Shown here one piece after another: positions 1 through 64,000 of a stretch of DNA of 64,000 nt. Within the stretch, counting starts at the first letter, position 1, and every line of letters begins with the position of its first letter. A program made the translations under genes and the position numbers. The notes under the pieces are model-generated. The model made no database searches. It saw only the letters and a list, made by a program, of their open reading frames with translations, and was not told the origin of the DNA. Source of the stretch: Nocardioides mesophilus (GTDB lineage Bacteria > Actinomycetota > Actinomycetes > Propionibacteriales > Nocardioidaceae). Where the stretch lies: contig NZ_CP060713.1 in the NCBI RefSeq assembly GCF_014395785.1, positions 586,501-650,500 of the forward strand, read 5' to 3'.

Positions 1-787
1 CGCCGACCAGGTCGAGGGAGGTGAAGTCGACGAAGGGCCGGATCTCGGCCTCCCGGGAGAGCTGACGAGGGCTGCTGGTCACCGAGGCGACGGTGCCGAT
101 CGGCACTCCGGCGACGTACGGCGCACCGTCGCGGCTGCCCCAGGTCACCAGCACGTCGCCGCGCTCCGGAGCCGCCGAGGTGTCCACCAGGTCGAGCTCG
201 AGGCTGTCGTCGGAGACCCGGCCCAGTCCGCGGAGGAAGCCGATCTCCATGGTGCTGCCCAGCCGGCCGCCGACCACGGAGTCGGGGTCCACGACGAGCA
301 GCACGGTGGCGGTGCTCCGGTCGGCCCGGAGCACCCGGCCGACCAGGCCGTCGTTGTTGAGCACGGTCATGTCCGGTCGCACGCCGGAGGAGGTGCCGGC
401 GTCGATGGTGACGGTGCGGGAGAACGACTGCGCCGGTCCCATCGCGATCACCCGGGACGGCACCAGGCTGTAGCCGCTGTGCCGGGAGGTGGCCAGCAGC
501 CCGTCGAGCTCGGCGGCCCGGTTGCGGGCCACGGTCGAGGTCGCGAGCTGCGAGCGCAACGCGTCGTTCTCCGCCTCCAGCCGGACCACGTCGGAGCGCA
601 GGCCGCCGGTGGTGCGGAAGAACTCCGGGACCGCGGCCACCGGTCGGACCACCGCGGCGGTGACCTCCTCGATCGGGCCGAAGAAGTCGCCGACGGCCGA
701 GCGCACCGGGTTGACCGGGGAGTCGGCGCCGCCGCGGGCGTCGAGCGTGATCACCGTCAGGCAGGCGAGCAGCAGCAGCACCAGCAC
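1..787 (-). CDS. mreC: Rod shape-determining protein MreC (3' end beyond window)
   Basis: MreC is a membrane-anchored scaffold of the elongasome that links MreB to periplasmic peptidoglycan enzymes. The product has one N-terminal hydrophobic segment, a helical stretch that would form the coiled coil, then the beta-rich MreC core containing NNDGLVGRV and VVDPDSVVGGRLG. The C-terminus runs off the window at base 1. It lies just downstream of mreB in the same direction. The start is doubtful: the first in-frame start is GTG at 787, directly at the membrane segment, which leaves no cytoplasmic tail. An ATG at 825, 13 bases after the mreB stop, is in another frame. One extra C in the C5 run at 808-812 would join it as a natural tail (MRAPSPHHRPSRG). 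I suspect a one-base loss. Confidence 0.88.
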   Translation of the reverse strand, partial: MLVLLLLACLTVITLDARGGADSPVNPVRSAVGDFFGPIEEVTAAVVRPVAAVPEFFRTTGGLRSDVVRLEAENDALRSQLATSTVARNRAAELDGLLATSRHSGYSLVPSRVIAMGPAQSFSRTVTIDAGTSSGVRPDMTVLNNDGLVGRVLRADRSTATVLLVVDPDSVVGGRLGSTMEIGFLRGLGRVSDDSLELDLVDTSAAPERGDVLVTWGSRDGAPYVAGVPIGTVASVTSSPRQLSREAEIRPFVDFTSLDLVG

Positions 788-838
788 GCCCCGGGAGGGC
801 CGGTGGTGGGGGACGGCGCTCTCATCGGTGGACCCGCC

Positions 839-1864
839 TCATCGCCGCGGCTCCGAGACCAGCACCTGCTGGAGCGCCTCGAACTCCTCGACGCACTTGC
901 CGGCGCCCATCGCCACGGAGTGCAGCGGGTCGTCGGCGATGTGCACGGGCATCCCGGTCTCGTGGCGGATCCGCTCGTCGAGGCCGCGCAGCAGCGCACC
1001 GCCGCCGGTCAGCACCAGGCCGCGGTCCATGATGTCGCCGGCCAGCTCGGGGGGCGTCTGGTCCAGGGTGCTGCGCACCGCGTCGACGATCGCGTGCAGC
1101 GGCTCCTCGAGGGCCATCCGCACCTCCGCGCTGGAGACCACGATGGTCTTCGGCAGCCCGGAGATCATGTCGCGGCCGCGGATCTCCGCCTCCGGCTCGC
1201 TGGGCAGCGGGAAGGCGGAGCCGAGCGTCATCTTGATCTCCTCGGCGGTGCGCTCCCCCAGCATGAGGGAGTACTCCTTCTTCATCCAGGCGATGATCGA
1301 CTGGTCGAGGGTGTCGCCGGCGGTGCGCACCGACATGCTGGTGACGATGCCGCCGAGGGAGATGACGGCCACCTCGGTCGTGCCGCCCCCGACGTCGACG
1401 ACCATGTTCCCGGTGGCCTCGTGGACCGGGAGCCCGGCGCCGATCGCGGCGGCCATCGGCTCCTCGATGATGTAGACCCGGCGGGCGCCGGCCTGGTAGC
1501 CGGCCTCCTTGACCGCGCGCTGCTCGACGGCGGTGATCCCGCTCGGGACGCAGATCACCAGCCGCGGCTTGGTGAAGTAGCGGCGGCGGTGCACCTGCTG
1601 GATGAAGTAGCGCAGCATCTGCTCGGTCGACTCGAAGTCGGCGATCACGCCGTCCTTGAGCGGTCGGATGGCGGTGATGCTGTCGGGGGTGCGGCCGATC
1701 ATCCGCTTCGCCTCGTGGCCGACCGCCAGGATCTCCCCCGAGGAGGAGTTGAGGGCGACCACGGACGGCTCGTCGAGCAGGACGCCCTTGCCGCGCACGT
1801 AGACCAGCGTGTTGGCGGTGCCGAGGTCAACGGCCATGTCCCGACCGATGATGCTGTTCGCCAT
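839..1864 (-). CDS. mreB: Rod shape-determining protein MreB
   Basis: MreB is the bacterial actin that polymerises under the membrane and directs lateral wall synthesis (in many actinobacteria, polar or spore-wall functions). The 341-residue product has the usual family length and begins [20 protein letters not shown], whose DLGTANT is phosphate-binding loop 1. [18 protein letters not shown] is phosphate loop 2 and [13 protein letters not shown] the adenosine motif. ATG at 1864 was chosen because it matches the family N-terminus and is preceded by a purine-rich GAGGGGCAG. The longer open frame to 1912 is unlike MreB. mreC follows immediately. No anomalies are seen in the coding sequence. Confidence 0.97.
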
Positions 1865-2011
1865 GTCGCCTGCTGCCCCTCGTGGATCCGACCCGGAGTG
1901 GCGCGGCCACAACGCCCGCGCCGGGTGAGGAGCCCCAGCTGCCCCACCTTCACCAGAAGGCTAAGCGCGGCACGGCGGCCTCAGCGTGACGACACGCGGC
2001 GCTGCCACCAC

Positions 2012-2716
2012 TCAGCCTGGTCCGTCGGCCGCCCGGAGCTCGGCGGCCCGCTGCCGCACGGTCTCCGGGACCGCCAGGCCGCCGGCGTCCGCGGCGGTGA
2101 CCACCTCACCGGCTCGCACCGCCAGAGGCAGCACCCCCGCCCAGACCCCGGCCGCCACGTCGTCGTCCTCGTCCTCGGGGTCTCCCCGCCGGAGCTTCAC
2201 CGAGGCCTCGTGCAGCGGCAGCGCCAGCAGCCGGGTCGCCGCCAGCTCCTTGCGGGTCGGCCGGCGCAGCGTCGCCGCCCGGCCGGGCACCACCCGGTCC
2301 ACGAGCAGGTCCAGGGCGCGCAGCCGCTCGTCGGGGTCCTCGACGACACGGGGACGGCCGACCACCACCGCCGACCGGTAGTTCATCGAGTGGTTGAAGC
2401 CGGAGCGGGCCAGCACCAGCCCGTCGAGCACCGTGAACGTGACGCTCACGTCCTGGGCCGGCGCCTGGAGCAGGCTCCGCGAGGCGACCGAGCCGTGCAG
2501 GTAGAGCGTGCCGCCGTGGTCGCGGCCGGCGGGGTCCACCGCGAAGACGGTCGGGAGGGCCAGCGGGACGCCGTCCACGACGACGGCCAGGTGGCACAGG
2601 AACGAGGCGTCGAGGACGTCGTACAGCGCTGCCCGCTCGCTCTGCGCCCGCTCGCGCTCACGGCGCGGGGTGCTGCGCGGGGTCGGCGAGAGAGGTACGT
2701 CGTCGGCGGTGCTCAC
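2012..2716 (-). CDS. Pyridoxamine 5'-phosphate oxidase-related flavoprotein (NimA-like)
   Basis: A 234-residue protein of the PPOx/NimA flavin-binding split-barrel family. The core runs from about residue 20 to 200, with ALYDVLDASFLCHLAVVVDG, a strand carrying LYLHGSVASRSL and then GLVLARSGFNHSMNYRS. This is the arrangement of the nitroimidazole-resistance (NimA) branch, whose members bind FMN or similar cofactors and have mostly unknown substrates. The GTG start at 2716 gives VSTADDVPLSP. It is the last gene before the STAS gene on the same strand, 40 bases away. The family is clear; the substrate is not. Confidence 0.85.
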   Translation of the reverse strand: MSTADDVPLSPTPRSTPRRERERAQSERAALYDVLDASFLCHLAVVVDGVPLALPTVFAVDPAGRDHGGTLYLHGSVASRSLLQAPAQDVSVTFTVLDGLVLARSGFNHSMNYRSAVVVGRPRVVEDPDERLRALDLLVDRVVPGRAATLRRPTRKELAATRLLALPLHEASVKLRRGDPEDEDDDVAAGVWAGVLPLAVRAGEVVTAADAGGLAVPETVRQRAAELRAADGPG

Positions 2717-2756
2717 CGGGCCATCATGGCCGTCCCGGCCGCGCCGCGGGCCGCGA

Positions 2757-3068
2757 TCAGGACGAGGTGAAGACGAAGAGGTCGTCGAGTCCGACGATCC
2801 CCACCATCTTGACCACCATGGCCGGCGGGTCGCGCAACTCCAGCCGACCACCGGACGCGGCGAGGAGCTTGTGTCCCGAGAGCAGCGCGGCGAGGCCCGT
2901 GGAGTCCAGGAAGGTCAGCTTGGCCAGGTCCACGACCACCAGATCCACCCCGGCGGCCGCGTCCCGCAACGCCTGCTTGAGCTGCTCGGCCGTGGTGAGG
3001 TCGACCTCGCCCACCAGGGTGATCACCGAGCAGTCGGTGGAGCGGTGCACGTCGAGCGAGAAGTCCAC
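2757..3068 (-). CDS. STAS-domain anti-sigma factor antagonist
   Basis: A 103-residue single STAS domain of the SpoIIAA/RsbV type. In partner switching the unphosphorylated form binds an anti-sigma kinase and frees a sigma factor; PP2C phosphatases reactivate it. The phosphorylatable serine is Ser56 in LTFLDSTGLAALL, and the N-terminal strand VITLVGEVDLTTAEQL is typical. GTG at 3068 is preceded by AGGAAGAGGGG at good spacing. The gene is divergent from a GAF-PP2C phosphatase gene (146 bases between starts), which suggests enzyme and substrate. No HATPase kinase or sigma gene lies next to it, so its target is elsewhere. Confidence 0.92.
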   Translation of the reverse strand: MDFSLDVHRSTDCSVITLVGEVDLTTAEQLKQALRDAAAGVDLVVVDLAKLTFLDSTGLAALLSGHKLLAASGGRLELRDPPAMVVKMVGIVGLDDLFVFTSS

Positions 3069-3214
3069 GAGAGTCCCCTCTTCCTGGCTGCGGGCCGCCC
3101 GGGCGCGGGCGGCGACGGGGGCCGGATCGGGGCCAAATCTAGCCCACGCGCGCCCCGGACCTGCGTGATACGTTGGGCGTTCGTCGCGAAAGACCGCGGA
3201 AGGACTGCCGGCGC

Positions 3215-4546
3215 ATGGACGAGTCCAGACTCCCCTCCACGCTGGCCCGGGGGCAGCATGCTGCGCACGCCGACAACGTGGTCGGGCTCGGGCCCGCCTC
3301 AGCCGACTTCTCCCGCGCCCTCGACGTCGAGCTGGTCGCCTCGCTGAACGTGCGGCGCACCACCCTGCGGCTGCTGGACCTGGCGCGCACCCGCGTCGCG
3401 GACTGGGCGGTGGTGGTGCTCGACGTCCCGCGCAGCCGCACCCTGCACCTCTCCGGCGGCACCGACCCACGCTTCACCACCTCGGTGCGCTCCAGCGGGC
3501 CCGTCGAGGAGTTCCGCCGGCTGCTGGGCATCGGCTCGCCGGCCGCCCCGCTCCCCGAGCCCGGAGCGGTCGTCCGGCTGCTGCCCGAGGAGCGGCTGCG
3601 CTCCGAGGCCGCCGCGCTGCCGGCCGACGTGCTGGTCTTCCCGCTGCACGCGCGTGGCGACACCATCGGTGCGCTGCTGCTCGGCCGCTCGATCCAGCGT
3701 CCGCTGACCGAGGCCGAGGTCGCCCTGGCCGAGCAGCTCGCGGAGCGGGCGGCGGTCGCCCTCGACTCCGCGATGATCTACGAGGACCTCTCCCGGGTGA
3801 CCCGGGTGCTCGAGGACAGCCTGCGCCCGCCGCACCTGCCGCAGAGCCCCTCCCTCGACGTCGCCGCCGCCTTCCGGCCCGCTGCCGCGCACCTCGACAT
3901 CGGCGGCGACTTCTACGACGTGCACGGCGAGGAGGGCGACTGGCTGGTCGTCCTCGGCGACGTCTGCGGCAAGGGCGTCGAGGCGGCGGTGCTCAACGGC
4001 CGCGCCCGGCAGAGCATCCGGACCGCCGCGCGTTTCGACCGCCGGCCCGGCAAGCTGCTCGGCACCCTCAACGAGGTGCTCTACGAGGACGACTCCGACC
4101 GGTTCGTCACCGTCGCCTGCTGCCGGGTCCGGAGCCATGGGCTGCACCCCGGCCACGTGAGCGTCGACCTCGCGGTGGCCGGGCACCCGGCGCCGCTGGT
4201 GGTCCGTGCCGACGGCTCCGTGGAGCAGCCCGACGTGCGGGGCCGGCTGGCCGGCGCGATGCGGCACGACGACGCCTACCTCGAGGTCACCCTCCCCCTC
4301 GCTCCCGGGGACGCGCTGGTGCTCTACAGCGACGGCGTCTACGAGGCCCGCGGCGCGCAGGGGTTCTACGGCATGGACCGGATGCGGCAGGTGCTGGCGC
4401 CGTACGGCGGTGCCGGTGCGGCCGCGCTGTGCGAGGCCCTCGAGCGCGACGTCGTGGAACACCTCGACGGCCACGGGCACGACGACCTGACGGTCGTGGT
4501 GGTGGCCCCACGCGACCCGGCCGGCCACCTGGTCACCACGTGGTGA
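3215..4546 (+). CDS. GAF-domain PP2C (SpoIIE-type) serine phosphatase
   Basis: A 443-residue cytoplasmic phosphatase expected to dephosphorylate a STAS antagonist. Residues about 45-190 look like a GAF sensor domain, followed by a short helix and a PP2C/SpoIIE domain at about 215-432. The Mn/Mg-binding motifs are complete: GGDFYD (230-235), GDVCGKG (248-254), YSDGVYEA (371-378) and HDDLT (422-426). ATG at 3215 follows GGAAGGA. A B12-binding protein starts 15 bases after its stop, so the two are probably co-transcribed, and the STAS gene is divergent. The GAF ligand is unknown; no heme or bilin cysteine is evident. Confidence 0.93.
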   Translation: MDESRLPSTLARGQHAAHADNVVGLGPASADFSRALDVELVASLNVRRTTLRLLDLARTRVADWAVVVLDVPRSRTLHLSGGTDPRFTTSVRSSGPVEEFRRLLGIGSPAAPLPEPGAVVRLLPEERLRSEAAALPADVLVFPLHARGDTIGALLLGRSIQRPLTEAEVALAEQLAERAAVALDSAMIYEDLSRVTRVLEDSLRPPHLPQSPSLDVAAAFRPAAAHLDIGGDFYDVHGEEGDWLVVLGDVCGKGVEAAVLNGRARQSIRTAARFDRRPGKLLGTLNEVLYEDDSDRFVTVACCRVRSHGLHPGHVSVDLAVAGHPAPLVVRADGSVEQPDVRGRLAGAMRHDDAYLEVTLPLAPGDALVLYSDGVYEARGAQGFYGMDRMRQVLAPYGGAGAAALCEALERDVVEHLDGHGHDDLTVVVVAPRDPAGHLVTTW

Positions 4547-4561
4547 CGGGGTGGTGACCCA

Positions 4562-5623
4562 GTGCTGACCCCCGCCGCCACGACGGACCTGGACTCCCGC
4601 CTCCGGGAAGCGGCCGACCGGTTCGACCATGCGGTCACCACCGCCCGCCGGGACGCCGCGGTGCAGGTCGTCGAGGAGCTGCTCGACAGCGGCGTGGAGG
4701 CCATGACGGTCATGACCGACGTGATCGCCGCGGCCCAGCGCCACGTCGGCGCCCGCTGGCAGCGCGGCGAGTGGTCGGTCGCCCAGGAGCACGCCGCGAC
4801 CTCGGTCTCGGTCGCGGCGCTCGAGGCGGTCGCCCGCAAGGCCGCCACCGGCGCCCCCCACCGCGGGCACGTGGTCGTCGCCTGCGCCGAGCACGAGTGG
4901 CACGCGATGCCCGCCTCCATCGTCGCCGCCGGACTGCGCGCGGAGGGCTGGGAGGTGACGCTGCTCGGCGCCTCCACGCCCACCGCCCGGCTCAGCCGCT
5001 ACCTGCGCGACCTCGGGCCCGACGTGACCGCGGTGAGCTGCTCGGTGGCGGCCGGCCTGCCCACCTCCCGCGCGTTCATCGAGGCGAGCACCTCCGCCGG
5101 CATCCCGGTGCTGGCGGGAGGCGCCGCGTTCGGCACCGACGACCGCCGCGCCACCGCGCTCGGGGCCACCGCGTGGGCCGCCGACGTGCGCAGCGCCGTC
5201 GAGACCGTCGCCTCGCTGCCGATGGTGGTGCACGAGGCGGCTCCCCTGCCGGCGGAGATCACCCTGGAGCAGGTCGCCCTGCGGCACGCCGGCCATGCGC
5301 TGGTCGACGCGGTCGCGTTCCGCTGGCAGAACCGGCACGAGGCGCTCGGGCCGGTCGCCGACGAGGACGAGGCGGACCTGCTGCACGAGACGGTCGAGCA
5401 GGTCTACCACGCGGTCGTCGGGGCGCTGATCACCGGCGACGGCCGGTTGGTCGCCGAGACCGCCGCGTGGGTGGAGTCGGTGCTCGCGGTGCGCGGCATG
5501 CCGTCGTCCGCGGTGCGCGACCTCGGCCGCAGCATGGCGGCCGAGCTCGACGACTTCCCGCTCGCCGCCTCGATGTGGCAGCGTCACTGGCCCAGCGCCG
5601 GCGTCGGCTCCTGCCCGTCCTGA
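4562..5623 (+). CDS. Cobalamin-binding protein with CarH/LitR-type W-x9-EH signature, no HTH
   Basis: A 353-residue protein (GTG start). Residues about 15-95 form the helical B12-cap region and 100-220 the Rossmann-like B12-binding domain. W66-x9-E76-H77 is exactly the signature that in CarH/LitR photoreceptors packs over the upper face of adenosylcobalamin. E112-W113-H114 matches the E-x-H lower-ligand motif, although the usual final glycine is proline here. SCSVAAG (159-165) and AGGAAF fit the nucleotide-loop region. There is no MerR-type DNA-binding domain. Instead a helical C-terminal domain (about 230-345) of unknown role follows. It is 15 bases downstream of the PP2C phosphatase gene, so it may regulate partner switching. 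Light sensing is inference; a corrinoid carrier role is possible. Confidence 0.85.
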   Translation: MLTPAATTDLDSRLREAADRFDHAVTTARRDAAVQVVEELLDSGVEAMTVMTDVIAAAQRHVGARWQRGEWSVAQEHAATSVSVAALEAVARKAATGAPHRGHVVVACAEHEWHAMPASIVAAGLRAEGWEVTLLGASTPTARLSRYLRDLGPDVTAVSCSVAAGLPTSRAFIEASTSAGIPVLAGGAAFGTDDRRATALGATAWAADVRSAVETVASLPMVVHEAAPLPAEITLEQVALRHAGHALVDAVAFRWQNRHEALGPVADEDEADLLHETVEQVYHAVVGALITGDGRLVAETAAWVESVLAVRGMPSSAVRDLGRSMAAELDDFPLAASMWQRHWPSAGVGSCPS

Positions 5624-5656
5624 CCGGGACGCCACTGCTGGGGCTCCCGAGGATGC

Positions 5657-6073
5657 TCAGAGCGTCGGGAACCAGAGCGCGATCTCGCGCTCCGCGGACT
5701 CCGGGGAGTCCGAGCCGTGCACCAGGTTCTCGCGGTTCGACAGCGACAGGTCGCCACGGATGGTGCCCGGTGCCGCCTTGCGGCCGTCCGTCGCGCCGTT
5801 CAGTGCCCGCACCACCTCGACCGCCTCGTCACCCTCGAGGACCGCGGCGAGCAGCGGCCCGCTGGTGACGAAGTCCCGCAGCGGCGGGTAGAAGTCGCGC
5901 TCGACGTGCTCGGCGTAGTGCCGGTCGGCCATCGCCGCGTCGATCGTCCGCAGCTCCAGGGCGACCAGGCTCAGCCCCTTGGCCTCGAAGCGGGACAGGA
6001 CGTCGCCGACGAGGCCGCGGCGGACGGCGTCGGGCTTGAGCAGGACCAGGGTGCGCTGGGACGGCGAAGACAT
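5657..6073 (-). CDS. ndk: Nucleoside diphosphate kinase
   Basis: Ndk transfers the gamma-phosphate of NTPs to NDPs through a phosphohistidine, balancing nucleotide pools. The 138-residue product has the standard family length. It begins with RTLVLLKPDAVRRGL and carries the catalytic His119 in ENLVHGSDSPESAE. ATG at 6073 was chosen because the upstream extension does not resemble the family. It lies 10 bases downstream of a DUF4233 gene and in line with folC, forming a folC-DUF4233-ndk operon as in many actinobacteria. It converges on the B12-binding protein gene. Confidence 0.97.
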   Translation of the reverse strand: MSSPSQRTLVLLKPDAVRRGLVGDVLSRFEAKGLSLVALELRTIDAAMADRHYAEHVERDFYPPLRDFVTSGPLLAAVLEGDEAVEVVRALNGATDGRKAAPGTIRGDLSLSNRENLVHGSDSPESAEREIALWFPTL

Positions 6074-6083
6074 GGGCCGCACT

Positions 6084-6470
6084 CTAACCGGCGGCGCCGC
6101 CTCCGTGCTGCGCGGACCACTCCGCCTCGGCGGCGGCGCGCTCCAGGTTCTCCCGGTCGATCCGCTCGCCGAGGAAGTAGGCGCCGGCCCACAGCGCACC
6201 GAACACCACACCGAGGAAGAACATCGCCGGGACGAGGAAGCCCAGCCCGATGGAGAGGACCTGGACGGCCCAGCCGAGCAGGTAGCCGCCCGGACGGCGC
6301 AGCAGCCCGGCGGCCACGACGCACAGCAGCGCCAGCCCGAGCCCGATCCCGATCGAGGTGCCGGCGGACAGGTCGGTCGACCCGATCGTCGCCACGCCGG
6401 TGAGGAAGAGGACCACCGACTGCAGCGAGAGCATCCCGGCGCACATGGACCTCTTCAGCGAGCGCCTCAC
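6084..6470 (-). CDS. DUF4233 membrane protein
   Basis: A 128-residue integral membrane protein with about four hydrophobic helices (LQSVVLFLTGVATIG, GIGLGLALLCVVAAGLL, LGWAVQVLSIGLGFLVPAMF and a following helix) and a hydrophilic C-terminal tail ending ERAAAEAEWSAQHGG. It matches the DUF4233 family found between folC and ndk in actinobacteria; its function is unknown. The GTG start at 6470 overlaps the folC stop as GTGA, so translation is probably coupled. Residue spacing and the usual gene order support the call. Confidence 0.85.
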   Translation of the reverse strand: MRRSLKRSMCAGMLSLQSVVLFLTGVATIGSTDLSAGTSIGIGLGLALLCVVAAGLLRRPGGYLLGWAVQVLSIGLGFLVPAMFFLGVVFGALWAGAYFLGERIDRENLERAAAEAEWSAQHGGGAAG

Positions 6471-7843
6471 CGTTCGCTCCGCGGCTTGAGGAAGGAGCGC
6501 GCCTGCCCGACGGTCACCACCGAGCCGGTGATCAGGACGCCGCCGGAGCCGATCGCCTCGCCGTAGACCCCGCCCTCCTCGGCCAGCGTCGCCGCCTGGT
6601 CGATGGCGTCCTCCAGGCGGCGGGCCACGTGCACGCGGTCCACCCCGAAGATCCCCTCGGCGATCTCGGCGAGCTCCTCGACCGGCAGCGCCCGCGCGGT
6701 CGCCGGCTGGGTGCACACGATCTGGGCGAGAACCGGCTCCAGGGCCGCGAGCACCCCCTCGTAGTCCTTGTCGGCCATCACGCCGACCACCCCGATCAGC
6801 GGGCTGAACGTGAAGGACTCCTGGAGCGCCTCGGCCAGGGCCGCTGCTCCGTGCGGGTTGTGGGCGGCGTCGAGCACGATCGACGGGCTGCGCCGGATCA
6901 CCTCGAGGCGTCCGGGCGAGGTCACCTCGGCGAAGGCCTCGCGGACCAGCTCGAGACCGAGCGGGTCCTCCCCGACGAAGGCCTCGACGGCCGCCAGGGC
7001 GAGCATCGCGTTCTGGGCCTGGTGCGCGCCGTAGAGCGGGAGGAAGACCTCGTCGTACTCGGCCCGCAGTCCCCGGAACCGGGCCATCAGCCCACCGACC
7101 GCGGGGACCTGGTGCTCGACCCCGAAGTCGACGCCCTCCCACAGCACGGTGGCGCCGACCTCGGCCGCCCGGTCGGCGATGACCTGGGCCACCTCCGGGG
7201 ACTGGACGGCGCTGACCACGGTGGCGCCGGGCTTGATGATCCCGGCCTTCTCGACCGCGATGTCCGCGGGACGCTCGCCGAGGTACTTCGCGTGGTCGAC
7301 GCTGATCGGGGTGATCACCGCGACCGTGCCGTCGGCGACGTTGGTGGCGTCCCAGCTGCCGCCCATGCCGACCTCCACGACCGCGGCGTCGACCGGGGCG
7401 TCGGTGAAGGCGGAGAACGCCATCGCCACCATCGTCTCGAAGAACGACACCGGGTGCCCCTCGAGCGCCGGGTCGCGCTCGACCAGGCGCAGGTAGGGCT
7501 CGATCTCCCGGTAGGCCCGGACGAAGTCGTCCTCGCTGATCGGCTCGCCGTCCACGCAGATCCGCTCGGTCATCGACTCCACGTGCGGGCTGGTGAACCG
7601 GCCGGTGCGCAGCCCGACGGCACGCAGCAGGGTGTCGACCATCCGGGATGTGCTGGTCTTGCCGTTGGTGCCGGTCAGGTGCACCACCGGGTAGGCCCGC
7701 TGCGGGTCGCCGAGCAGGTCGGTGAGGGCCACGATCCGGTCCAGGGTCGGGTCGAGCCGGTGCTCCGGCCAGCGGGCGAGCAGCGCCTGCTCGACCTCGC
7801 GGTAGGTGGAGGCCGGGTGGCTGGGGGCAAGGGAGTCGGTCAT
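6467..7843 (-). CDS. folC: Bifunctional folylpolyglutamate synthase / dihydrofolate synthase
   Basis: FolC adds glutamate to dihydropteroate and extends folate polyglutamates using ATP. The 458-residue product has the Mur-ligase-like P-loop [12 protein letters not shown] (about 57-68), the metal/omega-loop region [22 protein letters not shown] and [11 protein letters not shown] in the C-terminal domain. ATG at 7843 gives [19 protein letters not shown]; the longer frame upstream overlaps the valS promoter region and looks non-coding. It is divergent from valS (97 bases) and overlaps the DUF4233 gene by 4 bases. Confidence 0.95.
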
Positions 7844-7940
7844 CGCCTCGAGTCTACGGTTCGGCGGCTGGGCCGTCGGCCGTCGTCCCGGCGGCATCTC
7901 GTTGGCGGCGGGACTGACCGGTTCCGTAGGATTTCTGGTT

Positions 7941-10571
7941 ATGACCACCGAGCAGCACTCCCCAGACCTGTCCGAGACGACGACGGCTCCCGGCCGCGAC
8001 GTCGTCGTACCGGACAAGCCGGCGCTGGAGGGGCTGGAGGCGCGCTGGTCCGAGCAGTGGAAGCACGACGACACCTACCGGTTCGACCGGACCAAGACCC
8101 GCGAGCAGGTCTACTCCATCGACACCCCGCCGCCGACCGTCTCCGGCTCCCTGCACGTGGGCCACGTGTTCTCCTACACCCACACCGACCTCATCGCCCG
8201 CTTCCAGCGGATGCGCGGCAAGGAGGTCTTCTACCCGATGGGGTGGGACGACAACGGGCTGCCGACCGAGCGCCGGGTGCAGAACTACTTCGGGGTGCGC
8301 TGCGACCCGTCGCTTCCCTACGACGCCGACTTCACCCCGCCGGAGAAGCCCGACCCCAAGAAGCAGGTGCCGATCAGCCGGCCCAACTTCATCGAGCTGT
8401 GCGAGCGGCTCGTGGAGGAGGACGAGCAGGTCTTCGAGTCGCTGTGGCGCACCCTGGGCCTCTCGGTGGACTGGTCGCAGCACTACACGACGATCGGCGC
8501 GCACTCGCAGACCGTGTCGCAGCGCGCGTTCCTGCGGAACTTCGCCCGCGGCGAGGCCTACCTCCAGGAGTCGCCGACCCTGTGGGACGTGACCTTCCAG
8601 ACCGCGGTCGCGCAGGCCGAGCTCGAGGCCCGCGAGTACGCCGGCAGCTACCACCGGGTCGCCTTCCACGGGCCCACCGGCCCGATCCACATCGAGACCA
8701 CCCGGCCGGAGCTGATCCCTGCGGTGGTGGCGCTGATCGCGCACCCCGACGACGAGCGCTACCAGCCGCTGTTCGGCTCCACGGTCACCTCGCCGGTGTT
8801 CGGGGTGGAGATCCCGGTCCTCGCCCACCCGCTCGCGGAGCCCGACAAGGGCGCCGGCATCGCGATGTGCTGCACGTTCGGCGACCTCACCGACGTCACC
8901 TGGTGGCGCGAGCTGCAGCTGCCGGTGCGCACGGTGATCGGCCGCGACGGCCGCCTGCACCGGGACACCCCGGAGTGGCTGGCGGCCGAGCCGGCCGCCA
9001 CGGCGTACGCCGACCTGGCCGGCAAGACCACCTTCAGCGCCCGCGAGGCGATGGTGGCCAAGCTGCGCGAGAGCGGCGACCTCGACGGCGAGCCGAAGCC
9101 GACCCAGCGGATGACGAACTTCTACGAGAAGGGCGACAAGCCGCTGGAGATCGTCTCCACCCGCCAGTGGTACATCCGCAACGGCGGCCGCGACGCCGAG
9201 CTGCGTGAGGAGCTGCTCGAGCGCGGCGCGGAGATCCAGTGGCTGCCGCCGCACATGCGGCACCGCTACGACAACTGGGTCAGCGGCCTCAACGGCGACT
9301 GGCTGATCTCCCGGCAGCGGTTCTTCGGCATCCCGTTCCCGGTCTGGTACCCCCTCGACGACGAGGGCGAGCCCGACTACGAGCACCCGCTGATGCCGAC
9401 CGAGGCGGAGCTGCCGGTGGACCCCTCCACCCGGGCGCCGCGCGGCTACGAGGACGCCCAGCGCGGCGTGCCCGGGGGCTTCATCGGCGACCCCGACGTC
9501 ATGGACACCTGGGCCACCTCCTCGCTGACCCCGCAGATCGCGGGGCACTGGGAGGACGACCCGGACCTGTTCGGACGGGTCTTCCCGATGGACCTGTGCA
9601 CCCACGCGCACGACATCATCCGCACCTGGCTGTTCTCCCGGGTCGTCCGGGCGCACCACGAGCACGGTGTGGTGCCTTGGTCGCACGCGCTGATCTCCGG
9701 CTTCATCGTCGACCCGGACCGCAAGAAGATGAGCAAGTCCAAGGGCAACGTGGTCGTCCCGACCGAGATCCTCGACAAGTTCGGCGCGGACGCGGTGCGC
9801 TGGCGCGCGGCGGTGGCCCGCCCGGGCCTGGACTCGCCGTTCGACGAGACCCAGATGAAGGTCGGCCGCCGGCTGGCGATGAAGGTGCTGAACGCCTCCA
9901 AGTTCGTGCTCGGCAGCGTGGGCGCCTCCGACCTGACCCGCGGCGCGGTCAGCGAGCCGGTCGACTGCGCGATGCTCGGCGGGCTGGCCGCCACCATCAC
10001 CCGCGCGACGGAGGCGTTCGAGGCCTACGACTACACCACGGCGCTGGAGGTCTCGGAGAAGTTCTTCTGGGAGTTCTGCGACGACTACCTCGAGCTGGTC
10101 AAGGAGCGCGCGTACGGCGCCCGCGGCGACGATGCCGCTGCCTCGGCGAAGGCGGCGCTGGCGATCGCGTTGCACGCGCAGCTGCGGCTGCTCGCACCGT
10201 TCCTGCCCTACGTGACCGAGGAGGTCTGGTCGTGGTGGCAGGAGGGGTCGGTGCACCGGCAGCCGTGGCCCGAGCCGACCGACCTCGGCTCGGCTGCCGC
10301 CGAGGACGCCGCGATGCTGGGTGCGGTCGCGCAGACCCTCACCGGGATCCGCGGCGCGAAGTCGCAGGCCAAGGTGTCGATGCGCACCGAGCTCTCCCGG
10401 GTGGTGGTCAGCGGGCCGGCGGCGACCGTCGCGCTCGCCGAGCAGGCCGCGGACGACCTGCGGGCGGCCGGGCGGATCACCGGTGAGCTGCTCTTCACCG
10501 CCGACGAGCAGGGCGGCGAGGGTGCCGAGCTGAAGGTGGCGGCCGAGGTGGCCCCGCCGGCGGCCGACTGA
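7941..10571 (+). CDS. valS: Valine-tRNA ligase
   Basis: A class I aminoacyl-tRNA synthetase of 876 residues that charges tRNA-Val and edits misactivated threonine. The HIGH motif is SGSLHVGH (68-75) and the KMSKS motif KMSKS is at 596-600, followed by the anticodon-binding domain. The stretch [20 protein letters not shown] is typical of the shorter actinobacterial/archaeal-like ValS branch. ATG at 7941 follows GTAGGA and agrees with homologues, so the extra upstream frame is dismissed. No T-box leader is apparent in the 97-base gap to folC. A long palindrome after the stop (10590-10639) probably terminates it. Confidence 0.97.
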
Positions 10572-10589
10572 CCGGCCCGGCCTCACGCC

Positions 10590-10639
10590 CGGACGTCATA
10601 CGCCCCGAGACCTGTAGGCCTCGGGGCGTATGACGTCCG
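10590..10639. terminator. Perfect 20-bp stem hairpin between convergent genes
   Basis: The arms 10590-10609 and 10620-10639 are perfect inverted copies separated by a 10-base loop. The element lies between the convergent valS and M3 peptidase genes and could end transcription from both sides. There is no U-tract, as is common in actinobacteria. The outer arm sequence GGACGTCATACG recurs in a second intergenic element at 29580-29652, so this may be a dispersed repeat rather than a plain terminator. Confidence 0.75.
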
Positions 10640-10654
10640 CGGCGGCGGGCGGCG

Positions 10655-12574
<1,920 letters not shown>

Positions 12575-12665
12575 GGTGCGAGGGTAGTCACCGGGGCGCC
12601 CGACGTCGCGCCGGGCATCGCCCGATCGCCGTGGTGGCGGCTCGCGAGGCGGACGGGGGCCGGCG

Positions 12666-13373
12666 TCACCGGCGGCTGTGCGTCCCGTGGTCGCGGTGCC
12701 CGCGCGCCCGCGCGTGGGGCTGGCGGTGGCCGCGCGACGTGGAAGGGAGCGCCACATCCCGACCGACGATCCGCTGGTGGCCCCGGGACGCCGCTCGGGC
12801 GTGCAGACGCGGCCGGTGGCCCTGCGAGGAGCGCTGGGCATGCGGGCGCGGCCGGTGGGAGTGGGCGGGCCGCTGCTGCGCGTGCGGGCGCGGCCGGTGC
12901 GCGTGCGGGTGCGGCCGGTGCGCCTGCGGCTTCGGGGTGCCCGGGTGCGACGCCGGCCGGCTGGGGCGGTCCGCTGCACCCCCTCCGCCGGACGCACCCC
13001 CGCGAGTCCCCCGCTGACCGGCCCGGTCGGGACGGGACGCCGGGGCCGGGGGCGCCGGGGTGGAGGCCGAGGCGCCGGTGGCCGGGGCCGGGGCCGACGC
13101 GGCGGATCCCGACGTCAGGGCCGCGAGCGACGGCTCGGTGCGCGCCGGCGGCACGTCGGTGACGACGTCGCTCATCGAGAAGCCGGCCGGCAGCTCGGCC
13201 GACGCCGACGGGGTCGCCGTCGCGGTCACCGCCGGGGCCGGCGCTGCCACGGGTGGCTCGACCGGGGCCGGGAACAGCCGGCCACCGATGAGCACCGAGG
13301 CGGTCGCGGCCAGCACGCCGAAGGCGATCATCGGCTTCAGCTGGAGGTCGCCGGAGGGGGCAGGCACGGGCAT
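12666..13373 (-). CDS. Membrane-anchored low-complexity protein with His/Arg/Pro tail
   Basis: A 235-residue protein I do not recognise. Residues about 12-34 ([20 protein letters not shown]) form one membrane anchor or uncleaved signal. A Pro/Ala/Thr-rich linker follows, and from about residue 150 the tail is built of degenerate HRPRPHAQ-like units, giving a strongly basic His-rich end. It starts 42 bases after the clpX stop on the same strand. The tail could bind metal or nucleic acid, or may not be translated as shown: the repeats are GC-rich DNA in which frames are easily misassigned. The N-terminal third looks most reliable. Confidence 0.5.
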
Positions 13374-13414
13374 GGGCAGAGGACGGCGGCCGGGGTCGCG
13401 GAGGCGACGGTGGC

Positions 13415-14698
<1,284 letters not shown>

Positions 14699-14890
14699 AG
14701 GCACGACTCCTCACGAGTCACGCCGGACCGCGGTCGACGACCGGTCTGGGACCTGTCGGCGCCGTCGGTGACCCGGCTGGTTGCTACTCACTACCGAACT
14801 CGAAGGTACCCCGTCGCGCCCCCTCATGGGACCGGGACACGACGGTTCCCCTCGTCAGCCCGTCATCGCGACGGGCATCTCCCGATGCGT

Positions 14891-15571
14891 TCAGCCCACC
14901 GGGACGGTGCTCTTGCGTGACTCCAGGATCGAGTCGATGAGGCCATACTCCACCGCGGCCTCGGCGGTCAGGATCTTGTCACGGTCGATGTCGCGGCTGA
15001 CCTGCTCCTGCGGACGGCCGGAGTGCTCGGCGATCATCCGCTCGAGCAGCTCCCGCATCCGCAGGATCTCGTTGGCCTGGATCTCGATGTCGGAGGTCTG
15101 GCCGTAGGTGCCCTCGGTGTAGGGCTGGTGGATCAGGATCCGGCTGTTCGGCAGCGCCAGCCGCTTGCCGGGGCTGCCGGCGGCGAGCAGGATCGCGGCC
15201 GCCGAGGCGGCCTGCCCGAGGCAGACGGTCTGGATGTCGGGCTTGACGAACCGCATCGTGTCGTAGATCGCGGTCAGCGCCGTGAACGAGCCGCCCGGGC
15301 TGTTGATGTAGAGGGAGATGTCCCGGTCGGGGTCCATCGTCTCCAGGCAGAGCAGCTGCGCCATCACCGCGTTGGCGATGTCGTCGCTGATCGGGGTGCC
15401 GAGGAAGATGATCCGCTCCTCGAACAGCTTGGCGTAGGGGTCGATCCGGCGGAAGCCGTACGACGTCCGCTCCTCCCACTGGGGGATGTAGTAGTTCATG
15501 CTCGGCGAGGCGAGCTCGGAGGCCCTGCCGGACATCGAGCCGGTCAGGCCGGGGATGTTGCTGCTGGTCAT
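14891..15571 (-). CDS. clpP: ATP-dependent Clp protease proteolytic subunit (ClpP2)
   Basis: The second ClpP subunit of the actinobacterial ClpP1P2 protease. The 226-residue product carries catalytic Ser123 in LGQAASAAA and His148 in [10 protein letters not shown], with the aspartate following in the DIDRDKI segment. A longer N-terminus than ClpP1 ([19 protein letters not shown]) may contain a propeptide. It starts 8 bases after the clpP1 stop, so the two are an operon. In this clade ClpP1 and ClpP2 form a mixed tetradecamer docked by ClpX or ClpC1; that is family knowledge, not visible here. Confidence 0.97.
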
Positions 15572-15579
15572 CTCAGCCC

Positions 15580-16209
15580 TCACTTGTCGCGGGCCGGACG
15601 GCCCTGGTCGGCGACCTGGCCGGCGCTGGCGACGACCTTGTCGATGAAGCCGTACTCCAGAGCCTGGTCGGCGGTGAACCAGCGGTCGCGGTCGGCGTCG
15701 GTCTCGACCTGCTCGAGAGCCTGGCCGGTGTGCTCGCTGATCAGCTTGAACAGCACCTGCTTGATGTGCAGCGACTGCTGGGCCTGGATCTTGATGTCCG
15801 AAGCCGAGCCGCCCATGCCACCGGAGGGCTGGTGCATCATGATCCGTGCGTGCGGCAGGGCGTAGCGCTTGCCCTTGGCGCCGGCGCACAGCAGGAACTG
15901 CCCCATGCTGGCCGCGAGGCCCATGCCCACGGTCGCCACATCGTTGGAGATGTAGTTCATGGTGTCGTAGATCGCCATGCCGGCGTCCACGGAGCCACCG
16001 GGGCTGTTGATGTACAGGAAGATGTCCGCGTTGGGATCCTCGGCGTTCAGCAGCAGCATCTGGGCGCAGATCGCGTTGGCGTTCTGGTCGCGCACCTCGG
16101 AGCCGAGGAAGACGATGCGCTCCCGGAGGAGGCGTTGGTAGATGTGGTCGTCGAGCGGGTTGCCCGGGCCGGCCCCGTTCATGGTGGGGGTCATCTCGAT
16201 CTCAGTCAC
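15580..16209 (-). CDS. clpP: ATP-dependent Clp protease proteolytic subunit (ClpP1)
   Basis: The first ClpP subunit, 209 residues from a GTG start. Catalytic Ser101 is in GLAASMGQF, His126 in IMMHQPSGG, and the aspartate lies in the TDADRDRWF segment. [20 protein letters not shown] is the oxyanion-side motif. It is followed after 8 bases by clpP2, then clpX. Fifty bases upstream of the start lies GTTCGC-N5-GCG (16259-16272), which matches the published ClgR operator, so ClgR-dependent stress induction is likely. Confidence 0.97.
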
Positions 16210-16258
16210 GCCCCGACCCTAGCCGGAAGGTCCCCCGTTCCACGGCTTGTGCCGCCTT

Positions 16259-16272
16259 GTTCGCCAACAGCG
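16259..16272 (-). promoter_or_regulatory. ClgR-type operator upstream of clpP1
   Basis: GTTCGC-CAACA-GCG fits the Streptomyces ClgR consensus GTTCGC-N5-GCG exactly. It sits about 50 bases upstream of the clpP1 start, a plausible activator position. It is close to the start of the divergent NUDIX gene, which might share it. No clgR gene is in the window. Confidence 0.6.
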
Positions 16273-16297
16273 GACGATGCCGCCTACGCTTCCGCGG

Positions 16298-16834
16298 GTG
16301 AACGAGCCCGTCGATCCGCCCGCGCTGCGACCGGCGGTCCGGGTCGTCCTGCTCGACGAGGAGGACCGCGCGCTGCTCGTGCGGTGGAGCTTCGCCGACC
16401 GCGACGTGTGGGGAACCCCGGGCGGCGGCATCGAGCCCGGTGAGAGCCACCACGACGCCGTACGCCGGGAGCTGCGCGAGGAGACCGGCCTCGCCCTCGC
16501 CGCCGAGGACTGCGGGCCGTGCGTCGCGCACCGGACGCACCTGATCGCGCTCGGAAACGGGTCCGGCGACGAGCCGGCCCGCTGGGACGGCCAGGAGGAG
16601 TGGTTCTACCTGGTGCGGGTGCCCGCCTTCACGCCGCGCGGCACGCTCACCGACGAGGAGCTGCGGGCCGAGTCGCTGCACGAGCTGGCCTGGTGGCACC
16701 TCGACGAGGTCGATCGCCTCACCGACCCGACGGCCGCTCCCCCGGCGCTGACCACCCCGCGCCGGCTCGCGGACCTGCTCCGTGCGCTGGCCGCCGACGG
16801 CGCCCCCGCGCAGCCGTTCGAGCTCGCGGTCTGA
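16298..16834 (+). CDS. NUDIX hydrolase
   Basis: A 178-residue cytoplasmic pyrophosphohydrolase of the NUDIX family. The full box GGGIEPGESHHDAVRREL plus REETGL matches G-x5-E-x7-REU-x-EE-x-GU. The substrate cannot be read from sequence; small members of this kind act on oxidised nucleotides or nucleotide sugars. The start is uncertain: GTG at 16298 gives VNEPVDPPALRPAVRVVLL, while ATG at 16277 would add seven residues. Neither has a strong ribosome-binding site. It is divergent from clpP1 and converges on tig. Confidence 0.87.
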   Translation: MNEPVDPPALRPAVRVVLLDEEDRALLVRWSFADRDVWGTPGGGIEPGESHHDAVRRELREETGLALAAEDCGPCVAHRTHLIALGNGSGDEPARWDGQEEWFYLVRVPAFTPRGTLTDEELRAESLHELAWWHLDEVDRLTDPTAAPPALTTPRRLADLLRALAADGAPAQPFELAV

Positions 16835-16879
16835 CCCGCGGCTCGGGCACGGTCGGAAGGCTCCGCCGCAGCGACGTAC

Positions 16880-16934
16880 GACGCCCCCGGGTCGTCGCGC
16901 GGGCCGGGGCTCGCGGGACGACGCCGGGGGCGTC
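16880..16934. terminator. Hairpin between NUDIX gene and tig
   Basis: GACGCCCCCGG (16880-16890) pairs with CCGGGGGCGTC (16924-16934). The inner GTCGTC pairs with GACGAC across a one-base bulge. It lies between convergent genes and has no U-tract. Confidence 0.65.
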
Positions 16935-16956
16935 AGACGGCGTCTGGGGGCGGGAC

Positions 16957-18423
16957 TCAGGCCTTGGTCTCGTCCTCGGTGCTGTCGGTGCTGTCGGCGC
17001 TCTCGGCCGCGTCGGTGCCCTCGGCGCCCTCGGCGCTCTCGGCGGCGTCGGCGCTCTCGGAGGCCGGCTCGTCCGCGGCCTCGTCGCCCGGCTCACCGAT
17101 CGTGCCGTCGGGAAGCAGGTTCTTCAGCTCGACGTGGTTGCCCGACTCGTCGGTGACCACGGCGGCCTCGACCACGAGGGCCAGTGCCTTGCCGCGCACC
17201 ACCTCGGAGACCATCTCCGGGATGTGGTTGTGCTCGACCATGTGCTGGATGAACTCCTGCGGGTTCTGGCCCGACTGCTGCGCACGGCGCAGCAGGTGCT
17301 CCTGCAGCTCGCCCTCGTTGACCGAGATCTCTTCCTTCTTGGCGACCTGGTCGAGCACGAACTGGGCGGCGACCGCGTCGCGGACCCGCTTCTCGAGGTC
17401 CGCCTCGAACTCGTCGACGGTCTGCTCCTCGGAGTCGAGGTACTGCTCCATCGTCATCCCGGCGTAGGCCAGCTGCTGGGTGATGTTGTCGCGACGGGCC
17501 TTCAGCTCGGAGTCGACGATCGCGTCCGGCAGCGGCACCTCGACGAGATCCAGGACCTTCTCCAGGACCGCGTCGCGGGCGGCGGCAGCCTGCTCGAGCC
17601 GCTTCCCGCGCTCGAGGCGCGTGCGGACGTCGGCGGTCAGCTCCTCGACGGTGTCGAACTCCGAGGCGGTCTGTGCGAAGTCGTCGTCGAGCTCGGGGAG
17701 CTCCTGCTCCTTGACGGCAGAGACCGTGACGTGGACCTCGACGTCCTCGCCCTTCAGCTCCCCGCCGACGAGCTGGGTGGTGAACGTCTTGTCCTCGCCG
17801 GCACTCATGCCGGTCAGGGCCTCGTCGAGGCCGTCGATCATGCCGCCGTTGCCGACCTGGTAACTCATCCCGCTGACCTCGGCGCCCTCGACGACCTCGC
17901 CGTCCTGGGTCGCCTTGAGGTCCAGCGTGACGAAGTCGCCCTCGGCGGCCGCGCGCTCCACGTCGGCCAGCGTGCCGAAACGCTCGCGCAGGTTCTGCAG
18001 CTGCTCCTCGACGTCGGCGTCGGTGACGGCGAGGTCGTCCACGCTGACCGCGAGGCCCTGGTAGTCGGGCAGCTCGACCTCGGGGCGGATGTCCACCTCG
18101 GCGGTGAACTCCAGCGACTCGTTGTCCTCGAGCTTGGTGATGTCGATCTCGGGCTGTGCCAGCGGCTCGAGCTCGTTCTCCCGCAGCGCCTGCACGTAGA
18201 GCTGCGGCAGTGCGGCGTTGATCGCCTCGTCGAGCACCGCGCCGCGGCCGACCTGTCGGTCGATCACCATCGGCGGCACCTTGCCGCGGCGGAAGCCGGG
18301 CACGTTGATCTGCTGGGCGATCTTCTTGTACGCCGCGTCGAGGCTCGGCTTGAGCTCCTCGAAGGGCACCTCGACGGTGAGCTTCGCCCGCGTGGGGCTC
18401 AGTGTCTCGACGGCGCTCTTCAC
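16957..18423 (-). CDS. tig: Trigger factor (ribosome-associated chaperone, PPIase)
   Basis: Trigger factor binds the ribosome exit tunnel and shields nascent chains. The 488-residue product begins with the ribosome-binding domain (MKSAVETLSPTRAKLTVEV) and the signature GFRRGKVPP. A FKBP-type PPIase domain follows around EGDFVTLDLKATQDGEVVEG, then the helical C-terminal arms. The last 60 residues are an Ala/Glu/Ser/Asp-rich acidic tail, seen in actinobacterial homologues. The GTG start at 18423 follows GGAGAAGAA. It is upstream of the clp cluster, as is common, but on this strand separated from clpP1 by the NUDIX gene. Confidence 0.97.
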   Translation of the reverse strand: MKSAVETLSPTRAKLTVEVPFEELKPSLDAAYKKIAQQINVPGFRRGKVPPMVIDRQVGRGAVLDEAINAALPQLYVQALRENELEPLAQPEIDITKLEDNESLEFTAEVDIRPEVELPDYQGLAVSVDDLAVTDADVEEQLQNLRERFGTLADVERAAAEGDFVTLDLKATQDGEVVEGAEVSGMSYQVGNGGMIDGLDEALTGMSAGEDKTFTTQLVGGELKGEDVEVHVTVSAVKEQELPELDDDFAQTASEFDTVEELTADVRTRLERGKRLEQAAAARDAVLEKVLDLVEVPLPDAIVDSELKARRDNITQQLAYAGMTMEQYLDSEEQTVDEFEADLEKRVRDAVAAQFVLDQVAKKEEISVNEGELQEHLLRRAQQSGQNPQEFIQHMVEHNHIPEMVSEVVRGKALALVVEAAVVTDESGNHVELKNLLPDGTIGEPGDEAADEPASESADAAESAEGAEGTDAAESADSTDSTEDETKA

Positions 18424-18526
18424 AGGTTCTTCTCCCTAAAGCTGATGGGTAGCTGGTGGTCTGCTGCGCTCACACCCGTCCGGGCTCTGCCCCCCGGGGT
18501 GAGCGGCGAGCAGAGTGGGCTGAGCA

Positions 18527-18602
18527 TGGTCGGGGCGACAGGACTCGAACCTGCGATCTCCTGCTCCCAAAGCAGGCGCGCTAGCCACTACGCTACGCCC
18601 CG
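18527..18602 (-). tRNA. tRNA-Pro (anticodon TGG), CCA encoded
   Basis: A complete cloverleaf on the minus strand: acceptor CGGGGCG/CGCCCCG, D-arm GCGTAGTGGCTAGCGC, anticodon stem CCTGC/GCAGG with loop TTTGGGA (anticodon TGG), and T-arm with TTCGAGT. Discriminator A is followed by an encoded CCA. It lies just upstream of tig. Confidence 0.95.
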
Positions 18603-18757
18603 AAGTCCGGCCCCCGACTGGGAGCCCTCAGGAGTCTAGTCGCAAGCGGCGCGCAGCCTCCAATCGCGCCCACGCCACACGGCGCGGCACGGCCCGAATG
18701 GGAGACCTGGCATCTGCTGTGGCACCATTGAACCGGCAGCCAGCCTGCTGGCCGCAC

Positions 18758-18828
18758 GCGGATGTAGCTCAATGGTAGAGCCCTAGTCTTCCAAACTAGC
18801 TACGCGGGTTCGATTCCCGTCATCCGCT
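18758..18828 (+). tRNA. tRNA-Gly (anticodon TCC)
   Basis: Acceptor GCGGATG pairs with CATCCGC, the D-arm is GCTCAATGGTAGAGC, and anticodon stem CTAGT/ACTAG encloses loop CTTCCAA (anticodon TCC). The T-arm contains TTCGATT. Discriminator is T and CCA is not encoded. Confidence 0.95.
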
Positions 18829-18843
18829 CCGCGTCGCAGACAG

Positions 18844-18875
18844 AAGGCCCCGGTGACCTCGGTCGCCGGGGCCTT
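18844..18875. terminator. 15-bp stem hairpin after tRNA-Gly
   Basis: AAGGCCCCGGTGACC (18844-18858) pairs with GGTCGCCGGGGCCTT (18861-18875) with one G-T wobble and a 2-base spacer. It lies between tRNA-Gly and the convergent PP2C gene and could stop both. Confidence 0.7.
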
Positions 18876-18930
18876 CCGTACGCCGGCTCGGGGCCGGCCG
18901 GCCGCCGGCCACGGCCGCCGGAGGCGGGCG

Positions 18931-20049
18931 TCAGCGGCGGTGCAGCAGGAACAGCGCGCGGTCGTCGTTCATCGACTCCACCCGGTCGATGAGCCGGTGG
19001 GCGCCCTGCTCGAAGCCCGAGCGCAGCAGCCGCTCGCTCTGGCCGAGCAGCTTGTCGATGCCGAGCGAGATGTCGCGACGCGGCGTCTCGACCAGCCCGT
19101 CGGTGAACAGCAGCATCGCGTCGCCGCGCTGCAGGGTGCCGGTGACCACGCCGAACTCGGCGTCGCCGATCAGGCCGAGGATCGGCCCCTCCGCCTCGAG
19201 CACACCCCACCGGCCGGAGCCGGCGTGCAGCTGGACCGCGGGCGGGTGGCCGGCCGAGCGCAGCTCGAAGACGCCGCTGCGCAGGTTGATCGAGAGGTGC
19301 ACCGCGGTGGCGAAGCCCTCCGGCCAGTCCTGGCGCAGCAGGTAGTCGTTGGCCGCGGGCAGGAAGCCGGAGGCGGGCAGGGCCCCGAGCAGGCCGCCGA
19401 AGGCGCCCGAGAGCAGCAGGGACCGGGTGCCGGCCTGCTCCCCCTTGCCGGAGACGTCGACCACCGCGACCTCGAGCTGGTCGTCGTGCCGGGCCCGCGA
19501 GGCGACCAGGAAGTCGCCGGCGAACGACGACCCTCCGGCCGAACGCATCACGAACTCGGTGTACCAGTCCTGCGGCATCGGGGGCATCTGTCCCTGCTTG
19601 GCGATCCGGTCGCGCAGGTCCACCAGCATCGACTCGCCGAGCGCGCCGGCCACGCCGAGCCGGGTCCGGCGGAACGACGAGACCAGGATGACCAGGCCCA
19701 CCAGGAACGTCACGACCACCGCGCCGACCCGGCGGGCGTCCAACGACAGCGACGGCGTCGTCGCCACCACCAGCACCGCCACTCCCAGCACGAACACCAC
19801 GAACCAGGGCAGCGTGCGAGGGCTCAGCACGATGTTGCCGACCACCAGTGGCAGGGTCAGGGCGCTCACCGTGGCCCCGGGCACGCCGCTGCCCAACGCC
19901 ACGCCCAGGACGACCGTCACGGCCGCCAGCATCAGCACCCAGGTGATCTCGGCCTCGCGGTAGCGCCGCACGGTGGAGTTCCACCGTCGCGTCCACGCCT
20001 GACGGCCGGGCACAGTCGTCAGGCGGTCCGGATGCGAGGCGGCGACCAC
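18931..20049 (-). CDS. Membrane-bound PP2C (SpoIIE-type) phosphatase
   Basis: A 372-residue protein with four to five N-terminal membrane helices (about residues 33-125, e.g. WVLMLAAVTVVLGVAL and GAVVVTFLVGLVILVSSF) and a cytoplasmic PP2C domain at about 155-372. The metal motifs are AGDFLVA, VVDVSGKGEQAG, LFTDGLVE and the C-terminal NDDRALFLL. It probably dephosphorylates STAS-type antagonists, linking a membrane signal to sigma-factor partner switching. The start is GTG at 20049. No antagonist or kinase gene is adjacent; the STAS gene at 2.8 kb is a candidate substrate only by presence. Confidence 0.9.
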   Translation of the reverse strand: MVAASHPDRLTTVPGRQAWTRRWNSTVRRYREAEITWVLMLAAVTVVLGVALGSGVPGATVSALTLPLVVGNIVLSPRTLPWFVVFVLGVAVLVVATTPSLSLDARRVGAVVVTFLVGLVILVSSFRRTRLGVAGALGESMLVDLRDRIAKQGQMPPMPQDWYTEFVMRSAGGSSFAGDFLVASRARHDDQLEVAVVDVSGKGEQAGTRSLLLSGAFGGLLGALPASGFLPAANDYLLRQDWPEGFATAVHLSINLRSGVFELRSAGHPPAVQLHAGSGRWGVLEAEGPILGLIGDAEFGVVTGTLQRGDAMLLFTDGLVETPRRDISLGIDKLLGQSERLLRSGFEQGAHRLIDRVESMNDDRALFLLHRR

Positions 20050-20089
20050 GCCTCGACCTTAATGGTCGATCGCGACCAGATGCAGCCTT

Positions 20090-20944
20090 TCAGCGGCTCG
20101 GCGACGCTGCGCGTGACCGGAATCTCGGCTGGCAGCGCGGACACCAGAACAGGTTGCGCCCCACCAGCACGTCGGTGCGGACCCGGCTGCCGCAGACGAG
20201 GCAGGCCTGGTCCGTGCGACGGTAGACGTAGACCTCTCCCCCGTGGTCGTCCTGCCGCGGCGCGCGGCCCATCGCCTCGGGCTCGTGCTCCGGACGGACG
20301 GTGTCGATGCGGCCGCTGCGGACGCCGGCGGCCATCAAGGTGACCAGGTCGGCCCACATCGCCTCGAACTGTGAGCGCCGCAACGTGTTGCCCGGGCGCA
20401 GCGGGTGCATCCGGTGCCGGAACAGGACCTCGGCGCGGTAGACGTTGCCGACGCCGGCGAGCACCTGCTGGTCCATGAGCAGCGCCCCGATCGGGGCCCT
20501 GCTGCGGCTGATCCGCGCCCAGGCGCGGCCCGGGTCGGCGTCCTCGCGCAACGGGTCGGGCCCGAGCCGGTCGAGGACGGCGAGCCGCTGGCCGTCGGTG
20601 AGCAGCTCGCACGCGGTCGCGCCGCGCAGGTCGCCGTACGACGCCCGCGCCGAGCCGTTGCCCGACTCGAGGCGCATCCTGACCTGGCCCACCGGCGGCG
20701 GCGCCGGCCCGTCGGCGAGCTCGAAGGTGCCGTAGAGGCCGAGGTGCACGTGCACCCATCGCTCGCCCTCGAACGCGACGAAGAGGTGCTTGCCCCAGGA
20801 CTCGGCGTCGATGAGCCGGGTGCCGTCGAGCACCGAGGCGCTGTCGGCGAAGCGGCCCTGCGGCGACGAGACCGCCACCGTCTGACCGGCGAACCGGCCC
20901 GAGATGCCGTCGGCGAGACGGCGGAGGGTGTGCCCCTCGGGCAC
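20090..20944 (-). CDS. nei: Fpg/Nei-family DNA glycosylase (endonuclease VIII type)
   Basis: A bifunctional DNA glycosylase/AP lyase that removes oxidised bases. The N-terminal VPEGHTLRRLADG supplies the catalytic Pro2 and Glu3 after removal of Met1. The helix-two-turn-helix region contains GALLMDQQVLAGVGNVYRAE, and the C-terminal zinc finger is CLVCGSRV...FWCPRCQ. The 284-residue length and PEGHT rather than PELPE favour the Nei (endonuclease VIII) branch. The GTG start at 20944 is one base after the rpiB stop, so translation is probably coupled, an arrangement known in actinobacteria. Confidence 0.93.
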   Translation of the reverse strand: MPEGHTLRRLADGISGRFAGQTVAVSSPQGRFADSASVLDGTRLIDAESWGKHLFVAFEGERWVHVHLGLYGTFELADGPAPPPVGQVRMRLESGNGSARASYGDLRGATACELLTDGQRLAVLDRLGPDPLREDADPGRAWARISRSRAPIGALLMDQQVLAGVGNVYRAEVLFRHRMHPLRPGNTLRRSQFEAMWADLVTLMAAGVRSGRIDTVRPEHEPEAMGRAPRQDDHGGEVYVYRRTDQACLVCGSRVRTDVLVGRNLFWCPRCQPRFRSRAASPSR

Positions 20945-20945
20945 G

Positions 20946-21458
20946 TCAGGACCCGGCCGGACCGCGACCGAGGGCGGAGTCCGGCAGCGGCGGGAGGTTG
21001 TGGCTCTTCTCGTAGTCGGTCAGCATCGCGATCCGACGGGCGTGCCGCTCCTCGCGGGAGTACGGCGTCGTCAGGAACACCTCGACGAACCGGGTCATGT
21101 CCTCGAGGGTGTGCATCCGACCGCCGACCGAGACCACGTTGGCGGCGTTGTGCTCCCGGGCCAGCCGGGCGGTCTCCTCGCTCCAGACCAGGGCCGCGCG
21201 GACGCCGATGACCTTGTTCGCCGCGATCTGCTCCCCGTTGCCCGAGCCGCCGACCACCACGCCGAGCGCCTCCACCCCGTCGCCCTCGTCGGCGACCACG
21301 CCCTCGGCCGCCCGCAGGCAGAACACCGGGTAGTCGTCGAGGGCGTCGTAGACGAACGGGCCGTGGTCCACCGCTTCGTAGCCCGCGTCGGCGAGCCAGT
21401 TGAGGAGGTGCTCCTTGAGCTCGAGGCCCGCATGGTCGGAGCCGAGGTGAACGCGCAT
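20946..21458 (-). CDS. rpiB: Ribose-5-phosphate isomerase B
   Basis: RpiB interconverts ribose 5-phosphate and ribulose 5-phosphate in the non-oxidative pentose phosphate pathway. The 170-residue product begins MRVHLGSDHAGLELKEHL and carries the signature VVVGGSGNGEQIAANKVIGV and EHNAANVVSVGGR. In this subfamily the catalytic base is a glutamate in the GSGNGE loop instead of the E. coli cysteine, which fits the sequence. ATG at 21458 was chosen over longer frames by homology. nei follows at one base. Confidence 0.96.
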   Translation of the reverse strand: MRVHLGSDHAGLELKEHLLNWLADAGYEAVDHGPFVYDALDDYPVFCLRAAEGVVADEGDGVEALGVVVGGSGNGEQIAANKVIGVRAALVWSEETARLAREHNAANVVSVGGRMHTLEDMTRFVEVFLTTPYSREERHARRIAMLTDYEKSHNLPPLPDSALGRGPAGS

Positions 21459-21505
21459 GTCGTGATTGTTCCACCCGGGTCCCCGGTCCGACGGCGTGGC
21501 CCGGG

Positions 21506-22399
21506 TCAGACCCCGCGCAGGAAGTCCGCGGCCTCGGCGAGCGCCTGCTCCGCGGCGTCGAAGAGCTGCGGGTGCCGCCAGAACCCGTGGATCATCCCGG
21601 GGTACGTCGTCGTCCGGACCGTCCCGCCGTCCGCCGCGATCCGCCGGGCGAGCTCGAGGTCCTCGCCGACCAGCACGTCGTGCTCCGCGACCTGCACCAG
21701 CGTCGGGGGCAGCCCGGCGAAGGAGGAGGCCCGCAGCGGCGCCAGGTCGGGGTGCCGCAGGTCGTCCGGCGTCGCGGCGTACTGCTGCCAGTACCACCGC
21801 GCCTCAGCGGCGCTCAGCGCCTCGTTGTCCTGCTCGTCGTAGGACGCCGCCTGCTGCTCGGGGTCGAGGAACGGGTAGACCAGCACCGCGGCGTCGAAGG
21901 CTCCCGGGTGCCGCAGCGCGGCCACCAGCGCCAGGTTGCCGCCGGCGCTGTCGCCGAGGACCGCCAGCCGCGCGGTCGGCAGCCCGGCGGCGGCGCCGGC
22001 GTCCCGCAGCCACGCCAGCGCTGCGTCGACGTCGTCGGGGGCGGCGGGGAACGGATGCTCCGGAGGCCGCCGGTAGTCGACGGTCAGCACCGCCCTCCCG
22101 GTCCGGTTCGCTAGCCGGCGGGACTGGGCGTCGTGGGTGCCGACCTCGCCGAAGACGAAGCCGCCGCCGTGCAGGAACACCAGCGTGCCGTCGGCGCCGG
22201 CCGGCACGTGCAACCGGCAGCGGACCCCGCCCGCGTCGACGTCCTCGACCCGGTCGACCGGCTCCATGGGCTCGCGACCCGCCTCGGCGAGAGCGGCCCG
22301 CCGTACCTCCGCGACGTCGGCCGGCCCGAAGCCGGGGTCGGCACAGCTCGGCCCGGCCGACCACAGCGCGATGGCCTGCTCGGCCTGCGGGTGCAGCAT
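21506..22399 (-). CDS. Alpha/beta hydrolase (HSL-type esterase)
   Basis: A 297-residue cytoplasmic esterase of the hormone-sensitive-lipase family. The oxyanion motif is LVFLHGGGFVFGEVG, the nucleophile serine lies in LGDSAGGNLAL, the acid is in the EHDVLVGE region and the histidine in GMIHGFW. Substrates are typically short acyl esters, but none can be assigned. ATG at 22399 lies 10 bases after the metG stop, so it is probably in the metG transcript. Length and motifs are complete. Confidence 0.93.
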   Translation of the reverse strand: MLHPQAEQAIALWSAGPSCADPGFGPADVAEVRRAALAEAGREPMEPVDRVEDVDAGGVRCRLHVPAGADGTLVFLHGGGFVFGEVGTHDAQSRRLANRTGRAVLTVDYRRPPEHPFPAAPDDVDAALAWLRDAGAAAGLPTARLAVLGDSAGGNLALVAALRHPGAFDAAVLVYPFLDPEQQAASYDEQDNEALSAAEARWYWQQYAATPDDLRHPDLAPLRASSFAGLPPTLVQVAEHDVLVGEDLELARRIAADGGTVRTTTYPGMIHGFWRHPQLFDAAEQALAEAADFLRGV

Positions 22400-22409
22400 C
22401 GTGTCCGCC

Positions 22410-24227
22410 TCAGGCCCCGAGCCGGGCCAGCTCCTCGTCGACCACGGAGGGGTCGAGCTTGGTGAAGACCGGGGTCGGCTTCGCGACCGGTGTGCCCGCC
22501 GTGATCGGGACGCGGCCCCACGCGGGGCCGCCGGAGTAGTCGCCGGTCAGGATCGGGTAGCCGGGGCCGCCGTCGAGGTCCTCGACCTCCTCGATCCGGG
22601 GCATCGCGGCGATCCGGCCGGCACCGCCCAGCACCCGGTCGACCTCGTTGGCCGAGTGCGGCAGGAACGGCGAGAGGATCAGGTTGCAGTCCGCGACCGC
22701 CTGCGTGACGACGTGCAGGACCGTGCCCAGCCGCTCGCGCTCCTCCTCGGACTTCAGCTTCCATGGCGCCATGTCGGAGACATACTTGTTCACCTCGGCG
22801 ACGGTGCGCATCGCCTCGGCCAGCGCCTGCTTCTGGCGGTGCCGCTCGATCAGCTCGCCGACGGTGGTGAACGTCCGCTCCACGGTGTCCAGCAGCTGCC
22901 GGTCCTCGGCGGTGAGCTCGCCGGCGGCCGGGAGCTCGCCGAAGCTCTTGGCGATCATCGTCGCGGTCCGGTTCACCAGGTTGCCCCAGCCGGCCACCAG
23001 CTCGTCGTTGGTGCGCCGCACGAACTCGGCCCAGGTGAAGTCGCTGTCCTGGTTCTCGGGTCCGGCCGCGGAGATGAAGTAGCGCAGCGCGTCCGGCTGG
23101 TAGCGCTCCAGCACGTCGCGGACGTAGATCACGACCGACTTCGAGGAGGAGAACTTGCGGCCCTCCATCGTGAGGAACTCGCTGGAGACCACCTCGGTCG
23201 GCAGGTTCAGCCGGCCGAACCGGCCCGGCTCGCCGCCCCGGCTGCCGCGGCCGTCGTAGGCCAGCAGCTCGGCCGGCCAGATCTGGGAGTGGAAGGTGAT
23301 GTTGTCCTTGCCCATGAAGTAGTACGACACCGCCTCCGGGTCGTTCCACCACTCGCGCCAGCGGTCGGGCTCGCCGAGGCGGCGCGCCCACTCGATCGAC
23401 GCGGAGAGGTAGCCGATGACGGCGTCGAACCAGACGTAGAGCCGCTTGGCGGGCTGGTCGACCCAGCCCTCGAGCGGCACCGGGATGCCCCAGTCGATGT
23501 CGCGCGTCATCGCCCGCGGGCGGATGTCCTCGAGGATGTTCTGGCTGAACTTGATGACGTTGGGACGCCAGGTGCCCGAGGCCTCACGATCGTCGAGCCA
23601 CGCCTTGAGCGCGTCGGCGAGCGCCGGCAGGTCGAGGAAGAAGTGCTGGGTCTCGACGAACTCCGGCACCTCCCCGTTGATCTTGCTGCGCGGGTTGATC
23701 AGGTCCGTCGGGTCGAGCTGGTTGCCGCAGTTGTCGCACTGGTCGCCGCGGGCGCCGTCGTAGCCGCAGATCGGGCACTCGCCCTCGATGTAGCGGTCCG
23801 GCAGGGTCCGGCCGGTCGACGGCGAGATCGCGCCCTTCGTCGTCTGCTCGACCATGTAGCCGTTGCGGTGCACGGTGGTGAACATCTCCTGCGCCACGGC
23901 GTAGTGGTTCAGCGTCGTGGTGCGGGTGAACAGGTCGTAGCTCAGCCCCAGCTGGGCCAGGTCCTCGACGATGAGGCGGTTGTTGCGGTCGGCCAGCTCC
24001 CGCGCGGTCACCCCGGCGGCATCGGCGGCCACCAGGATCGGGGTGCCGTGCTCGTCGGTCCCGGAGACCATCAGCACGTCGTGCCCGGCCATCCGCATGT
24101 AGCGGCTGAAGACGTCGGAGGGCACGCCGAAACCGGCCACGTGGCCGATGTGGCGCGGACCGTTGGCGTAGGGCCAGGCGACGGCGGACAGCACCCGTCG
24201 ACGGGGCTCGGGGCGGGCGGGGCTCAT
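22410..24227 (-). CDS. metG: Methionine-tRNA ligase
   Basis: MetG charges initiator and elongator tRNA-Met. The 605-residue product has the HIGH motif in [13 protein letters not shown] near the N-terminus, a zinc knuckle [20 protein letters not shown], and the KMSKS equivalent in [14 protein letters not shown]. The helical anticodon-binding domain follows. There is no C-terminal tRNA-binding domain, as usual for the actinobacterial form. ATG at 24227. The esterase gene is 10 bases downstream. Confidence 0.97.
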
Positions 24228-24288
24228 GCGTTGATCCTATGAGCCGCGGCAACGCAATTCCGCCACGGCACCCGCCCGCGGACCTGCG

Positions 24289-24920
24289 TCAGGAGAAGTC
24301 GGGGCCCTTGTCGCGGCTGCGCTTGAGCTCGTAGAAGCCGGGGGTGGCGGCGACGAGCAGCACGCCGTCCCAGAGCTTCCCGGCGTCCTCGCTCTTGGGG
24401 CGGGGGTCACCACCGGCCCGAAGAACGCGACACCCTCGACGGAGATCACCGGGGTGCCGACCTCCTGGCCCACCTGGTCCATGCCGGAGTGGTGGGACTT
24501 CTTGAGGTCCTCGTCGTAGGCGGTGGAGTCCATGGCGTCGGCCAGCGACGTGGGGAGCCCGACCTCGGCGAGGGACTCCTCGACCAGACCGCGGTCGATC
24601 GAGCGGCCCTCGAGGTGGATCCGGTTGCCCATCGCGGTGTAGAGCGGCAGCAGCACGTCGTCGCCCTCGGCCTGCGCGGCGGCGATCGCGACGCGCACCG
24701 GGCCCCAGGCGGGCTCGAGCATCTTCCGGTAGTCCTCGGGGATGTCCTTGTCGCTGTTGAGGTAGGCGAGGCTCATCACGTGGAAGCTCGGGGCGATGCG
24801 GCGTACCTTCGCCACCTCCAGCAGCCAGCGCGAGCTCATCCAGGCCCAGGGACACAGCGGGTCGAACCAGAAGTCGACGGGGGTGCGGTCCTGCTCGGGC
24901 ATGGCAATGGTGTCGGTCAT
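24289..24920 (-). CDS. Mycothiol-dependent thiol oxidoreductase, Rv2466c-like (frameshifted)
   Basis: A DsbA-like protein closely resembling M. tuberculosis Rv2466c, a mycothiol-dependent reductase. It begins MTDTIAMPEQDRTPVDFWFD, with active-site segment LCPWAW at residues 22-27. Rv2466c has CPWC, so only one active-site cysteine (C23) is kept here. ATG at 24920 follows GAGGAG. As read, the frame shifts at about 24396-24406, in the run CCCCCGCCCC. The expected C-terminus (KSEDAGKLWDG... to RDKGPDFS) continues in the neighbouring frame and stops at 24289, while the unshifted frame runs to 24237 with an unrelated tail. One missing C would restore it. It is divergent from pepN. Either a sequence error or a recent mutation. 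Confidence 0.8.
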
Positions 24921-25025
24921 GTGCAACTCCTCGTGGGTGCTGAAAAGTTCGCGGTTCGTACCGTCCTTGGTGAACGAGCGGTAACGATTCGTTTATTCCC
25001 ACAATCGGGTGACAGGATGCCTCTC

Positions 25026-27616
25026 ATGCCTGGAACCAACCTGACCCGGGACGAGGCCGCCCAGCGCGCTGCCCTCCTGGACGTCGAGTCCTACGCCGTG
25101 GACCTGGACCTCACCACCGGCAGCACCACCACCTTCGGCTCGACCACCGTCGTGAGGTTCCGGGCCGAGCCCGGGCCGGGACGTTCGTCGACCTGGTCGG
25201 CGCCACCGTGCACCAGGTGTCCCTCAACGGGAGCGCGCTGGACCCCGCCGCGGTCTACGCCGACAGCCGGATCCGGCTCGAGGACCTCGCAGCCGAGAAC
25301 GAGCTGCGCGTCGTCGCGGACATGCGCTACAGCCACACCGGCGAGGGCCTGCACCGCTTCGTGGACCCCGCGGACGACCGGGTCTACCTCTACTCGCAGT
25401 TCGAGGTGCCGGACAGCCGCCGGGTCTTCGCCAGCTTCGAGCAGCCGGACCTGAAGGCGGTCTTCACCTTCACCGTGAAGGCGCCCGCGCACTGGAAGGT
25501 CGTCTCGGTCGCTGCCACCCCGGCACCGGTCGCCGCCGGCGACGGCACCGCGGTGTGGAGGTTCCCGGCCACCGAGCGGCTGTCCACCTACGTCACGGCG
25601 ATCGTGGCCGGTGAGTACCACGAGGTGCTCGACACCTACGTCGGCAAGCACGGGGAGATCCCGCTCGGCCACTACTGCCGCCAGTCGGTCGCGCCGTACC
25701 TCGACATCGAGGAGCTGGTGCTGATCACCAAGCAGGGCTTCGAGTTCTTCGAGGAGCTCTTCGACTACCCGTACCCGTTCCACAAGTACGACCAGCTCTA
25801 CGTGCCCGAGTTCAACAACGGCGCGATGGAGAACGCCGGCTGCGTCACGCTGCGCGACGAGTACCTCCCCCGCAGCCGGCAGGCCCGCTGGTTCTACGAG
25901 CAGCGCGCCAACACGATCCTGCACGAGATGGCGCACATGTGGTTCGGCGACCTGGTCACCATGAAGTGGTGGGACGACCTCTGGCTCAACGAGTCGTTCG
26001 CCGAGTGGGCGGCCACGCACGCCTCCACCCAGGCCACGAACTACGCCGAGGCCTGGACCGGCTTCGCGAACAGCCGCAAGAACTGGGCCTACCGCCAGGA
26101 CCAGCTGCCGTCCACGCACCCTATCGCGGCGGACAACCACGACCTCGAGGCCGTGGAGGTCAACTTCGACGGGATCACCTACGCCAAGGGTGCCTCCGCG
26201 CTCAAGCAGCTGGTGGCCTACGTGGGGCTCGAGGAGTTCACCGCCGGCCTGCGGGAGTACTTCAAGAAGCACGCCTTCGGCAACAGCGAGTTCAGCGACC
26301 TGCTGGGCGCGCTCGAGGCCACCTCCGGCCGCGACCTGCACTCCTGGGCCGAGGCGTGGCTGCAGACCTCCGGCGTGAACACGCTGGCCGCGCAGTTCGA
26401 GCTCGACGAGCAGGGCGCCTACCGATCCTTCGCGGTGCGCCAGCACGCGGCGGCGGAGTTCCCGACGCTGCGCCCCCACCGCATCGGCATCGGCCTCTAC
26501 GACCGCGTGGAGGGCCGGCTGGTCCGCCGTACGACCGTCGAGACCGACGTGGTCGGCGAGCTCACCGAGGTCGCCGGTCTGGTCGGGGAGACCCAGCCGG
26601 ACCTGCTGCTGCTCAACGACGGCGACCTCAGCTACGCCAAGATCCGCCTCGACGACCGCTCGCTGGTCACCGTGCGCGACTCGGTGCGCGTCCTCGACGA
26701 CTCGCTGGCCCGGGCGCTGTGCTGGTCGGCCGCGTGGGACATGACCCGCGACGCCGAGATGGCCGCCGGGGACTTCGTGACGATGGTGCTCGGCGGTCTC
26801 GCCGCCGAGACCGACGGCACCGCGGTCAAGCAGCTGCCGGTCTACGTGCAGATCGCGATCGAGCAGCTCACGCACCCCACCAAGCGCGACGCGCTGCGCA
26901 CCCGCTGGGAGCAGGGGCTGCGCGAGATCCTGGAGTCGGCCGAGCCGGGCAGCGACAACCAGCTCACGTTCATGAAGGTGTTCGCCGGTACGACGGGCAA
27001 GCGGATCCCGCCCTCGTCGTACTCCGGCGCCGGCCGCAGTCCCGAGGCGATGCGCTTCATGACCGGTCTGCTCGACGGCAGCGTCGTCCTCGACGGTCTC
27101 GACGTGGACACCGACATGCGCTGGACGCTGCTGACCGCGCTCGCCTCCACCGGGGCGGTGGACCGGGCCCGGCTCGAGCACGAGCTCGCGCAGGACCACA
27201 CCAGCTCGGGCCGCGAGAAGGCCGCTGCCGCGATCGCCGCGCTTCCCGACGCCGAGGCCAAGGAGCACTCCTGGCGCCAGGGCGCGGTGGACGAGGGCGT
27301 CCCCAACGAGACCCAGCGGCACATCGCCTACATCTGGGACACGGCCGGCCAGCAGGAGCTGATCGCGCCGTACCTCGAGAAGTACCTCACGGTCGCGGAC
27401 ACCATCTGGGAGGACCTCGGCACCCAGATCGCCTCCACCGCGCTGGAGTACATGTTCCCGCGCGTGCTCACCAGCCAGGAGACCCTCGACCGGGTCGACG
27501 CCTGGCTCGAGAGCTCCTCGGCGAACCCGGCCGCCAAGCGCTACGTGCGGGAGGGCCGCGCCGACATCGTCCGGGCGCTGGCCGCCCAGGCGTTCGACGG
27601 CCCCACCGAGGGCTGA
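25026..27616 (+). CDS. pepN: Aminopeptidase N, M1 family (frameshift near the start)
   Basis: A cytoplasmic zinc aminopeptidase of about 860 residues. The N-terminus MPGTNLTRDEAAQRAALLD starts at 25026. At 25171-25181 (run CCCGGGCCGGG) the frame slips by one base, and the rest of the protein is in the adjacent frame, open from GTG 25208 to 27616. That part contains the exopeptidase motif NNGAMENAG, the zinc site HEMAHMWFGD with the second glutamate in WLNESFAEW, and the ERAP1-like C-terminal domain. An added G would give EPGAGTFVDLV across the join. Starting at 25208 would delete the first beta-strands. A strong hairpin follows the stop. Confidence 0.88.
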
Positions 27617-27634
27617 CCCCGGCCTCACGAAAGT

Positions 27635-27674
27635 CGAAGCGCCCCGTCTCCCGTGAGGGAGGCGGGGCGCTTCG
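27635..27674. terminator. 18-bp stem hairpin between pepN and DUF5130 gene
   Basis: The left arm at 27635-27652 and the right arm at 27657-27674 pair over 18 positions with one G-T wobble around a GTGA tetraloop. It lies between convergent genes and likely terminates both. Confidence 0.8.
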
Positions 27675-27697
27675 GCGTCCGGGGCCGGGCGGTCCGG

Positions 27698-28090
27698 TCA
27701 GGGAGTCTGCTCCGCGTGGAGCATCGTGGGCCGGCGCGCGTGCTCGGCGAGCTGGAGCACGCCGCGCTTGATGCCGCCGACCAGGTCCCCGGCGGCGAAC
27801 GCGGTCTCCATGGACATCACCGCGAGCCGGACCTCCGCGTCGTCGAGCACGCGTCGGGCCTCGGTCCCGGTCACCACCTCGACGATGCGGGCGGCCGGGT
27901 CCACCATGACCAGCACCGACCGGGCCGGCGCCACGAGCGCGGCGTGCAGCCGCTCGGCGAAGGGGCGGGTCTCCCCGTCGGACGCGCCGACGTAGACGGA
28001 GAACTCGAAGCGGCACATCGTCTCCGCGTCGCGGATGGCCTTGTCGATCTCGTGCCGCTGTGCGGCCGAGAAGGCGTCACCACCGGCCAC
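27698..28090 (-). CDS. DUF5130 / TPM-like small protein
   Basis: A 130-residue cytoplasmic protein whose central part (RHEIDKAIRDAETMCRFEFS, then VLVMVDPAARIVEVVTG) fits the DUF5130/TPM-fold family of actinobacteria. The function is unknown. GTG at 28090 gives VAGGDAFSAAQRHEIDKAI. It overlaps the end of the upstream membrane protein gene by 14 bases, so the two are co-expressed. It converges on pepN. Confidence 0.75.
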   Translation of the reverse strand: MAGGDAFSAAQRHEIDKAIRDAETMCRFEFSVYVGASDGETRPFAERLHAALVAPARSVLVMVDPAARIVEVVTGTEARRVLDDAEVRLAVMSMETAFAAGDLVGGIKRGVLQLAEHARRPTMLHAEQTP

Positions 28091-28454
28091 TGGAGCCTCC
28101 CCGTCCACCGGAGGTCTCGAGGGTCTCGGGAGCCACCTCGTCGGCCTTGCGCAGCCCGTCACGGGGGCCGCCGAACCACTCGGGCTCGTTGTGCCACGAG
28201 GAGCCCGGGTGGTAGCCCTGCTCGCTCTTGCCGAGCGAGGGCAGCCACGCCAGCAGGGTGATCAGCAGGAACAGCGCACCGGGGATCAGCACCAGCACGA
28301 TGAGGAAGTTGAGGGGCGAGACCTCCGGCGGCGTCGCCCACTGCTCCGGTGGGGCGGCGAGCGCCGGGGTGGCGGCGAGGAGCAGGACCGCGGGCGTCAG
28401 GGCGACCGCGCGGGTGGCTCGACGTACGACGGTCGGAGCAGGGTGGCTGATCAC
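28077..28454 (-). CDS. Small membrane protein of unknown function
   Basis: A 125-residue protein from a GTG start. The first 35 residues look like a signal sequence (RAVALTPAVLLLAATPALAA). A second helix, NFLIVLVLIPGALFLLITLL, follows at about 50-70, then a hydrophilic cytoplasmic tail with SEQGYHPGSSWHNEPEWFGG. I do not recognise the family. Its end overlaps the DUF5130 gene by 14 bases. It is divergent from the MscS gene with a 60-base gap. Confidence 0.7.
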   Translation of the reverse strand: MISHPAPTVVRRATRAVALTPAVLLLAATPALAAPPEQWATPPEVSPLNFLIVLVLIPGALFLLITLLAWLPSLGKSEQGYHPGSSWHNEPEWFGGPRDGLRKADEVAPETLETSGGRGGSSGRW

Positions 28455-28514
28455 ACAGGCAAGGGTAGCGAACTCCGGTTGAGGTGCTTGACGGCGTCTC
28501 GCTACTGTCGCGGG

Positions 28515-29546
28515 ATGCCCTTTCTCGACGTCAAACCCGCCTGCGAGCAGACGGATGGGTGGTGCCTGTGGGTGGAGGAGCAGACCCACAACATCTGGCT
28601 CGCCAAGGCCTCGGACTGGTTGGTGGTCAAGCCCTTGGTCCTGCTCAGCCTGCTCGTCATCGCGCTGGTGGTGCGCTGGCTGGTGCACCGGCTGATCGAC
28701 CGGCTGGCCCAGCGGGCCGCCGAGGGGCTGCCGAGCCCGGTGCTGCGGCACAGGGGCACCGGCAGCGCCGAGACGACGGTGGCCCCGGCCATGGTCAGCG
28801 GACGTCGGGTGCAGCGCGCCGAGACGATGGGCTCGCTGCTCAAGAGCATCGCCTCGATCGTGATCTTCACGATCACCGCCATCACCGCGATCGCCGAGGT
28901 GGGCTACCCGGTCGGGCCGCTGATCGCCTCCGCGGGGATCGTCGGGGTGGCGCTGGGCTTCGGCGCGCAGAGCCTGGTCAAGGACTTCCTGTCCGGGATC
29001 TTCATGATCTTCGAGGACCAGTACGGCGTCGGGGACGTCGTGGACCTCGGGGAGGCCGTGGGCACCGTGGAGGCGGTCGGGCTGCGGGTCAGCCGGCTCC
29101 GCGACGTGGAGGGCACCGTCTGGTACGTCCGCAACGGCGAGATCCTCCGGGTCGGCAACCAGAGCCAGAACTGGGCGCGCACCGTCATCGACGTGCCGGT
29201 CTCCCACGAGGAGGACCTCTACCGGGTCCAGGACGTGCTGCGCGAGGTCGCGCACGGCGTCTGGGAGGACGAGGAGTTCAAACCGGTGATCATCGAGGAG
29301 CCGGAGGTCTGGGGCGTGCAGGAGATGACCCCGGACTGGATCACCGTGCGGGTGACGCTGAAGACCGCTCCCCTGGAGCAATGGGCGGTCGCCCGCGAGC
29401 TGCGCGAGCGGATCAAGGCGCGCTTCGACGTGGAGGGCATCGAGCTGGCCCGGCCGGCACGGGTGCTGATCCACCGCGAGCAGCGCGCGCACGCGACCTT
29501 GGCGGCGACCGGGCCGGACGTCGCGACCGGCTCGACCGAGGGCTGA
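28515..29546 (+). CDS. MscS-family mechanosensitive ion channel
   Basis: A 343-residue channel that would release solutes on hypo-osmotic shock. Three membrane segments are visible: about residues 30-60 (VVKPLVLLSLLVIALVVRWL), 105-125 and the pore helix 130-165 (GIVGVALGFGAQSLVKDF), the last with the Gly/Ala packing pattern of MscS TM3. The MscS beta-domain (DVVDLGEAVGTVEAVGLRVS) and C-terminal alpha/beta domain follow. It is similar in length to E. coli MscS plus a short tail. ATG at 28515. No obvious operon partner. Confidence 0.93.
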   Translation: MPFLDVKPACEQTDGWCLWVEEQTHNIWLAKASDWLVVKPLVLLSLLVIALVVRWLVHRLIDRLAQRAAEGLPSPVLRHRGTGSAETTVAPAMVSGRRVQRAETMGSLLKSIASIVIFTITAITAIAEVGYPVGPLIASAGIVGVALGFGAQSLVKDFLSGIFMIFEDQYGVGDVVDLGEAVGTVEAVGLRVSRLRDVEGTVWYVRNGEILRVGNQSQNWARTVIDVPVSHEEDLYRVQDVLREVAHGVWEDEEFKPVIIEEPEVWGVQEMTPDWITVRVTLKTAPLEQWAVARELRERIKARFDVEGIELARPARVLIHREQRAHATLAATGPDVATGSTEG

Positions 29547-29579
29547 CCCGGACGGTCGGCCCCGCCCCGGGTCCTCCGG

Positions 29580-29652
29580 GGACGTCATGCGTCCGGGCGG
29601 GCCATACGCCTCGATCCGCATGACGTCCGGCGAGACGTCATACGGATCGAGG
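29580..29652. repeat. Three-armed GACGTCAT palindromic element
   Basis: The element holds three copies of GACGTCAT in alternating orientation. The middle arm (29609-29627) pairs with 29634-29652 over 19 positions with one mismatch and a 6-base loop. It can alternatively pair with the first arm 29580-29591 over 12 perfect positions. The two hairpins exclude each other. It lies between the convergent MscS and OsmC genes and shares its core with the 10590-10639 element. Confidence 0.7.
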
Positions 29653-29664
29653 GGTCGGTCGCAC

Positions 29665-30090
29665 TCAGGCGAGCGTGGCGTCCAGGGTGATCGTGGTGCC
29701 GGTCAGCGCCTGGGAGACCGGGCAGTTCTTCTTGGCGTTCTCGGCGTGCTCGGCGAACGCGGCCGCGTCGACGCCCTCGACGCTGGCGTTGACGGTCAGG
29801 TGGATGCCGGTGATGCCGGTACCGGGCTGGAAGGTCACCTCGGCCTTGGTGTCCAGCGACTGCGGCGGGGTGCCGTTCTGCGCCAGCATGTTCGAGAGCG
29901 CCATCGAGTAGCAGGCGGAGTGAGCGGCGCCGATCAGCTCCTCCGGGCTGGTCTTGCCGTTGGCGGCCTCGGCCCGCGCGGGCCAGGACACGTCGTACGT
30001 GCCGATCCCGGAGGACTCGAGGGTCACCTTCCCGGCGCCCTCCATCAGGGAGCCCTCCCAGTGGGTGGTGGCGGTGCGAGTCGTCGCCAT
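29665..30090 (-). CDS. OsmC/Ohr-family peroxiredoxin-like protein
   Basis: A 141-residue OsmC-family protein, a thiol-dependent hydroperoxide reductase. The two redox cysteines are present in AHSACYSMAL and KKNCPVSQAL. Family members reduce organic hydroperoxides with lipoylated or other thiol donors. The sequence TATTHWEGSLMEGAGKVTLE at the N-terminus suggests the OsmC rather than the Ohr branch. ATG at 30090 follows GGAGAA. It is divergent from the truncated globin gene with 89 bases between starts. Confidence 0.92.
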   Translation of the reverse strand: MATTRTATTHWEGSLMEGAGKVTLESSGIGTYDVSWPARAEAANGKTSPEELIGAAHSACYSMALSNMLAQNGTPPQSLDTKAEVTFQPGTGITGIHLTVNASVEGVDAAAFAEHAENAKKNCPVSQALTGTTITLDATLA

Positions 30091-30179
30091 GCGTCGTTCT
30101 CCTTCGTGCTCGGGGTCCCGGTACGGGTGTCACCGGGGGGTTCGTCCCCGACTCTTGCCGGGATGGGGACAATAGACAA

Positions 30180-30575
30180 GTGACGACCCCTCCGGACGGC
30201 CAGACCTTCTACGACGCGATCGGGGGCTACCCGACGATCGCGAAGATCGTCGACCGGTTCTATGAGCAGGTCGCCGAGGACGAGGTGCTGCGACCGCTGT
30301 ACCCCGAGGAGGACCTCGCGCCCGCGGCCGAGCGGTTCACGCTCTTCCTGGTGCAGTACTGGGGCGGCCCCAACACCTACTCCGAGCGCCGCGGGCACCC
30401 CCGGCTGCGGATGCGGCACGCGCCGTTCAAGGTCAACCCCGAGGCGCGCGACCACTGGCTCGCCTGCTTCCGGGTCGGCCTCGACGCCGCCGGCCTGCCG
30501 CCGGAGCAGGACGCCCAGTTCTGGGACTACGTCACCCACGCCGCCCAGTTCATGGTCAACAGCTTCGAGGACTGA
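30180..30575 (+). CDS. glbO: Group II truncated hemoglobin (GlbO-like)
   Basis: A 131-residue 2-on-2 globin similar to M. tuberculosis GlbO. Recognisable features are Tyr B10 in VDRFYEQVAED, Tyr CD1 in LRPLYPEED, the F-helix histidine in RMRHAPFKV and Trp G8 in RDHWLACF, together with YWGGPNTYSERRGHP. Proposed roles in the family are O2/NO chemistry and peroxide defence. GTG at 30180 is the start. Convergent with two thioesterase genes and divergent from osmC, so a shared oxidative-stress promoter region is possible but unproven. Confidence 0.94.
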   Translation: MTTPPDGQTFYDAIGGYPTIAKIVDRFYEQVAEDEVLRPLYPEEDLAPAAERFTLFLVQYWGGPNTYSERRGHPRLRMRHAPFKVNPEARDHWLACFRVGLDAAGLPPEQDAQFWDYVTHAAQFMVNSFED

Positions 30576-30588
30576 GACCCGGCGAGCC

Positions 30589-30990
30589 TCAGGCGCGGCC
30601 GGCCGCCAGCACAACCCGCTCCTTGTCCTCCAGCGGGCGAGAACGCTGCACGGCCGGGTCGAAGGCCACCATCACCGCGCGGGAGCGGCTCAGCAGGGTC
30701 TCCTCGTCGTGGATCTCGGCGATCAGCACGAAGCTCGACCGGCCGATGCCCTCGACCCAGGTGCGCACGACGTACGGCTCGGGCCGGAACAGGATCGGCC
30801 GCTTGTAGTCCACGTCGAGCCGGGCGACCACGAGCCCGCCGGTGGAGACCACCGAGCCGTCGTCGCCGCCGAGGTCGGTCAGGAAGGCCAGCCGCGCCTC
30901 CTGGTAGTACTCGAAGTACTTGACGTTGTTGACGTGCCCGTAGACGTCGACGTCGGAGAACCGGACGTGGCAGAGGTACGCGTGGCTCAT
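30589..30990 (-). CDS. Acyl-CoA thioesterase, 4HBT family
   Basis: A 133-residue hotdog-fold thioesterase of the 4-hydroxybenzoyl-CoA type. The active-site segment is VRFSDVDVYGHVNNVKYFEY, with the catalytic aspartate after FSD and the HVNN turn. Substrates are acyl-CoAs of unspecified type. ATG at 30990 overlaps the stop of a second thioesterase as ATGA, so the two paralogues are translationally coupled and may form a heteromer. Confidence 0.92.
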   Translation of the reverse strand: MSHAYLCHVRFSDVDVYGHVNNVKYFEYYQEARLAFLTDLGGDDGSVVSTGGLVVARLDVDYKRPILFRPEPYVVRTWVEGIGRSSFVLIAEIHDEETLLSRSRAVMVAFDPAVQRSRPLEDKERVVLAAGRA

Positions 30991-31433
30991 GCGGGGCTCC
31001 CCCCGGTTGCGGCCGGCTCGAGGAACGTGGCCAGCACCTCGCGCTCCTCGGCGGTGATCCGGCGGGGGCGCTCCTGGGAGAAGACGTACGGCGTCAGCAC
31101 GGAGCTCGCGCGCAGGTAGACCTGCCGCCCGCCGTCGGGCAGCACGTCGAGGATCTCGTAGTCCATGGTGAACGTCGCGGCACGCACCCGGGAGACCCAG
31201 GACTCGATGCGGACCGGCGCGAACCGGAACACCAGCGGGCGCACGAACTCCACCTCGTGGCGAACCACCACGACGCCCTCGGCCAGCTCCTCACCGCCCT
31301 GCGCCGGGGCGTGCACGCGGAGCATGTCGACGCGCGCCTCCTGGAGGTAGTCGACGTAGGTCACGTTGTTCACGTGTCCCAGGGAGTCCATGTCCGCCCA
31401 CCGCAGCGGGCAGTGGTAGATGTGTCGGGCCAC
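30987..31433 (-). CDS. Acyl-CoA thioesterase, 4HBT family (second copy)
   Basis: A 148-residue paralogue of the next gene with the active-site segment LRWADMDSLGHVNNVTYVDY. The catalytic aspartate lies in WADMDS. It is divergent from the thiolase gene (69 bases between starts), a pairing consistent with fatty acyl-CoA turnover. The GTG start at 31433 gives VARHIYHCPLRW. It overlaps the downstream thioesterase by 4 bases. Confidence 0.92.
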   Translation of the reverse strand: MARHIYHCPLRWADMDSLGHVNNVTYVDYLQEARVDMLRVHAPAQGGEELAEGVVVVRHEVEFVRPLVFRFAPVRIESWVSRVRAATFTMDYEILDVLPDGGRQVYLRASSVLTPYVFSQERPRRITAEEREVLATFLEPAATGGSPA

Positions 31434-31502
31434 ACAGGCATCTTTGCAGGGATCGGACCTAGGGTGAGAGGCGCCACCAGCCACCGAGATTCGGAGTCCG
31501 CC

Positions 31503-32720
31503 ATGCTCGAGGCCGTGATCGTCTCCACCGCCCGCTCCCCCATCGGCCGCGCCAACAAGGGCTCGCTGAAGGATCTGCGTCCCGACGACCTCACGGCGAC
31601 GATCATCCGCGCCGCCCTCGACAAGATCCCCGGCCTGGACCCTCGCGACATCGACGACCTCTACCTCGGCTGCGGTCTGCCCGGCGGCGAGAGCGGCTTC
31701 AACATGGGCCGGATCGTCGCGGTGATGCTGGGCTACGACCACCTGCCCGGCGCCACGATCACCCGCTACTGCTCCTCCTCGGTGCAGACCACCCGGATGG
31801 CCTTCCACGCCATCAAGGCCGGCGAGGGCGACGTGTTCATCTCCGCCGGCGTGGAGACCGTCTCCCGGTTCGCGAAGGGCACCTCCGACCACCTCCCCGG
31901 CACCGTGAACCCGCTGTTCGACGAGGCCCAGACCCGGACCCGGCGGACCGCCGAGCAGGGCGAGGGCTGGCACGATCCGCGCGAGGACGGGAACCTGCCG
32001 GACGCCTACATCGCGATGGGGCACACGGCCGAGAACGTCGCCAAGCTGCGGGGCCTGAGCCGCGAGGAGCTCGACGAGTTCGGGGTGCGCAGCCAGAACC
32101 TGGCCGAGAAGGCGCTGGCCGAGGGGTTCTGGCAGCGCGAGATCACCCCGGTGACCACCCCGGACGGCACGGTGGTCAGCGCCGACGACGGCCCGCGGGC
32201 CGGGGTGACGATGGAGGCGGTCGCCGGGCTCAAGCCGGTGTTCCGCCCCGACGGCGTGGTGACCGCCGGCAACTGCTGCGCGCTCAACGACGGCGCCGCC
32301 GCGGTGGTGGTGATGTCCGACACCAAGGCCGCCGAGCTCGGGCTCACCCCGCTGGCCCGGATCGTGTCGACCGGCGTCACGGCGCTCTCCCCCGAGATCA
32401 TGGGGCTCGGACCGGTCGAGGCCACCCGGCAGGCGCTCGGCCGGGCCGGGATGACGATCGACGACATCGACCTCGTGGAGATCAACGAGGCGTTCGCCGC
32501 CCAGGTGGTGCCGTCGTACCAGGACCTGGGGATCGACCTGGACCGGCTGAACGTCAACGGCGGCGCGATCGCGGTGGGTCACCCGTTCGGCATGACCGGA
32601 GCCCGGCTGCAGAACACGATGATCAACTCGCTGCAGTTCCACGACAAGCAGACCGGCCTGATCACCATGTGCGTCGGCGGCGGCCAGGGCATGGCCCTGG
32701 TCCTGGAGCGGTTGAGCTGA
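31503..32720 (+). CDS. Acetyl-CoA C-acyltransferase (thiolase)
   Basis: A 405-residue thiolase that cleaves 3-ketoacyl-CoA with CoA, or condenses acyl-CoAs. The acyl-accepting cysteine lies in TRYCSSSVQTTRMAF, the catalytic histidine in AVGHPFGMTGAR, and the second cysteine in MCVGGGQGMAL. EINEAFAAQVVPSY is also typical. ATG at 31503; family N-terminus LEAVIVSTARSPIGRA. No hydratase/dehydrogenase partner is adjacent, so whether it serves beta-oxidation or another pathway is open. A strong hairpin follows. Confidence 0.94.
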   Translation: MLEAVIVSTARSPIGRANKGSLKDLRPDDLTATIIRAALDKIPGLDPRDIDDLYLGCGLPGGESGFNMGRIVAVMLGYDHLPGATITRYCSSSVQTTRMAFHAIKAGEGDVFISAGVETVSRFAKGTSDHLPGTVNPLFDEAQTRTRRTAEQGEGWHDPREDGNLPDAYIAMGHTAENVAKLRGLSREELDEFGVRSQNLAEKALAEGFWQREITPVTTPDGTVVSADDGPRAGVTMEAVAGLKPVFRPDGVVTAGNCCALNDGAAAVVVMSDTKAAELGLTPLARIVSTGVTALSPEIMGLGPVEATRQALGRAGMTIDDIDLVEINEAFAAQVVPSYQDLGIDLDRLNVNGGAIAVGHPFGMTGARLQNTMINSLQFHDKQTGLITMCVGGGQGMALVLERLS

Positions 32721-32743
32721 CCGCTGGGCGCCGCTGACGCGCG

Positions 32744-32776
32744 ACGGCCCCCGATCCGGGAGGGATCGGGGGCCGT
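32744..32776 (+). terminator. Terminator hairpin after thiolase gene
   Basis: ACGGCCCCCGATCC (32744-32757) pairs perfectly with GGATCGGGGGCCGT (32763-32776) around a 5-base loop, 23 bases after the thiolase stop. It faces the convergent yceI gene and may act on both. Confidence 0.8.
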
Positions 32777-32822
32777 TCGCATGAGTGCTGCGGCGGTCAG
32801 TCGCAGCGGGTCGACACCGTCG

Positions 32823-33377
32823 TCACTGGGCGAGGACGCCCTGGATGGAGAGGACCACGGAGACCTTGTCGCCGACGAGGACCTTGCCGCCGTCGAGCGG
32901 GATCTGGAAGTCGACGCCCCAGGCCTTGCGGGAGATCTCGGTGCTGGCCTCGTAGCCGATCCGGGTGTTGCCGTAGGCGTCCACGTCGACTCCGAGGAAC
33001 TCGACGTCGAGCTCGACGGGGTTGGTCACGCCCTTGATGGTGAGCTCGCCCCGGGCGGTGCTGCCGTCGAACGAGGTGGTCCGGAAGGTCATCGGGCCGT
33101 GGTTCTCGACGTCGAAGAAGTCGGCGGAGCGCAGGTGCCCGTCACGGTTCGCGTCGCGGGTGTTCACCGAGTTGAGGTCGATCGTGGCCTCGGCGCGGAA
33201 GCCGGTGACCTCGTCGGTGGTGGTGATGGCGCCCTCGAACTTCTCGAACTGGCCGCGGACCTTGGTCATCAGGTGCCGGACGGTGAAGCCGACCTCGGAG
33301 TGCGAGGGGTCGATGGTCCAGGTGCCGGCCGGGACGGCGGTGGTGCTGGCGGCGGCCTGGGTGGTGTCGATGCTCAT
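32823..33377 (-). CDS. YceI-family protein
   Basis: A 184-residue YceI-type lipocalin-like barrel that binds polyprenoid-like lipids. It starts MSIDTTQAAASTTAV, with GTWTIDPSHSEVGFTVRHLM at the barrel entry and GELTIKGVTNPVELDVEF later. No signal peptide is seen, so it appears cytoplasmic. It is divergent from a MarR regulator with a 93-base AT-richer gap holding two operator-like palindromes, one of them 17-30 bases upstream of its start. Regulation by that MarR protein is likely. Confidence 0.92.
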   Translation of the reverse strand: MSIDTTQAAASTTAVPAGTWTIDPSHSEVGFTVRHLMTKVRGQFEKFEGAITTTDEVTGFRAEATIDLNSVNTRDANRDGHLRSADFFDVENHGPMTFRTTSFDGSTARGELTIKGVTNPVELDVEFLGVDVDAYGNTRIGYEASTEISRKAWGVDFQIPLDGGKVLVGDKVSVVLSIQGVLAQ

Positions 33378-33393
33378 GCGATGCTCCTTGATA

Positions 33394-33407
33394 GTTGTTC
33401 TTTCAAC
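33394..33407. promoter_or_regulatory. MarR operator-like imperfect palindrome (yceI side)
   Basis: GTTGTTCTTTCAAC is an imperfect copy of the perfect palindrome at 33433-33446, placed 17 bases upstream of the yceI start. The spacing suggests repression of yceI. Confidence 0.5.
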
Positions 33408-33432
33408 CTTTGAGAGACTGTAGCAGTTCCTC

Positions 33433-33446
33433 GTTGAAGCTTCAAC
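33433..33446. promoter_or_regulatory. MarR operator-like perfect palindrome
   Basis: GTTGAAGCTTCAAC is a perfect 14-bp palindrome, 25 bases upstream of the marR start and in unusually AT-rich DNA for this window. It is a likely binding site for the adjacent MarR protein. Confidence 0.6.
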
Positions 33447-33470
33447 TACAGGCTTTGTAGAATTGTTCCC

Positions 33471-33962
33471 ATGACCACCGAGACCGACGCAGGGATCTGG
33501 CTCGACACCGAGCAGCAGCACTCCTGGCGTGCCTACCTCGTCGGTACGACGCTGCTCATGGACCGGCTCGACCGGGACCTGCGCGAGCAGCACGACCTGT
33601 CGATGCCCGAGTACGAGATCATGGTGCGGCTCTCGGAGTCCCCCGACCGGACGATGCGGATGGCGGCGCTCGCGGACTCGCTGAGCCACTCCCGCAGCCG
33701 GGTGACCCACACCGTCAGCCGGATGGAGCGCAGCGGGCTCGTCGACCGGCGCGCCTGCGTCTCCGACGGCCGCGGGGTCGAGGCGCAGCTCACCGAGAAG
33801 GGCTTCTCCGTGCTCGAGGAGGCGGCGCACACGCACGTCCGCGGGGTGCGCGACTACCTGGTCGAGCTCTCCTCTGAGGACGACTTCCGGGCCGTGGGCC
33901 GGGTCTTCGACGCGGTCAGCGACCGGCTCCTGGCCGGCAACGAGGGCCTCGACATCCGCTGA
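33471..33962 (+). CDS. MarR-family transcriptional regulator
   Basis: A 163-residue dimeric winged-helix regulator. The DNA-binding part is around MAALADSLSHSRSRVTHTVSRMERSGLVDRRA, split by the wing that follows (SDGRGVEAQLTEKG). The N- and C-terminal helices would form the dimer interface. It is divergent from yceI and its promoter region contains a perfect 14-bp palindrome, so autoregulation and control of yceI are likely. The ligand is unknown; lipophilic or phenolic compounds are common in the family. ATG at 33471. Confidence 0.93.
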   Translation: MTTETDAGIWLDTEQQHSWRAYLVGTTLLMDRLDRDLREQHDLSMPEYEIMVRLSESPDRTMRMAALADSLSHSRSRVTHTVSRMERSGLVDRRACVSDGRGVEAQLTEKGFSVLEEAAHTHVRGVRDYLVELSSEDDFRAVGRVFDAVSDRLLAGNEGLDIR

Positions 33963-33981
33963 CCACGGTTGCCGCCGCGCG

Positions 33982-34329
33982 ATGAGTGACTGGGATCCCG
34001 CTGCCGCGCTCGAGGACGAGCGCCGCCGCACGCACGAACGGCTGGCCGGCTTGGACGACGACTACGCCGGGATCGTGGCCGCCTCGCTGGACTCCAACGC
34101 CGACGACGAGCACGATCCGGAGGGCTCGACGATCGCGTTCGAGCGCTCCCAGGTCGGCGCACTGGTCGAGCAGGCGCGCCGGCACCTGATCGAGGTGGAC
34201 GCCGCGCTGGAGCGGCTGGCGACCGGCAGGTACGGCGTCTGCGACACCTGCGGCACGCCGATCGCCCCGGCCCGGTTGGAGGCGCGGCCCACCGCCCGCA
34301 CCTGCATCACCTGCGCCGCGCGCCGCTGA
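33982..34329 (+). CDS. TraR/DksA-type zinc finger protein
   Basis: A 115-residue protein with a helical N-terminal part and a C-terminal C4 zinc finger, CDTCGTPIAPARLEARPTA then CITC, of the DksA/TraR type. In E. coli DksA enters the RNA polymerase secondary channel, but the short actinobacterial members often lack the acidic DDA/DxxDxA tip and their role is uncertain. It starts 19 bases after the marR stop and is probably co-transcribed. ATG at 33982. Confidence 0.88.
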   Translation: MSDWDPAAALEDERRRTHERLAGLDDDYAGIVAASLDSNADDEHDPEGSTIAFERSQVGALVEQARRHLIEVDAALERLATGRYGVCDTCGTPIAPARLEARPTARTCITCAARR

Positions 34330-34416
34330 TCACCGGCCCCGCGCGCCGATGATCGACCGCCCGTGACTCCGCGGGTCGGTCGCCTCGGTGTCCGGGACGG
34401 TGCTCCCCGACCGGAC

Positions 34417-36099
<1,683 letters not shown>

Positions 36100-36190
36100 G
36101 ATCGGCAAGACTACGGCGCCGGGCGGTGTGCCTGAAATCGGCGCGTGAGCGGTGCCGTGGGCCGGCCGGCGGTGGGGCCGGCCCGATCCC

Positions 36191-36679
36191 TCAGGCGGCG
36201 GGCTCCTCCACCGAGGACTGGTCCTCGCGGGGGTTGCCCCAGCTGTCGACCGGGCCGAGGTCGTCGGGGACCTCGCGGATCATCTGGTCGACCTCCTGCT
36301 CCACGTCGGTGTCGGCCCGTTCCGGCTTCGGGGTCCGCAGGAAGATGCTGGTGCCGCGGGTCAGGTCGTGGCCGACGAGGCTGGCCTCGATCTGCAGCGT
36401 GCTGCTCGGCTGCCCGTCCTCGCGGGTCCAGACCTCGGTGCGCAGCCGACCGTGCACGATCACCGCGTCCCCCTTCTTCACGCTGCCGCGGACGTTGTCG
36501 GCGAGGCTGCGCCAGGCGGTGACGGAGTACCACGTGGTCTCCCCGTCGACCCACTTGCCGTCCTTCTTCAACCGCGGCGTCGAGGCCACCCGGAGGTTGA
36601 CCACGCTGATGCCGTTGGGGTCGCGGAAGGTGACCTCGCTGCCGACCCAGCCGTGCAGGGTCACGTAGGTGTCGCTCAT
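36191..36679 (-). CDS. ssb: Single-stranded DNA-binding protein
   Basis: A 162-residue SSB-family protein with one OB-fold (MSDTYVTLHGWVGSEVTFRD, then VVNLRVASTPRLKK and TWYSVTAWRSLADNV) and a variable C-terminal tail. The tail ends DQSSVEEPAA and lacks the DDDxPF tip of the main replicative SSB, so this is more likely a second, accessory SSB. ATG at 36679, preceded by a GGAG in the upstream leader. It is the most downstream-facing neighbour of the dynamin-like genes, separated from the first of them by about 170 bases. Confidence 0.88.
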   Translation of the reverse strand: MSDTYVTLHGWVGSEVTFRDPNGISVVNLRVASTPRLKKDGKWVDGETTWYSVTAWRSLADNVRGSVKKGDAVIVHGRLRTEVWTREDGQPSSTLQIEASLVGHDLTRGTSIFLRTPKPERADTDVEQEVDQMIREVPDDLGPVDSWGNPREDQSSVEEPAA

Positions 36680-36849
36680 GTCGATCTCTCCTCGTCGCTC
36701 GGTGCGGCCACCCGACCGGGCGCGGAACCCGCGCCGCTGTGGCCCTGTGAGGAGGAATCTGCCGGAGCCCGGCCCCGGCCCGGCGGTCCGGCTCGATGGC
36801 TTGTGGACGGCGCCGCGGTGCCCCCGGCTGGGGACACGACCGGGCCCGG

Positions 36850-38505
36850 TCAGCGCAGCGCGGCGGCCAGCCCGTCGCGGACGGTCCGGTAGGCGGTGAT
36901 CTCGCCCTCGATCGGGGTGAGCACCAGATGCTCGGTCACGCCGCCGATCGCCGAGCGCAGCCGGCGGTCCACCGAGCGCGCCCGACGACGCGCCGACCAG
37001 CCCACCAGCACGCGGCACACCAGCCCGAGCAGGATGCCGAGCGCCACCCCGCCCACGAGCATCGAGGTCGGCACCGGGAAGCCGCCGTACGACGGCGTGG
37101 TCGGCTCCGGCAGCTGCAGGTAGCCCATCACCGCCAGCACCCCCAGCCAGGCGGCGCCTCCCAGCGCGAGCAGCACGATCGCCCACTGCAGCACCTGCAC
37201 CAGACGCCACCACACCGGGGTCCGGGACACTCCGAGGTCGACGCTGCTGACCGCGCCGTCGAGCGCATCGCCCAGGTCGTCGAGCCGGGACACCGAGGCG
37301 CGGCGGACGGCGGCCGCCCACGGCGGGGTCAGCGCGGCGGAGGCGGCATCGGCCGCGGAGCGGACCGCGATGTCGACCCGGGCCCGCTGCACCGGGCTGG
37401 CCTCCGGCACCGAGGTCCGGGCCCGCCCGGTCAGCTCCTTGCCACGGGCCCCGAGGTCGAGGTGCAGCCGCTTGAGCGGATCCGGCTTGAGCCGACCCAG
37501 CCAGGCGGTCACCGGCCAGCCGGTGGCGGCCGCGGCCCGCCGCCGGGTCGACTGCTCCACCGCGTGCACCACCGTCGGCACCCCGGCCGCGTCGGCGAAG
37601 GCGGAGACCAGCTCGTCCTTGCGGTCCCGGGCCACGTCCCCCGGCTTGGCGTCGCCGTTGACCTCGAGCATCCGGGTGGCTGCGGCGCTCACGTCGGCCA
37701 TCAGCCGGGCGCGCGTGGCCTTCTTGGCGGCGACCCGCTGCGAGATCGCCCGGCGCAACTCGGGGATGCCGTCGCCGTGCCGCGCCGAGGTCGCGATCAC
37801 CGGCACGCCGCCGAGCCCGTCGGCCTCCAGCAGCCGCTCCAGGTCGGCCACCATCGAGGCGCGCTGGTGGGTGGGCACCTCGTCGATGTGGTTCAGCGCG
37901 ACCAGCATGATCTCGCGGTGCGAGGCCAGCGGCCTGAGGTAGCGGTCGTGGATGGCGGCGTCGGCGTACTTCTGCGGGTCCAGCACCCACACCAGCATGT
38001 CGGCCAGCTTGACCAGCCGGTCGACCTCGACGTGGTGGGAGACCTCGGTGGAGTCGTGGTCGGGCAGGTCCAGCAGCACCAGCCCCTCGAGGTCGCGCTC
38101 CTCCCGGGGACCGTCGAGCATGCTGTTGCGGGAGACCTGGTGCCGCTTGGGCACCCCGACCCAGTCCATCAGCTCGCCGGCGCCCTCGGCGCCCCAGGCG
38201 CAGGCCATCGTCCAGGAGGTGGTCGGACGGCGGACCCCGATGGCGGCGAGGTCGAGCCCGGTGAGCGCGTTGAACGTCGAGGACTTGCCGGAGCCGGTGG
38301 CCCCGGCGAGCGCCACCACGGTGTGGTTGCCGGACAGGCTGAGCCGCTCCCCCGCCCGGACCGCGATCCTGGCGGCCTCGTCGACGAGCGCGTCGTCGAG
38401 CCGTCCGCGGGCGGCCTCGGCGGCCAGGCGCAGCCCTTCGATGCGGGCGGGTACGTCGTCGCCACGCCCGACCAGGCGCTTGGCGCCCTCCACCAACGAG
38501 GTCAT
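36850..38505 (-). CDS. Dynamin-like GTPase with C-terminal membrane helices (DynB-like)
   Basis: A 551-residue GTPase. G1 is ALAGATGSGKSSTFN (about 64-78), G3 is LLDLPDHDSTE, and G4 is NHID. Two membrane helices near residues 415-480 (VLQWAIVLLALGGAAWLGVL and SMLVGGVALGILLGLVC) are followed by a short basic tail. Such tandem GTPases in Streptomyces (DynA/DynB) remodel membranes at sporulation septa. It overlaps the upstream GTPase gene by ATGA, and both overlap in turn with the PrsW gene. Membrane fission or fusion is inferred from family, not shown. Confidence 0.85.
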   Translation of the reverse strand: MTSLVEGAKRLVGRGDDVPARIEGLRLAAEAARGRLDDALVDEAARIAVRAGERLSLSGNHTVVALAGATGSGKSSTFNALTGLDLAAIGVRRPTTSWTMACAWGAEGAGELMDWVGVPKRHQVSRNSMLDGPREERDLEGLVLLDLPDHDSTEVSHHVEVDRLVKLADMLVWVLDPQKYADAAIHDRYLRPLASHREIMLVALNHIDEVPTHQRASMVADLERLLEADGLGGVPVIATSARHGDGIPELRRAISQRVAAKKATRARLMADVSAAATRMLEVNGDAKPGDVARDRKDELVSAFADAAGVPTVVHAVEQSTRRRAAAATGWPVTAWLGRLKPDPLKRLHLDLGARGKELTGRARTSVPEASPVQRARVDIAVRSAADAASAALTPPWAAAVRRASVSRLDDLGDALDGAVSSVDLGVSRTPVWWRLVQVLQWAIVLLALGGAAWLGVLAVMGYLQLPEPTTPSYGGFPVPTSMLVGGVALGILLGLVCRVLVGWSARRRARSVDRRLRSAIGGVTEHLVLTPIEGEITAYRTVRDGLAAALR

Positions 38506-40217
38506 GCCTGCTCCTCGGCGGCCTGGAAGCGCAGGTCGTCGACCCGGCGCGCCATGTCGCGGAGCCGCTCGGCGGCCTCCTCGGGCACGCCGAGGCTCTC
38601 GACGACCGCGACGAAGCGGGCCCGCTCGGCCTCGACGAGCTCCACCACGCGGGTGTGCAGGTCCTTGCGGGCCCGGTCGGCGAGCCGGCGCACGGCCTGG
38701 TCGCCGAAGACCGCCTCGAGCAGCTTCTGGCCTAGCACCGCACTGCCGCCGGCGATCCCGGCCTCGGCGCCGGTCACCCCGGCGGTGTGCGCGAACACCA
38801 CCACCATCAGCGCGACCGAGAGGCCGTTGACGCCGAAGGCCAGGAACCGCGCGGTGCTGCGCTTCTCGGCGCCCTCGGTCCGGACCAGGTCGAAGACGTC
38901 GCGCTGCCAGTCGCGCACCGCGCGCTCGGCGCGGGCACGGAAGTCGCGGGAGGCCCGGCCCAGGTCGGTGTCGCTGTCGGCGAGCAGCCGGCGCCCGGCC
39001 TCGGTGGAGCGCCAGGACGCCTCGGCCCGCTCCGCCGCGGTCTCGGCCTGCTCGAGGATCAGCGTCTCCAGCCCGGACTCGACGGCCACGGTGACCCGCT
39101 CCGCCTGCTGCGGCTTGCCGCGGACCCAGCCGGTGACCCGGTCGCGCAGCCAGCCGACCCGGCTCTCCAGCGAGCGGAGCAGCTCGCCGGTGCCGACGAA
39201 CTCCTGCCAGCGGGCGAGCACCTCGCCGCGCAGCAGGGTGCCGTCGGCGGAGGCGGAGTCGATCCGCTCCACGGCCTCGTCGTAGGCACGGTCGGCGTCG
39301 GCCCGCAGCTCGGTGAGGACCCGGACCTGCTCGTCGCCGGCGTCGGCGACGACGTACGCCCCGCGGGCCAGCCCCCGGACGGCGCCGTCGAGGGTCTGCT
39401 TGACCACCGCGGCCCGCGCCTCGGCGTCGGAGGCGAGCAGCTCGAGCCAGCCCCGGATGTCCGCGACCGCCGCGGGGGCGAGCATGCCCTGCTCGTCGAC
39501 CGGACCCTCGGTGACTGTGAACAGCGGCGAGTCCCGCAGCCCGCGGGCGGTGAGCATCCGGGCCAGGTGCCCGCTGACCTCCTCCACCGCCTCCGGCGCG
39601 GTCCGGTCGAGCACCACGGCCACGGCGGTGCTGCGCTCCGCGGCCGCCTTGAGGAAGTCCCACGGCACCTGGTCGGCGTACCGCGCCGCCGAGGTGACGA
39701 AGAGCCACAGGTCGGCGGCGGCGAGCAGCTCCGCGGCGAGCGTCCGGTTCCGCTTCTCGACCGAGTCGATGTCCGGGGCGTCCAGGATCGCCAGCCCGGG
39801 AGGCACCGAGTCCGCCGGGACCAGCTGGAGGGCACCGGGGTCGCCGGTGGCGCCGGTGGTGCGGGCCAGGTTGGGCAGGATCCGGTCCTGGTCGAACCAC
39901 CCGGCGTCGGCGGGGTTGTGCACCAGCACCGGGGAGCGGGTCGTCGGTCGGAGCACCCCGGGCTCGGTCACCTTGGCCCCGACGACCGAGTTCACCAGCG
40001 TCGACTTGCCGGCGCCGGTGGAGCCGCCGACCACCGCGAGCAGCGGGGCGTCGATCTGGAGCAGCCGGGGAAGCACGTAGTCGTCGAGCTGGTCCACCAT
40101 CCCGGCGCGCAGGGTGCGGTGCGCCGACACCTCGGGCACCTCGAGAGGGAGCCTCATCTCCTGCAGCGCCTCGCGCAGCCGCACCAGGGTCGTGACCATC
40201 TCGGTCGAGTCCGTCAT
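38502..40217 (-). CDS. Dynamin-like GTPase (DynA-like)
   Basis: A 571-residue GTPase with G1 VVGGSTGAGKSTLVNSVVG (about 62-80), G3 ILDAPDIDSVEKRN and a helical stalk-like half. One or two hydrophobic segments occur near residues 455-500 (FLAFGVNGLSVALMVVVFA and AGIAGGSAVLG), which could insert into the membrane. It partners the downstream GTPase, with stop and start codons overlapping. The pair resembles DynA/DynB of Streptomyces. ATG at 40217 lies within the end of the PrsW gene (40214), so three genes are translationally linked. Confidence 0.85.
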   Translation of the reverse strand: MTDSTEMVTTLVRLREALQEMRLPLEVPEVSAHRTLRAGMVDQLDDYVLPRLLQIDAPLLAVVGGSTGAGKSTLVNSVVGAKVTEPGVLRPTTRSPVLVHNPADAGWFDQDRILPNLARTTGATGDPGALQLVPADSVPPGLAILDAPDIDSVEKRNRTLAAELLAAADLWLFVTSAARYADQVPWDFLKAAAERSTAVAVVLDRTAPEAVEEVSGHLARMLTARGLRDSPLFTVTEGPVDEQGMLAPAAVADIRGWLELLASDAEARAAVVKQTLDGAVRGLARGAYVVADAGDEQVRVLTELRADADRAYDEAVERIDSASADGTLLRGEVLARWQEFVGTGELLRSLESRVGWLRDRVTGWVRGKPQQAERVTVAVESGLETLILEQAETAAERAEASWRSTEAGRRLLADSDTDLGRASRDFRARAERAVRDWQRDVFDLVRTEGAEKRSTARFLAFGVNGLSVALMVVVFAHTAGVTGAEAGIAGGSAVLGQKLLEAVFGDQAVRRLADRARKDLHTRVVELVEAERARFVAVVESLGVPEEAAERLRDMARRVDDLRFQAAEEQA

Positions 40218-41443
40218 CTGACAGGGCCTCCTCGCGGGCCCGAGCCCGACGGTGGCGGGAACGCCGCGGGCCCACCGGCCACCGGCGGGAACAGGACATG
40301 GGGACGCAGTGCGGCCATCCGCTGCACCATCACGGTGCCGCGTTCGGCGAAGTCGACCGGGGCGGTGCCCCGGAGGTACCGGTCGTGCAGGAACCCGAGC
40401 TCGATCGCCTCCTGCTGGTAGTCGCGCATCACCCGCTCGGCGGTCGGTCCGCCGGCGCGCAGGGCGTACGCGCGGCTGGCCCGCCGGGCCGGCAGCCGCA
40501 CCAGCCAGGGCACCTCGGCCTGACCGAGGTAGCCGCGGGCCGCGGCGTCCTGCAGCGCCCGGGTGAGCATCGTCGCCTCGCGGCTGCGGGCCCAGGTCGC
40601 GAAGACGGCGAGCATCAGGAACGCGGGCACCATCGCGAAGAGGTAGGTGAGCACGAAGTACTGGCCACCGGCGAAGAACGCCGAGCCGTTCCAGAGCGCG
40701 TGGGCCGCCACCGCGAGCACGTAGCCGAGCAGCGGCGCAAGGACCCGGGCGGCACCGCGGTGGGTGACGGCGTAGCCGACGCCGACCCCGATGAACGTGG
40801 TGAACAGCGGGTGCGCGAACGGGCTGAACACGCCGCGGACCACGAAGACGCCGATCGCCGAACCCAGGCCGCCGGGCCCGACCCCGTCGCCGCCCATGTA
40901 GGCCGAACCGAGGTAGAGGATGTTCTCGGTGAAGGCGAAGCCGACACCGACCAGGCCGGCGTAGACGATGCCGTCGAGGATCCCGTCGATCTCGTGGCGG
41001 CGCCACCACAGCAGCAGCAGGATGAACAGGCCCTTGGCGGCCTCCTCGGTGATCGGCGCGACGATCGCGGCCGACCAGTTCTCGGCCGTGCCGAGCACGA
41101 ACCTGTCGAGGGTCTGCAGGAGCAACGCGCCGGCGGTGGCGACGACCGCGCCCCACCCGAAGGCGCTCAGCAGCAGCCGCACCGGCTCCGGCTCGTAGCG
41201 GTCCAGCCACAGGAAGGCGCCGATCACCGGGCCGACTGGCAGCGCGGCCAGCACGACGCCGATGACCAGGCCGGCGGGTGCGCTGCTGGCCACCAGGACC
41301 AGGGCCATCACCACCGCACCGAGCAGCATCAGCACCGAGAGCACCAGCGTGAACAGCACGTTGCCGTTGCGGCGCCGGCCGGTCAGCGGCGGCGGGGCCG
41401 GGGATGCGGCGTGCGCGTGCCCGAGTCCTCCAGCGCCGCTCAT
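40214..41443 (-). CDS. PrsW-family intramembrane protease-like protein
   Basis: A 409-residue protein with about eight hydrophobic segments. The family motifs are PITEEAAKG (glutamates), FAFTENILYLG and FAHPLFTTFIGVGVGY, and HALWNG near the end of the core; these are the residues PrsW uses as putative metalloprotease ligands. B. subtilis PrsW cleaves the anti-sigma factor RsiW, but no anti-sigma partner is evident here. The last 110 residues are a soluble Pro-rich extension. It heads the overlap-linked block with the two dynamin-like GTPases. Confidence 0.88.
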   Translation of the reverse strand: MSGAGGLGHAHAASPAPPPLTGRRRNGNVLFTLVLSVLMLLGAVVMALVLVASSAPAGLVIGVVLAALPVGPVIGAFLWLDRYEPEPVRLLLSAFGWGAVVATAGALLLQTLDRFVLGTAENWSAAIVAPITEEAAKGLFILLLLWWRRHEIDGILDGIVYAGLVGVGFAFTENILYLGSAYMGGDGVGPGGLGSAIGVFVVRGVFSPFAHPLFTTFIGVGVGYAVTHRGAARVLAPLLGYVLAVAAHALWNGSAFFAGGQYFVLTYLFAMVPAFLMLAVFATWARSREATMLTRALQDAAARGYLGQAEVPWLVRLPARRASRAYALRAGGPTAERVMRDYQQEAIELGFLHDRYLRGTAPVDFAERGTVMVQRMAALRPHVLFPPVAGGPAAFPPPSGSGPRGGPVR

Positions 41444-41517
41444 GGGGCGAAGCCTATCCGGGCGGGAGGGGTGGTCCGTCGTCGCCGCTGCGCCGCCGAT
41501 CGACGTACAGTGACCGG

Positions 41518-42969
41518 GTGAGTGAGAGCGCCCCGACCCCGTCCGAGAACGGCCTTCCGCCCGAGGGCACCGAGCCCGCGCCCCGGACCGAAGGCCATGA
41601 CCAGCCGGTCCCCGAGGCGTACGCCGCCTTCATGCGCGAGGGGTGGGGCGACCGCGAGCTCGACCTGCCGCGGCACCCGGTCGCCGAGCTCGCCGCCCAA
41701 CGCCGGGCCCGGCTGGCCGAGACCTTCCGCGGCGAGCGGCTGGTGGTCCCCTCCGGGACCTTCAAGGTGCGCTCCAACGACACCGACTACCGGTTCCGCT
41801 CCGACACCGCGCACACCTACCTGACCGGCAACCAGACCAGCGACGCGGTGCTCGTCGTCGAGGGCGGCGAGTCCGTCCTCTACGCACGCCCGCGCTCCTC
41901 GCGGCAGACCGACGAGTTCTTCCGCGACCGGCAGTACGGCGAGCTGTGGGCCGGCCGCCGGCCCTCGCTGCACGAGATGTCGAGCTCGCTGGGCCTGGAG
42001 GTGCGCCACCTCGACGAGCTCGACGAGCGGCTGACGTCCTCGGCCAAGACCCGGGTCCTGCGCGGCCTGGACGCCGGGGTCGACGAGGCGGTCGCCGCCG
42101 ACGAGGGCCGCGACCAGGACCTCGCCCGGGTGCTTTCGGAGATGCGGCTGGTCAAGGACGCCTGGGAGCTCGAGCAGCTCCGGGAGGCCTGCGAGATCAC
42201 CACCCTCGGCTTCACCGACAGCGTCCGCGAGTGGGACAACGTGCTGAAGTACGGCGAGCGCTGGGTGGAGGGCACGTTCTTCCGCCGGGCCCGGGCCATG
42301 GGCAACGACATCGGCTACGACTCGATCGTCGGCGGCGGCAGGCACGCCACCACGCTGCACTGGATCGAGAACTCCGGCCCGATCACCCCGGGTGAGCTCG
42401 TGCTGCTCGACATGGGCGTGGAGGGTCGCAACCTCTACACCGCCGACGTCACCCGCACACTGCCCGTGGACGGCACCTTCACCCCGCTGCAGCGCGACCT
42501 CTACACGCTGGTGCTCTCCGCGCAGACCGCCGGCATCGAGGCGGTCCGCCCGGGCGCCGGCTTCATGGCCCCGCACCAGGCGGCGATGGAGGTGCTCGCG
42601 CACGGGCTCGAGGACCTGGGGCTGCTGCCGTGCTCGGCGCAGGAGGCGCTCTCGCCGGACAGCAAGGTCTACGCCCGCTGGACGCTGCACTCCACCAGCC
42701 ACATGCTCGGCATGGACGTCCACGACTGCGCGAAGTCCTCGCGCGAGGCCTACAACGACGCCGAGCTCGCCGCCGGCATGGTGCTGACGGTCGAGCCGGG
42801 GCTCTACTTCCAGGAGGACGACCTGCTCGTCCCCGAGGAGCTGCGCGGGATCGGGATCCGCATCGAGGACGACATCGTGGTCACCGATGACGGCTGGACC
42901 AACCTGTCCGCCGGGCTGCCTCGCGAGGTCTCCGCGATCGAGGAGTGGATGGGCGCGCTGCGCGCCTGA
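41518..42969 (+). CDS. pepP: Xaa-Pro aminopeptidase (M24 family)
   Basis: A 483-residue cytoplasmic Mn-dependent aminopeptidase that removes N-terminal residues preceding proline. An AMP_N-type domain (to about residue 200) precedes the pita-bread M24 domain. Metal ligands are in LLDMGVE, YTADVTRT, STSHMLGMDVHD, VEPGLYF and IGIRIEDD. The family-typical SDTAHTYLTGN is in the N-terminal domain. GTG at 41518 gives VSESAPTPSENG. It is divergent from the PrsW gene. Length and motifs fit family standards. Confidence 0.94.
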   Translation: MSESAPTPSENGLPPEGTEPAPRTEGHDQPVPEAYAAFMREGWGDRELDLPRHPVAELAAQRRARLAETFRGERLVVPSGTFKVRSNDTDYRFRSDTAHTYLTGNQTSDAVLVVEGGESVLYARPRSSRQTDEFFRDRQYGELWAGRRPSLHEMSSSLGLEVRHLDELDERLTSSAKTRVLRGLDAGVDEAVAADEGRDQDLARVLSEMRLVKDAWELEQLREACEITTLGFTDSVREWDNVLKYGERWVEGTFFRRARAMGNDIGYDSIVGGGRHATTLHWIENSGPITPGELVLLDMGVEGRNLYTADVTRTLPVDGTFTPLQRDLYTLVLSAQTAGIEAVRPGAGFMAPHQAAMEVLAHGLEDLGLLPCSAQEALSPDSKVYARWTLHSTSHMLGMDVHDCAKSSREAYNDAELAAGMVLTVEPGLYFQEDDLLVPEELRGIGIRIEDDIVVTDDGWTNLSAGLPREVSAIEEWMGALRA

Positions 42970-43036
42970 GCCGCCAGGCAACCGATCCGGCGCGCCGAGT
43001 CGTCTTCTCTCCGGACGACTGAGGGAAGGTGCGTGC

Positions 43037-43558
43037 GTGGACGACTCGTTCGAGGGCTTCGTGGCTGCCCGGGGGCCGCGACTCCTCGCGACCGCGGTGC
43101 TGATCACCCAGGACCGCGGCCTCGCCGAGGACCTGGTGCAGACGGCGCTGCTGAAGGCCTGACGGCACTGGTCCCGCATCGACCGGAACCCGGAGGCCTA
43201 CGTCCGCACGACCATGGTGCACACCTACACCACCTGGTGGCGGCGCAAGTGGCGCGGCGAGGTCCCGACCGGGGAACCGGCCGAGTCGGGGCGGCCGACC
43301 GTCTCCGACCCGGCCACCGACGCCGTGCACGACCGGGCGGACCTGCGTGCCGCGCTGGTCCGGCTGCCCCGCCGCCAGCGGGCGGTCGTGGTGCTCCGGT
43401 TCTACGAGGACCTGTCGGTGGCCGAGGTCGCCGCGGTCCTCGGCTGCTCCGAAGGCACCGTCAAGAGCCAGACCAGCAGGGCGCTGGCCCGGCTCGGCGC
43501 CGACGAGACCCTCAGCCCGTCCTCCCCCACCACCCGGACGCAGGAGGCATCCCGATGA
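43037..43558 (+). pseudogene. SigE-family ECF sigma factor interrupted by in-frame TGA
   Basis: The reading frame encodes a sigma-70 region 2/region 4 protein of about 173 residues. Region 2 is FEGFVAARGPRLLATAVLIT followed by LAEDLVQTALLKA, and region 4 contains RRQRAVVVLRFYEDLSVAEV and GCSEGTVKSQTSRALARL. A single TGA at 43160-43162 interrupts it, where homologues have KAWRHW. All codons before and after stay in the same frame. Upstream translation gives 41 residues and downstream restart is possible at ATG 43214. The start is GTG at 43037 after GAGGGAAGG. The downstream membrane gene overlaps its stop (ATGA). A point mutation, a TGG>TGA sequencing error, or readthrough are all possible. 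Confidence 0.75.
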
Positions 43559-44214
43559 GGATCGAGGAGATCACCCGCGAGCTGCAGGCGCAGGCCGACG
43601 AGGCGATGACCGGCCCCGGCCCGGACATGACGCAGCTGCGCGCGCTTCGGACGCAGCGGCGCCGACGGCGGGTGAGCGCCGGCGCGGCCCTCGCGACGCT
43701 GCTCGTGGTCGGTGGCGGGGCCTGGCTGACCAGCGCCCCGGACCCCGCCGGGGGCCGGCCCCCGGCACCGGCGGACACCCCGAGCAGCGCCCCGCCGGCC
43801 AGCCACCGGGCGACGAGCAGCGCCGGCACCGACTGGCGTGCGGTGGATTGCGCACCGAAGCAGCTCGGGGGCTGCACGCTGCCCACCAGCCTGAGCTTCC
43901 ACGGCACGACGTACGTCGACCGGGTCGGCGGCGCCGTGCCGGTCCTCCACCGGACGCAGGTGAACCGGGAGCTCTCGCTCTCCCTCGCCGGGACACGCCC
44001 GCGGCTCCTGCTGGTCGGTGCGACGGGTGCCGGACCGGGATCGCGCCTGGAGGTGAGCATCGGCTCCGCCCCGGTCCTGCGGGTGCCGGGCGGCCGGCTC
44101 ACGGCGGTGCCGGTCCCGCCCCGGCAGCGCGACGCAGAGGTGGTGGTCCGCGAGACCGGCCGGCCGGCCGACGGAGAGGTGCTCCGGATCGAGGGCTACG
44201 CGGCCGGCGGCTGA
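43555..44214 (+). CDS. Membrane-anchored partner of the ECF sigma factor
   Basis: A 219-residue protein. Residues 1-40 are a cytoplasmic helix-rich head (MRIEEITRELQAQADEAM), followed by a basic stretch and one membrane helix (VSAGAALATLLVVGGGAWLT, about 41-60). The rest is a Pro/Ala linker and an extracytoplasmic beta-rich domain. The topology and ATGA overlap with the sigma gene fit a regulator of the SigE-type system, probably an anti-sigma or co-sensor, though no zinc-binding HxxxCxxC motif is present. The family is not recognised beyond this. Confidence 0.7.
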   Translation: MRIEEITRELQAQADEAMTGPGPDMTQLRALRTQRRRRRVSAGAALATLLVVGGGAWLTSAPDPAGGRPPAPADTPSSAPPASHRATSSAGTDWRAVDCAPKQLGGCTLPTSLSFHGTTYVDRVGGAVPVLHRTQVNRELSLSLAGTRPRLLLVGATGAGPGSRLEVSIGSAPVLRVPGGRLTAVPVPPRQRDAEVVVRETGRPADGEVLRIEGYAAGG

Positions 44215-44291
44215 ACCCGACTAGCGCCGCCAGGGCGGTGCCGGTCTGGACAGGGGTTTCTCCGGGTCGGGCCGCGGGAATTCTTCAACCA

Positions 44292-44331
44292 GGTCCGTGG
44301 CAGCGTTGTCCCCCGTGCGCTGCCACGGACC
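44292..44331. promoter_or_regulatory. 14-bp stem hairpin in the leader of the UvrA-like gene
   Basis: GGTCCGTGGCAGCG (44292-44305) pairs perfectly with CGCTGCCACGGACC (44318-44331) around a 12-base loop. It lies 55 bases before the UvrA-like start and about 80 bases after the preceding gene. It could be an attenuator, an operator or the terminator of the upstream gene. Confidence 0.6.
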
Positions 44332-44385
44332 AACCAATGCCCTTGGTCGCGCTTCCGGGTGCGCCGGACTGGGTATGCCCCAGCG

Positions 44386-46860
44386 GTGAGCAACGACCCG
44401 AACGACCACTTCGTGCACGTTCGGGGTGCCAGCGAGCACAACCTGCGTCACGTCGACGTCGACCTCCCCCGGAACGCGATGGTGGCGTTCACCGGCGTCT
44501 CCGGCTCCGGCAAGTCCTCGCTCGCCTTCGGCACGCTGTACGCCGAGGCGCAGCGTCGCTACTTCGAGTCCGTCGCGCCGTACGCCCGCCGGCTGCTGCA
44601 GCAGGTGGGCGCACCGCACGTGCAGGAGATCACCGGACTCCCCCCGGCCGTGGCGCTGCAGCAGCGCCGAGGGGCACCCAGCTCGCGCTCGACCGTCGGC
44701 ACCCTGACCACGCTGTCCAACCTGCTGCGGATGCTGTACTCGCGCGCCGGGACCTACCCGCCGGGAGCCCCTCGGCTGGCCGCGGAGGCGTTCTCCCCCA
44801 ACACCGCCGCCGGTGCGTGCCCGCGCTGCCACGGACTGGGTGCCGTGCACGACGTCGCCGAGGAGCTGCTCGTCCCGGACCCCTCCTTGAGCATCCGTGA
44901 GGGCGCGATCGCGGCGTGGCCAGGTGCGTGGCAGGGCGTGAACCTGCGCAGCATCGTGACTGGGCTGGGCATCGACGTCGACACGCCGTGGCGCCGGCTC
45001 AAGAAGAAGGACCGGGACTGGCTGCTCTACACCGACGAGCAGCCGTCGGTGCTGATCAAGCCCGAGCGCGACCGCATCGACTACGGCTACTACGGGAAGT
45101 TCTGGAGCGCCCGCAAGCACGTCCTGCACGTCTTGGCGGACTCCAAGAGCGAGCGGATGCGGGAGCGGGCGATGCGGTTCGTCCGCGGCGTGCCGTGCCC
45201 GGACTGCCAGGGCAGCGGGCTCCGGCCGGCGTCGCTCGAGGTGAGCTTCGCGGGCCGCTCGATCGCCGAGGTCAACGCCTTGTCGCTGACGGGGCTGGTC
45301 GCGCTGCTGCGGCCGGTCGCCGAGCTGTCCGAGGCCACCGCCGCCACGTCGGACGCCGTGTCCGGCGAGGCGACGGAGGTCGCGGTCCGGCTCTGCACCG
45401 ACCTGGTCGCCCGGGTCGAGGTGCTGCTCGACCTCGGTCTGGGCTACCTGAGTCTCGGACGCAGCTCGACGACCCTGTCGCCGGGCGAGGCGCAGCGGCT
45501 GCGCATCGCCACCCAGCTCCGTTCGGGGCTGTTCGGTGTCGTCTACGTGCTCGACGAGCCCTCGGCCGGCCTGCACCCGGCCGACGCGGAGCCGCTGCTC
45601 GCCGTGCTGGACCGGCTGAAGGCGTCCGGCAACTCGTTGTTCGTCGTCGAGCACGACCTCGACGTCGTACGACGGGCCGACTGGGTCGTCGACATCGGCC
45701 CCGGTGCCGGCGAGGCCGGAGGGCGCGTGCTCTACAGCGGCCCGGTCGCCGGCCTCGAGCAGGTCGAGGAGTCGGCCACCGGCCGGTACCTCTTCGGACG
45801 CGCGGAACCGTTCGAGCACCGCACCCGCGTTCCCGAGCGGTGGCTGCACCTGCGCGGTGTCACCCGCCACAACCTCGTCGACGTCTCCGTGGACATACCG
45901 CTCGGGGTGCTGACCGCCGTGACGGGCGTGTACGGCTCCGGGAAGTCGACCCTCGTCACGCAGGTGCTCGCCGAGGTCGTGCGCCGGCACCTGGGGGCGC
46001 CTGCCGAGGACGCCGACGAGGACGGCGCAGAGCTCGACGTGGACGTGCAGGACGCCGCAGGTCTCGAGTCGTTCGACCGACTGGTCCGGGTCGACCAGCG
46101 GCCGATCGGACGCACCCCCCGCTCCAACCTGGCCACCTACACCGGCATGTTCGACACGGTGCGCAAGCTGTTCGCCGCGACCGACGAGGCGAGGGCGCGC
46201 GGCTACGCCGCCGGGCGGTTCTCCTTCAACGTCGCCGAGGGCCGCTGCGAGACCTGCCAGGGCGAAGGGTTCGTCGCGGTCGAGCTGCTGTTCCTGCCCG
46301 GGACCTACGCACCGTGCCCGACCTGTCATGGCGCGCGGTACAACAACGAGACGCTCGAGGTGCGCTACGGCGGCAAGGACATCGCGGAGGTGCTGGCGAT
46401 GTCGGTGGACGACGCGGCCAAGTTCCTGGCCGACGTCCCGGCCGCCTCCCGCAGCCTCGAGACGCTCCGGGACGTGGGGCTCGGCTACCTCCGACTGGGC
46501 CAGCCGGCCACCGAGCTCAGTGGCGGGGAGGCGCAGCGGATCAAGCTGGCCACCGAGCTGCAGCGGGCCCGACGCGGCCACGCGCTCTACCTGCTCGACG
46601 AGCCCACCGCCGGGCTGCACCCTGCGGACATCGCGCTGCTCGTTCAGCAGCTGCACCGGCTCGTCGACGCGGGCAACACCGTGGTCCTGGTCGAGCACGA
46701 CCTGGACACCATCGCCACCGCCGACTGGGTGATCGACCTCGGACCCGGTGGCGGCGACGCGGGCGGCCGGGTGATCGCCGAGGGCGCGCCGCAGGAGGTG
46801 GCACGGGCCGAGAGCAGCGCCACGGCGCCGTACCTCGCCCGGCGGCTCGCCCGCCGCTGA
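44386..46860 (+). CDS. UvrA-like ABC ATPase (short paralogue)
   Basis: An 824-residue UvrA paralogue. It has two ATPase halves: Walker A GVSGSGKSSLAF and GVYGSGKSTLVT, with signatures LSPGEAQRL and LSGGEAQRI. Zinc modules are CPRCHGLG...CPDCQGSG and CETCQGEG...CPTCHGARY. It is about 120 residues shorter than the repair UvrA, consistent with missing part of the UvrB-binding/insertion regions. Such paralogues are often linked to drug resistance or self-protection (e.g. the DrrC type). GTG at 44386. No other repair or transport gene is adjacent, and a strong hairpin sits in its leader. A housekeeping uvrA would be elsewhere. Confidence 0.87.
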   Translation: MSNDPNDHFVHVRGASEHNLRHVDVDLPRNAMVAFTGVSGSGKSSLAFGTLYAEAQRRYFESVAPYARRLLQQVGAPHVQEITGLPPAVALQQRRGAPSSRSTVGTLTTLSNLLRMLYSRAGTYPPGAPRLAAEAFSPNTAAGACPRCHGLGAVHDVAEELLVPDPSLSIREGAIAAWPGAWQGVNLRSIVTGLGIDVDTPWRRLKKKDRDWLLYTDEQPSVLIKPERDRIDYGYYGKFWSARKHVLHVLADSKSERMRERAMRFVRGVPCPDCQGSGLRPASLEVSFAGRSIAEVNALSLTGLVALLRPVAELSEATAATSDAVSGEATEVAVRLCTDLVARVEVLLDLGLGYLSLGRSSTTLSPGEAQRLRIATQLRSGLFGVVYVLDEPSAGLHPADAEPLLAVLDRLKASGNSLFVVEHDLDVVRRADWVVDIGPGAGEAGGRVLYSGPVAGLEQVEESATGRYLFGRAEPFEHRTRVPERWLHLRGVTRHNLVDVSVDIPLGVLTAVTGVYGSGKSTLVTQVLAEVVRRHLGAPAEDADEDGAELDVDVQDAAGLESFDRLVRVDQRPIGRTPRSNLATYTGMFDTVRKLFAATDEARARGYAAGRFSFNVAEGRCETCQGEGFVAVELLFLPGTYAPCPTCHGARYNNETLEVRYGGKDIAEVLAMSVDDAAKFLADVPAASRSLETLRDVGLGYLRLGQPATELSGGEAQRIKLATELQRARRGHALYLLDEPTAGLHPADIALLVQQLHRLVDAGNTVVLVEHDLDTIATADWVIDLGPGGGDAGGRVIAEGAPQEVARAESSATAPYLARRLARR

Positions 46861-46955
46861 ACCGGTCGAGCGGTGGCCCGTGCGGCCGGCGCCGGAAGGT
46901 CGAGGATCGCGCGAAACCTCTGCACCACGCCGTACGAAGTGCGTAGCCTCGAGCT

Positions 46956-47168
46956 GTGGCGAACAAGAAGTGGTCGGATCTCAGCAGGTCGCAGAAGCGG
47001 GTCGTCCTCGTGGTGGGAGCCCTCGAGAGCGTGATGACGGCGCTGGCGTTGAAGGACCTGGCCGGGCGACCGGCCGATCAGGTCCGCGGACCGAAGCCGG
47101 TCTGGGGTGCCGCGCTCTTCGTCCAGCCGGTGGGGCCGGTCGCGTACTTCGCCTTCGGCCGACGGTAG
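46956..47168 (+). CDS. Small PLDc_N-type membrane protein
   Basis: A 70-residue protein with two hydrophobic stretches (VVLVVGALESVMTALAL and AALFVQPVGPVAYFAFG). It matches the short PLDc_N (phospholipase D N-terminal-like) family of actinobacterial membrane proteins. The conserved pattern DLAGRPADQVRGPKPVWG and the ending QPVGPVAYFAFGRR support it. GTG at 46956 follows the start-proximal AGCTGTGGC. No function is known. Confidence 0.75.
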   Translation: MANKKWSDLSRSQKRVVLVVGALESVMTALALKDLAGRPADQVRGPKPVWGAALFVQPVGPVAYFAFGRR

Positions 47169-47264
47169 CGGCGACCGGGCTTCGCCCACCCCGACGCCTC
47201 CGGCCGGTCCGGCGATGAGCAGACCGGCCACCTGAGCCGCTGGACTGAACAGCCGCGGTCACCG

Positions 47265-47290
47265 GCCGGACCTTTTGTCTCTGGTCCGGC
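47265..47290. other. Hairpin in the leader of the APC transporter gene
   Basis: GCCGGACC (47265-47272) pairs perfectly with GGTCCGGC (47283-47290); the loop is TTTTGTCTCT. It sits about 115 bases before the transporter start in the 236-base gap 47169-47404. I see no known riboswitch pattern in that gap. Confidence 0.45.
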
Positions 47291-47404
47291 TACGCCGCCC
47301 GGCGCTGAATGGGAGGTGTTGAACGGAGCGGCTTCCAGCCAGATGGTGCTGACCGACGACGCCCGCGCGGCCGTCGGCATGTTCGTCGCCGGTCGGTTCG
47401 GGAC

Positions 47405-49354
47405 ATGACGACGGCGACGAGCCTGAATGCGCACCGGCTCCGTGCGTGGCTGCTGCGCGCACCCGAGGAGCCGCGCAACCAGTACCAGGCCGCTCATGCG
47501 GTGTCGCCGCCGGACGAGCGGCGACACCCGTGGTGGCAGGTGATGTGCCTGACCGGGGTCGACTACTTCTCCACGCTGGGCTACCAGCCGGGAATCGCCG
47601 CGCTCGCCGCCGGCCTGCTGTCACCGGTGGCGACCGTGGTCCTGGTCCTGGTGACGTTGTTCGGTGCGCTGCCGGTCTACCGACGGGTGGCGGTCGAGAG
47701 TCCTCACGGCCAGGGATCCATCGCGATGCTCGAGCGCCTGCTGTCCTTCTGGAAGGGCAAGCTGTTCGTGCTGGCGCTGCTCGGGTTCGCGTTGACGGAC
47801 TTCCTGATCACCATGACGCTGTCGGCTGCCGACGCGACGGCGCACATCGTCGAGAACCCGCACGTGGCGGGGGCCTTGGATGGTCATCAGGTCGCCATCA
47901 CTCTGGGCATGCTCGGACTGCTGGCCGGGGTCTTCCTCCGCGGATTCGGTGAGGCGATCGGGGTCGCGGTCGCGCTGGTCGTGGCCTACCTGGCTCTGAA
48001 CCTGATCGTGGTGTCCGTCGCCCTGTGGCAGGTCTCGACGAACCCGGCGCTGGTCACCGACTGGACGAGGGCCCTGAGCACGTCGCACGGCAGCCTCGCA
48101 GGAACCATTGCGGTTGCCGTGCTGGTGTTCCCGAAGCTCGCGCTGGGCCTGTCCGGCTTCGAGACCGGTGTCGCGGTGATGCCGCACATCCGCGGAGACG
48201 CGGCCGACTCCGAGGAGCGTCCCGACGGCCGGATCCGGGGCACGCGCCGGCTGCTCACCTCCGCAGCCGCCATCATGAGCTTCTTCCTGATCAGCAGCAG
48301 CTTCGTGACCACGCTGCTGATCCCGCAGCGTCAGTTCGAGGCGAACGGCGAGGCGAACGGTCGAGCCCTCGCCTACCTCGCCCACGAGTATCTGGGCAAC
48401 GGCTTCGGGACTGTCTACGACTTCTCCACCGTCAGCATCCTCTGGTTCGCCGGCGCCTCGGCCCTGGCCGGCATGCTCAACCTGATCCCGCGCTACCTGC
48501 CTCGCTACGGCATGGCCCCGGAGTGGAGCGCGGCCGTCCGGCCGCTGGTCCTCCTCCTCACTGCGGTGGCGTTCCTCGTGACCTGGTTCTTCAAGGCCGA
48601 CGTCAACGCCCAGGGTGGCGCCTACGCCACGGGGGTTCTCGTGCTGATCACCTCCGCCGCCGTGGCGGTCACCCTGTCGACCTGGCGCGCCGGGAGGACT
48701 CGACGGGCGTTGCTCTTCGCCGTCGTGTCGGCGGTATTCGTCTACACCACCTTCGACAACGTCGTCGAGCGGCCGGACGGCGTCCGGATCGCGGCACTGT
48801 TCATCACCGCGATCCTGTCGATCTCGTTCTACTCCCGCGTCTCCCGCTCGACTGAGCTGCGCGTCACCGACGTGGCCTTCGACGCGGCCGCCGACACGTT
48901 CCTGCGCGACTGCGCCAGGCGGAGCATCCGGCTGGTGGCGAAGGAACCGGACACGGCGGAGCGCACCGAGTACCGGCAGAAGATCGCGCTGCTGGAGAGC
49001 GACCACGAGCTCGGCGACGCGCGGGACATCCTGTTCGCCGAGGTGACTCTCGTCGACCCCTCCGACTTCGCCAGTCGCCTCGAGGTGCGGGGCGAGGTCC
49101 TGCACGGTCAGTTCCGGGTGCTCAGGATGACATCCGCGTCCGTTCCGAACGCGCTGGCTGCGCTCGCGCTCGCGGCCCGGGACAGGACGGGAGTCATCCC
49201 CCACCTCTACCTCGAGTGGACCGAGGGGGACCCCATCGCGAACTACCTGCGCTTCCTGCTGTTCGGTGAAGGCGAGGTGTCGCGGATGACCCGAGAGGTG
49301 GTGCGCCGGTCCGAGCCGGACCGACTGCGCCGTCCGCACGTCCACGTCAGCTGA
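47405..49354 (+). CDS. APC-superfamily permease with cytoplasmic C-terminal domain
   Basis: A 649-residue transporter with about twelve membrane helices to residue 480. The N-terminal core [20 protein letters not shown] contains the unwound substrate-binding segment of APC permeases. A cytoplasmic domain of about 160 residues follows, similar to the regulatory tail of KimA-like/KUP-like potassium or amino acid transporters (e.g. [21 protein letters not shown]). ATG at 47405. A DUF4118 protein starts 51 bases later. Potassium or amino acid uptake are both possible; the substrate is not decided. Confidence 0.85.
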
Positions 49355-49404
49355 GGGCCGGAAGACCGTTGACATGGCCTCGCCCGACGTTCGTTCATAG
49401 CGGT

Positions 49405-50163
49405 ATGCCGGAGCAGCCTCCCATCCGCTGGAACCGATCGGTGCTGATCCCCGCCGCCGTCCTGCTACCCCTGCTGATCTGCGCGATGCTCTCGCTCTGG
49501 CGGCACAGCCTGACCACAGCAACCGACGTGCTGCTCCTCGTGGCGGTCGTCGTCGCCGCCTCGGCGACCGGTGACCGGGCGATCGGCATCGTCGCGGCGT
49601 TGTCGAGCGCCGCCGGATTCGACTTCTTCCTCACCGAGCCGCAGTTCCGGTTCGAGATCACCGATGCGGACGACATCGAGGCGACGGTCCTGCTGCTCGT
49701 CATCGGCACGCTGGTCACCGAGGTGGCCCTCTGGGGGCACCGTCAGCAGGCGCGCGCCAGCCGCCGTGCCGGCTACCTCGACGGTGTCCTGGGGACCGCC
49801 GAGCTCGTGCTTGGCCCGCACGACTCGGTGGAGCAGCTGGCCGCCGGCGTGGCCGCCCAGATCAGGGACGTGCTCGGCGTCTCACGATGCCGGTTCGTCC
49901 GTGGATCCGGCTACGACCGGAGGATGGCCCTCCTCGACCACGACGGCGTCGTGACCCGGAACGGCCGCCGACTCGACGTCGAGCGGGACGGCCTGCCCAC
50001 CGACGAGGAGACCGCTCTCCTGCTTCGTCGGGCGGACGAGTTCGTCGGCTGCTTCGTCCTCACGTCTGCCGCCGACATCGCGCGTCCGACGCTCGAGCAG
50101 CGGCGGGTCGCCGTGCTGCTCGCGGACCAAGTGGCCACGCTGCTCGACCGTCAGAGCGGCTGA
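49405..50163 (+). CDS. DUF4118 (KdpD-like) membrane protein, no kinase domain
   Basis: A 252-residue protein. Three to four N-terminal helices (e.g. VLIPAAVLLPLLICAMLSLW and TDVLLLVAVVVAASATGD) form a DUF4118 region as in the sensor kinase KdpD, with the typical GFDFFLTEPQFRFEI after helix 3. A GAF-like cytoplasmic domain follows (GTAELVLGPHDSVEQLAAGV, to the end). There is no HisKA/HATPase. Placed directly after an APC permease, it may sense K+ or turgor for it. ATG at 49405 is preferred; a TTG at 49369 would extend it. Confidence 0.75.
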   Translation: MPEQPPIRWNRSVLIPAAVLLPLLICAMLSLWRHSLTTATDVLLLVAVVVAASATGDRAIGIVAALSSAAGFDFFLTEPQFRFEITDADDIEATVLLLVIGTLVTEVALWGHRQQARASRRAGYLDGVLGTAELVLGPHDSVEQLAAGVAAQIRDVLGVSRCRFVRGSGYDRRMALLDHDGVVTRNGRRLDVERDGLPTDEETALLLRRADEFVGCFVLTSAADIARPTLEQRRVAVLLADQVATLLDRQSG

Positions 50164-50171
50164 ACGAGCTC

Positions 50172-50399
50172 CTACCGACGACGTCGTGTCAGCTCGGCGC
50201 GCGCGCCCCGCTCCAGCTGCCAGAGGCCCGCTACGGCAAGCACCACCGCGACGAAGGGGGCTGCGGCGTCGTCGCCGGCAACCGAGCCGAGCGCGTAGGC
50301 GACGAGGAGCAACGCCAGGCCGGTCAGGATCGCGTTCCATCCCGGGCTCAGCACGCCTCGTGACAGCAGAGTAGAGGCCACGTCGCGCCGAATCGCCAT
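50172..50399 (-). CDS. Small two-helix membrane protein
   Basis: A 75-residue hypothetical protein with two hydrophobic segments (NAILTGLALLLVAYALGSV and FVAVVLAVAGLWQL) and a basic C-terminus (RGARAELTRRRR). No family was recognised. ATG at 50399 is preferred, though a GTG at 50405 is possible. It converges on the DUF4118 gene and is divergent from the collagen-like gene. Being small and of ordinary composition, its reality is uncertain. Confidence 0.45.
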   Translation of the reverse strand: MAIRRDVASTLLSRGVLSPGWNAILTGLALLLVAYALGSVAGDDAAAPFVAVVLAVAGLWQLERGARAELTRRRR

Positions 50400-50562
50400 G
50401 GGCACACGTTAGCGTTGGCCCGCGAAGCGGACATCGAACGATTCGGATGAATAGTTCATTGCGCTGACAGCGGGCCACCCGGGTACGAGACTGAACCGGC
50501 CGTTTCGCCTCTGCGCCGGCGCCACTCGCCTGCATCTGGGCCCTCTCGAAAAGGCTGTGTCT

Positions 50563-51306
50563 GTGCCTCGTGCCAGCTCTACGACCCGTTCCGTCCGATC
50601 TCACCTCACGTTCGCGAACCTGGGCGTCACTGCCGGGCTGGTGGTCCTGATCGGATCTGGCACCGCAAGCGCAGCGGTGCAACACGCTGTCAACAGCTTC
50701 GACATCGTCGACAACAGCGTCCGCAGCATCGACGTCAAGGACGGCACCTTGAAGTCCGCCGACATCAAGGACGGCCATGTGAAGTCTGCCGACATCCAGG
50801 ACGGCAGCCTCACCGCCGCCGACTTGGCCGACGGCGTGATCACCGGTGGCGCCCAGGGCGAGACCGGCCCTGCAGGCGCCCCCGGTCCGGCCGGCGAGAC
50901 CGGCCCCGACGGCGCCGTGGGTCCCGTGGGCCCTGCCGGTGTGCCGGGTGCGCAAGGTGATGTGGGGCCCGCCGGGCCTATCGGTCCGTCGGGCCCGCAA
51001 GGCGATCCGGGCCCGGCCGGGATCAGCGATAAGCAGGTGGTGTGGAGCGGTTGGCAGCGGATCGGTCCGCCTTCGGCGGGGTTGTCGTGGATGGCGGCGG
51101 TGGATTGCCCGGCCGACATGTCCCCGCTGTCCGGCGGCTTCCAGACCAAGAACATGTTCGACGGTCCGGATGGGTACTACTCGCCTCCCATCGTCCGTAC
51201 AGCCCTTGTCACCGGCACCGGCTACTTCATGCACTTCGCTGCACTCCCGAACTACTACCAAGGTTTCGAAGCGAACCTGCAGGTTGTCTGCGCCAAGGTC
51301 AGCTGA
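50563..51306 (+). CDS. Secreted collagen-like protein with DIKDG repeats
   Basis: A 247-residue exported protein. A signal peptide ends about residue 37 ([16 protein letters not shown]). Then come four to five decapeptide-like repeats of the type V-K-S-A-D-I-K-D-G (residues about 55-95), followed by roughly 18 Gly-X-Y triplets (about 98-152, [19 protein letters not shown] and similar). A C-terminal globular domain contains [15 protein letters not shown] and LQVVCAKVS, with a likely disulfide. GTG at 50563 is 8 bases after AAAAGG; a GTG at 50557 is also possible. It probably forms a trimeric surface filament. An IS481 lies immediately downstream. Confidence 0.85.
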
Positions 51307-51328
51307 GACTGCCGACAACCACGCAGGC

Positions 51329-52368
51329 CTACGGAGCCCCCCTGCGCCGTACCCGGACGACGGTGTTCGAGGTGTGATGCCCAGCCAGGTTGTCCAACCT
51401 GGTGATGGGTGAGCGCTTGCCGATGGCCGAGTGGGGCCGGTGGTGGTTGTACTCGTGGATCCATGCTGGCAGAGCCGCGAGCCTGGCTGACTCGGAGCTG
51501 TAGAACTTCTTGAACGCCCAACCCTCGGCCAGGGTCCGGTGGAACTGTTCGATCTTCCCGTTGATCTGCGGACGGTAGGGCCGAGTCTTCTCGGGGGTGA
51601 CCCCCAAGTCGGTGCAGGTATCGCGCCACAGGTGGGACTTGTAGCAGCTGCCGTTGTCGCTGAGGACGCGTTGGACGGTGACGCCGCGTTCGGCGAACCA
51701 GGCCACGGCGTTGCGCAGTACGTCGGTCGCGGTCTCCTTGGTCTCGTCGCCACGGCTTCGACGTAGGCGACCCGGGAGTGGTCGTCGATGACGGTATGCA
51801 AGTAGCAAGTCCCGGTCAGCGGGTGCCTCCACTGGTTGCGTGGCAGGTCAGGCGTGGCGACCTTGTTGCGGTGGCCCTGCTGCCGGCCGACGTAGCGCCA
51901 CCCTCCGCCGTCGGGGATCCTGCCGATCTTCTTGACGTCGACGTGGATCAGGTCGCCGGGCTGTTCGTGCTCGTAGCGGCGGATCGGCTCACCGGTGGCC
52001 CGGTCAATGTGGGAGAGCCGGTTGATCCTGCAGCGGACCAGGACCGCGTGCACGGTCGAGGACGCCATGTTGAGCCGGTCGCCGATCTCGACCGGCCCCA
52101 GACGCTGCTTCCAGCGCAGGTGCACGATCTTGCGGACCACCGGGGTGGGCGTTCGGTTGGGTTGGTGGTGCGGACGCGATGAGCGGTCGATCATCCCGGC
52201 CGGGCCCTCCTCGCGGTACCGGGCCGCCCACTTCGCCGCGGTCTTCCACGACACGTCGTAGCGCTCGGCAGCCCGGGCCGGCGACCAGCCGTGATCCACG
52301 ACCAGACGCGCCAGCCGGAGTCGGGCGCGAGGGGTCAGCGCAGCGTTGGAATGGGTAGCGTGGGACAC
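51329..52368 (-). mobile_element. IS481-family transposase, frameshifted
   Basis: A DDE transposase of about 346 residues. The N-terminal HTH is in LTPRARLRLARLVVDHGWSP, then RSSRPHHQPNRTPTPVV. The catalytic core contains TVIDDHSRVAYVEA, VLSDNGSCYKSHLWRD and RPYRPQINGKIEQFHRTLAE. At about 51750-51756 the frame shifts by one base, after VAYVEA; an added G in a GG run would join it to GDETKETATDVL. GTG at 52368 follows AAGGAGG. The ends could not be set: I found no convincing terminal inverted repeats. The stop is only 23 bases from the collagen-like gene. Confidence 0.8.
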
Positions 52369-52811
52369 GAAGGCCTCCTTGGTGTCGGAGCGGTTTCTAG
52401 ACAGCTCCCCTCCACACCGGGAGGCCTTCACCCATCCACGACCTCAGACCGTGTCTCGCAGGATCTCGACCAACGTGCCTGGTCATCACATCTAGGAGCG
52501 CTCGTCGTATGCGCCGGTCCCTCAGCCGCTCGAGCCGGAGCAGAGGTTGTGGTGCCCGGGACGTGGGCGGCGGCTACCTCCTGAGGGCGTCCGGCGTGGG
52601 GTCGCCTGAGTCCGAGCAGCGGCAGAACAGATGACCAGCGAGGTCGAGGTGATGGGTCGCCTGGAGACAAGAGCTGCGCGGCGTGCGGCTGCTCGGCCCG
52701 CGGGGAACCAGCAAACTGCTCCGCCGGCCCGGGCCCCTGACCGACCCCACCGGCGCTCCCTCCACCGACACCTCACAACCGCACTCCCCCGCGCCTAACC
52801 ACGCGCGTGGA
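52369..52811. other. Intergenic stretch between IS481 and IS256, no gene seen
   Basis: This 443-base stretch holds no open frame I can support. It contains the IS481 leader, with inverted copies of GAAGGCCTCC at 52369 and 52419-52429, then unrecognised GC-rich DNA. It ends with the 8-bp target duplication of the IS256 at 52804-52811. It may be IS debris. Confidence 0.6.
52804..52811 (+). repeat. Left 8-bp target-site duplication of IS256
   Basis: CGCGTGGA directly abuts the left terminal repeat of the IS256 copy. The same 8 bases follow the right end at 54236-54243. An 8-bp duplication is the expected IS256-family product. Confidence 0.85.
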
Positions 52812-54235
52812 GGTCAAGTCCCAGGTAGTGGTGTAGCGCTGCGTTCCTTCTGTCGGGTCAGGCGGTGAGTGCGGGCAGTTGATCAGCTCCGATCTCGGTG
52901 TCGTTGTCGGGGACGATGGTGACGCGGCAGCGGGCGAGGACTTCGAGTCCGAGGTAGCGGCGTCCTTCGGCCCATTCGTCGGTCTGCTCGGCCAGGACGG
53001 CGCCGACGAGCCGGACGATGGCTTCGCGGGTGGGGAAGATGCCGACGGCGTCGGTGCGGCGGCGGATCTCGCGGTTGAGTCGTTCGGCGGGGTTGTTGGA
53101 CCAGATCTGGGTCCAGACGTCTTTGGGGAACTCGGTGAAGGCCAGGATGTCGGCGCGGGCGGTGTCGAGGTGGTTGTGGACCTCGGGCAGTTTGCCGTCG
53201 ACGTAGTCGAGCAGCCGGTCGAACTGGGCGTGCACCGCGGGTCGGTCGGGCTGGTCGTAGACGCTGTGCAGCATCGCCTTGACCGCTGGCCACATGCTCT
53301 TCGGTGTCACGCTCATGAGGTTCGCTGAGTAGTGGGGCCGGCAGCGTTGCCAGGCGGCGCCGGGCAGGTTCGCCGCGACGGCGTCGACGAGCCCGGCGTG
53401 GGCGTCGCTGGTGACCAGGCGGACCCCGGCCAGGCCGCGGGCGACCAGGTCGGCGAAGAACTCGTTCCATGCTGCACCGGTCTCGCTGGTCGCGACCCGC
53501 ATGCCGAGGACCTCGCGGTGCCCGTCGCCGTTGACCCCGGTCGCCAAGAGCACCACGGCGTTGATCACGCGTCCGCCTTCGCGGACCTTCATCGTCAGCG
53601 CGTCGGCAGCGACGAACGTGAACGGTCCGGCGGTGTCGAGGGGCCGGTGGCGGAACTGCTCGACGTGCTCGTCGAGCTCGGCGGCCATCCGCGAGACCTG
53701 CGACTTCGACAGCGAGTCGATGCCGAGGGTCTTGACCAGCTTGTCCATCCGCCGGGTGGACACGCCGGCGAGGTAGCAGTCCGCGACCACGGTGATCAGC
53801 GCGGCCTCGGCACGCTTGCGGCGCTCGAGCAGCCACTCGGGAAAGTAGGTGCCCCTGCGCAGCTTCGGCACCGCGACCTCGATCGTGCCGACCCGGGTGT
53901 CCAGGTCCCGATGCCTATAGCCGTTGCGCTGCGCGACCCGACCCGGAGAGGGACGCCCGTACTCGGCCCCGACCACGGCATCGGCGTCCGCGGACAGCAG
54001 GGCGTTGATGATCGTCTGCAACAACCCGCGCATCAGATCCGGACTCGCCTCGGCAAGGGCTTCGCCGAGCAGGCGCGCAGGGTCGACAATGTGTGGTGCG
54101 GTCATCGTGATGACTCCATTCGAGAGTGCTGTGAGAGGTTCACTCGAAGGATCACGCGGTGGCCGCGTCTTCGTCTGCCGTACACGCCGGTGACGATCCT
54201 GGCGACCGCGCTACACCACTATCGGGGACTCAACT
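52812..54235 (-). mobile_element. Intact IS256-family insertion sequence (1424 bp)
   Basis: The element is bounded by 28-bp imperfect terminal inverted repeats, 52812-52839 and 54208-54235, identical over the inner 15 bases (TAGTGGTGTAGCGC) and 23 of 28 overall. An 8-bp duplication CGCGTGGA flanks both ends. It carries one complete transposase gene with no frameshift. It is inserted beside an IS110-family remnant. Intact ends suggest a recent insertion. Confidence 0.92.
52858..54105 (-). CDS. IS256-family (mutator) transposase
   Basis: A 415-residue DDE transposase with the mutator-type signature. The catalytic core spans [14 protein letters not shown] (D), [17 protein letters not shown] (D) and a glutamate in the C-terminal helical part ([28 protein letters not shown], with E after N-P-A). 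The N-terminal region [21 protein letters not shown] is typical. ATG at 54105. It is the only gene of the 1424-bp element, whose ends and target duplication are intact, so it is probably active or was until recently. Confidence 0.95.
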
Positions 54236-54243
54236 CGCGTGGA
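54236..54243 (+). repeat. Right 8-bp target-site duplication of IS256
   Basis: The second copy of CGCGTGGA, directly after the right terminal repeat. Removing one copy and the element rejoins the pre-insertion sequence 5'-CCACGCGCGTGGATCTGC. Confidence 0.85.
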
Positions 54244-54339
54244 TCTGCGGCGCGCCAGCCGAAGGTGCTCCGAGCTGCCATGGCCACCTCACCCCTGGAC
54301 ACGCAGTTGTCACCAACCTCGCGTGGCGGCAGTCCACGG

Positions 54340-54752
54340 GACCGGTTCGCCTCGTGGAACGGCACCGCACCACTCGACGCCTCGTCCGGGGACCAGAACG
54401 CCATCGGCTCTCGCGCGCCGGGAACCGTCGGATCAACCGGACGCAGCACATCATGGCCGTGGTCCAGCTGCGCAACGCCACCGAGGGCCGCGCCTCCTTC
54501 GACGCGAAGAGAGCCGCCGGAAAGACCTCTATGGAGTCGATGCGCGCGTTGAAGCGGCGGCTATCGAACGTCGTCTACGCACGCATGGTCGAGGACCAGA
54601 AACGACGCGAAGCGGCGGGCCCGGGAGGGCACTCGGGGACGACTCTGCAATCCAGCGTGACCGATCTGACCCCGGACATCGGCTCTTCGGACAAGCCACT
54701 TCCCGGACCCGCCACCAGCCAGCCTAAACCGGCCCTCCCGGCGGTGTCTTGA
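54340..54752 (+). pseudogene. IS110-family transposase C-terminal remnant, frameshifted
   Basis: The last ~137 codons of an IS110-type (DEDD) transposase. DRFASWNGTAPLDASSGDQ is in one frame; a one-base slip near 54400 moves to the frame with RHRLSRAGNRRINRTQHIM and RNATEGRASFDAKRAAG. It runs to a natural-looking C-terminus (ALPAVS, stop 54750-54752). The N-terminal two-thirds is missing and was not found to the left of the IS256. No terminal structures seen. It is dead DNA and the backdrop for the IS256 insertion nearby. Confidence 0.8.
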
Positions 54753-54812
54753 CGCAAAGGGGTGCCATGACAGTGCGTTCAGTGCCGGCCTGGTCGGCTG
54801 CTACTTTCGCGC

Positions 54813-55466
54813 TCACGAGCCGGCGGACCCGACGTGGCCGTCGCGCCGCCAGCTCAGCGCCGCCATGCACGCCACGAGAGCCAGGAAGCCGAGCGCCGCG
54901 ACCAGCTCGAGCGGCGTCCTGCCGAGCACGAGGGACACCGCCTGGATCGCGCACGCCAGCGCGACCAGCGCTGAGAACACCCGTAACCACGTGATCTCCA
55001 CCGCCAGAAGCACCACAGCGCCGAGCACCGCGATTGTCAGGAACAGGAGGACGTCGACGAGGTCCGACGCCGTCGCCAGCGCCGACACGGTGTCTGCGCC
55101 GCCGGAGTCGGCCGCCACGCACAACGCCAGGGGCGGTACGGCGGCGAGCGCCGCGGCACCTGCTACCGAAGACCCACTCACGAAGACCCAGGGGCGTCGC
55201 CCCACCCAGGGCTGACGCTGCAACCCCCGGGCGAAGGCGATGAGGACGGCCGCTGCGGCGAGGCCCATCAGCTGAGCGATCACGATTACGGTGCGGTGGT
55301 CGGTGTAGAAGTCTCGGACGAACGACACGCGGTCGTCACCGCCGGGAACGGTGACCATGCCCGCGCTCACCAGGAGCAACACGCAGAAAGCCGCCCCCCA
55401 CCATGCCGTGGCACGTCCCGAAACGACCTGCGGGTCCAGCGATTGCGTGCGTGTGCTGTCGGTCAT
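54813..55466 (-). CDS. Six-helix membrane protein of unknown function
   Basis: A 217-residue integral membrane protein with about six hydrophobic helices, for example WWGAAFCVLLLVSAGMVTV, VIVIAQLMGLAAAAVLIAFA, AALAAVPPLALCV and LVDVLLFLTIAVLGAVVLLA. No family was recognised; helix pattern resembles DUF4386-like proteins of actinobacteria, but this is a guess. ATG at 55466 follows a GGGGAAGC purine stretch. It stands alone between the IS110 remnant and a gene-poor stretch. Confidence 0.6.
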   Translation of the reverse strand: MTDSTRTQSLDPQVVSGRATAWWGAAFCVLLLVSAGMVTVPGGDDRVSFVRDFYTDHRTVIVIAQLMGLAAAAVLIAFARGLQRQPWVGRRPWVFVSGSSVAGAAALAAVPPLALCVAADSGGADTVSALATASDLVDVLLFLTIAVLGAVVLLAVEITWLRVFSALVALACAIQAVSLVLGRTPLELVAALGFLALVACMAALSWRRDGHVGSAGS

Positions 55467-56158
55467 GCTCTGCTTCCCCGTCGAGTAGTGGCCGGAGTCT
55501 ACCGAGCCGCCCTGGGCGAAGATCAGTGAAGAAGGTCCCGTACAGGAGCCGTTCGAGCGGATCACGGCGCGATCGGTGCGTGAGTGTGGGTTTGCTCGGT
55601 CAGGTGGTGCAGCGCGATGACCTCGCGCCTCGCGTTGCCCTTCTTGCCGCTGCCGGTCAGGCGGAGGGGTGGCCACGGGAGGCGATGCGTCGGAGGCTGA
55701 CGTAGGAACCATCGGTCTCGCGGATCACCTCGATGCCCAGGGTGAGGCATTTGCGGCGCACGACGAGCCGCCGCCCGCCACCAAGCTCAGGTCGGGCGTG
55801 GGGAGGGCGCTGACCGGCAGCCCACACAACGTCGCGCTGGCGGTCCTCGACCTGGCACGCGATTCCGTGAGGTGAACCATGCTGTCGCCAACGACTCGCG
55901 CTCGGACGAGCCGGTACCCGAGTTCCTGGTCGGTCGTCATGACTCACTGTGACCCTGTAGGTGACCAATCCCCGGCTCTGATGTTCAGGAGGGCCCTGCT
56001 CGTCATCTCGCACGGTGCCTACCCCTCGGAGGGATGCACGCTAGCGATCCGACAGCGGCAGATCCGGACGATGATGCCGGCAATGGCCGGCAGTGGTCTG
56101 AACCGTTCGAGGCGCGACGGGCGAGCAGTGAGGACCGGGCCAGCGAGCCAGTGATACG
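55467..56158. other. Gene-poor 690-base stretch
   Basis: No confident gene. The best candidate is a 71-codon frame at 55725-55940 on the minus strand (listed separately). The remainder has only short GC-driven frames. No tRNA, terminator or repeat was recognised. Confidence 0.5.
55725..55940 (-). CDS. Possible small cysteine-containing protein
   Basis: A weak candidate of 71 residues starting at ATG 55940: MTTDQELGYRLVRARVVGDS, then a TLCG motif. In the neighbouring frame the sequence continues as RRKCLTLGIEVIRETDGSYV, down to 55657. Joining the two at about 55770 would give a small C...C protein such as occurs in many actinobacteria, so another one-base slip is possible. Without homology evidence its reality remains open. 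Confidence 0.25.
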   Translation of the reverse strand: MTTDQELGYRLVRARVVGDSMVHLTESRARSRTASATLCGLPVSALPTPDLSLVAGGGSSCAANASPWASR

Positions 56159-57127
56159 TCACGGCACGATGACGATGCGGCCCTTCGTGTCGCCCTTCTC
56201 GAAGGCTGCGACGGCCGCGGCGCCGTCGGCCAGCGGGAAGGTTCGCCCGAGGACAGGGGCCACCTTCTCGGCGGCGACTAGCTCGTTCATCCGCAGCAGC
56301 TCGCCGCTGTTCTCCTTGACCACGAACGCGCCAAGCTGCTGCGGCACGAAGTGCGTCAGGACCCCGGCCCACAGCTGACGTTGGGTGCCGCCGATCCAAC
56401 GGTCGCCCTCACCGCCGAGGATGACGAGCGTGCCGGACCGGGTAAGTGCGCGGCGCAGCCGGGCCACCGAGGTCCGACCACCAATGTCGAGGACGAGGTC
56501 GAAACGGCGGGAGCCGTCGGCGAGGTCCTGCGTCCGGTAGTCGATGACGTCGTCGGCGCCGAGCGAGCGCACCAGGCCGGCGTGCTCGCCGCTGCACACG
56601 CCCGTCACGGTGGCCCCGTACGCGACCGCGAGCTGGACCGCGATCGTGCCGACGGCGCCGGACGCGCCGACGACGAGGACCCGCTGTCCTGGCTGGACCC
56701 GGCCGTGGTCGCGCAGCGCCTGCATGGCGACGAACGTCGGGTAGGGCAGCACGGCGGCTTGCTCGAACGACAGCTGCGGGGGCTTCGGGGCGATCTTGCC
56801 GGTCGCTGCCACCGCGTACTCGGCGAAGGTCCCGCGAGTGGCGCCGTACACCTCGTCACCCGGCTGGTACTCACGGACGCCGGGCCCGACGGCCTGGACC
56901 ACGCCGGCGAAGTTGGTTCCCGGTACCGCGACGCTCGGGGCTCGGAACCCGAAGCCGAGAATCCGCATGAGGTAGGGCTCGCCGGCCATGAAGTGCCACG
57001 CGCCGCGGTCCATCCCGGCCGCGACGATGCGGACCAAAACCTGGCCCTCGCCCGCGCGGGGGCGTTCGATGTCGCGGAACTTCAGCACGTCCGCGGTGCC
57101 GTACCGGTCCTGGGTGAGGGCTTTCAT
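56159..57127 (-). CDS. NAD(P)-dependent medium-chain dehydrogenase/quinone reductase-like
   Basis: A 322-residue MDR-family oxidoreductase without the catalytic zinc cysteine ligands, so of the quinone-oxidoreductase/enoyl-reductase type. The GroES-like N-terminal domain (MKALTQDRYGTADVLKFRD, VPGTNFAGVVQAVGPG) precedes a Rossmann domain with VLVVGASGAVGTIAVQLA. ATG at 57127 follows AGGAGG. An alpha/beta hydrolase gene on the same strand ends 79 bases upstream and may be co-transcribed. The substrate is unknown. Confidence 0.9.
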   Translation of the reverse strand: MKALTQDRYGTADVLKFRDIERPRAGEGQVLVRIVAAGMDRGAWHFMAGEPYLMRILGFGFRAPSVAVPGTNFAGVVQAVGPGVREYQPGDEVYGATRGTFAEYAVAATGKIAPKPPQLSFEQAAVLPYPTFVAMQALRDHGRVQPGQRVLVVGASGAVGTIAVQLAVAYGATVTGVCSGEHAGLVRSLGADDVIDYRTQDLADGSRRFDLVLDIGGRTSVARLRRALTRSGTLVILGGEGDRWIGGTQRQLWAGVLTHFVPQQLGAFVVKENSGELLRMNELVAAEKVAPVLGRTFPLADGAAAVAAFEKGDTKGRIVIVP

Positions 57128-57205
57128 GGTGACCTCCTGGACAGTTTGATGACCTGCCGGGTCCTGTGGCCCCGGCACGATCGAGCTGGTCGTCCGCGTC
57201 CGGTC

Positions 57206-58609
57206 TCAACGGCTGGCCTTCAGCGGCTGGTGGTTGCGGACCGCGGTGACGACGTCGAGGACGGCCTGGCTGCTCTGGGCGGCGTACTGCTCCTCCTGGA
57301 GCAGACCTTGGTGGGTGGAACCGGCCACGACGCGCCAGACGCTGTTGGTCGACAAGGTGGCGCTCTGCTTCTGGTCGGCCATCCAGGACCCGGGGTGCTC
57401 GCCGGCGGTGAGGACGTACAGCGGCTTGGCGACGAAGTCGTGCAGTGACGCGGCCTCGGCGGCCGTGGCCGCGCCGCGCATGTACTCGTCGGCGACGCTG
57501 CGCACGGTGTTCGCCCGCACTGTGTCGTAGGAGAGCTGGTCCTCGTTGTCGGCCGGGAGTCCGCTGACGCCGACGAGGGCGCCGTACAGACGGGCGATGC
57601 CGACCGGGACGGTAAGGGACGCCAGGGTCGCGGCGCGGCCGATCGTGTCGGAGGAGGTGCTTCCCGGCGCGGGGACGACGGACTTGGCCGGCTGAGAGGA
57701 CGCGGTGGAGTCGAGCAGGACCAGGCCGGCCACCTCGTCCGGGTAGTGCGCGGCGAAAATCCGCACGTACAGGCCGCCGAACGAGTGCCCGGCGAGCACG
57801 TACGGCCCGGGCACGCCGGCCCGGTGCAGCAGCGTGTGGAGATCGGTGGCGATCTGGGCACCGTCCTGGGCGGTGGCGGCCGGTTCGCTGCCGCCACGGC
57901 CGGCGCGGTCGTAGACGCACGTCCGGGTCTGGCCGGCGACGGCCGGAGCTATCCAGCCCATGTCGGCCGAGGTGCCGCCAGCGCCCGGTTCCAGGATGAC
58001 GGTCGGGGCCCCGGACCCGGTGCACTCCAGCCGCAACTGGTGGCCGTCGACGGTCACCAGGCGCCCGGAGGTCAGGAACGGGTTGGTCTCGCCCGCTGCG
58101 ATGACTGTCTGCCAGCCGCCGCCGACGGCGCACAGGGCGAGGATGGTGAACACGGCGTACAGCTGAACCCGTCCGCCGCGGCTGGGCAAGTCGCGGTGCA
58201 CCTGAATCACCATCCACACCACGATGGCGGCGAGCGCCGGTGGCCAGATCCAGCTCAGCGCCTCACGGGTCGAGCCGAACACCCAGAGCAGGAGCCCGCC
58301 GGCACCCATGAACATCGCGGGGACCGCGGCCCAGCGTTGCGGCTGGTCGGTGAAGTTCTCGGAAAGCAGCAGCAGGGACACCCAGCCGATCGCGAACCCA
58401 CACAGGACCGCGCCGGTGATAGCGGTCTCGGTGACCGGCGTGAACGGCGCGAAGACCAGGAGCAGGGCCGCGAGGACCCCGGTCGCGAGGGAGGCGGCCA
58501 CGATCCAGCCGAGACGCCCTCGACGGGTGTGGCGGCCGTCGGATACGGCGGCCGGAGGGGTCGGTGTCGCGTTGGCCGGCAAGGACGACTGGCGCGAGAA
58601 GAGAGCCAT
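57206..58609 (-). CDS. Alpha/beta hydrolase with N-terminal membrane domain
   Basis: A 467-residue protein. The first ~160 residues have about four hydrophobic helices (e.g. GWIVAASLATGVLAALLLVF and ITGAVLCGFAIGWVSLLLL). The rest is an extracytoplasmic alpha/beta hydrolase with nucleophile motif LAGHSFGGLYVRIF, an oxyanion region EPGAGGTSADMGW and the histidine in AGSTHQGLL. ATG at 58609; a GTG at 58654 would extend it. The substrate is unknown. It precedes the dehydrogenase gene and has a 477-base upstream region. Confidence 0.85.
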   Translation of the reverse strand: MALFSRQSSLPANATPTPPAAVSDGRHTRRGRLGWIVAASLATGVLAALLLVFAPFTPVTETAITGAVLCGFAIGWVSLLLLSENFTDQPQRWAAVPAMFMGAGGLLLWVFGSTREALSWIWPPALAAIVVWMVIQVHRDLPSRGGRVQLYAVFTILALCAVGGGWQTVIAAGETNPFLTSGRLVTVDGHQLRLECTGSGAPTVILEPGAGGTSADMGWIAPAVAGQTRTCVYDRAGRGGSEPAATAQDGAQIATDLHTLLHRAGVPGPYVLAGHSFGGLYVRIFAAHYPDEVAGLVLLDSTASSQPAKSVVPAPGSTSSDTIGRAATLASLTVPVGIARLYGALVGVSGLPADNEDQLSYDTVRANTVRSVADEYMRGAATAAEAASLHDFVAKPLYVLTAGEHPGSWMADQKQSATLSTNSVWRVVAGSTHQGLLQEEQYAAQSSQAVLDVVTAVRNHQPLKASR

Positions 58610-59086
58610 GGCGTGCTTCTTTGCACTTGGGGTGGCGGCGAGCGCCGCCTCCAACTCCGACCCCCGCCTCGGGCATGTCCACAGACCAAGTCCCGCTGAT
58701 GACCTCCAGTAGGGACTATCGGACCATCGTCGGCAGGGTTCGGTGACGCCACCTCACCCCTGGGGGGTGAGAACCCGGCGGAGTCGCCCAGTCTCAACCG
58801 CGCTGTCATCGGCAGATCCGGAAGCTGGGGACTGCTTCAGCCCGGCCCACACCAGCAGTGAGCCGTGGTCGCGACGATCGGATGACACCCGCCAGGGCCG
58901 CCGCCGCGGAGCCTAGGCGGGCGGCCCGGCAACACTTCGCGTGCCTGTTGAACTAGGGGCCCGGCCCACTGGCCCGTGGCCGCAGGGCACGGATCCGGCA
59001 TACTGAGCCCGGGTCGGAACGCACGGAGCTAAAGAATCACACGGATGTTTTCCCGATGTTTAGTCCGATGTAAGTTCCTACCCCCC
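58610..59086. other. 477-base region upstream of the hydrolase, up to tRNA-Arg
   Basis: No gene seen. It should hold the hydrolase promoter. At 58712-58725 lies GGGACTATCGGACC, an imperfect match to the DevR/DosR box core, and near 58752-58770 a CTCACCCC/GGGGGTGAG palindrome. Neither is proven functional. Confidence 0.45.
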
Positions 59087-59160
59087 GCCCCCGTAGCTCA
59101 GTTGGATAGAGCGACAGACTTCTAATCTGTGGGCCGTAGGTTCGAGTCCTACCGGGGGCG
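59087..59160 (+). tRNA. tRNA-Arg (anticodon TCT)
   Basis: Acceptor GCCCCCG pairs with CGGGGGC; the D-arm is GCTCAGTTGGATAGAGC; anticodon stem ACAGA/TCTGT encloses loop CTTCTAA (anticodon TCT); T-arm contains TTCGAGT. Discriminator G, CCA not encoded. Gene fragments immediately 3' suggest past integration or rearrangement. Confidence 0.95.
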
Positions 59161-59360
59161 CTTCGCGCGGGGCGCTCGCTCCGCTGCGGTACGTCGTCCC
59201 GACCGTTCGACCGGGGCGACGTCACCACCCTCCGACAGTCCGAGGGCCGCCCTCATCTGTCCGGCCAGCCAGGCGGCGTAGTCGCGCTCGGACCAGCCAC
59301 AGTCCACCACCAGCGTCAGATGGTGGCCGGGGTCGTTCAGCAGCCACAGCGCATCGACTG
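59149..59360 (-). pseudogene. TetR-type regulator C-terminal remnant
   Basis: The minus-strand frame reads AVDALWLLNDPGHHLTLVVD then CGWSERDYAAWLAGQMRAAL. This fits the C-terminal ligand-binding end of TetR regulators, which commonly have a pattern like D-R-G-W-x5-Y-x-x-W-L. Nothing of the HTH remains, and upstream DNA belongs to a cupin gene on the other strand. The frame even runs into the tRNA-Arg 3' end. I read it as a truncated remnant. Confidence 0.5.
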
Positions 59361-59766
59361 CTCGCCTCCGCGGTCCGACACCCGAGGCCGGGTCACCGTG
59401 GTCGAATTCACCAACCCCGCCGGGTTCGCGCCGCCGCTGCACCGGCACCTGGAGGAGGACGAGATGTTCTACGTCCTCGAAGGGCAAGCCACCTTCGTCT
59501 GCGACGGCCAGCTGTTCCACGCCGAGCCCGGCGACTTCGTGCTGCTGCCGGCGGGCCTGCCGCACTCGTTCCGGGTGACCTCCGACGGGCCGCTGCGCAC
59601 GCTGCAGATCACCACACCCTGCGGCTTCGAGGACTTCGCCACCGCGGTCGGCACGCCGGCGGCCGAGCGCCGGCTCCCCGAGCCGGGCCCGGTCGACCCG
59701 GCCGCGCTGGGGCACGCGGCGGCGCTGCACGCAATCGAGCTGCTCGGCCGGCCGCCCACGCTGTGA
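59320..59766 (+). CDS. Cupin-domain protein, probably N-terminally truncated
   Basis: The frame encodes a cupin barrel. Motif 1 is PPLHRHLEEDEMFYVLEG (metal-binding His, His, Glu) and motif 2 is PGDFVLLPAGLPHSF with the fourth ligand histidine. The usual first beta-strands are missing: family similarity begins at about DTRGRVTVVEFTNPAG, while the first ~20 residues from ATG 59320 are unlike cupins and lie opposite a TetR remnant. So the junction is probably a rearrangement. A functional start downstream, such as GTG 59398, would leave an incomplete barrel. Confidence 0.6.
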   Translation: MVAGVVQQPQRIDCSPPRSDTRGRVTVVEFTNPAGFAPPLHRHLEEDEMFYVLEGQATFVCDGQLFHAEPGDFVLLPAGLPHSFRVTSDGPLRTLQITTPCGFEDFATAVGTPAAERRLPEPGPVDPAALGHAAALHAIELLGRPPTL

Positions 59767-59769
59767 GGC

Positions 59770-60792
59770 TCAGCCGCGCGTCGACCAGTCGGCCAGGTAC
59801 GCGTCCATCTCCGCGGCGAGCGCCGCCTTCTCCGGCGCCGGGAGGAAGGATGCGGTCACCGCGTTCTTGGCGATGTCGGTGACGCCGGCCTCGTCGAGCC
59901 CCAGCAGGTCGGCCGCGATCTCGTACTCCCGGTTCAGCGTCGTCCCGAACATCGGCGGGTCGTCGGAGTTGACCGTGACGTGCACCCCGGCGTCGTACAT
60001 CTGCTTGATGGGGTGGTTCTCCAGCACGTCGACAGCCCGGGTCGCGATGTTCGAGGTGGGGCAGACCTCGAGCGGGATCTGGTGCTCCACAAGGTGGGCG
60101 ACCAGCCGCTCGTCCTGCACCGAGGAGGTGCCGTGGCCGATCCGCTCCGCGCCGAGCTGCTCGAGCGCGTCCCACACCGTCTGCGGGCCGGTGGTCTCGC
60201 CCGCGTGCGGCACGCTGTGCAGACCCGCGGCCCGGACCCGGTCGAAGACCTCCTTGAACTGCGGCCGCTCCACGCCGATCTCCGGACCGCCCAGGCCGAA
60301 CCCGATCAGTGAGTCCGGCGCGTGGTCGAGGGCGTACGTCGCCGTTGCCTCGGCTGCCGGGACGCCGAACTCGCCGGGCACGTCGTAGATCCACCGCAGT
60401 CGGATGCCGAGGTCGCGCTCGGCCGCCGTCCGCGCGTCTTCCACGGCCTCCACGAACGCCTCGATCGGCACACCGGCCAGCACCGACGTGTGCGGGGTCA
60501 AGGTGAGCTCGGCATAGCGGATGTTCTGCGCCGCCATGTCCCGGGCCACCTCGTAGGTCAGCAGCTGCACGTCGTCGGGCGTCTTGATCAGGTCCACGAC
60601 GGCGAGGTAGACCTCGATGAAGTGCGCGAAGTCGCGGAACGTGTAGAACTCACGCAGCGCCGCGAGGTCCGAGGGCACCGTGCCGGGGTGGCGTGCGGCC
60701 AGCTCCGAGACGATCCGCGGGGAGGCCGAGCCGACGTGGTGGACATGGATCTCGGCCTTCGGCAGGCCGGCGATGAAATCAGCGTGCGACAT
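59770..60792 (-). CDS. add: Adenosine deaminase
   Basis: Zinc-dependent purine deaminase of 340 residues converting (deoxy)adenosine to inosine, or a related substrate. The first metal motif is LPKAEIHVHHVGSAS, a HxH variant of the usual HLHLEG. The remaining ligands are in SVPHAGETTGPQ, ERIGHGTS and VTVNSDDPPMFGT. ATG at 60792. The variant first motif suggests the adenosine-deaminase-like branch, so strict substrate specificity is uncertain. Upstream is a 263-base gap with a hairpin and a DosR-like box. Confidence 0.9.
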   Translation of the reverse strand: MSHADFIAGLPKAEIHVHHVGSASPRIVSELAARHPGTVPSDLAALREFYTFRDFAHFIEVYLAVVDLIKTPDDVQLLTYEVARDMAAQNIRYAELTLTPHTSVLAGVPIEAFVEAVEDARTAAERDLGIRLRWIYDVPGEFGVPAAEATATYALDHAPDSLIGFGLGGPEIGVERPQFKEVFDRVRAAGLHSVPHAGETTGPQTVWDALEQLGAERIGHGTSSVQDERLVAHLVEHQIPLEVCPTSNIATRAVDVLENHPIKQMYDAGVHVTVNSDDPPMFGTTLNREYEIAADLLGLDEAGVTDIAKNAVTASFLPAPEKAALAAEMDAYLADWSTRG

Positions 60793-60897
60793 GGCGGCAA
60801 GTCTGCCTCGGGCGCGCACTGCGCCGGATCGCGGGGTCCACCCTGTTTCGGAGTTTCGTGACGGGTAACGCTGACGTGGACGCCACAAAGGTCGAGA

Positions 60898-60922
60898 CCC
60901 CGCAAAGTATGAGTTTGCGGGG
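60898..60922. terminator. Hairpin between dsbA-like and add genes
   Basis: CCCCGCAAA (60898-60906) pairs perfectly with TTTGCGGGG (60914-60922) around GTATGAG. It lies in the 263-base gap upstream of add and downstream of the dsbA-like gene, and could terminate the latter. T-runs are short. Confidence 0.55.
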
Positions 60923-60991
60923 CCTCTTCCCGCCTTCGGGTTTCCCCGTCGACGTAGATACATTTCTAGCCCGGGGCGGGACCTGCCACCA

Positions 60992-61004
60992 GGGACTTTG
61001 GTCC
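60992..61004. promoter_or_regulatory. DevR/DosR-box-like site
   Basis: GGGACTTTGGTCC matches the DosR core GGGACTWWAGTCC at 12 of 13 positions. It is also within AGGGAC-N8-GTCCCT (60991-61010). It lies 200 bases upstream of the add start. No dosR is in the window, so this is only a candidate. Confidence 0.3.
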
Positions 61005-61055
61005 GTCCCTGCGCGGCCACAGCCAGTGAGCAAGTGGCCCCGGTGGGGGCCGAAG

Positions 61056-61838
61056 TCAGGACCGGAGGCCCGCCTGGATCGCGGCGTCCATCTTGGTGAC
61101 CAGCTCGTCGATCGTCTGGTAGTCGATCGTGGTGCCGTCCACCCTCACCGTGGGGGTCGCGGAGACGCCGTCCTTGGTGGACTGGTCGGTGGCGTTCTTC
61201 ACCCACTGCTCGAACTTCAGGTCCCGGATCGGGCCGGCGACGGCCGACTCCTTCGCGCCGGCCTGGACCGCGAGCGCGATCAGCTCATCGTCGCTGAGGC
61301 CCTTGGTGTTCTCCTGCGGCTGCTGCTCGTAGAGCAGGTCGTGGAACTTCGAGGCGACCTCCGGACCCGCCGTGTCGAGCACCGCACCCAGCGCGTTCAT
61401 GGAGCGGGTGGAGTAGTCGCTGCCGTCGGAGGCACGGTCGAGGAACGAGAGGACCCGGTACTGCACCTGGACGTCCCCGTCGGCGGCGTACTGGTGCAGC
61501 GTGTCGCGCGAGGCCTTCTCGAACTCCCCGCAGTAGGGGCACATGAAGTCCTCGTAGACGGTGACCGTCACCGGCGCCGAGGACTTCCCCAGCGGCAACG
61601 CATAGCTGTCGACCGCGCCCGCGGGAGGAGTGGTGGCCTGACCGGTGGTGTCCCGGCTGGACTGCACGGCGTAGCCGATGCCGAGCAGCAACGTCAGCAC
61701 GACGGCGACGACCGCGGTGACGACGTAGGTCCGGCGGCGGCGCTCCCGGCGCTGCTGCTCGAGCAGCACCGCCTTGGCCTGCTCGGACGCCGCCAGTCGC
61801 TCGGCGTTGCGGGCTGCCTTGGACTTGCGTTGTGCCAT
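61056..61838 (-). CDS. DsbA-like membrane-anchored thioredoxin-fold protein
   Basis: A 260-residue protein. A basic cytoplasmic N-terminus (MAQRKSKAARNAERLAASEQ) leads to one membrane helix (about 38-58, YVVTAVVAVVLTLLLGIGY) and an extracytoplasmic DsbA-type domain with active site VYEDFMCPYCGEFEK. The cis-proline region is GVSATPTVRVDG. It would form or reshuffle disulfides in secreted proteins. ATG at 61838 follows AGAAGG. The upstream MauE-like gene is in the same frame with no stop as read, giving an apparent 425-residue fusion; see findings. Confidence 0.9.
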   Translation of the reverse strand: MAQRKSKAARNAERLAASEQAKAVLLEQQRRERRRRTYVVTAVVAVVLTLLLGIGYAVQSSRDTTGQATTPPAGAVDSYALPLGKSSAPVTVTVYEDFMCPYCGEFEKASRDTLHQYAADGDVQVQYRVLSFLDRASDGSDYSTRSMNALGAVLDTAGPEVASKFHDLLYEQQPQENTKGLSDDELIALAVQAGAKESAVAGPIRDLKFEQWVKNATDQSTKDGVSATPTVRVDGTTIDYQTIDELVTKMDAAIQAGLRS

Positions 61839-61860
61839 TGCTGCGTTCTGCCTTCTCGTG

Positions 61861-62333
61861 TCAGCCGATCTCGCCGGGCTCGATCGGGGGAACAGCGCGT
61901 TGTCCAGCGCCAGCGGACTTCTCGGACGGTAGACCAACCACGCAGAAAGGATGAAGAGCCCAAAGTCCCGTGCCAGCTCCCAGGGGTACTTGGCCTGCGC
62001 GTTCTCGGCGGGACCACCGCCACCCCCGAAGCAGCCGCACTCGATCGACATCCCGCGGGCCCAGGCGGCGGAGATGCCGACGATGAACCCCAGCAGCAGT
62101 ACGGCGGACAGCACGGCGTTCGCGCGGACGAGCAGCCCCAGCAGCAGGCAGACCCCGACGAGGATCTCGAGCACCGGGAGCGCGTGCCCCACCAGCGGCA
62201 CCACCGTCTCCGGCAGCAGCCGGTAGGCACGCACCGCGCGGACGTTCTCGGCCGGGTCAGGGATCTTCAGCAGCCCGGCCACCAGCCACACGCCGCCGAC
62301 CACCAGGCGCGCCCCGACGCCGATCCACCGCAT
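61861..62333 (-). CDS. MauE/DoxX-like redox membrane protein (frameshift at its end)
   Basis: A roughly 157-residue four-helix membrane protein of the MauE/DoxX type. Helices include [38 protein letters not shown] and [17 protein letters not shown]. The redox cysteines are in [12 protein letters not shown], the MauE-type CxC motif. ATG at 62333. As read, the frame continues into the dsbA-like gene. Adding one C to the C5 run at 61886-61890 instead gives a natural end PPIEPGEIG and stop at 61861. The protein probably feeds electrons to the dsbA-like partner. Confidence 0.8.
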
Positions 62334-62415
62334 GACCCGCACCCTACGGACGGCCGCTGAGAGAAGCCTGAAGGACCGCTTCGACGGCGTGCCGGGGTCG
62401 AGTAGGGTCGCTGAC

Positions 62416-63078
62416 GTGAACGGGAATGACCGACTGGTCTGGATCGACTGTGAGATGACGGGCCTCGACCTCGGCGCGGACGCGCTGATCGAGGTGGCCG
62501 CGCTGGTGACCGACTTCGAGCTCAACGTCCTCGGCGACGGGATCGACGTCGTGATCAAGCCTCCCCAGGAGGCGCTGGACCAGATGGACGACTTCGTGCG
62601 CAACATGCACACGGTCTCGGGCCTGCTGGAGGAGCTGCCGCACGGCGTGGCCCTCCCCGAGGCGGAGAAGCTGGTGCTGGACTACATCCGTCAGCACTGT
62701 CCCGACGGCAGCCGACCGCCGCTGGCCGGCAACACCGTCGCCACGGACCGCGCGTTCCTGGCCCGCGACATGGGCGAGCTCGAGGCGTTCCTCCATTACC
62801 GGATCGTCGACGTGTCCTCGATCAAGGAGCTGGCCCGGCGTTGGTTCCCGCGCGCCTACTTCAACGCGCCGGCCAAGACCGGCAACCACCGTGCCCTCGC
62901 CGACATCCAGGAGAGCATCGAGGAGCTGCGCTACTACCGCTCCGCGGTCTTCGTTCCCTCGCCGGGCCCCGACTCCACCGCGGCCAAGGCGATCGCCGAG
63001 CAGCACGGTGGTTCGCTCACCGGCGCCGGCACCCCCTCCTCCCCCGGTCAGGGCACCCCCGAGGAGCCGGTACACTAG
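62416..63078 (+). CDS. orn: Oligoribonuclease
   Basis: Orn is the 3'-5' exonuclease of the DEDDh class that degrades two- to five-base RNA fragments, including pGpG. The 220-residue product has Exo[15 protein letters not shown] (D, E), Exo[15 protein letters not shown], and ExoIII with histidine in [19 protein letters not shown] at 62416 gives [14 protein letters not shown] non-conserved Ser/Pro-rich tail of 30 residues follows the domain. It precedes tRNA-His, which starts 80 bases later. Confidence 0.95.
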
Positions 63079-63158
63079 TCGCTGCCTCGGCTTCTCCGGC
63101 ATCGGAGGGGCCGTCGTGACTGTGGGGCCGCTCCTCGGGCCCCGCGGTGCAGCACATG

Positions 63159-63234
63159 GTGGGCGTAGCTCAGTTGGTAGAGCGCCGCGTTGTGGTCGCG
63201 GATGTCGCGGGTTCAAGTCCCGTCGTTCACCCCA
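63159..63234 (+). tRNA. tRNA-His (anticodon GTG), CCA encoded
   Basis: Acceptor GTGGGCG/CGTTCAC with two G-T pairs, anticodon stem CCGCG/CGCGG around TTGTGGT (anticodon GTG), and T-arm TTCAAGT. The base before position 1 is G, the expected G-1 of tRNA-His, facing discriminator C. CCA is encoded. Confidence 0.95.
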
Positions 63235-63352
63235 GGTGATGTCTTCGGACATCGGCGTAGCCCGGACCCGTCATGGGTCCGGGCTTTCGCGCTTCCTGAG
63301 GCGTCCCGGTCCCGCCCAGGCCAGCTTTTCCGGTTGCCTAGACTCCTTGACG

Positions 63353-63814
63353 ATGACGTCACCGACGCGACAGAGGCGCCGACCCCCGAACGGGGTCGGC
63401 CTGCTGCTGTTGTTCGTCGTTCTCGGCGGCGTCTTCGGGATGCACGCCCTCGGGACGCACGGGGTCGCCGGCAGCCACAGCGGCGGCATGACCCACGTCG
63501 CCTCGACGTCCGCATCGACGATGGGCGAAGGCTCCCCCATGATGCGCCACGCCGATCTCGTTCGGCCCTCCACGGATCGCACGGCGTTCTCGGCCTCGCC
63601 CTCCGCGGGGCAACCGGCCGGAGACTCCTCCACCGTGATGTTGATGTGTGTCGCGGTGCTGGTCGCCTCGGTCCTGCTGCTGGTACGACGAGCCCGGAGA
63701 GTCGGCCTCGTCGGTCTGCTGCCCAGGGGCCCCACCGCCGGGCCACGGTCGAGCACCCGCGGCCGTGACCGGGACCCACCCTCGTTGGCCCTCCTGTCCG
63801 TCCGACGCTGCTGA
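63353..63814 (+). CDS. DUF6153-like membrane protein
   Basis: A 153-residue protein with two membrane helices: NGVGLLLLFVVLGGVFGMH near residue 15-33 and TVMLMCVAVLVASVLLLVRR around 95-113. The His/Met-rich loop between (MHALGTHGVAGSHSGGMTHV, later MMRHAD) resembles DUF6153 proteins, which are often paired with a copper-related DUF305 lipoprotein gene. The following gene begins as a lipoprotein. ATG at 63353. Function inferred from context. Confidence 0.7.
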   Translation: MTSPTRQRRRPPNGVGLLLLFVVLGGVFGMHALGTHGVAGSHSGGMTHVASTSASTMGEGSPMMRHADLVRPSTDRTAFSASPSAGQPAGDSSTVMLMCVAVLVASVLLLVRRARRVGLVGLLPRGPTAGPRSSTRGRDRDPPSLALLSVRRC

Positions 63815-63890
63815 GGAGGCAACCCGGGACCACGCCCTGCCGTCGTCCCGGCCCCTCACCACGCCCGCGACCCACCAGGAGACCCACCCC

Positions 63891-64000
63891 ATGAAGAAGA
63901 CACTCGCCCTCACCGCTGCCCTGCTGGCGGCCACACTCACGCTTTCCGCCTGCGGCAACAGCGACACCGGCGACACCAGCAACGGCTCCGACCAGTTCAA
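63891..64000 (+). CDS. Lipoprotein, 5' end only (possibly DUF305)
   Basis: The window ends inside this gene. ATG at 63891 follows CAGGAGA. The product begins MKKTLALTAALLAATLTLSA then CGNSD, a clear lipoprotein signal with lipobox LSAC. A Gly/Asp/Ser-rich linker follows. Position after a DUF6153-type gene suggests a DUF305 copper-associated lipoprotein, but the diagnostic region is not in view. Confidence 0.7.
   Translation, partial: MKKTLALTAALLAATLTLSACGNSDTGDTSNGSDQF

Follow-up and report, generated by a model that had tools for sequence, protein, structure and literature searches.

The window, i.e., the whole stretch of 64,000 nucleotides that was analysed (G000:586501-650500), contains a gene for a cobalamin (B12)-binding protein of the photocobilin type (Pcob), preceded on the same strand by a gene for a GAF-PP2C phosphatase (SpoIIE-type, PPM) and, in divergent orientation, by a gene for a STAS anti-sigma-factor antagonist (Table 1). 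PP2C and Pcob are separated by 15 bases (4547-4561) and are likely transcribed together as one operon. The original prediction of a 353-residue B12 protein with W66-x9-E76-H77 and E112-x-H114, located 15 bases after a GAF-PP2C gene with a STAS gene divergent from it, agrees with the ORFs, residues and coordinates obtained here. The putative start codon of STAS was picked for its purine-rich leader, and the PP2C ORF is also open from an upstream TTG at 3173. Promoter and terminator scans at the locus found nothing, including no sigma-70-like match in the intergenic region between STAS and PP2C.

Table 1 Features of the STAS/PP2C-Pcob locus, with positions in the window.
Feature	Position	Strand	Basis or remark
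STAS anti-sigma-factor antagonist gene	2757..3068	-	103 aa; putative GTG start at 3068; candidate substrate of PP2C
Divergent intergenic region STAS/PP2C	3069..3214	.	146 bases
GAF-PP2C (SpoIIE-type, PPM) phosphatase gene	3215..4546	+	ORF; 443 aa from ATG at 3215
Predicted 38-residue helix joining GAF and phosphatase domains, residues 166-203	3710..3823	+	AF2
SpoIIE/PPM catalytic domain, motifs GGDFYD, GDVCGKG, SDG, HDD	3932..4504	+	Pfam
Photocobilin (Pcob, stand-alone) gene	4562..5623	+	ORF; GTG start; 353 aa
Cobalamin-binding region, four-helix bundle and Rossmann fold, residues 18-211	4613..5194	+	PF02607 18-89, PF02310 102-211
Trp66 (= SasPcob Trp61)	4757..4759	+	alignment; identical in 113/113 full-length rows
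Glu76-His77 (= SasPcob Glu71-His72)	4787..4792	+	alignment
Glu112-Trp113-His114 (His114 = SasPcob His108)	4895..4903	+	alignment
C-terminal globin-like (photoglobin) domain, residues about 228-342	5243..5587	+	full-length alignment to 8j2w/8j2y
Trp255	5324..5326	+	alignment; Trp in 61/63 Asp-less rows, Leu in 26/26 Asp rows
Thr277 (position of SasPcob Asp270; His in AbPcob)	5390..5392	+	alignment
Trp303 (= SasPcob Trp296), kept	5468..5470	+	alignment

Searching the PDB sequences with Pcob gave the photocobilins SasPcob and AbPcob as best matches, of which SasPcob from Saccharothrix syringae (PDB 8J2W, 8J2X; PMC10979010) is the best solved relative (E 1.6e-55), with 35-36% identity to its structures over 331-342 columns and 32% to AbPcob (PDB 8J2Y), so that the kinship to photocobilins is far beyond chance. 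SasPcob and Pcob, which are 39% identical over 313 aligned positions, belong to the same length class and share the architecture of a four-helix bundle and Rossmann fold followed by a globin-like domain as well as the W-x9-EH and E/D-x-H motifs, the latter as E-x-H in both. Moreover, Pfam matched B12-binding (1.5e-18) and B12-binding_2 (8e-15), and the AF2 model (pLDDT 89.9, pTM 0.86) aligned to 8j2w in Foldseek with a TMq of 0.80. Judged by sequence and predicted structure, the B12 protein is a stand-alone photocobilin.

The original prediction had assigned the photoreceptor signature to CarH/LitR. The residues are indeed present, and the predicted combination of such a signature next to a PP2C in a protein in which Pfam found no DNA-binding domain was borne out; however, by PDB search and Foldseek the nearest family is photocobilin and not CarH/LitR. 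CarH/LitR proteins share the cobalamin-binding domain and its photoreceptor residues with Pcob (TMq about 0.46), but their MerR-type DNA-binding domain is not found in Pcob, which carries an extra globin domain. A CarH-like transcription factor was therefore rejected (NF052513 CarH scored 51 bits against a cut-off of 400), and so was a methyltransferase corrinoid protein, as those models were far below cut-off and photocobilins a far better match. The extra C-terminal helical domain noticed earlier exists as well, but its identity is a known one, since it aligns with the photoglobin (bilin) domain of SasPcob.

Residues W66, E76, H77, E112 and H114 align with SasPcob W61, E71, H72, E106 and H108 (numbering from PMC10979010, E106 by counting). 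In SasPcob, Trp61 stacks on the adenosyl ribose, Glu71-His72 form a network crossing the dimer, and His108 is the lower axial ligand of cobalt (PMC10979010). The cobalamin photoswitch residues are invariant across the clade of the window protein, and the adenosyl-contact set W66, E76 and H77 is identical in all 113 full-length rows of the alignment, which fits selection for a photo-labile adenosyl pocket. This argues against a cobalamin-availability sensor, in which the holo or apo state rather than light would control the phosphatase, and which we consider improbable, although AdoCbl binding alone lowers the cyclase activity of AbDPcob relative to the apo form (PMC10979010 section 8).

The globin-like domain is where the window protein departs from SasPcob, in which Asp270 contacts biliverdin and Trp296 contacts bilin ring D (PMC10979010). 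The biliverdin-contacting Asp is replaced by Thr277, and a globin-domain Leu of SasPcob by Trp255. At position 277 the aligned rows comprise 63 with a small or aliphatic residue, 26 with Asp, six with His or Gln and three ambiguous ones from Pseudonocardia (L088, L089, L101), with L009 set apart. An off-by-one alignment was considered, as residue 276 is Asp in 58 of 65 Asp-less rows (L088 and L089 taken as small, L101 and L009 as Asp), and set aside: Thr277 is kept as the counterpart of Asp270 because the spacing of 26 residues to Trp303/Trp296 is gapless and the hydrophobic pattern agrees by reading. On these sequences, Pcob is a member of a large clade with a small residue for Asp270 and Trp for Leu, and the tree places it and SasPcob in different clades of PP2C-linked photocobilins (quick method with SH-aLRT only, 69 of 113 rows after removing those ≥72% identical). 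The Asp is not strictly defining for photocobilins, because AbPcob, likewise a photocobilin domain without it, has His at this place. Its loss suggests that cobalamin is probably the main or sole chromophore of the sensor, and members of the clade probably show little red-light response.

Alternatively, Pcob could be a full photocobilin in which biliverdin or another bilin adopts a different pose to bind despite Thr277, and which gates PP2C by sensing both green and red light. The globin domain is of full length, Trp303 and Arg311 are invariant in 63/63 Asp-less rows, so that a ligand may still be accommodated in the bilin pocket, and AbDPcob, in spite of its His, shows a red-light response at a biliverdin occupancy of about 20% (PMC10979010). 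Nonetheless we regard this alternative as unlikely, considering that the contact Asp is gone in 63/63 rows of the group, that Trp replaces Leu at 255 in 61 of them, and that the N. mesophilus genome has no heme oxygenase of family PF01126, the one family of heme-degrading enzymes covered by the search; two ATP:cobalamin adenosyltransferase families are present. Across 32 genomes, of which G113 is not counted, some of them incomplete and the comparison confounded by kinship, heme oxygenase was found in 6/7 PP2C-linked Asp genomes (five of the six from one genus), 1/6 Asp-less small-residue genomes (that one weak, 38 bits), 2/5 His/Gln genomes and 1/12 genomes with GGDEF-fusion or other-class photocobilins, 10 of which have the Asp, while G095, with both kinds of photocobilin, has none. 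Beyond the PP2C-linked Actinomycetes, heme oxygenase and the Asp do not go together; the enzyme is a suggestive indicator of biliverdin use within Actinomycetes, not a general one, and our argument does not rest on it.

The candidate output enzyme has Pfam matches to SpoIIE (8e-42) and GAF (1.6e-6) and an AF2 model with a pLDDT of 83.0 and a pTM of 0.63, and with its N-terminal sensor domain and helical linker it resembles the RsbU/RsbP-type phosphatases, which are also of the PP2C (PPM) type. The Asp residues of GGD, GDV, SDG and HDD, which we take to be metal-binding, are kept in 79-80 of 80 paired PP2Cs, and the second Asp of GGDFYD in 71/80. PP2C may respond to another signal through its own GAF domain. 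This genome of 4.49 Mb has only 13 SpoIIE matches.

Lack of conservation of the gene pair had been set beforehand as one outcome that would refute the original prediction, and the pair proved to be conserved. Of the 80 named loci, which are the best 80 of 263 relatives and for this reason lean to near kin, 79 have a PP2C directly upstream of Pcob in the same orientation; in the remaining one, only about 180 bases of contig precede the match, so that all 79 testable loci are paired. Rows are not all independent, because identical Pcobs came in twice in six cases (L002=L032, L003=L045, L005=L093, L072=L112, L078=L114, L098=L099). In a phylum sample of 396 genomes, the PP2C neighbour was present at 12/12 Actinomycetes matches, our own locus included, and among near relatives at 7/8 testable full-length loci, the exception being a GGDEF fusion (one likely full-length relative, G013:C115, is left out of this set). 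Both sets were judged by the called genes up to about 1.5 kb to either side, and by this measure none of 20 other B12-binding loci from the same search (L011-L030), taken as a control, has such a PP2C. Over a similar range of about 1.5 kb in the reverse direction, Pcob adjoins 24 of 30 fetched PP2C relatives, including the 22 best-scoring ones fetched; these loci come from a longer list with one per genome, leaving out second matches such as G699:C1:4906911.

The spacing between the PP2C stop and the nearest possible Pcob start has a median of -4 and is at most 60 in 78/80 pairs, and the PP2C and Pcob distances correlate with r = 0.95 over 80 pairs, a value that is not corrected for shared ancestry. 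It is conceivable that the two proteins are co-transcribed and act apart, Pcob having another target and PP2C answering only to its GAF domain, as operon partners need not touch and outside Actinomycetes 0/18 fetched loci (six of these without a globin match; three further matches left out) have such a PP2C among the called genes within about 1.5 kb of the match. However, linkage in both directions, overlapping genes and the retention of the pair in two deep clades, where the presence of STAS varies, make this quite improbable.

STAS itself matches Pfam STAS_2 (1.3e-17, searched with one extra codon) and passes the TIGR00377 'anti-sigma factor antagonist' model (62.1 bits, cut-off 53.45), and it carries a DSTG motif with Ser56 as putative acceptor. 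The three-gene layout that the original prediction proposed to look for is not fixed in other genomes. Of the 80 loci, at least 43 have a STAS gene close to the pair. The three arrangements seen are divergent upstream (alone in 19), downstream (alone in six) and same-strand upstream (alone in six), with STAS at two places in another 12, while none was found near the pair in 37. This tally, made with HMMs from two neighbour clusters on contigs of which some are short, is a lower bound; in L041 and L056 it missed a downstream STAS found by single-sequence search. STAS as a conserved third gene was thus rejected: it is a frequent neighbour of the pair, not a fixed one, and since it is not constant, PP2C may have a substrate other than the divergent STAS. 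Some loci carry complete kits: L034 has STAS-HATPase-PP2C-Pcob, L092 (S. coeruleofusca) reads PP2C-Pcob-STAS-HATPase with a Pcob 76% identical to SasPcob, and in L066 PP2C-Pcob is divergent from STAS-HATPase-STAS, the outer STAS being below its cut-off. None of the 37 PF13581 matches to RsbW-type kinases in the N. mesophilus genome falls in the window. One SigBFG protein is over the cut-off, far from the locus (G000:3234042-3234710), with a PF13581 match at 3234881-3235171.

Our preferred reading, to which we assign a probability of roughly 0.6, is that Pcob is a cobalamin-based green-light photoreceptor gating PP2C in trans, with weak or no use of biliverdin. The chromophore would be adenosylcobalamin, which in the dark would hold Pcob as a head-to-tail dimer via W66, E76 and H77, and upon green light the Co-C bond would be cleaved, yielding monomers as in SasPcob. 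One of the two states would then bind the GAF-PP2C of the same operon and switch its activity by changing how the phosphatase domains pair, with the long helix that joins them to GAF as the relay. PP2C would dephosphorylate STAS antagonists, with the divergent STAS as first candidate, and these would in turn tie up an RsbW-type kinase, releasing a sigma factor similar to SigF/SigB. We infer PP2C as the partner, as well as the direction of control, the STAS substrate and the sigma factor. AdoCbl photochemistry and the dimer-to-monomer change were shown for other photocobilins, SasPcob among them, and in vitro a stand-alone Pcob acts in trans on a diguanylate cyclase (PMC10979010 section 8). With SasPcob lacking biliverdin, light changed the test enzyme in the opposite sense (PMC10979010), which we count against the preferred reading.

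Compared with known systems, the output of AbDPcob is a fused diguanylate cyclase, whereas the candidate output enzyme here is a separate PP2C. RsbU is described as switched by a partner protein in PMC12143880, and proteins that couple blue-light sensing by LOV/BLUF to SpoIIE or STAS outputs are described in PMC4844311; that partner is RsbT for RsbU and a fused LOV domain in the LOV-linked systems, while the candidate here is a separate B12 photoreceptor. In addition, PMC10151467 regards photoglobins and the globin domain of RsbR as homologues.

The photocobilin paper lists STAS, SpoIIE and PP2C as proteins with which SasPcob could partner (PMC10979010), and the idea of a phosphatase link is therefore already in print; added here are the conservation of the pair, the reverse linkage and the Asp-less/Trp clade signature with unchanged photoswitch residues. 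For photocobilins of the stand-alone type, the same paper calls the function 'less clear' (PMC10979010 section 8), and a pair kept in every testable locus of the 80 closest named relatives now provides one concrete candidate enzyme partner. More tentatively, and at somewhat below even odds, gating PP2C in trans could be the main job of the stand-alone photocobilins of Actinomycetes, with the Asp-less clade as a chromophore variant that couples partner-switch sigma control to green light and uses either cobalamin only or a different tetrapyrrole, the latter in its remodelled, Trp-containing pocket. Since enzymes of one kind adjoin both photocobilins that have the biliverdin-contacting Asp and photocobilins that lack it, nature provides a series in which the role of the second chromophore can be tested, and the locus may encode a green-light-controlled protein phosphatase.

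The gene of a GAF-PP2C phosphatase (443 residues, SpoIIE-type; PP2C) and that of the 353-residue B12 protein behind it form a pair that hardly varies across the Actinomycetes loci examined. Among the best 80 of 263 relatives of the B12 protein in one-genome-per-species data, assigned by their record titles to actinobacterial genera or families, a PP2C resembling the one in the window lay immediately 5', on the same strand, in 79 loci, as the original prediction had expected of related genomes, and in the remaining one (L084) the contig starts about 180 bases before the match. The pair occurs in Actinokineospora, Amycolatopsis, Umezawaea, Saccharomonospora, Kribbella, Mycobacterium/Mycolicibacterium, Dactylosporangium, Actinoplanes, Micromonospora, Streptomyces, Pseudonocardia, Saccharothrix and Sphaerisporangium. 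Measured to the nearest possible start, a choice that biases the value downwards, the gap was 0 or less in 57/80 pairs and 60 or less in 78/80. An evenly drawn sample of 396 genomes across the phylum held 33 matches to the B12 protein in 28 genomes (E 1e-30 or better), with an adjoining PP2C in 12 out of 12 Actinomycetes matches (own locus included) and in none of the 18 fetched of 21 matches from other classes (called genes, within 1.5 kb), six of these 18 also missing a globin match. For near relatives, PP2C adjoined in seven of eight testable full-length fetched loci, a set from which L006 was left out as it ends at a contig edge; the eighth, L009, encodes a GGDEF fusion. As internal control, none of 20 loci where the same search hit other B12-binding proteins had this PP2C, and the reverse test, searching 296 genomes of the class, placed a photocobilin gene next to 24 out of 30 fetched PP2C relatives, including the 22 best-scoring ones. 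Since the own genome (4.49 Mb) contains 13 SpoIIE matches, we put the probability of chance adjacency at far less than one percent for each locus.

In the window, the STAS gene (candidate anti-sigma-factor antagonist), the phosphatase gene and the B12 protein gene are all present as originally described.

Table. The photocobilin cluster in the window and its flanking genes
Feature	Position	Strand	Remark
mreB	839-1912	-	left of cluster, Pfam
Pyridoxamine-oxidase-like gene	2012-2716	-	left of cluster, Pfam
STAS gene	2757-3068	-	
GAF-PP2C	3215-4546	+	
B12 protein (Pcob)	4562-5623	+	15 bases after GAF-PP2C
ndk	5657-6073	-	right of cluster, Pfam

The position of the cluster is conserved within Nocardioides, because Nocardioides iriomotensis (L032), which encodes exactly the same B12 protein as the genus-mate genome G001, has the same order of mreB-like, STAS, PP2C, B12 protein, ndk-like and folC-like genes (mreB, ndk and folC assigned by reading). 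A second SpoIIE-type PP2C match in the window (18937-19485, minus strand; G000:605437-605985) adjoins tRNA-Pro (18527-18602, minus) and tRNA-Gly (18758-18830, plus). Elsewhere, L164 (~4042-4302) and L169 (~3988-4284) carry, right behind the first photocobilin match, a second photocobilin-like B12 match that is truncated at or close to the limit of the fetched stretch, and are possible tandem photocobilins; the weak photocobilin match in L156 (~2832-3221), divided between two frames, may be a decayed copy or reflect a sequencing error.

By sequence search, the nearest solved structures of the B12 protein were 8J2X/8J2W (E 1.6e-55), the stand-alone photocobilin SasPcob of Saccharothrix syringae, then 8J2Y (5.4e-44), the photocobilin AbPcob of a diguanylate cyclase fusion, with CarH behind them (1e-8); a ten-relative profile again put photocobilins far ahead of CarH. 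The AlphaFold2 model (pLDDT 89.9, pTM 0.86) aligned with 8J2W along almost the full chain (TMq 0.80, E 2e-19); its match to CarH spanned ~210 columns (TMq about 0.46). The extra C-terminal helical domain of the original prediction is present and, given these sequence, profile and model matches, is identified as the globin-like bilin domain of photocobilins. Judged by sequence and model, the protein is a member of this named family and in that sense ordinary. For the related photoglobins, the accessible text of PMC10151467 mentions a CXQD motif and takes the homologous RsbR globin domain as outgroup.

As far as the accessible text of PMC10979010 goes, SasPcob is a dimer in the dark and a monomer in the light, with Trp61 and Glu71-His72 in the adenosine pocket, His108 as lower ligand and Asp270 and Trp296 contacting biliverdin, and AbPcob has His in place of Asp270 and binds biliverdin poorly. 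Thr277 of the window protein aligns with Asp270, a position held in full-length Actinomycetes rows by Asp (26), His or Gln (6) or small or aliphatic residues (63), counted without three ambiguous rows and the L009 fusion. In a quick-method tree built after removal of this column, small and His/Gln rows grouped together (35 rows, SH-aLRT 98), the sister group comprised Asp rows, SasPcob and the ambiguous Pseudonocardia rows (20 rows, SH-aLRT 88), and the fork uniting both had SH-aLRT 84. Residue 255 is Trp in 61/63 small-residue rows, whereas it is Leu in 26/26 Asp rows; Trp303 and Arg311 do not vary among the 63 small-residue rows. By alignment, the window's branch thus drops the known second-chromophore contact. 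As W66, E76, H77 and H114 are identical in all 113 full-length rows and positions 277 and 255 differ, this branch is predicted to retain cobalamin photochemistry with an altered bilin pocket. The own genome encodes two adenosyltransferase families for making AdoCbl and has no match to heme oxygenase PF01126, a marker whose association was weak and local. G095 has two PP2C-photocobilin pairs, at L113 and L139, of which one is without the Asp (Thr) and the other has it. Our literature search, covering few subscription papers, found no publication on a conserved operon or an Asp-less clade.

The link of photocobilin, PP2C and STAS is already in print as a network prediction (PMC10979010, accessible text), and in this respect too the case is ordinary. 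The full three-gene layout proved less general than the pair: STAS lies near it in at least 43 out of 80 loci. Together with the full STAS-HATPase-PP2C-photocobilin sets of L034, L092 (S. coeruleofusca) and, divergently arranged, L066, this makes STAS proteins plausible PP2C substrates. None of the 37 PF13581 (RsbW-type kinase) matches of the own genome lies inside the window, which argues against a closed local circuit there. In L068 (Mycolicibacterium), a protein encoded between STAS-like genes (5885-6226, minus) matches CsbD below the cut-off, CsbD proteins being typical of general stress regulons, and in L097 (Micromonospora gifhornensis) a response-regulator receiver gene, not a kinase, follows the PP2C-photocobilin-STAS run (9505-9957, plus).

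In the PP2C model, a 38-residue helix joins the GAF domain to the PPM domain, the placement of the domains being uncertain (pTM 0.63). In RsbU, according to the accessible text of PMC12143880, a partner protein turns flexible linkers into a coiled coil, giving a dimerised, active phosphatase, and photocobilins in trans altered diguanylate cyclase activity, AbPcob also altering the oligomer state of the cyclase (PMC10979010, accessible text). Joining this linker switching with photocobilin action in trans, we propose that Pcob, in its dark or light form and with either sign, would bind PP2C and alter its dimer. The pair is of interest for its near-invariance in these loci combined with a branch that lacks the known second-chromophore contact.
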